A DNA stretch of 39,179 bases from Gammaproteobacteria bacterium (lineage in GTDB: Bacteria; Pseudomonadota; Gammaproteobacteria; Thiomicrospirales; Thiomicrospiraceae), in the NCBI GenBank assembly GCA_014763665.1, contig JACXUY010000012.1:1-39179 (forward strand), written 5' to 3'. This document shows, piece by piece, positions 1 through 39,179 of the stretch. The position numbers were made by a program, and so were the translations under genes. The first letter of the stretch is position 1, and each line of letters starts with the position of its first letter. The notes beneath the pieces were generated by a model. It did not search any database. It was not told where the DNA came from and saw only the letters and a program-made list of their open reading frames with translations.

Positions 1-96
1 GTGCAACAAGAACAGGGTAAAAAGATCATTCAACTGGGATTGGTATTCAATACCAATGCACGGAATTTGGTAGCATTTGATGCATTAAACTGCTAA
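1..96 (+). CDS. C-terminal fragment of a probable PD-(D/E)XK nuclease-fold protein (5' truncated by window edge)
   Basis: An open frame runs from the first base to a TAA and encodes 31 residues containing GKKIIQLGLVF and NARNLVAFDAL. This resembles the last strand and tail of the DUF1703/PDDEXK_9 proteins that usually carry an N-terminal AAA-ATPase-like domain; there the C-terminus typically reads like K-I-x-L-I-G-x-x-F followed by x-R-N-I-x-x-(W/F). The catalytic part lies outside the window, so the family call rests on this tail alone. The first codon is GTG, but this is probably internal to a longer gene rather than the real start. Bases 97-332 after it hold no supported gene. Confidence 0.4.
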   Translation: MQQEQGKKIIQLGLVFNTNARNLVAFDALNC

Positions 97-332
97 AAAG
101 CTATCACAATAAGGGGATTATCGTGCCTGAACCTTTGTCGGCTTGCCTTTCCTCTCCGATTTTTGGGGTATTGCGAGCATTAGGCTGAATGTTCATGCTA
201 TGATTGCCTCTTGTTGCAGGAAGGCGAGTATCTCAGTCATCAATGAGCTACAGGGATTTTAGATAATGATAAGCATCCAATCAGTCGAGTCCCGAAATGG
301 TGGTATATGCGCTTAGATATGTTTTGTAGGCA

Positions 333-1799
333 TTAACTAAGCTTTGCCTGTTTGCAACGAAAGAATTGGAAACCATCCCCACTATGTGCCAAGCGTTGAC
401 ACTGCTGAAAGTAAGAATGCCAACTTTGCTCTGGGCGGTCAGGAGGTAGAATCAATATACCATGAGTATCGGTATTGGGTGAACCAAACCAAATATCGAA
501 TTGATCGTAACGCTCATCCATGACAACTACTGGCGTCGGTCTGGCGTACCAAGCAATACGACTGGCATCGACCCAATGACTGACGATCAAGGATTCGTCA
601 GTTTGGCGCAGCGCTTGACCAATTTCGGCGGCTTGTTTCCAACCAATCAAGTCTTGTGTCGGGTTGGGTGACCAGTGCTCGGTTAGTTTGGGAAAAAGCG
701 ATAGGGTCAACACCAAAAGTGTGAATGTAAACCCATAGATCAGATTAGCTGTTAGCAGTTTCTTTATCCAAGCCGATTGTTGGTTGATTAGTTGATGTGC
801 CATTAAGGGTAATAGCAATACATAAAAGAAAGCCAACCAATGGGGTAGGCTGGGTTCTTTACCAGAAGAAATGGTAAATATGATGAGTGCAGGCAACACA
901 AAAAGTAGCAATTGACGATAGGCTATGGGTTGCCACCATTCTTTGAATGCAAGCAGGCTCAGCCATGCACTGAACCAAATTAAGGGTGTGTAGAGGAATA
1001 GTTGACTGAGTTGGCTTTGTCCAACATTCAACCATTCAAAGTCTTGTGCAGGTCGTCCATGATTGAGTTGGTAGTGAATCGAGATCCAATCGTGTTGCAT
1101 ATTCCAGTAAAAAATGGGCAAACTCAATAGGCCAGCTACGAACACAGCCAGCCAAAAGCGAGCTTTGATGAACCAACGCCAACTGTGTGTACTGGTTAAT
1201 AGTACCAACAACAATCCGATAGCAAAGAGAGCGGCGGTATATTTACTCAGCGCACTGAGACCCAGCAATAGACCAATGATTAGCCAATTGCGTGTCGTTG
1301 GTTTTTCTAATGTCTGTTGTGCCCGCCAAATGAGGGCAATGGATAAGGGAAGCAATAACGTGTCTGGAACTAGCCCGATGCCCAGGACATGAAGGATGGG
1401 CATAGCGCAAAATAACAAAGCGGCGAGGTTGGCACTCGTTAAAGAATGCGTGAGATAGCGTGTATAACCATGAATTAACCACAAGCTCAGCGCATAGCTC
1501 AATAATGCCCAAAGACGCAGTTGCCATTCATTCTCACCAATTTGGAGCGCCAGTGCTTGAAGCCAGCCAACTAAAGGGGGATGATCAAAATAACTCCAGT
1601 CAAGAAACTGTCCGTATAGAGCATAATGGGCTTCATCAACCGTTAGGGGCGTTATAACGGCAATGAGTAGATGCAATAAAATTGTAGTTACCAGCAATTG
1701 AGTAAGCAGGCGTGGCGAGGCTAAAAGGGAAGGAAGCATGGTTGCTGTAACTCTTGTTGGTTGTTTCGTGATGGTTTGGCTATTTTGAGCAAACCGCAT
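333..1799 (-). CDS. ArnT/PMT-type (GT39-like) integral membrane glycosyltransferase
   Basis: The product is a polytopic inner-membrane protein of 488 residues with about ten or more hydrophobic segments. It carries the DEAHY motif in the first periplasmic loop (D55, E56) followed by YFDHPP near residues 70-75, the hallmark of the PMT_2/ArnT fold. These enzymes transfer a sugar from a polyprenyl-phosphate donor to lipid A, protein or another acceptor; the acceptor here cannot be told from sequence. The C-terminal periplasmic portion is short (about 110 residues), shorter than in true ArnT. A second Met at residue 21, just before the first membrane helix, has an AAGAG upstream and may be the real start (1739). 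The gene stands alone, divergent from grpE. Confidence 0.8.
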   Translation of the reverse strand: MRFAQNSQTITKQPTRVTATMLPSLLASPRLLTQLLVTTILLHLLIAVITPLTVDEAHYALYGQFLDWSYFDHPPLVGWLQALALQIGENEWQLRLWALLSYALSLWLIHGYTRYLTHSLTSANLAALLFCAMPILHVLGIGLVPDTLLLPLSIALIWRAQQTLEKPTTRNWLIIGLLLGLSALSKYTAALFAIGLLLVLLTSTHSWRWFIKARFWLAVFVAGLLSLPIFYWNMQHDWISIHYQLNHGRPAQDFEWLNVGQSQLSQLFLYTPLIWFSAWLSLLAFKEWWQPIAYRQLLLFVLPALIIFTISSGKEPSLPHWLAFFYVLLLPLMAHQLINQQSAWIKKLLTANLIYGFTFTLLVLTLSLFPKLTEHWSPNPTQDLIGWKQAAEIGQALRQTDESLIVSHWVDASRIAWYARPTPVVVMDERYDQFDIWFGSPNTDTHGILILPPDRPEQSWHSYFQQCQRLAHSGDGFQFFRCKQAKLS

Positions 1800-1897
1800 C
1801 TATTCTAGTTACTCATGAACCTATTTGAAAAGTCTCCTTGGGTTGAGGTTTACTCAAATGAGTGTCAATTGATTATCAGGTAAATGCTTGCTTGACC

Positions 1898-1926
1898 CTT
1901 GAAAAGTCATTTTGTTAACCCCATAG
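1898..1926 (+). promoter_or_regulatory. sigma-32 (RpoH) heat-shock promoter of grpE-dnaK-dnaJ
   Basis: CTTGAA (1898-1903), a 15-base spacer, then CCCCAT (1919-1924, followed by AG). This is a near-perfect match to the RpoH consensus CTTGAAA/CCCCATnT at the expected spacing, about 40 bases ahead of the grpE start. The match is seen in the sequence; RpoH control is inferred from the known regulation of this operon. Confidence 0.85.
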
Positions 1927-1967
1927 AGACTATGTTTTAATGAATGTGACCATGTTAGGGAGGTTTT

Positions 1968-2537
1968 ATGAGTACGACAAACGAGCAAAATGAAGCCGTA
2001 GAAAGCCATGAAGATGTTGCGACCGAATCGAATGTGACCGAATCGAATGAACAAACATCCGTTGAACAAGATGTTCAAACACTTTTAGTCGAAGCTCGGG
2101 CGCAGGCAGCGCAACATTTTGATAGTCTGTTGCGTTTGCAGGCAGATATGGAAAATTTGCGTCGTCGTACTGAACGTGAAATTGATAATGCGAAAAAGTT
2201 TGCTTTAGAGCGTTTCATTAACGACCTTATCCCCGTCTTAGACAGCATGGAAATGGGTTTGCAGGCGTCTAATCAAGCCGTTAACGAGCAGGATACAATC
2301 CGTCAAGGTTTAGAAATGACGTTAAAAATGTTCCAAGACGTGATGGCACGTTTCCATGTGGAAGCGGTTGATCCGACGGGGCACCCTTTTAACCCGCAAG
2401 AGCACGAAGCGATGACCATGCAGCCTAGCAAAGAGCATGAACCCAACACAGTCATGTTTACGGTGCAAAAAGGTTACAAATTGCATGGGCGTGTGGTGCG
2501 TCCCGCTCGCGTGGTGGTTTCCTCAGCCGCTGCGTAA
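1968..2537 (+). CDS. grpE: GrpE, nucleotide exchange factor of the DnaK chaperone
   Basis: GrpE is a cytoplasmic homodimer that releases ADP from DnaK and so resets the chaperone cycle. The 189-residue product has the family layout: an acidic, disordered N-terminus rich in E and N (about 1-40), a long coiled-coil helix containing LRLQADMENLRRRTEREI, and a C-terminal beta-domain with HEAMT and the GYKLHGRVVRPARVVV ending. Length is normal (E. coli about 197). The ATG is preceded by GGGAGG (1958-1963) at good spacing. It is the first gene of the heat-shock operon, directly downstream of the sigma-32 promoter, with dnaK 96 bases further on. Confidence 0.98.
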   Translation: MSTTNEQNEAVESHEDVATESNVTESNEQTSVEQDVQTLLVEARAQAAQHFDSLLRLQADMENLRRRTEREIDNAKKFALERFINDLIPVLDSMEMGLQASNQAVNEQDTIRQGLEMTLKMFQDVMARFHVEAVDPTGHPFNPQEHEAMTMQPSKEHEPNTVMFTVQKGYKLHGRVVRPARVVVSSAAA

Positions 2538-2550
2538 CAATCAAAAAATA

Positions 2551-2582
2551 GGATGGTTAACGACTTGAAAGTTAACTCATCC
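2551..2582 (+). repeat. Imperfect inverted repeat between grpE and dnaK
   Basis: Arm 1 is GGATGGTTAAC (2551-2561) and arm 2 is GTTAACTCATCC (2571-2582). They pair over 11 base pairs with one bulged A, leaving a 9-base loop GACTTGAAA. The loop contains the -35 element of the second heat-shock promoter. There is no following T-run, so this is unlikely to be an intrinsic terminator. An mRNA processing or stabilising hairpin, or an operator, are both possible. Confidence 0.5.
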
Positions 2583-2590
2583 GTCACCAT
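2564..2590 (+). promoter_or_regulatory. Second sigma-32-type promoter, ahead of dnaK
   Basis: CTTGAA (2564-2569), a 15-base spacer, then CACCAT (2585-2590) followed by AAAG. The spacing equals that of the grpE promoter and only one base of CCCCAT differs. It would give an extra dnaK-dnaJ transcript starting about 35 bases before dnaK. Promoter activity is inferred. Confidence 0.6.
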
Positions 2591-2633
2591 AAAGCCTTCA
2601 ACGGATAATTGAATTTTTAGGAGTATATAAAAC

Positions 2634-4565
2634 ATGGCAAAAATTATTGGTATTGACTTAGGTACAACAAACTCATGTGTTGCGGTAATGGATGGCGGCA
2701 ATGTTAAAGTTATCGAAAATAGCGAAGGCGCCCGTACCACCCCGTCAATCGTTGCATTCACTAACGATGATGAAGTGTTAGTGGGTGAAACTGCGAAGCG
2801 TCAGGCGATTACTAACCCTAAAAATACCATGCATGCTGTCAAGCGTTTAATTGGTCGTAAGTTTAACGATAAAGAAGTGCAGCGTGACATCGAAATGGTT
2901 CCTTACAGCATTGTTAAAGCGGATAATGGCGATGCTTGGGTTGAAGTTCATGGCAAAAAGATGGCGCCTCCAGAGATTTCAGCACGCGTGCTCATGAAAA
3001 TGAAAAAAACCGCTGAAGACTATTTGGGTGAGCCAGTCACTGAAGCAGTGATTACAGTGCCTGCTTACTTTAATGATGCACAACGTCAAGCGACTAAAGA
3101 TGCCGGTAAAATTGCGGGTCTGGAAGTGAAACGTATCATTAACGAGCCAACAGCAGCTGCGTTAGCTTATGGTGTCGATAAAAAATCTAAGGGTGACAGC
3201 AAAATTGTTGTTTACGACTTGGGTGGTGGTACTTTCGACGTTTCAATTATTGAAATTGCCGATCTGGATGGCGACAAACAAGTTGAAGTCTTGGCAACCA
3301 ATGGTGATACCTTCTTGGGTGGTGAAGACTTTGACCAGTTGCTGATTGAACATATCGTCACTGAGTTTAAGAAAGAGCAAGGCGTTGATTTGAAGAACGA
3401 TCCTTTGGCTTTACAACGTCTGCGCGAAGCTGCAGAAAAAGCGAAGATCGAATTGTCGTCACGTGAGCAAACAGACATCAATTTGCCTTACATCACTGCT
3501 GATGCTTCAGGTCCTAAGCACTTAAATATGCGCATTACGCGTGCTAAGTTTGAATCGCTTATTGAGGACTTGGTGAAAAAATCCATCGAGCCTTGCCGCA
3601 TTGCACTGAAGGATGCGGGTTTATCGGCTGCTGAGATTGATGAAGTGATCTTGGTTGGTGGATCTACGCGCATCCCGTTGGTACAAAAAGCGGTTAAAGA
3701 CTTTTTTGGTAAAGAGCCTCGTAAAGACGTTAACCCAGACGAAGCGGTTGCTATTGGTGCGGCTATTCAGGGTGGCGTGTTAGCAGGTTCGGTTAAAGAT
3801 GTGTTGTTGTTAGACGTCACACCTTTGTCACTCGGTATCGAAACCATGGGTGGTGTGATGACCAAACTCATTGAGAAAAACACCACTATTCCGACGCGTA
3901 AGTCGCAAATATTCTCAACTGCAGACGATAATCAGTCGGCGGTGACCATTCATGTGCTGCAAGGTGAGCGTGAAATGGCGAGTGGTAACAAGTCATTAGG
4001 TCGTTTTGACTTGTCAGACATCCCGCCTGCGCCACGTGGCATGCCACAGATTGAAGTGACTTTCGATATTGACGCTAACGGTATTTTGAACGTATCGGCG
4101 AAAGACAAGGCTACTAACAAGGAACAGTCAATTGTTATTAAAGCTAGCTCAGGTTTGTCGGAAGCTGAGATTGAAAAAATGGTGCGTGATGCCGAAGCAC
4201 ATGCTGAAGAAGACAAAAAACTACGTGAGTTAGTGGATGCGCGTAACCAAGCAGACAGCCTGATTCACTCAGTGAATAAGTCGGTGAAAGAGTTGGGTGA
4301 CGATAAAGTTACCGCTGAAGAAAAAGCAGCCGTTGAGGCGGCAGTGAAAGCTTTGGAAGAAGCTATGAAAGGTGATGACAAAGACGCGATTACTGCTAAA
4401 ACTGAAGCCTTAGCAAAAGTGAGTCATGGTATTGCTGAAAAAGCTTACGCCCAAGGCGATGCGGGTGCAGCGGGTGCTCAGGCACACGAAGCTAACACAA
4501 GCGAACCGAACAAAGGTGGCGATGATGACATCGTTGATGCTGAGTTCGAGGAAGTGAAGAAGTAA
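2634..4565 (+). CDS. dnaK: DnaK, Hsp70 chaperone
   Basis: DnaK binds exposed hydrophobic peptides in an ATP-driven cycle with DnaJ and GrpE. The 643-residue product is full length. It shows the N-terminal actin-like ATPase signature [14 protein letters not shown] (about 4-17), the second signature [17 protein letters not shown] (about 192-208), the third [15 protein letters not shown] (about 340-354) and the interdomain linker around [15 protein letters not shown]. The substrate-binding beta-sandwich and helical lid follow. The tail ends [12 protein letters not shown], the bacterial DnaK C-terminal signature. The start is fixed by AGGAG at 2619-2623, ten bases upstream of the ATG. It is the middle gene of the grpE-dnaK-dnaJ operon, only six bases from dnaJ. 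Confidence 0.99.
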
Positions 4566-4571
4566 AATCCA

Positions 4572-5702
4572 ATGGCAAAAAAGGATTATTACGAAGTCTT
4601 GGGGCTGTCTCGAACAGCCTCCGAAGACGAAATTAAACGAGCCTACAAAAAGTTCGCCATGAAATATCACCCGGATCGCAATCCGGGTGACGCTTCTGCT
4701 GAAGAAAAGTTCAAAGAGATCAAAGAAGCCTACGAAATTCTGTCGGATGCACAGAAGCGTTCTGCTTATGACCAGTTTGGTCATGCCGGTGTTGATGGTT
4801 CTGCTGGTGGTTTTGGTAGCGGACAAGGTTTCGGTGGTGGTTTCGGCGGTTTTGGTGACATCTTCTCCGACATTTTTGGTGGCGGTGGTCGTGGATTTAA
4901 TGGTCCCCGTCCCGGTGACGATCTTGAATATCGTCTAACCCTGACGCTAGAACAAGCTGTCAATGGTGCTAAGATTGACATTCAAGTGCCGCGTCGAGAA
5001 GTCTGTGACGCTTGTCATGGCACGGGTGCTGCGGATGGTTCTAGTGTCGAGACCTGTCCGACCTGTGGTGGTCTTGGCAAGGTACGTGTGCAACAAGGTT
5101 TCTTTGTTGTCGAACGTACCTGTCATACCTGTCATGGTAAAGGCAAAATCATTAAGAAACCCTGTTCGAAATGTCATGGAGAAGGTTTTGTTACCCGTAA
5201 CAAAACACTCACCGTCAGTATCCCAGCAGGAGTGGATGAGGGTGATCGCATCCGTTTAAGTGGACAAGGTGAAGCTGGGGATGTAGGGGCGCCACCGGGT
5301 GATCTTTATGTTCGTATCAGTCTTCAGCCTCATGCCATCTTTAAGCGTCAAGGTGATACACTCTTTTGTGAAATGCCTTTGTCGTTCACGACAGCCGCTT
5401 TGGGTGGTGAAATTGAAGTCCCCACACTTGATGGCCGTGTGAATCTAAAGATTCCAGCGGGAACACAAACTGGACGTAAGTTTAAAATTGCTGGTAAAGG
5501 GGTGAAGTCAGTTCGTTCTGGGCGTCAGGGCGATTTGATTTGCCAAGTGCATTTGGAGACACCTGTTAATTTGACGAATGAGCAACAAGACCTATTGCGT
5601 CAGTTTGAAGCCAGTTTGTCGGTAAAAGGGGCAACTCACAATCCGAAATCACATAGTTGGTTAGATTCGGTGAAATCGTTTATTAACGATGCTCTGAAAT
5701 AA
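4572..5702 (+). CDS. dnaJ: DnaJ, Hsp40 co-chaperone
   Basis: DnaJ delivers substrates to DnaK and stimulates its ATPase. The 376-residue product has all type I parts: the J domain with HPD at 33-35, a Gly/Phe-rich linker (about 76-110), and four CxxCxGxG zinc repeats with cysteines at 145/148, 162/165, 184/187 and 198/201 binding two zinc ions. The C-terminal substrate-binding domain includes [19 protein letters not shown]. The start lies six bases after the dnaK stop, its ribosome site lying in the end of dnaK (GAAGTGAAGAAG). An intrinsic terminator follows the stop, closing the heat-shock operon. Confidence 0.99.
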
Positions 5703-5721
5703 ACGACTCTGTGAGACGCAT

Positions 5722-5755
5722 AAAAAGGAGGTTTCAAGGCCTCCTTTTTTGTTTT
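5722..5755 (+). terminator. Rho-independent terminator after dnaJ
   Basis: AAAAAGGAGG pairs with CCTCCTTTTTT around an 8-base loop (TTTCAAGG), followed by further T-rich sequence (GTTTTG). It is a classic strong hairpin placed 20 bases after the dnaJ stop and ends the grpE-dnaK-dnaJ transcript. Confidence 0.9.
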
Positions 5756-5813
5756 GCGATAAAGGACTTGGTGAATTGGAGATTTTTCTGTTAATTAATC
5801 CATGACCCTAACC

Positions 5814-5842
5814 TTGTTTAGCGTTAAAATAATGCCTATTCT
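5814..5842 (+). promoter_or_regulatory. Possible sigma-70 promoter for the lipoprotein gene and dapB
   Basis: TTGTTT (5814-5819), a 17-base spacer, then TATTCT (5837-5842), about 25 bases ahead of the lipoprotein start. It lies just after the dnaJ terminator, where a new promoter is expected. It is found by eye only. Confidence 0.4.
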
Positions 5843-5867
5843 TGTCGTTGTTAATAAGGAATAATGT

Positions 5868-6320
5868 ATGAATTTGCGTTACCTCATTCTGGTTGCATTA
5901 TTATTGCTCAGTGCTTGTGTGCCGCCACCAGCAGAAAAATCAGATGCGCCCAAGGCTCCCGTTGTTGTTCCAAGTGAGAGGAAGCCTGTCTTTCCGGCTC
6001 CTGTTGTGAAACCTGAAGCAGTCAAGCCTGTCCCCTCGCAAAGTGTTATTCTTCCTTCGGGATGGACTGTGATGGATCCGAAGGGTATTTTGGAAAAAGT
6101 GGAGTATAAGCCAGAACAAGGCGGTGTCTTGTTTACGCTCAAGGCACATAGTAATTTAGAGTTGTTTTCGGCTGAAGATGCTGAAAAGCGTTCTTACTAT
6201 AAAGGACGGCTTAATGGCGCACATCTCGTTGCTTTACCACCACAGCAGCGCAATGTGCTGATTATTTTTACCAATCGTCAAAATGCGCGTTCATCGGTAT
6301 TATTAAGGTACGCCAAATAA
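5868..6320 (+). CDS. Small outer- or inner-membrane lipoprotein of unknown function
   Basis: The 150-residue product begins with a lipoprotein signal peptide: a short basic start, a hydrophobic run and the lipobox LSAC with the acylated Cys at 17. A Pro/Lys-rich spacer (about 18-62) follows and then a compact domain with SGWTVMDPKGILEKV and QNARSSVLLRYAK. The residue after the Cys is Val, not Asp, so Lol sorting to the outer membrane is the default expectation. I do not recognise the folded domain. AAGGA (5856-5860) supports the start. The gene sits between dnaJ and dapB, which are usually adjacent in Pseudomonas-type genomes, and is probably co-transcribed with dapB 51 bases downstream. Confidence 0.8.
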   Translation: MNLRYLILVALLLLSACVPPPAEKSDAPKAPVVVPSERKPVFPAPVVKPEAVKPVPSQSVILPSGWTVMDPKGILEKVEYKPEQGGVLFTLKAHSNLELFSAEDAEKRSYYKGRLNGAHLVALPPQQRNVLIIFTNRQNARSSVLLRYAK

Positions 6321-6362
6321 TCGGGCAGATTGAAATAACGCCAATAGGATTAAGATTAATAA

Positions 6363-7169
<807 letters not shown>

Positions 7170-7175
7170 TTCAAC

Positions 7176-7205
7176 TGGACTAAAGGGCTTTTTTTGCGCT
7201 ATAAT
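7176..7205 (+). promoter_or_regulatory. Possible promoter of the carA leader
   Basis: A perfect TATAAT (7200-7205) has TGGACT (7176-7181) 18 bases upstream as a weak -35 element. A transcript from here would begin near 7212 and meet the terminator hairpin at 7269-7303 before carA. It also contains a possible mini-ORF (GTG at 7233, stop at 7263-7265, ten residues, GGAG ten bases ahead). If real, this is a leader. If not, the hairpin is simply the end of dapB. Confidence 0.4.
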
Positions 7206-7268
7206 GAGCAAAATTAGCGGAGTACTAAAGACGTGTTGACAACAAGGGGTCACATCACAGAATAAGTT

Positions 7269-7303
7269 AAAAACGGAGTTGGCTCTGCCTTCTCCGTTTT
7301 TTT
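7269..7303 (+). terminator. Rho-independent terminator or attenuator between dapB and carA
   Basis: AAAAACGGAG (7269-7278) pairs with CTCCGTTTTT (7292-7301). Inside, GGC/GCC form a second stem around TCT, separated by a TT/TT internal loop. Seven T's follow the stem base. It is a strong intrinsic terminator that either ends the lipoprotein-dapB transcript or attenuates carAB transcription. The 59 bases from here to carA show no good promoter of their own. Confidence 0.85.
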
Positions 7304-7362
7304 GTATCGCAATTTTGGGCATTATTAGGACATTCGGGTTAAAGAGATAGGGAAGTGGGTAG

Positions 7363-8493
7363 ATGAAAGCGTTACTGGCATTGGCAGATGGCAGTTTGTT
7401 CTGGGGCGAGTCAATCGGCGCACCAGGAGAAACGGTAGGAGAGGTCGTGTTTAATACCTCAATGACAGGGTATCAAGAAATCTTGACGGATCCTTCGTAT
7501 TTTCGTCAGTTAGTGACGCTAACCTATCCGCATATTGGTAATGTGGGCGTCAATGATGAAGACAGCGAAAGTCAAGGCGTCATGGCAAGCGGTTTGATTA
7601 TTCGCGATCTGCCCTTAACACATTCCAGTTTTCGTGCCCAACGCTCCTTAGCTGACTATTTAGTGCAGCAAAATGTGGTGGCGATTGCTGACATAGATAC
7701 GCGTGAGTTAACGCGCCTGTTGCGTGAAAAAGGCGCTCAAAACGGTGTTATTGTCGCAGGCGATGATATAGATGCCGAAGCTGCCATTGCTAAAGCGCAA
7801 GCCTTTGCAGGTCTCAATGGAATGGATTTGGCTAGCGAAGTCACAACACAGCAAAGCTATAGCTTCCGCGAAGGTGAGTGGCGTTTAGGTGAAGGTTTTG
7901 CCATTAAAAACGATGCGGACTTGCCTTATCATGTTGTTGCTTATGATTATGGTGTCAAAACCAACATTTTGCGCATGTTAACTGAGCGTGGTTGCCGATT
8001 GACTATTGTGCCTGCTGATACCTCAGCGGCTGACGTGAAGGCCTTGAATCCTGATGGTATTTTCTTATCGAATGGTCCGGGCGATCCTGCTGCTTGTGGT
8101 TATGCGATTGAGTCGATTGCAGAATTGATTCAAGGTGATACGCCAATTTATGGTATTTGTTTGGGGCATCAATTGTTGGCATTAGCGGCGGGTGCCAAAA
8201 CGCTGAAAATGAAGTTTGGTCATCATGGCGGTAATCACCCTGTGCAAGATATGCGTTCAGGAAAAGTATTAATTACCGCGCAAAACCATGGTTTTGCTGT
8301 CGATGAATCTACACTTCCTGTTGGTGTTGAGGCGACGCATCGTTCGTTATTTGATCAATCAAATCAAGGTATCCGCTTTGCTGATAAGCCTTTTTTCAGC
8401 TTTCAGGGACACCCCGAAGCCAGTCCAGGTCCTCATGATTTAGCCTACCTGTTTGATGAATTTATTGCCAACATGGCTGCGCGTCGCGCCTAA
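7363..8493 (+). CDS. carA: Carbamoyl-phosphate synthase small (glutaminase) subunit
   Basis: CarA hydrolyses glutamine and channels ammonia to CarB, which makes carbamoyl phosphate for pyrimidines and arginine. The 376-residue product has the CPSase_sm N-terminal domain (about 1-130) and a class I glutamine amidotransferase domain. The catalytic triad is visible as Cys266 in IYGICLGHQ, His350 and Glu352 in [11 protein letters not shown]. Length matches the E. coli protein (382). The ATG is preceded by GGAAGTGG. It is followed 26 bases later by carB and preceded by the leader hairpin described separately. Confidence 0.98.
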
Positions 8494-8519
8494 CTCGAGC
8501 TATCACAAGGAATAAGACG

Positions 8520-11500
8520 ATGCCGAAAAGAACAGATATTAAAAGCGTATTAATTATTGGTGCCGGCCCGATTGTCATTGGTCAGGCATGTGAATTCGAC
8601 TACTCAGGTGTTCAAGCCTGCAAAGCCTTGCGTGAAGAAGGTTATCGCGTGTTGCTAGTTAACTCTAACCCGGCTACCATCATGACTGATCCGGATATGG
8701 CTGATGCCACTTACATTGAAGCCATTACGTGGCAAACGGTAGCGAATATCATCGAAAAAGAGCGCCCTGATGCGTTATTACCGACTATGGGTGGTCAGAC
8801 GGCCTTGAATTGTGCGTTAGATTTATGGCGTCATGGTGTTTTAGAAAAGTTCAATGTTGAATTGATTGGTGCTAAGCCAGAGGCTATTGACAAGGGTGAG
8901 GATCGTGAAAAGTTCCGCCAAGCCATGCTCAAAATTGGTATTGATGTACCTGACTCTGGTATTGCACATAGTTTAGATGAAGCATGGGCCATTCAGCAAC
9001 GAGTTGGTTTTCCAACCGTCATTCGTCCTTCGTTTACCTTAGGTGGTACGGGTGGTGGCATCGCTTACAATAAAGACGAATTTGAACAAATTTGTAAGCA
9101 TGGTTTGTACATGTCACCAACCAACGAGTTGTTGATTGAAGAATCCATTTTGGGCTGGAAAGAATACGAAATGGAAGTGGTGCGTGACGCCAAAGACAAT
9201 TGTATTATTGTTTGTTCGATTGAGAACTTTGACCCCATGGGCGTGCATACGGGTGACTCAATCACGGTTGCACCAGCGCAAACGCTGACTGATAAAGAAT
9301 ATCAAATCATGCGTAATGCTTCGATTGCGATTTTGCGTGAAATTGGCGTTGAAACCGGAGGTTCCAATGTGCAGTTTGCCATAAATCCTAAAGATGGTCG
9401 TATGATTGTCATTGAGATGAATCCACGTGTCTCACGTTCATCAGCTTTAGCATCCAAAGCAACAGGATTCCCCATTGCTAAAGTGGCGGCGAAGTTGGCG
9501 ATTGGTTACACCTTAGACGAACTTACCAACGACATTACGGGTGGGTTAACGCCTGCTTCTTTTGAGCCGTCGATTGACTATGTTGTGACCAAAATCCCTC
9601 GCTTTACCTTTGAGAAGTTCCCACAAGCAGAGCCTCGTTTATCGACACAGATGAAATCGGTTGGTGAAGTAATGGCCATGGGTCGTACCTTCCAAGAGTC
9701 ATTGCAAAAAGCGATTCGTGGTTTAGAAACAGGTAAAACAGGTCTGGATCCTATGCTGGACTTGAGCAGCATGGATGACAAATCAGTGCGTGATATTTTG
9801 CGTCATGAGTTGCGCTCTCCAGGTCCTGACCGCTTATGGTACCTTGCTGATGCTTTCCGTTTTGGTTGGAGCTTAGAGGAAGTCTTTGAGGTTTGCTCTA
9901 TAGATCCTTGGTTCTTGGCGCAGGTTGAAGATATTGTGCGTGAAGAGCAAAAGGTCGTTTCAGGTGGCTTAGATGCGCTTGATAAAGATCGTATGCTGAA
10001 GTTGAAGCGTAAGGGCTTTTCGGATATGCGCTTGGCTAAACTATTGAATACTGACAGCGCTTTTTTACGTAAATTTCGTCATACCCTTGGTGTTAAGCCG
10101 GTTTACAAACGCGTGGATACCTGTGCGGCAGAGTTTGCAACCAATACCGCTTATTTGTATTCGACCTATGAGCAGGCTTGTGAAGCGGCACCAACCAATA
10201 AGCATAAAATCATGATTTTGGGTGGCGGACCTAACCGCATTGGTCAGGGTATTGAGTTTGATTACTGTTGTGTGCATGCGGCTATGGCCTTACGTGAAGA
10301 TGGTTTTGAGACCATTATGGTTAACTGTAATCCCGAAACGGTTTCGACAGATTATGACACTTCGGATCGCTTATATTTTGAACCCCTAACCTTGGAAGAT
10401 GTTCTCGAAATTGTGGCGGTTGAGAAGCCAGAAGGCGTTATTGTTCAGTATGGTGGTCAAACACCACTGAAATTGTCGCGTGATTTAGAAGCAGCGGGCG
10501 TACCTATCATTGGTACATCGCCCGACTCAATCGACTTAGCAGAAGACCGTGAGCGATTCCAGAAGTTACTGCAAGAATTGGGCTTGCGCCAACCAGCTAA
10601 CCGTACCGCTCGCACACCAGAACAGGCGCTCACCCTAGCCGATGAAATTGGCTATCCGTTGGTCGTTCGTCCGTCTTATGTGTTAGGGGGGCGTGCTATG
10701 GAAATTGTCTATAGTGAGAAAGACTTATCACGTTACATGCGTGAAGCGGTTCAGGTTTCCAATGATTCCCCCGTCTTGCTAGATCGCTTCCTAGATGATG
10801 CTACAGAGCTCGATGTCGACGCCATTTGTGATGGTGAACAGGTCGTGATTGGTGGCTTGATGGAGCACATTGAGCAGGCTGGTATTCACTCGGGTGACTC
10901 AGCTTGTTCATTGCCACCTTACACAGTGCCAGCGCATATTCAAGATGAAATTCGTCGCCAAACAGAAGCCATGGCGTTTGCTTTGAAAGTACGTGGATTA
11001 ATGAATGTTCAATTTGCCGTTAAAGGTGAAGATATTTATGTGCTTGAAGTGAATCCACGCGCTTCTCGTACAGCCCCTTTTGTGTCGAAAGCGATTGGTG
11101 CACCTTTAGCGAAGGTTGCTGCACGTGTGATGGCTGGAACCAGTTTAGCGGCACAAAACTTTACTAAAGAAATCTTACCTGAGCATGTCTCGGTGAAAGA
11201 AGTGGTTTTCCCGTTCATTAAATTCGGTGGTGTTGATCCGATTCTTGGCCCAGAAATGAAGTCAACGGGTGAAGTGATGGGAATTGGGCAAAACTTTGCT
11301 CAAGCTTTTGCCAAAGGATTGTTAGCAGCAGGTACACTATTGCCAACGGGTGGTAAGGCGTTTATTTCAGTCCGTCAAGCTGATCGTGCGGCAGCAGTTG
11401 ATGTTGCCAAGATGTTAATTGCTAGAGGATTTGAAATTGTTGCCACGCGAGGTACTTCTAAAGCACTCACTGAAGCGGGGATTTCCCATTCAGTCGTTAA

Positions 11501-11735
11501 TAAAGTGACTGAAGGGCGTCCTAACATCGTTGATATGATCAAGAATGATGAAATTGCCCTGATTGTGAATACCTCGGATGGGGCTATGGGCGTTGCTGAT
11601 TCTTTCTCTATTCGTCGAGAAGCTTTGATGCATCGTGTTGCCTACACGACAACCGTAGCAGGTGCTGAGGCCATGGCGATGGCAATGGATTATGTCAATG
11701 ATCAGCCGGTTTATCGTATCCAAGATTTGACTTAA
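8520..11735 (+). CDS. carB: Carbamoyl-phosphate synthase large subunit
   Basis: CarB uses two ATP, bicarbonate and ammonia from CarA to form carbamoyl phosphate. The 1071-residue product is full length, with two homologous ATP-grasp halves. The first starts with [21 protein letters not shown] and contains [12 protein letters not shown] and [18 protein letters not shown]. The second starts with [19 protein letters not shown] and contains [15 protein letters not shown] and [18 protein letters not shown]-terminal MGS-like allosteric domain (about 935-1071, including [19 protein letters not shown]) binds UMP or ornithine in E. coli. AAGGAA precedes the ATG. It forms an operon with carA. Confidence 0.99.
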
Positions 11736-11756
11736 TCGTTCAATCATCGTTTTATG

Positions 11757-11794
11757 AGAAGCCGCACTTAGCGATTGAGTGCGGCTTCTGCTTT
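11757..11794 (+). terminator. Long GC-rich hairpin between carB and greA
   Basis: AGAAGCCGCACT (11757-11768) pairs perfectly with AGTGCGGCTTCT (11778-11789) around a 9-base loop, 21 bases after the carB stop. The stem is very stable but the following tract is only GCTTTAATAAAA, so termination may be partial and allow read-through into greA. The greA ribosome site begins a few bases further on. Confidence 0.6.
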
Positions 11795-11813
11795 AATAAA
11801 AGGAGTTTAGTTC

Positions 11814-12293
11814 ATGAGTACACGTCCTCCGTTGACTGCTGCCGGTGCAGAGCACCTTCGCAATGAATTGACCAAGTTAAAAAATGTGGAGCGTCCACGA
11901 ATTGCCGAAGCCATTGCCGAGGCACGTGCGCATGGAGATTTGAAAGAAAATGCCGAATATCATGCCGCACGTGAACAACAAGGTTTATTAGAAGCGCGTA
12001 TTCGTCATATTGAATCCGTGCTTTCTCATGCACAGATCATTGATATTACTTTAATTCAGTCAAACGGGAAGATCGTATTTGGTGCTACAGTCGAGTTGCT
12101 GAATATTGAAAATGAAGATACGGTGATTTATCAAATTGTCGGTGATGAAGAGGCCGATTTAAATCATAATAAAATTTCCATCAATTCCCCGATTGCGCGT
12201 GCGTTAATTGGTAAGGAGGAGGGTGAGGAAATTACCGTTAAAGCTCCGGGTGGTGATATCGAGTATGAAATTTTAACGGTTAGCTATGTCTGA
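11814..12293 (+). CDS. greA: Transcript cleavage factor GreA
   Basis: GreA enters the RNA polymerase secondary channel and stimulates cleavage of backtracked RNA. The 159-residue product shows the N-terminal coiled coil with the catalytic acidic tip in [20 protein letters not shown] (about 42-61) and the C-terminal FKBP-like domain ending with [16 protein letters not shown] and [13 protein letters not shown]. Length is canonical (158 in E. coli). AAGGAG lies about ten bases before the ATG. It follows carB as in Pseudomonas, and its last eight bases overlap the next gene, implying coupled translation. Confidence 0.98.
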
Positions 12294-13419
12294 TGCCTTA
12301 GCGGCTTTACAAAAAGCTTTGCTCGATTGCCGAGGCGACCATTTGGTCGCTTCGTTTTTTTCAGCTTCTCACCGGTCTGATTGGTTTGCTCAACCTTGGT
12401 ACGCTATTGCCTTAGGTAAGGCTTCTTTGGCGATGATGGAAGGTGCTTTGGTGGTTGGTGGTTCAAACTTAGTTGCTGGTTTGGTGGTGAGTAAGCAAGA
12501 TAGCGGAAGCAGCTTAAGTGATGAGCGACTGATCTGTTTAACGGCAGCTCATCCCGTTCCAGATGAAAGTTCGTTGCAAGCTGGACAGGCATTATTGACT
12601 TTTGTGCAACAACTACCCAGTCAGGCTAGGGTGCTTTTTTTAGTGTCGGGTGGTGCCTCTGCTCTGGTTGAAGTCTTACCTGCTGACTGGAGTCTATCGC
12701 GTTGGCAACAGCAAACGCAACAATGGTTAGCTTCTGGTCGGGATATTCAACACATTAATCAAGCGCGTAAAAAACTATCTTTAATTAAGGGTGGTAAATT
12801 ATTAGCTCATTTTCCTAAACAAGTGGAGATATTGCAGCTTATTATTGCAGACGTACCCAATCAGGACTTGGCGGCGGTAGGTTCAGGCTTGTTGTTGGCT
12901 GATGTTTTCGACGAACGGGTTTCAACTTATTGTTTGGCAGATAATCGTTCTTTCTTAACTAGCTTGGCACTTTATTTACCTCATGCAGAGATGATACCAG
13001 CCTATGTCAGTTCAGAGGTTAATGCCTTGGCAGTTGAGATTGCCGCTAAAGCTGTTTTAGGGCAGTGTACTCTGTGGGGAGGTGAGCCAGTGGTTCAATT
13101 ACCTGAGCATGCGCCAATGGGTGGAAGAATGCAGCATTTGGCTTTAGCCGTAGCTTGGCAATTACGTCATGCGACTTTTCCTTGGTCTTTAATTGCCTTG
13201 GCTAGTGATGGCGACGATGGTAATAGTCGTGTAGCAGGAGCCAGGGTTAATGAGAAGACCATTGGCATTGCAGAGTGTTATGGTTGGCAAATCGAGTCCA
13301 CCTTAGCAGAAGCTAATGCGCACGCTCTGTTGGCTGATGTCGGCGCTTTGATTGAGACAGGTTATACAGGCACTAATGTGAATGATGTGATGATCTTGTG
13401 TTGTGGAGAAGGACGATAA
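12286..13419 (+). CDS. Divergent glycerate 2-kinase / MOFRL-family protein
   Basis: The 377-residue product follows the GckA/type II glycerate kinase plan (DUF4147 then MOFRL). Matching stretches are [55 protein letters not shown] and, near the end, [14 protein letters not shown]. Typical enzymes phosphorylate D-glycerate to 2-phosphoglycerate. Key motifs deviate: the usual GGRNQE reads GGRMQH, and the T-D-G-x-D-G motif reads SDGDDG. The protein is also 40-50 residues shorter than usual. Substrate and activity are therefore uncertain. The start overlaps the end of greA by eight bases, and its stop overlaps the ATG of the DUF455 gene. Confidence 0.75.
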
Positions 13420-14231
13420 TGAATTCGGTTTATCAACGAGCTTACGAAGCACTCATGCAGGTTGAAGTTGAGCAAAAAGCGCAAGCTGTTTTTAACCTAT
13501 TGGATGATTGGCGCGAGCAGCGTTTGAGTATGAAGCCAACCGATGTCGTTTCTATTGAACAGCCCGGACACCCAGATAAACCGGTTTTGGTTTCACCTAA
13601 CCTATTGAAAGCACGCGGTTTAGGGTCACGCGAAGGTAGAGCGAGTTTGTTGCACTCTATCGCGCATATTGAATTTAATGCGGTCAATTTGGCCTTGGAT
13701 GCGGTTTATCGATTTCAACAGATGCCGGTCGAATTTATTGATGATTGGTTAAGAGTTGCATCCGAAGAGGCTTATCATTTTCAGTTATTGCGAGAACAGC
13801 TTGCCGGTTATGGTTACGATTATGGTGATTTTCCCGCTCACAATGGTTTGTGGGAAACCACTCATGAAACCGATTTTGACGTTTTGGCGCGCATGGCATT
13901 GGTACCCAGAACCTTAGAGGCAAGAGGCTTAGATGTAACGCCCGACATGATGAAAAAGTTACGAGCTGTCGGTGAAACACGCGCAGTCGCGGTGCTTCAT
14001 ATTCTATTGCGAGATGAAGTAGGTCATGTCGCTGTTGGTAGTAAATGGTTTAATTGGTTATGTGTTCAACGTGGATTAGACAAGTTTAATACCTTTAAAA
14101 TGCTGATTGATACTCACTTAAAAGGAGGTCTTAAGCCACCATTTAACATCGATGCTCGGCGTGAAGCTGGCTTTTCGGAGGTTGAACTGGCGTGGCTGAC
14201 GAGCTTATCGTCAACAAGCTCGGCCAGTTAA
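13419..14231 (+). CDS. DUF455 family ferritin-like di-iron protein
   Basis: The 270-residue product has the DUF455 signatures SIEQPGHPDKP, RASLLHSIAHIEFNAVNLALDA and LLRDEVGHVAVGSKWF. A complete set of di-iron ligands is visible: E85, E117-x-x-H120, E167 and E200-x-x-H203. A ferritin-like four-helix fold is therefore likely. The family is distantly related to MiaE-like tRNA hydroxylases, but its reaction is not known. The frame extends 21 bases upstream, but the ATG at 13419 is preferred because GGAGAAGGA lies just before it and it overlaps the upstream stop as TAATG. It converges on the minus-strand gene at 14228 with a 4-base overlap. Confidence 0.85.
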   Translation: MNSVYQRAYEALMQVEVEQKAQAVFNLLDDWREQRLSMKPTDVVSIEQPGHPDKPVLVSPNLLKARGLGSREGRASLLHSIAHIEFNAVNLALDAVYRFQQMPVEFIDDWLRVASEEAYHFQLLREQLAGYGYDYGDFPAHNGLWETTHETDFDVLARMALVPRTLEARGLDVTPDMMKKLRAVGETRAVAVLHILLRDEVGHVAVGSKWFNWLCVQRGLDKFNTFKMLIDTHLKGGLKPPFNIDARREAGFSEVELAWLTSLSSTSSAS

Positions 14232-14542
14232 CTGGCATCGTTGCTGGATTTGTTTTTGAGTGTGTGACTTAACAAGTGTAATAAAATAGCCTCTGCGTCC
14301 TGTGACTGATCTGTTTCAATTGATTTGATCCGTGAGCACATCAGATTGATGTGAATACGTCTGAGTCGTGATGAGCCGTCGTTAAGATGCTCCTCGTCGA
14401 CACTGCAAATGCTGCTGTAGGGAATAATGCTGTTTTCGACGCTGTCTTTTAGTTCATTGTGAATGGCGAGGTAGAGAGGTTTAAAAGTGATACTCAGTGA
14501 ACCACCGCGTCCGCACAGTAATGAGTAGGAAGGAAAGTCCAT
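14228..14542 (-). CDS. Small uncharacterised protein (104 residues), orphan
   Basis: I do not recognise this protein. It starts at an ATG preceded by AAAGGAG on the minus strand; the longer frame (to 14587) would begin inside the hpf terminator, so the shorter start is preferred. The product has no signal peptide and no clear membrane segment. The N-terminus reads MDFPSYSLLCGRGGSLSITF, then comes an alternating hydrophobic pattern consistent with several beta strands (IPYSSICSV, RRIHINLMCS) and a final helix (DAEAILLHLLSHTLK). A small PH-like fold is conceivable but is inference. It lies after the hpf terminator, with its stop overlapping that of the DUF455 gene. Confidence 0.6.
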   Translation of the reverse strand: MDFPSYSLLCGRGGSLSITFKPLYLAIHNELKDSVENSIIPYSSICSVDEEHLNDGSSRLRRIHINLMCSRIKSIETDQSQDAEAILLHLLSHTLKNKSSNDAS

Positions 14543-14572
14543 ACAGTTTGCTCCTTTAACAGAGGCGTTATG

Positions 14573-14603
14573 AAAAAATAGCCTCATTGATGAGGCTATT
14601 TTT
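14573..14603 (-). terminator. Rho-independent terminator after hpf (symmetrical, could act both ways)
   Basis: AAAAATAGCCTCA pairs perfectly with TGAGGCTATTTTT over 13 base pairs around a 4-base loop (TTGA). On the minus strand the hairpin is followed by six T's, 14 bases past the hpf stop. The T-run on the other side means it could also work on the plus strand. Confidence 0.9.
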
Positions 14604-14616
14604 GAGGTGTCAACAA

Positions 14617-14904
14617 TTAATGTGCTTTCAGTTTTTCTTTGTACTTGAGCACTTGACGGTCGAGTTTATCAGTCATGGCATCAATGGCAAGGTAGAGGTC
14701 AGCATCTTGCGCCTCGGCATGAAAGTCATGGCCTGAAGCATGTAAATTGGCACTGGCTTTTTGTACTTTGTTATCTACTTCAAGTGTGACATTAATGCTG
14801 ATAGCTTGATCAAAATGACGTTTAATGCGAGCCAGTTTGTCGTCACAATGGGTACGTAGGCCTTCAGTGACATCGACATGGTGTCCAGTAATATTTACTT
14901 GCAT
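14617..14904 (-). CDS. hpf: Ribosome hibernation promoting factor (short HPF / YhbH type)
   Basis: HPF binds the 30S subunit and promotes inactive 100S ribosome dimers in stationary phase. The 95-residue product is the short form, with MQVNITGHHVDVTEGLR at the start, then DKLARIKRHF and a beta-alpha core ending DKLDRQVLKYKEKLKAH. The frame is open further upstream, but the ATG at 14904 is chosen because AAGGAG lies nine bases ahead and the protein begins as the family does. An ATG two codons earlier has only a 3-base spacing. It follows lptB, but rpoN, normally between them, is absent, and ptsN does not follow. Bases 14905-15066 hold no gene. Confidence 0.95.
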   Translation of the reverse strand: MQVNITGHHVDVTEGLRTHCDDKLARIKRHFDQAISINVTLEVDNKVQKASANLHASGHDFHAEAQDADLYLAIDAMTDKLDRQVLKYKEKLKAH

Positions 14905-15066
14905 AGTCATTTTCTCCTTATTGTATGACGCTATTTCAACCAGCTTATTGAAGTTGTCCATGGCCTTGCCTGAACAAATGCGGGATGAAATATTGGCGAC
15001 AGTTTTCACTCCTGTCAGTCTGATTTAATCACGCTGTGAAGTGTTTGTCTAGTAGTCGCACCATAT

Positions 15067-15825
15067 TTATTCACTCCTAAAACCAGAACCGTAGTTTTCA
15101 CCTAAATAGGCAGCAATCACTTTTGGGTTAGTTAATAACTCGTTAGGTGTTCCTTGGGCCAAGATATGACCCTGAGACAAAATATAAGCGCGATCGACTA
15201 CAGCTAGGGTTTCTCGAACATTATGGTCGGTAATGAGAATACCGATGCCACTTTGCTGTAATTGACGAATGATACTTTGAATGTCGGCAACGGCAATGGG
15301 GTCAACACCGGCAAAAGGTTCATCAAGCAGTAAAAAATGCGGATTAATGGCCAAGGCGCGAGCGATTTCAACGCGTCGTCTTTCACCCCCCGATAAGGCT
15401 TGTCCTAGGCTATCGCGAATGTGAGTGATTGCTAGGGCTTCGAGCAAGGTTTCTAATCGATCTTGGCGCTGTGCACTCTCTAATTCAGGTTGCATTTCCA
15501 GAATGGCCATAATGTTATCGCTGACGGTTAAGCGTCGAAAAATGGAAGCTTCTTGTGGTAAGTACCCAATACCGAGTTTAGCGCGTTGGTGCATGGGCAT
15601 GAGCGTGATGTCTTTATCATCCAGCAAAATGCGTCCAGCATCGCTTTTAACCAGTCCGGTCATCATGTAAAAAGTGGTGGTTTTACCTGCTCCATTAGGA
15701 CCAAGTAGGCCAATGACTTCACCGCTGGATACTGAAAAACTCACATTTTCAACCACAATTCTTTTCTTATATCGTTTCGCTAGTTGATGAGCACTGAAAC
15801 GATGATGATTGACAGAATCAGACAT
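15067..15825 (-). CDS. lptB: LptB, ATPase of the lipopolysaccharide export ABC transporter
   Basis: LptB powers LPS extraction from the inner membrane with LptF, LptG and LptC. The 252-residue product shows Walker [10 protein letters not shown] (42-50), signature [16 protein letters not shown], Walker [17 protein letters not shown] and the H-loop region [12 protein letters not shown]. The FAGVDP string and the compact size are typical of LptB. It starts 11 bases downstream of the lptA stop, in the conserved kdsC-lptC-lptA-lptB order. lptF and lptG are not in this window. Confidence 0.97.
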
Positions 15826-15836
15826 GAATAACTCTT

Positions 15837-16430
15837 TTAGTTTTCAGGTTGAATGGTCATTTTAACGCGACCAGTTTGTTTGCTACCAAAAGCTTCAAAG
15901 GTCTCATCTTTATTATATATAACGATCTTATCTGCTTTGATTTTATTGCCATTGTCCATAATGATGTATGCATTTTCAGTGAGGGTAATGGTGTCTTTAT
16001 CTTGTTGAAATACGATGTTTTTTGCCTCTCCATTGACCCATTGTTGTTTTTTTGGCAAATAATCTTTGAATTTGGCTGGATTGCCCGACATAACGGCTTG
16101 TTGTAGTTTGTCACCAGGATGAATAATTTTTAAGCTATTCCCTTGTAGCCTTAATTTATGGCGTTCTAAAACAACATTACCGCGATATTCACTTTGACCG
16201 CCTTTGGTTTGGCTGATGAGTTGGTCGGCACTAATATTAACCGGAAAATTTTTGACTTTGGCGTTTCCAGCTTTGTTTTTATTGACGTTACTGAGAGTTG
16301 TTTGCGTTGCTTTTTCATTACTTTTGCTGGTGGCAATGGCTGCGTGGCTGGTTAAACAGCAGGTAAGCGCGATCAGAATCCAACTAAGGGGCTTACTGCC
16401 ATTGGGTTTTAACGTGTTGAGTAAACTCAT
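15837..16430 (-). CDS. lptA: LptA, periplasmic LPS transport bridge protein
   Basis: LptA forms the periplasmic beta-jellyroll bridge carrying LPS from LptC to LptD. The product of 197 residues has a signal peptide (hydrophobic 15-27, likely cleavage near SHA-A or AIA) and an OstA-like domain with [20 protein letters not shown] and [11 protein letters not shown]. The start at 16430 is chosen over upstream Mets (16454, 16445) because AAGGA lies four bases before it and the signal peptide then has a usual length. The start lies inside the end of lptC, an overlap of 38 bases much like that in E. coli, which suggests translational coupling. Confidence 0.9.
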
Positions 16431-16923
16431 ACCATCCTTCTTCATAATTGCCAATTAAACTATCGGCTTCAATGTGTTGTATTTCATCAATCATGCGAAT
16501 GGCGCCAGGGCTGATGAGTTGATGATTCTTTAACTGAATAATCAGGTGTTCGCTGTGGAAATGACGCGGCAGTTTGTTATCAGCAGTTTGTTGTAAGACC
16601 ACCGTATCAAGAAGATTCATTTGCAACTGGGTTAAGTTAGCACGCTTACTGTCACCTCTGATAGATTGCTGACCAGTGTGTCCAGTCAGAGCAAATGGGG
16701 TGAATGTGGTTAGGTCATTAACCTCATCAAAGGTCAGTGATTCACTGATAATTTGAAATCGTTTTTCAGGTTCGGGACGGTTCAAAAATAGGCTGACTGT
16801 TTGATGCATATCAATAAATAAGTGATTTTGTTCACTCGCGACATAATTGGTTTGTTGGCGCAGTGGAATGTAGCTCAATGCCAACACAACAACACCCAGA
16901 ATCACTAACAGGCCTTTCAACAT
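16393..16923 (-). CDS. lptC: LptC, inner-membrane LPS transport component
   Basis: LptC is a bitopic inner-membrane protein that hands LPS from LptB2FG to LptA. The product of 176 residues starts MLKGLLVILGVVVLALSYI, a single membrane anchor, followed by a periplasmic domain with FDEVNDLTTFTPFAL and a C-terminal section [18 protein letters not shown]. The open frame extends 48 bases further upstream, but only the chosen start places the anchor at the N-terminus and leaves a 16-base gap to kdsC. It overlaps lptA by 38 bases. The family is poorly conserved; position in the operon carries much of the call. Confidence 0.9.
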   Translation of the reverse strand: MLKGLLVILGVVVLALSYIPLRQQTNYVASEQNHLFIDMHQTVSLFLNRPEPEKRFQIISESLTFDEVNDLTTFTPFALTGHTGQQSIRGDSKRANLTQLQMNLLDTVVLQQTADNKLPRHFHSEHLIIQLKNHQLISPGAIRMIDEIQHIEADSLIGNYEEGWYEFTQHVKTQWQ

Positions 16924-16939
16924 GATCGGTTCTTTATGC

Positions 16940-17476
16940 TCATCGGAAATGATGATGGAGCAAAGACTCAAGTTTGCCTTGTGCTTCTAAGATTAATTCA
17001 CAGACTTCTCGTGCAGCACCTTCTCCCCCTTTATGTTGAGTGACAAAATGAGCGTAGCGTTTGCTGATGGGTTGTGCATTAGCGACAGCAACTGCCAGTC
17101 CGCATCGACGCATGATGGGTAAGTCCAAGCAATCATCTCCGACATAACAAATTTGTTCGGGAGCTAATCCGAGTCGCGTTAACAAGGTTTCGAAAGCGGC
17201 TAGTTTATCACGAGCACCTTGAAAAACATGCTCAATACCTAGATCATCCATACGTTTGCGTACTAATTCAGATTGACGTGCCGTGATAATCGCCACAGGG
17301 ATACCGCCTGATTGCAGCATTTTCATGCCATGCCCATCATGGGCATGGAAGGCTTTGAATTCGTTGCCATGATTATCATAATAGAGTCGGCCATCTGTTA
17401 GAACACCGTCCACATCAAAAATAACACAACGAATTTGCTGAAGTTGCTGCCATAATTGTGGGTGATTGGGTGTCAT
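16940..17476 (-). CDS. kdsC: 3-deoxy-D-manno-octulosonate 8-phosphate (KDO-8-P) phosphatase
   Basis: KdsC removes phosphate from KDO-8-P in the pathway to the LPS inner core. The product of 178 residues is a cap-less HAD phosphatase with motif I CVIFDVDGVLTDG (nucleophile D21 and acid D23), FKAFHAHDGHGMK, motif II IITARQS and motif IV YVGDDCLDLPIM. The frame extends 12 codons upstream (to 17512), but that start has no ribosome site, while the chosen ATG has AAGAG five bases ahead and matches the usual short N-terminus. kdsD and yrbG, its normal upstream partners, are missing here. Confidence 0.93.
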   Translation of the reverse strand: MTPNHPQLWQQLQQIRCVIFDVDGVLTDGRLYYDNHGNEFKAFHAHDGHGMKMLQSGGIPVAIITARQSELVRKRMDDLGIEHVFQGARDKLAAFETLLTRLGLAPEQICYVGDDCLDLPIMRRCGLAVAVANAQPISKRYAHFVTQHKGGEGAAREVCELILEAQGKLESLLHHHFR

Positions 17477-17677
17477 CGAGAGGCTCTTAAACGGATTATT
17501 TAAACTGTCCATGATAGAAGAAAAAGCTTCGTTTGAGAACCTATTCGAAAAAGAAATTATCGCTTACAGTGCATTGGCGAAGCTAATCAGCTAAAATGAG
17601 TTTTTGACAGCGCCTTTCGTTGTTAGCAGGTTGAGTGCTGTTTGGTCATTATTTTATCAGTTGATAAAGGTGTTAGG

Positions 17678-18226
17678 TTGCAATCATTAACAGCTAAGCA
17701 AGCCCGTTGGGTTGGGGTTGCCTGCGTGGATTGGGATAATCCACAATTATTGGCATCCGGATTTTATCCTGATGATTTACCCGCAGACTGGCATTTAACT
17801 TATTACGCCAATTACATTATGGCGTGTGTGCTTTCGCCTGAAAAATGGTTAAACGCATCTGCCGATGAGATTGCCGATTGGTGCGATCAAACACAAGAAA
17901 ATTTTTGGTTTTATTTGTTGTGTCACTCGGTCGAACAATTGGAGCAAGCTCACCAGTGTGCTTCAAAGTTTCCCAGCAAGATGGCTGGCTGTGTGTTGTC
18001 GTTTAGTGCGGATGTGGTTCTGGAGAGTGACTGGCCTCTGCTTCATGTGGGTGCTGAAGTATTCAGTTACGACTATGCGCAACTGCGCGAAGCAAAACCC
18101 CCATTAATGGAATGGCTGGGCAGTAAGCCTGCACAATCTCACGCACTGGTGCTGATGTCCGCTTTGAAAGCTGATCAGGTAAAAGCCGTTCAGACACTGC
18201 TTGAATTACTGGGAGTGGGGCGATGA
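17678..18226 (+). CDS. DUF72-like protein, shortened
   Basis: The product of 182 residues resembles the N-terminal half of DUF72 (a TIM-barrel family of unknown function): WVGVACVDWDN and then GFYPDDLPADWHLTYYANYI, matching the family's F-Y-P-x-x-L-P ... L-x-Y-Y-A. It is shorter than usual for DUF72 (about 240-290) and lacks the common start G-T-x-G-W. There is no ATG near the 5' end. TTG at 17678 with AAAGG seven bases ahead is preferred; a TTG at 17642 is the alternative. The last four bases overlap mlaF (ATGA). Its role is unknown, and its position is that of yrbG/kdsD in E. coli. Confidence 0.6.
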   Translation: MQSLTAKQARWVGVACVDWDNPQLLASGFYPDDLPADWHLTYYANYIMACVLSPEKWLNASADEIADWCDQTQENFWFYLLCHSVEQLEQAHQCASKFPSKMAGCVLSFSADVVLESDWPLLHVGAEVFSYDYAQLREAKPPLMEWLGSKPAQSHALVLMSALKADQVKAVQTLLELLGVGR

Positions 18227-19026
18227 GTGAAATCATGATCGACATTCAAGATCTGAGTTTCGCGCGTGGTTCGCGTTTGATCTTTGATCGAGTGAATTTA
18301 CAAATACCCCGTGGTAAAGTGACTGCCATTATGGGGCCTTCTGGGACGGGTAAAACAACCTTGCTGAAATTGATTGCTGGTCAATTGACGCCAACTCATG
18401 GCAAAGTCTTGGTCGATGGATTGGATGTTCATCAATTGGTGCGGGTTGATTTATTTAATCTGCGTAAGCGCATGGGTATGTTATTTCAGAGCGGCGCTTT
18501 ACTGACGGATTTGTCGGTGTTCGATAATATTGCTTTGCCTTTGCGAGAGCATACACAACTGCCCGAAGCGGCGATACGTAGTTTGGTGTTGATGAAGTTA
18601 GAGGCGGTCGGTTTGCGCGGTGCTAGTGAGCTCATGCCGTCGGAATTGTCGGGTGGCATGAGTCGTCGAGTGGCCTTGGCTAGGGCTGTTGCGCTTGATC
18701 CTCAGATGATCTTTTATGATGAACCCTTTGCGGGACAAGATCCCATAGGTATGGGGGTTTTGGTGAGATTAATTCGTAACTTGAATGATGCCATGGGGTT
18801 AACCAGTGTCGTCGTGACGCATGATGTGGATGAGGTGTTAACGATCGCAGATCATGCCGTTGTTTTATCGGGTGGTAGAGTGATTATGTCTGGTAGTGTC
18901 GAGGCGTTACGTGCGTCGCAAGACCCGTGGGTACATCAGTTTATTTACGGTGAGGCTGATGGCCCAGTTGCCTTTCATTATCCAGCGCAAGATTATAAGC
19001 AGCAATTATTAGCGGGTGTTCAATGA
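18223..19026 (+). CDS. mlaF: MlaF, ATPase of the Mla phospholipid transporter
   Basis: MlaF drives the MlaFEDB complex that moves phospholipids between the inner membrane and MlaC to keep outer-membrane asymmetry. The 267-residue product shows Walker [15 protein letters not shown] (about 37-50), signature [20 protein letters not shown], Walker [15 protein letters not shown] and the H-loop [16 protein letters not shown] and the SGGM signature are characteristic of MlaF. The ATG overlaps the upstream stop by four bases, and its own stop overlaps mlaE the same way. Confidence 0.97.
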
Positions 19027-19799
19027 GAGCACAAATAGAACAAGTCGGCGCTCAATTTATTGCTTTAACAAGTAGTTTTGCACAAGGCTTTTGGTTTAGC
19101 TTGCAATTGTTGTGGGCAGTTCCGAGCGCGTTATTGCGTGTGCGTGAGTGGATGCGTCAGCTTTATTTTGCCGGTGTGCTTTCGCTGCTGATCGTTATGG
19201 TTGCTGGTTTTTTTGTCGGTATGGTGTTGGCATTGCAAGGTTACAATATTCTGGTTTCCTTTAACGCGACCGAAATCGTCGGCCAAATGGTGTCATTGAG
19301 TTTATTGCGTGAGCTGGGTCCTGTTGTTGCTGCCTTGTTATTTGCAGGTCGAGCGGGCTCTGCACTAACGGCAGAGTTGGGTCTAATGAAATCAACAGAG
19401 CAGTTGTCTGCGCTAGAAATGATGGGGTTAGATCCGGTAAAACGTATTTTTGCACCTCGTTTTATAGCCGTTTTATTAGCCTTGCCCATGTTGGCGATGC
19501 TCTTTAGTGTGATGGGTATTTTGGGAGGTTATTTGGTCGCTGTGCCAGGTCTGAGTGTTGATGATGGTGCTTTTTGGGCGCAGATTCAGGCATCGGTTAG
19601 TTGGGATGAGGACGTTATCAATAGCATGATTAAGTCTTTGGTGTTTGCAGTGACCATTGGGCTTGTGGCTTTGTTTCAAGGCGTGCAAGCCATGCCTACA
19701 GCAGAAGGTGTGAGTCGAGCCACCACCAATACCGTGGTTCACAGTTCTCTATTGGTATTGGGTTTAGATTTCGTGCTAACGGCGTTAATGTTTAACTAA
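19023..19799 (+). CDS. mlaE: MlaE, permease of the Mla phospholipid transporter
   Basis: MlaE is the membrane subunit of the MlaFEDB complex. The 258-residue product has an amphipathic N-terminal part and about five membrane helices. It carries the family stretch [42 protein letters not shown] (the conserved E-x-G-x-M-x-x-x-E-Q coupling helix region) and ends [18 protein letters not shown]. Length matches E. coli MlaE (260). It overlaps mlaF by four bases and precedes mlaD. Confidence 0.97.
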
Positions 19800-19814
19800 G
19801 GGATGATGCGCAGC

Positions 19815-20285
19815 ATGCAAGCAACAAAAAAAATGGAATTTTGGGTTGGACTGATGGTGTTAATTACACTACTGGCAACCTTGTTCATGGCGTTAAAAGT
19901 AAGTAACTTTGGTCAGATGGCCGGACTGCAAGAGACGAACAGCTATCGAGTGACAGCTCACTTTACCGATATTGGTGGTTTGAAGCCGCGTGCCAAGGTA
20001 TCAATGGGTGGTGTCGTCATTGGTCGGGTCAACCATATTCAGTTGGATCCAACGACCTTTAAAGCGGTAGTTCATATTGATATGGACAGTCGTTTTGCAC
20101 ACATTCCAGCTGATTCTTCGGCCAGTATCCTCACTTCGGGTTTATTGGGCGATCAGTACATTGGTATTGAACCCGGCGGTGACGAGGAAAGTTTACGTGA
20201 TGGGAGTGTCATCACCTTTACTCAACCAGCGATGGTTTTGGAGAAACTGATAGGTCAGTTTTTGGTTAAACTTTCTGAAAAATAA
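19815..20285 (+). CDS. mlaD: MlaD, MCE-domain periplasmic ring of the Mla transporter
   Basis: MlaD forms a membrane-anchored hexameric ring through which phospholipids pass. The product (156 residues) starts MQATKKMEFWVGLMV, aligning with the start of E. coli MlaD, followed by one membrane helix and a single MCE domain with FTDIGGLKPRAKVSMGGV, IGRVNHIQLDP and SGLLGDQYIGIEPGG. ATGs at 19803 and 19806 are alternatives; 19815 is preferred by homology and because AAGGG then sits at a usable distance. Length is near that in Pseudomonas. Confidence 0.94.
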   Translation: MQATKKMEFWVGLMVLITLLATLFMALKVSNFGQMAGLQETNSYRVTAHFTDIGGLKPRAKVSMGGVVIGRVNHIQLDPTTFKAVVHIDMDSRFAHIPADSSASILTSGLLGDQYIGIEPGGDEESLRDGSVITFTQPAMVLEKLIGQFLVKLSEK

Positions 20286-20311
20286 TTAAGAGCTTTAAAG
20301 CGGGTTTTAAC

Positions 20312-20926
20312 ATGATGAAAATACTATTAAATGCATTAGTGCTGACGGTAAGTTTTGTGTGGATGTCGGTTGCTGCGGCAACGATCGCTGAAAAAGATCC
20401 GGTATTACAAGCAAAAAAAGTAGCCGATCAGCTTATCGGTCGTATTGATCAAGAGCGTAAACAGTTAGAAAAGGATACCAATCGAGTAAACCAATTAGCC
20501 AATGAGCTGGTGTTTCCTTACGTCGATGTCACTAAAATGGCGCGTTTTGTCATGGGGGCGAGTTGGCGAAGTGCATCTGCTGAACAACAGCAAAACTTCA
20601 TTGATTTGTTTAAGAAAATCTTACTCAACAGTTATGCAAGAAGTTTTCTGAAGCTACAAATTGATCGTGTCGAATTTGCCGCTAGTCGCCCTGGCGCGAG
20701 TGGCAAGGATGTTGAAATTCCAGCAACCGTGGTAGAGAAGTCAGGTAATGCTGTGCCCTTTATTTTCCGCTTGTTCCCCGCTGGCGATACCTGGAAAATT
20801 TACGATGTTGAAATTCAGGGTGTCAGTCTGTTGCTGAACTATCGTAGTGTTTATGCTAATGACATTGACCAAAAAGGCTTGCCAGCGGTACTAGAGCAAA
20901 TGCGAGTGCAGGCTAATGCACTCTGA
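20312..20926 (+). CDS. mlaC: MlaC, periplasmic phospholipid shuttle
   Basis: MlaC ferries phospholipids between the outer-membrane MlaA-porin complex and MlaFEDB. The 204-residue product has a signal peptide (hydrophobic about 5-20, cleavage after VAAA) and the Tol_Tol_Ttg2 domain with LANELVFPYVDVTKMARFVMG, NSYARSFLKL and the C-terminal DVEIQGVSLLLNYRSVY. Two adjacent ATGs (20312 and 20315) are possible. The final 11 bases overlap mlaB. mlaA is not in this window. Confidence 0.95.
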   Translation: MMKILLNALVLTVSFVWMSVAAATIAEKDPVLQAKKVADQLIGRIDQERKQLEKDTNRVNQLANELVFPYVDVTKMARFVMGASWRSASAEQQQNFIDLFKKILLNSYARSFLKLQIDRVEFAASRPGASGKDVEIPATVVEKSGNAVPFIFRLFPAGDTWKIYDVEIQGVSLLLNYRSVYANDIDQKGLPAVLEQMRVQANAL

Positions 20927-21209
20927 AACATGTTGGCGTAAACAAGACGATTGCCTGTTTTTTCAGGGGCGTTGGACGCATGAGTCGGTTTCAGCATTTT
21001 GGCAACAGCTGCCCAGAAGTGGTGTGGCTAAAGTGAATGTGGCCGATGTGCTGCAATTTGATAGTGCTTTTTTGACTCTGATTTTGCAGATTACGCCACC
21101 AATGCAACAAAATTTGATTGTTTGTGGTGCGAATAAGGCAATGCTGTCGTTGTTGAATTTGTACAACCTAACCTCACTATTGACCATAGAAGTTAATCAT
21201 TATGAATAA
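20916..21209 (+). CDS. mlaB: MlaB, STAS-domain subunit of the Mla transporter
   Basis: MlaB is a small cytoplasmic STAS protein that stabilises and regulates MlaF. The 97-residue product shows a STAS-like pattern: FFQGRWTHESVSAFW, VNVADVLQFDSAFLTLIL (the conserved D-S/T site before a helix) and LIVCGANKAMLSLLNLYNL. Sequence identity in this family is low, so position directly after mlaC is part of the evidence. It overlaps mlaC by 11 bases and the following ABC gene by eight. Confidence 0.9.
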   Translation: MHSETCWRKQDDCLFFQGRWTHESVSAFWQQLPRSGVAKVNVADVLQFDSAFLTLILQITPPMQQNLIVCGANKAMLSLLNLYNLTSLLTIEVNHYE

Positions 21210-22128
21210 CCATGCCGTTCCAGCGATCGAAATTCGCGATGTCGTTAAGTCTTATCGAGATATTGCTGCGCTTAAGTCGGTTAGCTTGTCGATTCCACAG
21301 GGTAGTTTCTTTGCTTTATTGGGACCAAATGGTGCTGGCAAGTCGACCTTAATTAGCGTTATTGCCGGATTGGTTAAAGCAGATGCCGGTCACGTACGCA
21401 TTTTGGGTCATGATGTGGTCAGCGATTACGCCGATGCGCGTCGATTGATTGGGCTGGTTCCTCAAGAGCTGATTGATGAGCCGTTTTTTGCGATTCAAGA
21501 TTTGCTACGTATTCAAGCGGGTTATTTTGGCTTTGGCCAAGAGCAATGGCCTTGGATTGATGAACTATTGCATAACTTAGGTCTTTGGGATAAGCGTAAG
21601 GAAACGATGCCTAGCCTATCAGGCGGCATGAAGCGACGTGTGCTGATTGCTTTGGCACTGGTTCATAAGCCCAAAGTATTGGTATTGGATGAGCCAACTG
21701 CTGGAGTCGATATTGAATTGAGATTGGGTTTATGGACTTTTATTCGTCAGCTCCACGCACAGGGTATGACGATTATTTTGACTACCCATTATTTGGAAGA
21801 GGCTGAACAGTTATGTGAGCAGATTGCCATTCTGCGTGAAGGTCAGTTGCTTGCTTTATCATCAACACAGGCTTTGCTTGCTGCGCATCCATGGGAGTAT
21901 ATTGAAGTGACTCTGCAGGGCGAAAATGCAGCCTTGCCAGAAACTTTGTTGACTCATATTCATCGTCAACAAGCAAACAAGTGGGTGTTGCGACTTCCAC
22001 GCGGTCAAGTACGTACAGAGTTGGTGGCTCAATTGCAACAAGCTGGTTGTTTATTGAGCGAAATACGTTCTATCGAAGCGAGTTTAGAAGATGTTTTTCG
22101 CGCCATGACGAGCAAGGATTTGTTATGA
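21202..22128 (+). CDS. ABC transporter ATP-binding protein (YadG-like)
   Basis: The 308-residue product is an ABC-2-type exporter ATPase: Walker [21 protein letters not shown], signature PSLSGGMKRRVLIALALVHKP, Walker B VLVLDEPTAGVDIE and H-loop IILTTHYLEEAEQL. The C-terminal extension (about 235-308) ends IEASLEDVFRAMTSKD, as in YadG/DrrA-like proteins. Substrate is unknown. It pairs with the adjoining permease, whose start overlaps its stop by four bases. In E. coli yadGH is elsewhere; here the pair sits between mlaB and ibaG. Confidence 0.9.
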   Translation: MNNHAVPAIEIRDVVKSYRDIAALKSVSLSIPQGSFFALLGPNGAGKSTLISVIAGLVKADAGHVRILGHDVVSDYADARRLIGLVPQELIDEPFFAIQDLLRIQAGYFGFGQEQWPWIDELLHNLGLWDKRKETMPSLSGGMKRRVLIALALVHKPKVLVLDEPTAGVDIELRLGLWTFIRQLHAQGMTIILTTHYLEEAEQLCEQIAILREGQLLALSSTQALLAAHPWEYIEVTLQGENAALPETLLTHIHRQQANKWVLRLPRGQVRTELVAQLQQAGCLLSEIRSIEASLEDVFRAMTSKDLL

Positions 22129-22892
22129 TAGCTAAATACCGTGGTTTTGTTACCCTGTGTCGTAAAGAAATTCAACGATTTTTGAGCGTTTCTTTACAGA
22201 CGGTTTTTGCACCATTAGTCTCTACTTTGTTGTATTTACTGATTTTCGGTCAGGTTATGCCAGAAGGTGCTTCGGGATTTGATGCGCTTTCTTATCATCA
22301 ATTTCTGTTGCCAGGACTGATCATGATGGCAATGCTGCAGAATGCGTTTTCGAATAGCTCTTCCAGTCTGATTCAGTCGAAAATGTACCGAAATTTAGAC
22401 TTGATGTTACTCAGTCCATTATCACCCTTGGCTATTTTTTTGGCTTTTGTGGTTGGAGCTGTGGTACGTGGACTCATGGTTGGTGTTGCGATTGCTGTGG
22501 TAGCGAGTTTTTGGGTACCTATGCCGGTGACGCATTTGGCATGGGTTATTGTATTCGCACTACTGACAACCATGGTTTTGGGGGCATTAGGTTTTTTAGC
22601 AGGTTTGTGGGCCGATAAATATGACAAGTTAGCTGCCTTTCAGAACTTTATTATTTCGCCATTGACCTTTTTGAGCGGTGTGTTTTATTCCGTTGCCATT
22701 TTGCCGCCCATTTGGCAAACAGCGACGTGGTTGAACCCTTTTTTCTACATGGTAGATGGGTTTCGTTATGGGGTGCTGGGGGTATCAGATGTATCCCCAT
22801 GGCTGAGTTTGGCTGTTACCTTTGGATTTATGTTGGTGCTGTCGATGGTGACAGTGAGCTTATTAGCAAGAGGCTGGAAAACTCGTCGTTAA
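22125..22892 (+). CDS. ABC-2 type transporter permease (YadH-like)
   Basis: The 255-residue product has the ABC-2 permease plan: an amphipathic N-terminus RGFVTLCRKEIQRFLSVSLQ, about six membrane helices, and the signature region NFIISPLTFLSGVFYSVAILP followed by WLNPFFYMVDGFRYGVLG. This matches the YadH family. A longer frame starts inside the ATPase gene, but the ATG at 22125 gives the family N-terminus and an ATGA overlap with the ATPase stop. With that ATPase it should form a homodimeric exporter of unknown substrate, possibly envelope-related given its neighbours. Confidence 0.9.
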   Translation: MIAKYRGFVTLCRKEIQRFLSVSLQTVFAPLVSTLLYLLIFGQVMPEGASGFDALSYHQFLLPGLIMMAMLQNAFSNSSSSLIQSKMYRNLDLMLLSPLSPLAIFLAFVVGAVVRGLMVGVAIAVVASFWVPMPVTHLAWVIVFALLTTMVLGALGFLAGLWADKYDKLAAFQNFIISPLTFLSGVFYSVAILPPIWQTATWLNPFFYMVDGFRYGVLGVSDVSPWLSLAVTFGFMLVLSMVTVSLLARGWKTRR

Positions 22893-22957
22893 CATTTTAT
22901 GCTGTTAGAGAGCTGAGTAATGATGAGACAGTCAAATTTGAGAGAGTGGAAGCGTTT

Positions 22958-24450
<1,493 letters not shown>

Positions 24451-24466
24451 CAAGGAAGCTAACTAA

Positions 24467-25102
24467 ATGATTACTCTTGCTTTATCGAAAGGCAGAATCT
24501 TAAAAGATACCTTGCCTTTATTAGCGAAACTTGGCATTGTGCCGACCGAAGACTTAGATAAAACACGTAAATTGATTATCCCAACTCAGCGCGATGATGT
24601 GCAATTATTGGTGGTGCGCGCTACCGATGTTCCTGTTTATGTTGCCCATGGTGGTGCAGATATGGGTGTTGTCGGTAAGGATGTGCTTATGGAACAAGGT
24701 GGTGATAATCAATTTGAGTTGTTGGACTTAAATATTGCCCGCTGTAAATTGATGGTGGCTGCGCCAGTGAATCATCAACGTCAATCGCATCGCTTGCGTG
24801 TTGCTACTAAGTATGTCAAGGTCGCACAGGATTATTTTGCCAGTAAAGGCGAGCAAGTTGATTTAATTAAACTCTACGGTTCAATGGAGCTTGCCCCCTT
24901 AGTCGGCATGGCCGATTGTATTGTTGACTTGGTGGATACGGGCAATACGCTTAAAGCGAACGGACTTGAACCAACCGAGCATATTGTCGATATCAGCTCT
25001 CGTTTGGTAGTCAACAGTATGGCTTATAAGCGTCAATACAATCAAATACAATCGTTGGTTGATGCCTTAGCAGATGCGGTAGCAGATATAAACAAGGAAT
25101 GA
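24467..25102 (+). CDS. hisG: ATP phosphoribosyltransferase, short form
   Basis: HisG joins ATP and PRPP in the first step of histidine synthesis. The 211-residue product is the short form: it has the catalytic lobes ([16 protein letters not shown] at the start, [14 protein letters not shown], and PRPP motif [16 protein letters not shown]) but lacks the roughly 80-residue C-terminal regulatory domain. Short forms work with HisZ, a HisRS paralogue not found in this window. AAGGAAG precedes the ATG. It is followed by hisD after three bases. Confidence 0.97.
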
Positions 25103-25105
25103 TGC

Positions 25106-26401
25106 ATGAAACACTTATCGTCGAATAGCGCAGACTTTTGGTCTGAATTGGCTCAGTTATTAGCTTGGGAATCGAGTTCTGAAGAACGCATTGAGCAAAC
25201 AGTCAAACAAATCATTGCTGATATTCGTCAGCAGGGAGATGCAGCATTGGTTGAGTTGACCAATAAATTCGATCGACGCGCAGTCAGTAAAGCCATGGAG
25301 TTAGAAATCCCGCATCACCGTTTGAAACAAGCATTTGATGGTCTGCCAGAAGCCGGTCAAAAATCCTTGGCGACAGCTGCTGCTCGTATTCGTAGTTATC
25401 ATGAGCGTCAAACGCAAAGCTCTTGGCACTATGTGGAAGCGGACGGAACTCTGTTAGGTCAACAAGTTACGCCTTTGGATAGGGTTGGTTTGTATGTGCC
25501 TGGCGGTAAAGCAGCTTATCCGTCTTCTGTATTAATGAATGCGGTACCTGCTAAGGTTGCTGGGGTAGGTCAATTGATTATGGTTGTGCCAACACCCGAT
25601 GAAGTCGTTAATGAATGGGTGCTGGCTGCTGCTTATGTTGGTGGTGTTGATCGCGTCTTTACTGTGGGTGGTGCGCAGGCAGTTGCCGCCTTGGCTTATG
25701 GTACCGAAACCATGCCAGCGGTGGATAAAATCGTCGGTCCTGGCAATATATATGTTGCTACCGCTAAACGTATTGTGTTTGGCACGGTTGGTATTGATAT
25801 GATCGCTGGTCCTTCGGAAATCCTAGTGGTGTCTGACGGATTAACCGATCCTGACTGGATTGCGATGGATTTATTTTCGCAAGCAGAACATGATGAAGAT
25901 GCACAGTCCATTTTAGTAACTTGGGATGCAGAGCACGCCATGGCCGTGCAAGCTTCGATAGATAAATTACTACCACAACAGCCGCGTCAAGACATTATTC
26001 GTACCGCGTTAACAAACCGTGGTGGTATTGTCGTCGTTAAAGACGAGCAAGAAGCAGCGAAAGTGGTGAATTATGTGTCACCAGAACATCTAGAGTTATC
26101 AGTAGAAGATCCACAAGCTTGGTTGCCCAAAATTCGTCATGCGGGCGCTATTTTCATGGGTCGTTACACGGCTGAGGCAATCGGTGATTATTGTGCTGGT
26201 CCTAACCATGTATTGCCAACAGCACGCACGGCACGCTTTTCATCACCACTAGGGGTTTATGATTTCCAGAAACGCTCAAGCTTAATCTTCTGTTCTCCAG
26301 AAGGTGCGGCTACTTTGGGTGAAATTGCGGGCACTTTAGCTGATGCAGAAGGCTTGCATGCGCATGCCGCTTCGGCTCGTTATCGCGTTATCGGACGATA
26401 A
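25106..26401 (+). CDS. hisD: Histidinol dehydrogenase
   Basis: HisD carries out the last two NAD-dependent oxidations from histidinol to histidine and is a zinc enzyme. The 431-residue product is full length with the signature region [15 protein letters not shown], the zinc-ligand stretch [32 protein letters not shown] and the late [16 protein letters not shown] weak AAGGAAT lies ahead of its ATG at the end of hisG. It sits between hisG and hisC, as in Pseudomonas-type genomes. Confidence 0.99.
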
Positions 26402-26405
26402 GTCG

Positions 26406-27485
26406 ATGAGCCGCTTTTGGAGTAAAGTGGTGCAAGGCTTAACGCCTTATACCCCTGGCGAGCAACCTAAGGTTGATAATCTGGTGAAACTTAACACCAA
26501 TGAAAATCCTTATCCGCCTTCACCTAAGGTGATTGATGCTATCCAATCTGCAGTGGGTGATGGGCTGCGATTATATCCCGACCCAAATGCACAAGTGCTC
26601 AAGGATACCCTAGCAGGCTATCATCAAGTTGAATCAAATCAAGTATTTGTTGGTAATAGTTCAGATGAAGTCTTGGCACATGTATTTCAGGCTTTGCTTA
26701 AGCAGGATTTGCCATTGCTTTTTCCAGATATTACCTATAGTTTTTATCCGGTTTATTGCGGACTCTACGAAATAGATTTTCGAACAGTTCCTTTGCGAGA
26801 TGACTTTTCAATCGCTATTGAAGACTATGATCAGCCCTGTAGTGCCATTATTTTTCCCAATCCGAATGCGCCGACAGGACGTTTGTTGGCTTTAGAACAG
26901 ATTGAGCTGTTGCTTCAGCGCTATCCCGATAGATTGCTGGTGGTTGATGAAGCCTATGTTGATTTTGGTGGTGTCTCCGCCATTCGATTGGTTAATCAAT
27001 ATGATAATTTGTTAGTGGTGCAAACCCTCTCTAAGTCTCGTTCGCTTGCCGGTTTGCGTGTTGGCTTTGCCATAGGTAACGCCAGTTTAATTGAAGGGTT
27101 GGAGCGTGTTAAGAATAGTTTCAACTCTTATCCACTAGACCGATTAGCGATTGCGGGTGCGGTTGCTGCCTATGAAGATGAAGCCTACTTCGTGCAGACA
27201 CGCGATTGGGTTATCGCCGAACGTATTAAGCTAACCAGTGCCTTTGAGGGTATAGGTTTTGAGGTTGTGCCGTCGGCGGCTAATTTTATTTTCACCACAC
27301 ATCCGCGCTATGATGCTGCCGATTTAGCTGCCCGTTTGCGTGCGCACAAAGTAATTGTGCGCCATTTCAAGTTGCCACGTATTGACCAGTATTTACGTAT
27401 TAGTGTGGGCGATGAGGCGCAAAATCTGGCCTTGTTGAGCGCGATGAAAGCCATTCTTATTGATTTAACTCAGGAGAATCCATAA
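26406..27485 (+). CDS. hisC: Histidinol-phosphate aminotransferase
   Basis: HisC transaminates imidazole-acetol phosphate with glutamate in histidine synthesis. The 359-residue product is a class I/II PLP enzyme with [12 protein letters not shown] (about 29-40), FPNPNAPTG (about 150-158), VVDEAYVDF (about 179-187) and the PLP lysine K210 in [18 protein letters not shown]. The frame opens 63 bases further upstream, but the ATG at 26406 gives the family start MSRFW and a 4-base gap after hisD. It overlaps the next gene by one base (TAATG). Confidence 0.96.
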
Positions 27486-28231
27486 TGGTGTTGCGTGATG
27501 AACTAGTCCGAGTTTGCGCAGAGTGGATGTCGGTTGAGCAGATTAAAGACTATTGCCCTAATGGTTTACAAGTGGAAGGTAAGGTCGAAATTCGCAAGTT
27601 GGGCACATCGGTCACAGCTTCTATGGCAGCGATTGAAGCGGCTATTGAGTGGGGTGCTGATGCCTTGTTGGTTCATCATGGCTATTTCTGGCGTAATGAG
27701 GCTGCTCCTATCGTTGGTGCCAAAGCACAGCGCATTCGTCGCTTGATGCAGGCTGATATGAGTCTGTTCGCTTATCATCTGCCATTAGATATGCACGCTG
27801 AGTTTGGTAATAATGCTGAACTTGCCAAGCTATGGAATCTAATTGATGATGGGAGTGATGCAACACGTGTTTGGCGTTCTGGTACGCTTGATTTTACCTT
27901 ACCCATTGACGGTTTTATTGAGCGTATTCGTCGTACCTTGCGCCGTGAACCATTAGTTATTGCAGCGGGTCCACAGCAGGTAAAACGTGTGGCTTGGTGT
28001 TCGGGGGGAGCTCAAGGGTATTTTGCACAAGCGATTGAGCAGGGTATTGATGCTTTTATTACCGGTGAGGTATCTGAGCAGTGTTATCATCAGGCAATTG
28101 AGGCAGGTGTTCATTTTATTGCCGCCGGTCATCATGCGACTGAACGCTATGGTGTACAAGCGCTGGGTGACAAGCTAGCAAAAGCTTATGCATTAGAACA
28201 TCGTTATATAGAATTAGCTAATCCTGTTTGA
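27485..28231 (+). CDS. NIF3 / YbgI family dinuclear metal protein
   Basis: The 248-residue product belongs to the NIF3 family (YbgI in E. coli), which forms toroidal hexamers with a two-metal site and has been described as GTP cyclohydrolase I type 2-like without a settled function. Metal ligands are visible: H64 and H65 in LLVHHGYFW, D102 in YHLPLDMH, and H216/E220 in AAGHHATERYG. Length is that of the family. It overlaps hisC by one base and is the last gene of the long mla-mur-his series. Confidence 0.93.
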   Translation: MVLRDELVRVCAEWMSVEQIKDYCPNGLQVEGKVEIRKLGTSVTASMAAIEAAIEWGADALLVHHGYFWRNEAAPIVGAKAQRIRRLMQADMSLFAYHLPLDMHAEFGNNAELAKLWNLIDDGSDATRVWRSGTLDFTLPIDGFIERIRRTLRREPLVIAAGPQQVKRVAWCSGGAQGYFAQAIEQGIDAFITGEVSEQCYHQAIEAGVHFIAAGHHATERYGVQALGDKLAKAYALEHRYIELANPV

Positions 28232-28256
28232 TAAACGGTATTTATTAGCGGATAAA
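28228..28256 (+). promoter_or_regulatory. Possible promoter of petABC, with an inverted repeat downstream
   Basis: TTGATA (28228-28233), 17 bases, then GATAAA (28251-28256). The -35 element overlaps the stop of the NIF3 gene. Downstream, CGAGGC (28284-28289) and GCCTCG (28298-28303) form a 6-base-pair inverted repeat with an 8-base loop in what would be the 5' leader. This is a by-eye match of moderate quality. Confidence 0.35.
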
Positions 28257-28342
28257 AATTTGTAATCCCACACGAACTGGTTTCGAGGCATAATAGCGCC
28301 TCGTTACTGTTTTATCAGATTTTTTAGTTACGGAGCAAGGTT

Positions 28343-28930
28343 ATGACAGAACCAGTCAATCAAAAACGTCGCAATTTCTTGGTTGCGGCTACCGGTGTTG
28401 TCGGTGCTGTTGGGGCAACTTTTGTTGCTGTGCCTTTTGTTGCTTCTTGGAAGCCAAGTGAAAAAGCACAAGCTGCTGGTGCGCCTGTTGATGTTGACCT
28501 GTCTGCGTTAGCAGAAGGACAAATGTTGACGGTTGAATGGCGAGGTAAACCTGTTTGGGTGGTTCGCCGTCCTCAGGCATCCGTTGACGCTTTGACAGGG
28601 GTTCGTGATAAGCTTCGTGATCCCGATTCGGCAGAATCATTACAACCTGATTTCGCCAAAAATGAATATCGCTCATTAAAGCCAGAATATTTGGTGATGG
28701 TCGGTGTTTGTACACATTTGGGCTGCGCGCCATTATACAAACCTAATGCAGGGGCGATTAGTGCAGATTGGCAGGGTGGTTTCTTCTGCCCATGTCATGG
28801 TTCTCGTTTTGATATGGCAGGTCGGGTTTATAAAGCGGTGCCTGCTCCAACAAACCTTGAGGTTCCACCTTACCGATTCCTATCCGATACGATGGTACGT
28901 ATCGGTGAAAATGAGCAAGGAGTGGCTTAA
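28343..28930 (+). CDS. petA: Ubiquinol-cytochrome c reductase iron-sulfur (Rieske) subunit
   Basis: The Rieske protein takes electrons from ubiquinol in the bc1 complex and passes them to cytochrome c1. The 195-residue product starts with a twin-Arg-like NQKRRNFLV and a membrane anchor (about 12-36). The 2Fe-2S ligands are in VCTHLGCAP (C123, H125, disulfide C128) and FCPCHGSRFD (C149, disulfide C151, H152). GGAGCAAGG precedes the ATG. It overlaps petB by one base. The three-gene petABC set is complete. Confidence 0.98.
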   Translation: MTEPVNQKRRNFLVAATGVVGAVGATFVAVPFVASWKPSEKAQAAGAPVDVDLSALAEGQMLTVEWRGKPVWVVRRPQASVDALTGVRDKLRDPDSAESLQPDFAKNEYRSLKPEYLVMVGVCTHLGCAPLYKPNAGAISADWQGGFFCPCHGSRFDMAGRVYKAVPAPTNLEVPPYRFLSDTMVRIGENEQGVA

Positions 28931-30174
28931 TGTCTGAACAGAAAAACCTTGATGGTGCGTCTAATGGGCGCTTATTAGCTTGGATTGATGAGCGTTTTCC
29001 GTTAACTCAAGTTTGGAATGAGCACGTTGCTCAGTACTATGCGCCAAAGAATTTTAACTTTTTTTATTTTTTTGGTGCCTTGGCTTTGCTGGTGTTAGTC
29101 AATCAATTGGTAACGGGCATTTGGTTGACCATGAGTTACAAACCTGATGCACAAGAAGCCTTTAACTCAGTTGAATATATTATGCGTGATGTGGACTGGG
29201 GCTGGTTGATTCGCTATATGCACTCGACCGGCGCATCGGCATTTTTTGTCGTGATTTACTTTCACATGTTCCGTGGCATTATGTATGGCTCTTATCAAAA
29301 ACCGCGTGAATTAGTGTGGATTATTGGTATGCTCATTTTCTTAGTGCTCATGGCTGAAGCATTCATGGGTTACCTGTTACCTTGGGGGCAAATGTCTTAT
29401 TGGGGTGCTCAGGTTATCATTTCTTTATTTGGCGCTATTCCTTTTATTGGCGAAGCCATGGCAACTTGGATTCGTGGTGACTTTGTTATTTCTGATGTGA
29501 CGCTCAACCGTTTTTTTGCGCTGCATGTCATTGCATTACCGTTGGTACTCGTGTTGCTGGTTTATTTGCATATTGTGGCACTGCACAAGGTTGGTTCGAA
29601 TAACCCTGACGGTATTGATATCAAGAAAAACAAAAACGAACAAGGTTTACCTAAAGATGGCATTCCTTTTCATCCTTACTATTCAGTAAAAGATATGTTT
29701 GGTGCGTCTGTGTTTATGTTCTTGTTCGCAGTGGTTATTTTCTTCTGGCCAGAAGGGGGTGGATTTTTCTTGGAAGCGCCCAATTTTGAACCAGCTGATC
29801 CGATGAAAACCCCCGAACACATTGCGCCAGTTTGGTACTTCACGCCTTTCTATGCGATCTTGCGTGCTGTTCCAGATAAGTTGTTGGGTGTGATTGCCAT
29901 GGGTATGGCGATTATGTTCTTGTTTGTGTTGCCTTGGTTAGATCGTTGTAAAGTGCGTTCAATCCGTTACCGTGGCTGGCAGTTCAAAGCAAACCTATCC
30001 TTGTTTGTGGTGAGCTTTCTTGTATTAGGCTATCTCGGTACGCAAGCACCCACGCCGTTTCTGACGTTGCTCGCACAAATATTCACCTTCACTTATTTTG
30101 CGTTTTTTGTCATCTTATGGCTGACTTCGCCGATGGAAAAAACCAAGCCATTGCCAGAGAGGGTTACCGGATGA
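28930..30174 (+). CDS. petB: Cytochrome b subunit of the bc1 complex
   Basis: This is the quinol-oxidising, quinone-reducing core of the bc1 complex, with two b-type hemes. The 414-residue product has about eight membrane helices. Heme-ligand histidine pairs lie in YMHSTGASAFFVVIYFHMFRG and FALHVIALPLVLVLLVYLHIVALH. It also shows GYLLPWGQMSYWGAQV (Qo region) and the PEW-type motif as APVWYF. It overlaps petC by four bases. Confidence 0.98.
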   Translation: MSEQKNLDGASNGRLLAWIDERFPLTQVWNEHVAQYYAPKNFNFFYFFGALALLVLVNQLVTGIWLTMSYKPDAQEAFNSVEYIMRDVDWGWLIRYMHSTGASAFFVVIYFHMFRGIMYGSYQKPRELVWIIGMLIFLVLMAEAFMGYLLPWGQMSYWGAQVIISLFGAIPFIGEAMATWIRGDFVISDVTLNRFFALHVIALPLVLVLLVYLHIVALHKVGSNNPDGIDIKKNKNEQGLPKDGIPFHPYYSVKDMFGASVFMFLFAVVIFFWPEGGGFFLEAPNFEPADPMKTPEHIAPVWYFTPFYAILRAVPDKLLGVIAMGMAIMFLFVLPWLDRCKVRSIRYRGWQFKANLSLFVVSFLVLGYLGTQAPTPFLTLLAQIFTFTYFAFFVILWLTSPMEKTKPLPERVTG

Positions 30175-30842
30175 AACAACTGATAACTAACTTGTTGGCA
30201 GCGGCATTACTCTTATCCGCAACACTGGTTCAGGCTGGTGGTGGTGCTCACCCCATCCCCTTAGAGTCACCTAAAATTAGCGTACTCGACCAGTCTTCAT
30301 TACAACGCGGTGCCGATCTTTATGCACAGTATTGTATGGGTTGCCATTCGATGAAGTACTTGCGCGTTAACCGTGCGGCGCGAGATTTGGGTTGGAGTGA
30401 TGCAGAAGGTGTGGCACACTTTCAGCATATTCGTAATGGCCAAGGTAAGCCAACGGATATGATTGAAACTACCTTGAATCCGCTGACGGCTAAGCAAGCC
30501 TTTGGTAAGGTGCCGCCTGACTTGTCGCTCGAAGCACGTTTGCGTGGCACTGACTGGATTTACACTTTTTTAAGAAGCTATGAACGTGCTGAAGATGGCA
30601 GTTTAACGAATAAACTGTTTCCAGGTGTTGCTATGCCGCACATTTTGGAAGGGCTACAAAATAGTTTGCCGCCTGTCGAGTTTGACGCGGCTGTGGCGGA
30701 TTTAGTCAACTTTATAGACTATGCCGCTGAACCTGCCAAACCGCAACGGTTAATGATGGGTTGGTGGGTACTCGGATTTTTGGCTCTGTTGATTGTGCTG
30801 ACTTATTTATTGAAGAAAGAGTTCTGGCGCGACGTTAAATGA
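30171..30842 (+). CDS. petC: Cytochrome c1 subunit of the bc1 complex
   Basis: Cytochrome c1 receives electrons from the Rieske protein. The 223-residue product has a signal peptide ending near VQA-G (about residue 22), the heme c site CMGCH (C55, C58, H59), the probable axial Met155 in PGVAMPHIL, and a C-terminal membrane anchor (about 196-214). The frame extends upstream into petB, but the ATG at 30171 gives the signal peptide and the ATGA overlap. A terminator follows 45 bases after the stop. Confidence 0.98.
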   Translation: MKQLITNLLAAALLLSATLVQAGGGAHPIPLESPKISVLDQSSLQRGADLYAQYCMGCHSMKYLRVNRAARDLGWSDAEGVAHFQHIRNGQGKPTDMIETTLNPLTAKQAFGKVPPDLSLEARLRGTDWIYTFLRSYERAEDGSLTNKLFPGVAMPHILEGLQNSLPPVEFDAAVADLVNFIDYAAEPAKPQRLMMGWWVLGFLALLIVLTYLLKKEFWRDVK

Positions 30843-30887
30843 TGTTGATAACAGTGTTTTGCTAGGACAACATGAAACTTTTTTGTC

Positions 30888-30920
30888 AAGGGGTGATATC
30901 ATCACCCCTTATTGTTTTTT
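30888..30920 (+). terminator. Rho-independent terminator after petC
   Basis: AAGGGGTGAT (30888-30897) pairs with ATCACCCCTT (30901-30910) over 10 base pairs around a 3-base loop, followed by ATTGTTTTTTG. It ends the petABC transcript just ahead of sspA, whose ribosome site lies immediately downstream. A promoter for sspA is not obvious. Confidence 0.88.
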
Positions 30921-30938
30921 GTTTGGGAGTAGCTTGGT

Positions 30939-31544
30939 ATGATGACCCTTTTTTCAGATCCGTCTGATTTTAATTCTCACCGCGTTCGTGTTGTGGTGAA
31001 AGAAAAAGACATTATGATGGATATTAAAGAAGTAGACCCTCAGGCAATGCCCGAAGATGTGTTATTGGTCAGTCCTTACGGCACTTTGCCTGCCTTGGTT
31101 GAGCGAGATCTGAAGCTTTATGATCCGTTAGTGATGATTGAGTTTTTGGATGAACGCTATCCTTTTCCGCCGATGATGCCTGTTGATCCACAAATTCGTG
31201 CCACTGCACGTCAGACACTCAATTACATTCGTCGAGAATGGGAACCCAGTATTCAGTTAATTACCGCGAGCGAAGATAAAAAAGGTATTGAAAAAGCACG
31301 TAAATTATTAAAAGAAGAGTTCATTAAGTTAATGCCCGTTTTTCAGCATAAGCCTTATTTTATGAGTGATGAATATACGGTTGTTGACGTTACTTTATCG
31401 GTTATCTTCTGGCGTTTACGTGCTTTGGGTATTGATATTCCTAAAACGCACAAAGCTTTCCACGAGTACGCCAAACGCATGTTCATGCGCGATGCTTTCC
31501 GCGATAGCTTAACTGATTTAGAGCTTGAAATGGGGGACATCTAA
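30939..31544 (+). CDS. sspA: Stringent starvation protein A
   Basis: SspA is a GST-fold protein that binds RNA polymerase and affects stationary-phase and acid-stress gene expression. The 201-residue product has the thioredoxin-like N-terminus MTLFSDPSDFNSHRVRVVVKEK (no catalytic Cys), SPYGTLPALVERDLKLYD, IMEF-like VMIEFLDERYPFPPM and a helical C-terminal domain with RREWEPSIQLI. GGGAG lies nine bases before the first of two adjacent ATGs. sspB follows after one base, the usual pairing downstream of petABC. Confidence 0.97.
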   Translation: MMTLFSDPSDFNSHRVRVVVKEKDIMMDIKEVDPQAMPEDVLLVSPYGTLPALVERDLKLYDPLVMIEFLDERYPFPPMMPVDPQIRATARQTLNYIRREWEPSIQLITASEDKKGIEKARKLLKEEFIKLMPVFQHKPYFMSDEYTVVDVTLSVIFWRLRALGIDIPKTHKAFHEYAKRMFMRDAFRDSLTDLELEMGDI

Positions 31545-31545
31545 T

Positions 31546-31968
31546 ATGATGCGTGACCAAAAGCCCTATTTGGTTAGGGCTTTTTATGACTGGATTGTCG
31601 ATAGCGGTTGCACGCCTTATTTACAAATTCAGATTAACTATCCAGGTGTGGTGGCGCCTAAGGGTTTCGATGATGAAGGCGTGCTGGTATTAAATATTTC
31701 CGGCCAAGCAACGAATCGCCTGCAATTGGGTGATCGAAGCATCGATTTTGAAGCACGCTTTCGCGGTAAGGCTATGGCAGTACATGTGCCTATGCCAGCG
31801 GTTTTAGCTATTTTTGCCAAAGAAAACGCACAAGGCATGGGGTTTGCACCACCCGATTTAGAGCAAGCATTAAAAGAAGCAGAGTCGGTTTCAGCGTCAA
31901 CAACTTCAGCTTCTAGCCCATCTGACAAGCCGAAAAGAAATCGCAGTCACTTGAAAGTGGTTAAGTGA
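31546..31968 (+). CDS. sspB: SspB, ClpXP proteolysis adaptor
   Basis: SspB tethers ssrA-tagged proteins to ClpX for degradation. The 140-residue product has the substrate-binding domain with KPYLVRAFYDWIVDSGCTPYL, VLNISGQATNRLQLGD and FRGKAMAVHVPMPAVLAIFAKENAQGM. A low-complexity Ser/Ala linker follows and then the short basic tail RSHLKVVK, the expected ClpX-docking peptide. The frame is open 21 bases into sspA, but the ATG at 31546, just after the sspA stop, gives the normal N-terminus. Confidence 0.96.
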   Translation: MMRDQKPYLVRAFYDWIVDSGCTPYLQIQINYPGVVAPKGFDDEGVLVLNISGQATNRLQLGDRSIDFEARFRGKAMAVHVPMPAVLAIFAKENAQGMGFAPPDLEQALKEAESVSASTTSASSPSDKPKRNRSHLKVVK

Positions 31969-31977
31969 TCAAAGACC

Positions 31978-33372
31978 ATGGCTAAAAAGTCGGACAAAAC
32001 CACTTTTTATTGCAGTGAATGTGGTGCAGAACACACTCGCTGGGCGGGGCAATGCTCTGCTTGCGGTACCTGGAATAGTATCAAAGAGTGGACAGTACCT
32101 AAGCTAGCAGCTAGCGGTCGTGTTAGCAGCAAAAGGTCGGTAGGCTATGCCGGGGCACGTTCGTCTGTTATTAAACTCTCCGATGTTTCTTTAGCCGATT
32201 CGCCTCGTTGGCATACGGGTTTACACGAGTTTGATCGTGTCTTGGGTGGTGGGTTAGTACCGGGTTCGGTGGTGCTAATTGGCGGCGATCCGGGTATTGG
32301 CAAGTCTTCTATTTTGTTGCAGGTTCAGACATTTTTAGCGCAACAGCACTTATCGACGCTCTATGTTTCTGGTGAGGAGTCTTTGCAACAGATTGCCCTA
32401 CGTGCTCATCGAATGCAGTTGCCAGCGGATAATTTGTCGCTGTTGGCTGAAACCGATATGGATAGTATTTTAGCTGTAGCGACACAAACTCAGCCGCAAG
32501 TGCTGGTCATTGACTCGATTCAAACCATGCAGTTAGAGACCATTAGCTCGGCAGCGGGGAGTGTGGTGCAAGTACGTGAAACAGCAGCGGTACTAACACG
32601 TTATGCCAAACAAACAGGTACAGCGGTTTTTTTAGTTGGTCATGTTACCAAGAGTGGTGAAGTCGCTGGGCCACGTGTACTCGAGCATATTGTCGATGCG
32701 GTCATATTTATTGAAGGGCAAGACAGTCGTTATCGGTTAATGCGCGCGCTCAAAAATCGCTTTGGTGCGGTGAACGAGATAGGTTTTTTTGCCATGACCG
32801 ATAAAGGCATGAAAGAGGTAAAAAATCCCTCAGCGATTTTCTTAAATCGAGATAAACAGGGTGCCACACCGGGAGCCGTTGTTTTGGGACTGTGGGAGGG
32901 AACGCGTCCCTTACTGGTCGAGTTGCAAGCCTTGGTAGATCATAATGCCTTTGGCGCACCCAGAAGGGTAGCCGTAGGCTTAGACGGTAATCGGCTCACG
33001 CTTTTGTTGGCGGTGCTGAATCGTCATGGTGGTGTACAAGCTGGTGATCAGGATGTTTATGTCAATGTCGTGGGCGGTGTTAAGGTCACAGAAACCAGTG
33101 CCGACTTAGCTTTGTTGTTAGCCATTGTGTCGAGTTTGCGTAATAAAGCCGTTTCCCCTGATTTGTTGGCTTTTGGTGAAGTGGGTTTGTCGGGCGAGAT
33201 TCGTCCGGTACAAAACGGGCAAGAGCGATTGCAAGAAGCGGTTAAGCACGGCTTTAGCAAAGCCATTGTGCCGCAAGGCAATGCCCCCAAAACGCCAATT
33301 ATTGGTTTAGAAGTTGTTGCTGTTGCCAGTGTTGAGGCTGCGTTGGCTGCCTTGTTAACGCTATCGGCATGA
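31978..33372 (+). CDS. radA: DNA repair protein RadA
   Basis: RadA (Sms) is a RecA-like ATPase that drives branch migration in recombination. The 464-residue product shows an N-terminal zinc finger with C12/C15/C26/C29, Walker A GGDPGIGKSS (about 102-111), the diagnostic KNRFG motif (259-263), and a C-terminal Lon-protease-like domain with LAFGEVGLSGEIRPV. The length is typical (about 455-460). The ATG follows sspB by nine bases with only a weak ribosome site, so translation may be coupled. Confidence 0.98.
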   Translation: MAKKSDKTTFYCSECGAEHTRWAGQCSACGTWNSIKEWTVPKLAASGRVSSKRSVGYAGARSSVIKLSDVSLADSPRWHTGLHEFDRVLGGGLVPGSVVLIGGDPGIGKSSILLQVQTFLAQQHLSTLYVSGEESLQQIALRAHRMQLPADNLSLLAETDMDSILAVATQTQPQVLVIDSIQTMQLETISSAAGSVVQVRETAAVLTRYAKQTGTAVFLVGHVTKSGEVAGPRVLEHIVDAVIFIEGQDSRYRLMRALKNRFGAVNEIGFFAMTDKGMKEVKNPSAIFLNRDKQGATPGAVVLGLWEGTRPLLVELQALVDHNAFGAPRRVAVGLDGNRLTLLLAVLNRHGGVQAGDQDVYVNVVGGVKVTETSADLALLLAIVSSLRNKAVSPDLLAFGEVGLSGEIRPVQNGQERLQEAVKHGFSKAIVPQGNAPKTPIIGLEVVAVASVEAALAALLTLSA

Positions 33373-33418
33373 TGATGGGCCGATTTCTCTGATAAAATAA
33401 GCAAAAATTGGAAAGGAT

Positions 33419-34840
33419 ATGACACAGATGATGCCTGCAGAGCGTGGTCTCTTTATTAAAACCTATGGTTGTCAGATGAATGAGTATGATTCTGACAAAA
33501 TGCTGAAACTGCTTGAAAAAACACATAATTATAAATTGGTTGAAGATCCAGAGCAGGCGGATTTAGTCATTTTAAATACCTGCTCGGTACGTGAAAAAGC
33601 GCAAGAAAAAGTATTCGATGCTTTGGGTGTTTGGCGTGGCTGGAAAGCACGCAAGCCAGGTCGAGTGATTGGTGTGGGTGGCTGTGTGGCTTCGCAAGAA
33701 GGGGAGGCAATTCGTGCTCGTGCCCCTTATGTCGATATGATTTTTGGTCCGCAAACCCTACATCGTTTGCCTGCTATGTTGGATGAAGCGATGCAGCTCT
33801 CTGGCGAAGGTAAAAAACCAGCGGTGATTGACATCAGTTTCCCAGAAATTGAGAAGTTCGATAACTTGCCTACGCCCGAAGCGAACGGCGTGAGTGCTTT
33901 CGTTTCGGTGATGGAAGGTTGCTCTAAGTATTGTACCTTCTGTGTTGTCCCCTACACGCGTGGCGAGGAGTTTAGCCGTCCTTTTGATGATGTCATTGCT
34001 GAAGTGACGCGTTTAGCCGAGCAAGGTGTGCGCGAAATTAATTTGCTCGGGCAAAATGTCAATGCCTACCGCGGAGAAATGGCAGATGGTGGTACGGCTG
34101 ATTTAGCATTATTATTACATGCGATTTCCCGTATCGAAGGCATTGGTCGTTTGCGCTATACCACCTCTCACCCCATGGAAATGACACAATCTCTGATTGA
34201 TGCTTATGCCGAAATTCCTCAATTAGTCAGTCATTTACATCTGCCTATTCAGTCAGGTTCGGATCGTATCTTGGCTCTGATGAAGCGGGGTCACATGGCG
34301 ATTGAATATAAGTCGATCATTCGTAAAATTCGCGCCATTCGTCCTAACTTGTCTTTATCGGGTGATTTTATTGTTGGATTTCCAGGTGAAACCGACAAGG
34401 ATTTTGAAGACACGATGAATCTGATTGCGGAGTTAACCTATGATCGTTCGTTCAGTTTCATTTACAGTCCACGTCCAGGAACCCCAGCCGCATTCCTTCC
34501 AGATGATGTGCCAATGGATGCCAAAAAAGAACGTTTACAGCGATTGCAAGATCGGTTAAATCGGTTAACGATGGATGTTTCTGAATCGATGTTAGGGACG
34601 GTTCAGCGGGTGTTGATTGAGCGACCAGCACGTAAAAATCCCAAAGAAATGGCTGGTCGAACTGAAAATAACCGTGTCGTCAATTTTGAAGCCAGTTCGG
34701 ATTTGCTGGGACAATTTGTCGATGTGCGTATCACAGAAGCTTTACCCAATTCCTTGCGCGGAGAGTTGGTGGCCACACCGGAAGCTGAAGTTTATGCTGG
34801 TCGTCCACGTCAAAAATTCTTTCAGATTTACGCATTATGA
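33419..34840 (+). CDS. miaB: tRNA-2-methylthio-N6-dimethylallyladenosine synthase
   Basis: MiaB is a radical-SAM methylthiotransferase that modifies A37 of tRNAs reading UNN codons. The 473-residue product has the N-terminal cluster cysteines C18, C55 and C89 ([29 protein letters not shown]), the radical-SAM motif C168-x3-C172-x2-C175 ([16 protein letters not shown]) and a C-terminal TRAM domain. A GGAAAGG lies just ahead of the first ATG; an ATG pair three codons later is possible. It is followed by phoH, ybeY, corC and lnt, the conserved gammaproteobacterial order. Confidence 0.98.
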
Positions 34841-35844
34841 GCGAATCTTCAACCATCCGTTTTAGCTTGCATCCGCAAGATAATGAGGCGTTACAGAATT
34901 TATGTGGCTGGCATGAAGAACATTTGGCACAAATTGAAACGCGTTTAGGGGTTGCCATTAATCATCTTGGCTTTGATTTTCAAGTCAGTGGTGATGCAAA
35001 CTTACTGGTGCCAACACAGCAACTACTGATAAATCTATATCAACAGTCTTTCAAAGGCCTGATGGATGGCGAGCAGGTACATTTACAGCTAACAGCTATG
35101 GCTGCCTTACCTGCTTTGCCACAAGTTGAGACGATGATTGAATCGGCAACACCATCAAGCGAAAGTGGATACGCAGTGTTGCGTCCGCATCGTAAATTGG
35201 TTAGGGCTAGAACAGCCAATCAACATACTTATATTCGCAATATGCATCAGTTTGATGTCAATTTTGGCATTGGCCCAGCTGGTACGGGAAAAACCTATAT
35301 GGCGGTGGCTAGGGCAGTAGAACTGTTAGAAAATGAGCAGGTTAGACGTCTTATTTTGACACGTCCGGCGGTGGAGGCAGGAGAAAAGCTCGGCTTTTTG
35401 CCGGGTGATTTAGCGCAAAAGGTCGATCCTTATTTGCGCCCCTTGTACGATGCACTATATGAGTTGTTGGGTTTTGAAAAAGTTGAGCGATTAATGGAGC
35501 GCCATGTGATTGAAGTTGCTCCGTTGGCGTTTATGCGTGGTCGTACGCTCAACGAAAGCTGTATTATTCTGGACGAAGCACAAAATAGCACCAGTGAACA
35601 AATGAAAATGTTCTTAACTCGCATTGGCTTTGGCTCTAAAGTGATCGTTACAGGTGATATGACGCAGATTGATTTGCCGAACAAAGTTGGTTCTGGTTTG
35701 CGACAGGCTAGTGAAATTTTACAAGGGGTGGAAGGCATTGGTTTTACCTTCTTCACCTCTAAAGATGTGGTTCGTCATCCATTAGTACAAAGGGTTATTG
35801 AAGCTTATGAGCGCATTGAAACAACAACAGGCTCTGCGCCTTAA
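34837..35844 (+). CDS. ybeZ: PhoH-like ATPase (YbeZ)
   Basis: The 335-residue product is a PhoH family ATPase with Walker [14 protein letters not shown] (G146-T153), [19 protein letters not shown], Walker [16 protein letters not shown] and [10 protein letters not shown]. YbeZ interacts with the endoribonuclease YbeY and is thought to act in RNA or ribosome maturation. It overlaps miaB by four bases and ybeY by 38. Despite the family name, phosphate regulation is not implied here. Confidence 0.96.
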
Positions 35845-36328
35845 GCAACGTCGCCGCAGACAAGCACAACGTCTTTCTGTAGTTATCGATTGGCAAACAG
35901 CATCGCTTAAGGGATTAATGACACCTTTAGTGATGAAAGCGGTCCGCCTTGCTTGGTTAGGAGCGGGTAAGGCAACTGTGAATCTTGCCTTGGTTGATTT
36001 GTTAACCAGTCAAACACTCAATAATGAATGGCGTGGTAAAGATAAGCCAACCAATATTCTCTCTTTTCCTTTTGAATTGCCCGAAGGTTGGCAAGATCGT
36101 CAGCAGTTGCTGGGTGATTTAGTGATTTGTGTTCCTGTCGTGCAGCAAGAGGCGGAACAACAGGGTAAAGGTTTGGCTGAACACATGGCGCATTTATTGG
36201 TGCATGGTTTACTCCATTTGCAAGGTTATGATCATGAAAATGAGCAGGATGCTGAGCAAATGGAAGCTTTAGAAATAGCGTTATTAGCGCAGTTAGGTAT
36301 TCACGATCCTTACACGATAACGGAATAG
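35807..36328 (+). CDS. ybeY: Endoribonuclease YbeY
   Basis: YbeY is a zinc endoribonuclease for 16S rRNA 3'-end maturation and 70S quality control. The 173-residue product shows the zinc motif H133-x3-H137-x5-H143 in [11 protein letters not shown] and the upstream [12 protein letters not shown]. The N-terminal 25 residues are very basic and Gln-rich ([12 protein letters not shown]), an extension beyond the usual start. ATG at 35807 is preferred to a TTG three codons earlier. Its start lies 38 bases inside ybeZ, indicating coupled translation. Confidence 0.95.
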
Positions 36329-36339
36329 GAAAAGTTAAC

Positions 36340-37194
36340 ATGAGTGGTGATGGCACTAGGTCGGGTTCTTGGTTAGACAGTTTGAAGCACTGGTTTGATC
36401 AAGAACCCAAAGATCGCGATGACTTGTTGGATGAGATTAAAGATGCTTTTAATCGACAAATTATTGATGTCGATGCCTGGCGTATGCTGCAAGGGGTTCT
36501 GTCCTTATCGGGCATGAGGGTGCGCGATGTGATGGTACCACGTGCGCAAATGGTCATGCTCAGCGCAGGTGATTCGCTTGCTGATACGCTGAAAGTGATT
36601 CTTGAAACGCAACATTCACGCTATCCGGTGACAGGAGATGATAAGGAGTCGCTTGTTGGGTTGCTGATGACCAAAGATTTATTAATTGCCTATATGCGCG
36701 ATCAGGTGGGTAAGTTAGAAAATTTATCATCCCTTTATCGTCCCGTTTTTTATGTACCTGAGGGTAAGCGTGCTACTGAATTATTGCGCGAATTTCAAAG
36801 TCGACGTTTGCATATGGCATTGGTGGTTGATGAGTATGGCAGCATCACGGGATTGGTGACGATTGAAGATATTATTGAAGCCATTGTCGGTGAAATTGAT
36901 GATGAGTATGATGAAGCGGATGTGCATATTCTACAGATGAATGCCAACACCTTTACCGTGAAAGCTGTTTCGAGTGTTGAAGAAGTGAATCGTTTTTTCG
37001 ATGTTGAGCTAGATACGGAAGTGGCCGATACCATTGGTGGATTGCTGGTGGCTCGATTTGGACGTGTACCACAAACGGGTGAAAGCATGGCCTTGGGTGG
37101 CTTGCTGTTCAAAGTCATTCGTGCTGATCGTCGTCGTGTGCATTTGTTCAAAGTTAGCCTGGTAGACGAAGAAACGCTCGGTCATGGAGAGTAA
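36340..37194 (+). CDS. corC: CorC / YbeX, CBS-domain and CorC_HlyC-domain protein
   Basis: The 284-residue soluble product has an N-terminal linker, the DUF21-adjacent stretch MRVRDVMVPRAQMVML, two CBS domains (about 65-185, including GLLMTKDLLIAY and GSITGLVTIEDIIEAIVGEI) and a C-terminal transporter-associated CorC_HlyC domain. Homologues are linked to Mg/Co resistance and, for YbeX, to ribosome metabolism. GGAAAAG precedes the ATG by about nine bases. Its last 11 bases overlap lnt. Confidence 0.96.
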   Translation: MSGDGTRSGSWLDSLKHWFDQEPKDRDDLLDEIKDAFNRQIIDVDAWRMLQGVLSLSGMRVRDVMVPRAQMVMLSAGDSLADTLKVILETQHSRYPVTGDDKESLVGLLMTKDLLIAYMRDQVGKLENLSSLYRPVFYVPEGKRATELLREFQSRRLHMALVVDEYGSITGLVTIEDIIEAIVGEIDDEYDEADVHILQMNANTFTVKAVSSVEEVNRFFDVELDTEVADTIGGLLVARFGRVPQTGESMALGGLLFKVIRADRRRVHLFKVSLVDEETLGHGE

Positions 37195-38725
37195 TGTCAT
37201 TGCCCAATGGGCAGAAAAGCTAGGTTGGCCAACCTATGGGTTAAGACTAGTGCTGGCCTTAGTTATAGGCTCAGTTGCTGTGTTAGGTTTCTCGCCCTAC
37301 GATTTTCCGTTAGCGACCTTAGTGGCTCTGGTTGCCCTTTGGTCACTCTGGTCAACGGCAGGTAGCTGGCGTCAGGGGGCGGCAGAAGGCATGGCGTTTG
37401 GTGTTGGCTTCTTTGGTTATGGTGTGAGCTGGTTGGGCATCAGTTTAGCCATCTATGGCGGCGTTCCCTTCGGTTTTACTTGGTTAGTGGTGTTGCTGTT
37501 GGTGTTGCTGTTATCGCTTTTTATTGCGATGGTGGGAGCATTGGCTGTCTGGTCAGGAAACGGCTTTCCTAAGGCCTTATGGGCGTTGTTACTCTTACCT
37601 AGCTTTTGGGTAGGCGCTGAATGGCTGCGTGTGATGATTTGGGATGGCTTTCCTTGGCTGCTGGTCGGTTATTCTCATACAGACACTTGGTTGGCTGGCT
37701 GGGCGCCACTGGGTGGAACGCTCGCGGTGAGTTTTGCCGTTAGTGTTTCGGCAGGTTTGTTATGGTTGTTATTGCGATCAGTACAATGGTTTCCTGTTGC
37801 TTTAGCCTTTGGCTTATTTTGGAGTTTTTCAGGTTATTTATCGGGTTTGAGCTGGGTTGAAGCCAAGGGAGAAGCGACGCAGGTTGCTTTAGTGCATGGT
37901 CAGGTTTCAGAGACCATTAAGTGGGACTCAAATGCGTTAATGCCCATTTTACGTGCTTATGAGCAAGCCAGTGAGCCTTTTCTGGGTAGAGCAAACGTGA
38001 TTGTTTGGCCAGAAACGGCGATTCCAACTTTTCTAGATAGTGTGATGCCTGCCTTAGATGAGTTTACTCAACGCGCTGCGCAGTCTCAAACTCAGATCAT
38101 CACAGGCGTTGCTTTGCGTGAAGACACCATTCATGGACGTCAATACTTCAATAGTATTGCCGCCTTAGATGGTAGTTTGCGCTATGATAAGCAACATTTG
38201 GTGCCTTTTAGTGAATATTACCCAGGTTTTGCTGTGCTATCGGCACTCGCCAAATTCATTAATATGCCCATGTCCCAGTTTTCAGTGGGTGAATTGCCCA
38301 AAGTTCAGCCCGTGGCTGAACAGCAGGTGGGCTTGGCTGTGTGTTATGAGGCGGATTTTGGCTTGGAAATGGCCATTGTCACACCGACAACGGATTGGTG
38401 GTTGGTGGTTAGTGATGATGGTTGGTTCCATCCCAGCGCCATGGCGGGGCAGCATTGGCAGATGACGCGCTTGCGTGCACGTGAGCTGGGGCGAGAAATT
38501 GTGCGCGTGACTAATCAGGGTTATTCGGGTATTGCGCGTATCAGTGGTGAAGGCGATGTCGTGGCCAAGCCTCGCGATGAGTTGGCTGGTCATTTAGTTT
38601 CGATACAGGCTTATACCGGCGAGACGCCCTATGTGCGTTATCGCGATATGCCTTTGTTGATGCTGTTATCGTTCAGTATTGCTTTGGTATTTATGCGTTG
38701 GAGACGTTCCAAAAAGGTGAGCTGA
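37184..38725 (+). CDS. lnt: Apolipoprotein N-acyltransferase
   Basis: Lnt adds the third acyl chain to the N-terminal Cys of lipoproteins, needed for Lol export to the outer membrane. The 513-residue product has about six N-terminal membrane helices, a periplasmic nitrilase-like domain with the catalytic triad E277 (VIVWPETAIPT), K336 (YDKQHLVPFSEYYP) and C387 (LAVCYEADFG), and a last membrane helix before a basic tail. The residue after the CYE is atypical (ADFG rather than the common x-x-F-P). It overlaps corC by 11 bases and ends the cluster. Confidence 0.97.
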   Translation: MESNVIAQWAEKLGWPTYGLRLVLALVIGSVAVLGFSPYDFPLATLVALVALWSLWSTAGSWRQGAAEGMAFGVGFFGYGVSWLGISLAIYGGVPFGFTWLVVLLLVLLLSLFIAMVGALAVWSGNGFPKALWALLLLPSFWVGAEWLRVMIWDGFPWLLVGYSHTDTWLAGWAPLGGTLAVSFAVSVSAGLLWLLLRSVQWFPVALAFGLFWSFSGYLSGLSWVEAKGEATQVALVHGQVSETIKWDSNALMPILRAYEQASEPFLGRANVIVWPETAIPTFLDSVMPALDEFTQRAAQSQTQIITGVALREDTIHGRQYFNSIAALDGSLRYDKQHLVPFSEYYPGFAVLSALAKFINMPMSQFSVGELPKVQPVAEQQVGLAVCYEADFGLEMAIVTPTTDWWLVVSDDGWFHPSAMAGQHWQMTRLRARELGREIVRVTNQGYSGIARISGEGDVVAKPRDELAGHLVSIQAYTGETPYVRYRDMPLLMLLSFSIALVFMRWRRSKKVS

Positions 38726-38743
38726 CAGATTAGGATACTGCCT

Positions 38744-39179
38744 TTAGCGTTTGCCACCTCCACCGGCTTTACGCAAACTGGCATCTAACCAGCGTGTTGG
38801 CAATAAGCGTTTTAGCCACCAAAAAAGCTGGGTTGGAAAAGTGACACGATAGCGCGTTTTGGGTTTGCGAGCCGTAAATGCCTGCTCTACCACCAGTGCG
38901 ACAGCTTCTGCTGGTAGCGTAAAAGGCGCTGCTGCACCTTCTTTTTTCAGTCTGGCGATCATGCCTTGATATTCGGTTTGGTGGTAACTCTGCGAGGCAT
39001 CGACCCATTGTTGAAACGCTGCATAAGCATTAGCTCTAAATCGACTTTCAATCGGGCCAGGTTCAACGAGCACCACATCAATATTGGTATGGTACAATTC
39101 AAGTCTGAGCGTGTCTGCCATGCCTTCTAGGGCGTACTTACTCATATTGTAAGCGCCTCGATAGGCCATAGCTGCAAAC
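38744..39179 (-). CDS. Short-chain dehydrogenase/reductase, 5' truncated by window edge
   Basis: The frame runs to the window edge, reading FAAMAYRGAYNMSKYALEG at its visible start, so its real start lies beyond 39179. The 144 visible residues are the C-terminal half of a classical SDR: the active-site Y-x-x-x-K in YNMSK, LRLELYHTNIDVVLVEPGPIESRF (the PG motif after the sixth strand), and a C-terminal part ending in a basic tail. The nucleotide-binding GxxxGxG is outside. Substrate is unknown. It converges on lnt with an 18-base gap and no clear terminator. Confidence 0.85.
   Translation of the reverse strand, partial: FAAMAYRGAYNMSKYALEGMADTLRLELYHTNIDVVLVEPGPIESRFRANAYAAFQQWVDASQSYHQTEYQGMIARLKKEGAAAPFTLPAEAVALVVEQAFTARKPKTRYRVTFPTQLFWWLKRLLPTRWLDASLRKAGGGGKR

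Follow-up and report, generated by a model that had tools for sequence, protein, structure and literature searches.

CarAB stands at the branch point of arginine and pyrimidine synthesis, and pyrimidine attenuation has reportedly been proposed for the carA leader of Pseudomonas aeruginosa. The leader described here is also alike to that of the pyrBI operon of Escherichia coli, where a promoter, a short leader frame and an intrinsic terminator precede a pyrimidine operon; in that system a ribosome that follows closely blocks the hairpin, and attenuators of the pyrBI type carry a U-rich pausing tract before it. The pyrBI terminator is reported to lie inside a 135-bp leader peptide gene (PMC4824070). 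According to the same report, a stop codon 5 nt before the tR2 terminator of E. coli cut termination from about 90% to under 10%, uncoupling of translation abolished this repression, and a terminator located less than 100 bp into a coding region can function as long as pausing does not couple the two machines (PMC4824070).

In Pseudomonas syringae, the carA leader terminator gives a mapped 3′ end and removal of its stem-loop raises expression; uracil lowers that of the full-length carA leader fusion, arginine raised expression, and arginine and uracil together had little effect, no difference being seen by qRT-PCR when both were added (PMC4997734). The same report suggests a trans action of the RNA P32, and mentions a leader peptide reported for P. 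aeruginosa and no start codon for one in P. syringae. A carA prediction for P. syringae is attributed there to a survey of premature terminators, whose main text matched carA only in an author's name (PMC2965389). In E. coli, carAB is described as having a second, ArgR-controlled promoter, as well as UTP-dependent reiterative transcription at a GUUU start (PMC6245113). In turn, the betaproteobacterial carA motif, a riboswitch candidate mostly from Polynucleobacter, is presented as an extended imperfect hairpin by the ribosome-binding site (PMC8632094). Outside enteric bacteria and pseudomonads, little about CarAB control is described in the searchable literature. Among the matches listed, no description of a Thiomicrospiraceae carA leader was found in the open-licence literature; Thiomicrospira together with carAB retrieved community or ecology studies, judging by titles and the openings of abstracts, and Thiomicrorhabdus together with transcription attenuation retrieved nothing in the open-licence literature.

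Here we analyze the carAB leader of a member of this family of sulfur bacteria, whose genera are numbered g1 to g7, g1 being that of the organism under study. The window, i.e., the whole stretch of 39,179 nucleotides, is a contig of a 2.17 Mb genome, and the relevant features are collected in Table 1. From the comparison of this leader with those of its relatives, we consider it fairly probable that it works as a transcription attenuator relieved by a ribosome at the stop codon of a mini-ORF, and that it would sense the coupling between ribosome and polymerase.

Table 1. Features of the carAB leader and of its surroundings, in window coordinates.
Feature	Position	Strand	Basis
dapB, gene 5′ of the leader (context only)	6372..7169	+	NCBIfam TIGR00036, 319 bits
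Predicted sigma-70 promoter of carA, TGGACT-18 nt-TATAAT	7176..7205	+	Promoter scan
Predicted transcription start	7212	+	Spacing rule only, ~7 nt after the -10
GCGGAGT, probable Shine-Dalgarno sequence for the mini-ORF	7217..7223	+	Sequence reading
GTG mini-ORF, ten codons plus TAA, read MLTTRGHITE	7233..7265	+	Sequence reading, relatives
Intrinsic terminator, core ACGGAG...CTCCG then T7	7269..7303	+	Fold, relatives
carA, first gene 3′ of the terminator, ATG at 7363	7363..8493	+	NCBIfam TIGR01368, 484 bits
carB	8520..11735	+	NCBIfam NF003671, 1759 bits
greA, next gene, same strand as carAB	11814..12293	+	NCBIfam NF001264, 248 bits

Two further reading frames of the neighborhood were noted. An ORF of 150 codons between dnaJ and dapB (5868-6317) presents no Pfam or NCBIfam match, and ORFs of similar length occur 5′ of dapB in several other genomes of the family. 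The second gene after greA (13398-14228) encodes a DUF455 protein (Pfam PF04305, 311 bits).

The promoter scan of positions 6900-7600 returned two hits where 0.8 were expected, which alone is not significant. The first contains the TATAAT (7200-7205) noted in the preliminary description of this DNA. The second, TTGACA-16-CAGAAT with a perfect TTGACA, lies inside the mini-ORF (7236-7263) and was discarded as an internal promoter, as its TTGACA is not kept in G002, a genome of the same genus. No hit fell between 7304 and 7362, in agreement with the earlier statement that carA has no obvious second promoter. Across the family, a lax rule yielded a -35/-10 pair for 58 of the 59 genomes, and only in L089 was the -10 set by hand; 59-101 nt separate the end of the -10 from the terminator arm in these 59 genomes.

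The strong hairpin-plus-T7 terminator described earlier was confirmed: the hairpin starts at 7269, its T7 tract occupies 7297-7303, and its folding energy is -17.9 kcal/mol (z -5.5), a value not attained by any of 200 shuffles. The terminator rule applied to the 6900-7600 scan found nothing, i.e., it did not report this hairpin, and we think that the mismatches interrupting the stem are responsible. The mini-ORF stop is separated by three bases (7266-7268) from the A-rich foot of the stem and by seven from the ACGGAG core, and the terminator ends 59 nt 5′ of carA. This leader arrangement is judged to be above chance because it is conserved in relatives. Indeed, carA was found in all 62 family genomes, 59 of which have readable upstream DNA (G021 and G078 were left out for contig edges, and G077 for a partial carA match), and every one of these 59 carries a terminator 5′ of carA, its stem ending 44-254 nt from the start of the carA match. 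The hairpin, on whose conservation beside carA the preliminary description had made its proposal depend, is therefore kept throughout the readable family genomes.

The core pattern ACGGAG-N(10-34)-CTCCGTTTTT stands 5′ of carA in 58 of the 62 genomes, including G077, where it precedes the partial match. The four genomes lacking the pattern are G021 and G078, with their contig edges, L101 (GGTTCCG), and L132, where CGGTG/CACCG constitutes a compensated change of the core. L132 lies outside the set of 30 leaders (of 59) that were aligned; in this set the lower stem, ACGGAG/CUCCGU, is invariant and the upper stem varies with compensation. Elsewhere the core pattern occurs at six further sites, in six genomes (G014:C1:533967, G020:C23:32279, G067:C1:1640263, G068:C164:2949, G069:C148:2185 and G070:C51:2337).

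The GTG mini-ORF of ten codons, one of them AGG, was confirmed by direct reading (GTG TTG ACA ACA AGG GGT CAC ATC ACA GAA TAA, the TAA being at 7263-7265). In the 59 family leaders, the start was taken as the ATG or GTG closest to a chosen distance from the terminator arm (-29 for ATG, -32 for GTG, and -41 in g1), a choice that is blind to the stop, but whose target distances were set after candidate frames had been seen. The chosen starts, 54 ATG and five GTG, lie 24-67 nt 5′ of the arm. Relative to the arm, the frame 0 stop ends within the interval from -14 to +10 nt in 53 of 59 leaders, none ending earlier (52 of 58 without L135, whose mini-ORF, at -67, was selected manually in knowledge of its stop), and frames +1 and +2 reach this interval in only 16 and 22 leaders, respectively. 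When the 53 distinct start-to-arm sequences are considered, the corresponding figures are 47 in frame 0 and 13 and 21 in the others. With the start kept, 65% of shuffles have a stop no later than +10, and shuffling the whole leader yields a start and stop so placed in 24%, versus the 53 of 59 observed, a count to be read bearing in mind that the genomes are related and do not represent 59 independent cases. At the level of sequence, this pattern is beyond chance, and the mini-ORF is predicted to be translated.

A stop at or before +10 is found in all the leaders of g1 (4/4), g2 (30/30), g3 (1/1), g4 (1/1) and g7 (3/3), in six of nine from g5 and in eight of 11 from g6; the six remaining frames go beyond +10, as far as +65. 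Of the 59 frames, 45 have their stop no further than the arm, and 49 are 5-12 codons long. The three g7 frames, for instance, have seven codons each and differing peptides, with stops 0-1 nt before ACGGAG, and the 21-codon frame of g4 stops 1 nt before the same motif. The comparison across relatives, proposed in the preliminary description, upheld the hairpin and the positions of the mini-ORF start and stop, but not the peptide.

If the leader is indeed an attenuator of this kind, transcription would start near 7212 and RNA polymerase would complete the terminator about 90 nt later. With no ribosome at the end of the mini-ORF in time, the hairpin would form and transcription would halt 5′ of carA; with a ribosome at or near the stop, the foot of the stem would be covered, the hairpin weakened and carAB transcribed by the predicted read-through. 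The leader would then act as a switch that stays off except when a ribosome is close behind the polymerase. A ribosome at a stop codon covers about 10 nt beyond it. When occlusion to 10 nt past the stop was modelled, the window hairpin fell from -17.4 to -7.2 kcal/mol, in line with the earlier suggestion that a ribosome at the mini-ORF stop would cover it, and the family median from -24.5 to -8.0 kcal/mol; a ribosome modelled at the start codon left the family median unchanged. The effect is uneven, half or more of the hairpin energy being removed in only 35 of 59 leaders and none in G002, where the stop lies 14 nt before the arm.

In such a device the peptide would be irrelevant, and the start, length and stop position of the mini-ORF would matter. 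For this reason, the most likely signal would be ribosome-polymerase spacing, that is, the closeness of the ribosome to the polymerase, plausibly set by UTP as in pyrBI. By comparison with P. syringae, pyrimidine supply would be a likelier signal than an amino acid. More tentatively, the family may possess a peptide-blind, translation-sensing attenuator, in which the features kept would be the start codon, a frame mostly 5-12 codons long and the placing of its stop relative to the foot of the terminator; on this still doubtful proposal, sequence, length and surrounding helices would change between genera.

The motif CGGAGT occurs twice, at 7218-7223 and 7274-7279, and the CTCCG arm had consequently been credited with two possible partners. 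Such pairing of the upstream element with CTCCG is possible in g1 and in much of g2, but it is not kept in g5, where the element reads, for example, AAGGGTGAC or AAAGGTTGG, nor in g7, where it reads GGGGTTGGG; in L132, the changed arm finds no matching change in the upstream element, which is still GGAG. These cases rule out the second CGGAG partner as a conserved pairing. Because the pairing is not conserved, the upstream CGGAG is rather read as a Shine-Dalgarno sequence, and GCGGAGT is likely to be that of the mini-ORF. Its GGAG is spaced 10 nt from the GTG in the window, GCGGAG is invariant in the four genomes of g1, and purine-rich elements lie 5′ of the start codon in the other genera shown (ACGGGGT is another example), the matches to the Shine-Dalgarno consensus being modest (3-4 of 6).

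In the aligned leaders, the start codon is also involved in a helix, AUGAC/GUCAU, which could act as a pause hairpin or as a start-codon mask. The helix alignment comprises 30 of the 59 leaders (27 of 30 from g2, the single one from g3 and two of 11 from g6), and 91% of its cells are paired. This location of the AUG would suit a different mechanism, in which a leader-RNA-binding protein or a metabolite controls the terminator and the short frame is a by-product of the AUGAC...GUCAU hairpin; many other gammaproteobacteria also have a terminator at this position, and no consistent mini-ORF was observed in the 96 loci scanned, which points in the same direction. We nevertheless hold it to be rather unlikely. 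Double changes affect only two pairs of the helix, and, in the 30 aligned leaders, the AUG never changes, in contrast to the neighbouring positions of the helix. Furthermore, no such helix was seen by eye in g4, g7 or G002, where the frame persists, and on this account the helix was kept out of the core mechanism. The excess of frame 0 stops outside g2 would not be explained by it either. At the gathering score, the whole window is devoid of Rfam matches, and none was obtained in the three family loci scanned (L089, L094 and L099).

As for the gammaproteobacterial loci that do not belong to the family, a hairpin plus T-run was called by a permissive automatic rule in 62 of 96, an uncurated figure that includes several plainly spurious calls; the set consists of 80 named and 16 same-class loci, L002 and L003 being family members already counted. 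Terminators 5′ of carA with T6-T7 and cores like GCGGGATGA or GCGAGGT...CTCGC occur in many of these other bacteria (L004, L005, L009, L011, L013, L022, L028, L045, L049, L050, L053, L057 and L058). Enteric and vibrio loci mostly show no terminator 5′ of carA, or only doubtful ones.

The likeness to Pseudomonas is close in layout. The carA leader of this genus is described as having a single promoter before the leader terminator, upstream of carA-carB-greA (PMC4997734), and a single candidate promoter followed by a leader terminator is also what the window sequence presents. The terminator cores differ, that of the Pseudomonas locus L058 being GCGGGGTGACG...CGTCACTCCGC versus ACGGAG...CTCCGT here. 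Moreover, the Rfam family P31 (RF01676) has no match in the window, and matches L058 within the carA leader (positions 1908-1989, minus strand, 109 bits), on the strand opposite to carA. As the leader terminator is nearly palindromic, one might guess that the P31 model is placed on the strand mirroring the carA leader RNA. This Rfam sRNA at the same place, together with the origin of P32 in the carA leader of P. syringae (PMC4997734), would fit the notion that the terminator serves to make a short stable RNA acting in trans, carA control being a side effect. However, outside the terminator core the leader diverges fast between genera, which is unusual for a base-pairing RNA, and we regard this notion as quite improbable for the family.

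A still simpler interpretation, already envisaged in the preliminary description, is that the hairpin is a plain terminator of dapB or of another upstream gene, carA being driven by another promoter. In the window, dapB does precede the leader with the same orientation, and transcription coming from dapB would also encounter the terminator. Nevertheless, tblastn placed the end of dapB within 140 nt of the promoter (-10) in only 16 of 59 genomes, against 59 of 59 for the terminator, so that 43 genomes have the terminator without dapB at this distance; it lies about 300 nt away in L099 and L107, and in the remaining ones it is more distant or was not detected within the 0.55-1.5 kb of upstream DNA searched. 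In the upstream DNA searched, G002 (also from g1) showed no dapB, and its long upstream ORF (396 codons) is divergent from carA; an ORF pointing away cannot be the one served by the terminator. The core of the terminator accompanies carA, the promoter candidate sits between dapB and the terminator, and no promoter-like site lies 3′ of the latter in the window. On this comparative evidence, the leader terminator belongs to carA, and its assignment to dapB or another upstream gene is very improbable.

With regard to the peptide, the frames of the four g1 genomes translate as VLTTRGHITE, VLTTTGHITE, VLIITSKIL and VLTTTGQKMN, the first residue being that of the GTG start, and no common peptide was seen across genera among the 59 mini-ORFs. 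The AGG of the window is replaced by ACG (Thr) in G001 and G003, G002 has no arginine codon, and any arginine codon is present in only 17 of 59 mini-ORFs; the arginine codon of the window is on these grounds unlikely to be a signal. The leader peptide contains no run of cognate arginine codons, and neither the minimum-energy fold of the window leader nor the consensus fold shows a competing antiterminator hairpin. Attenuation by slow decoding of cognate codons for arginine or another amino acid, evoked by that single AGG, by the role of CarAB in supplying arginine synthesis and by the ATG AGG start of five of nine g5 frames, is extremely improbable, and its arginine version was rejected given that the codon is not conserved.

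The attenuator relieved at the mini-ORF stop, as we read it, fits the label "pyrBI-type" used in the preliminary description only loosely. The terminator lies between the promoter and the structural genes, as in pyrBI, but the leader frame does not run over it, given that 45 of 59 frames end at or before the arm and the stop in the window ends 7 nt before the core; a few family frames, such as those of L090, L106 and L132, do overrun the terminator. The U-rich tract before the arm is likewise absent in six leaders examined, the fraction of T in the preceding 30 nt being 0.17 in the window and 0.13-0.23 in the other five. Compared with the P1 promoter of E. coli carAB, a -35/-10 pair is found at a similar place, and enteric loci such as L026 present TAGACA followed by TAAAATGCGCC, near the TAAAATCCGCC of other family genera; unlike the GUUU start of E. 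coli, the likely start region of the window, AAAATTAG, has no run of three T. With the betaproteobacterial motif, the leader shares the condition of a cis element directly 5′ of carA with a promoter 5′ of the element; the description of that motif sets it apart from a terminator ending well before the gene. Altogether, the anatomy on which carAB attenuation had been proposed stood, promoter, mini-ORF and terminator being found together in 59 of 59 leaders, but arginine sensing, the second pairing partner and the U-rich tract did not.

In view of the Pseudomonas carA leader, an attenuator at carA is of a known kind; the mini-ORF seen here, whose peptide varies freely and whose stop is positioned with respect to the terminator, represents a variant. 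The conserved geometry between stop codon and terminator constitutes a natural test of how close a ribosome needs to be in order to silence an intrinsic terminator, and could also guide the search for further leader frames with a non-conserved peptide. If the peptide-blind proposal is true, such an attenuator would measure ribosome-polymerase spacing as such, and in these sulfur bacteria the supply of the precursor shared by pyrimidine and arginine synthesis would be tied to that spacing.
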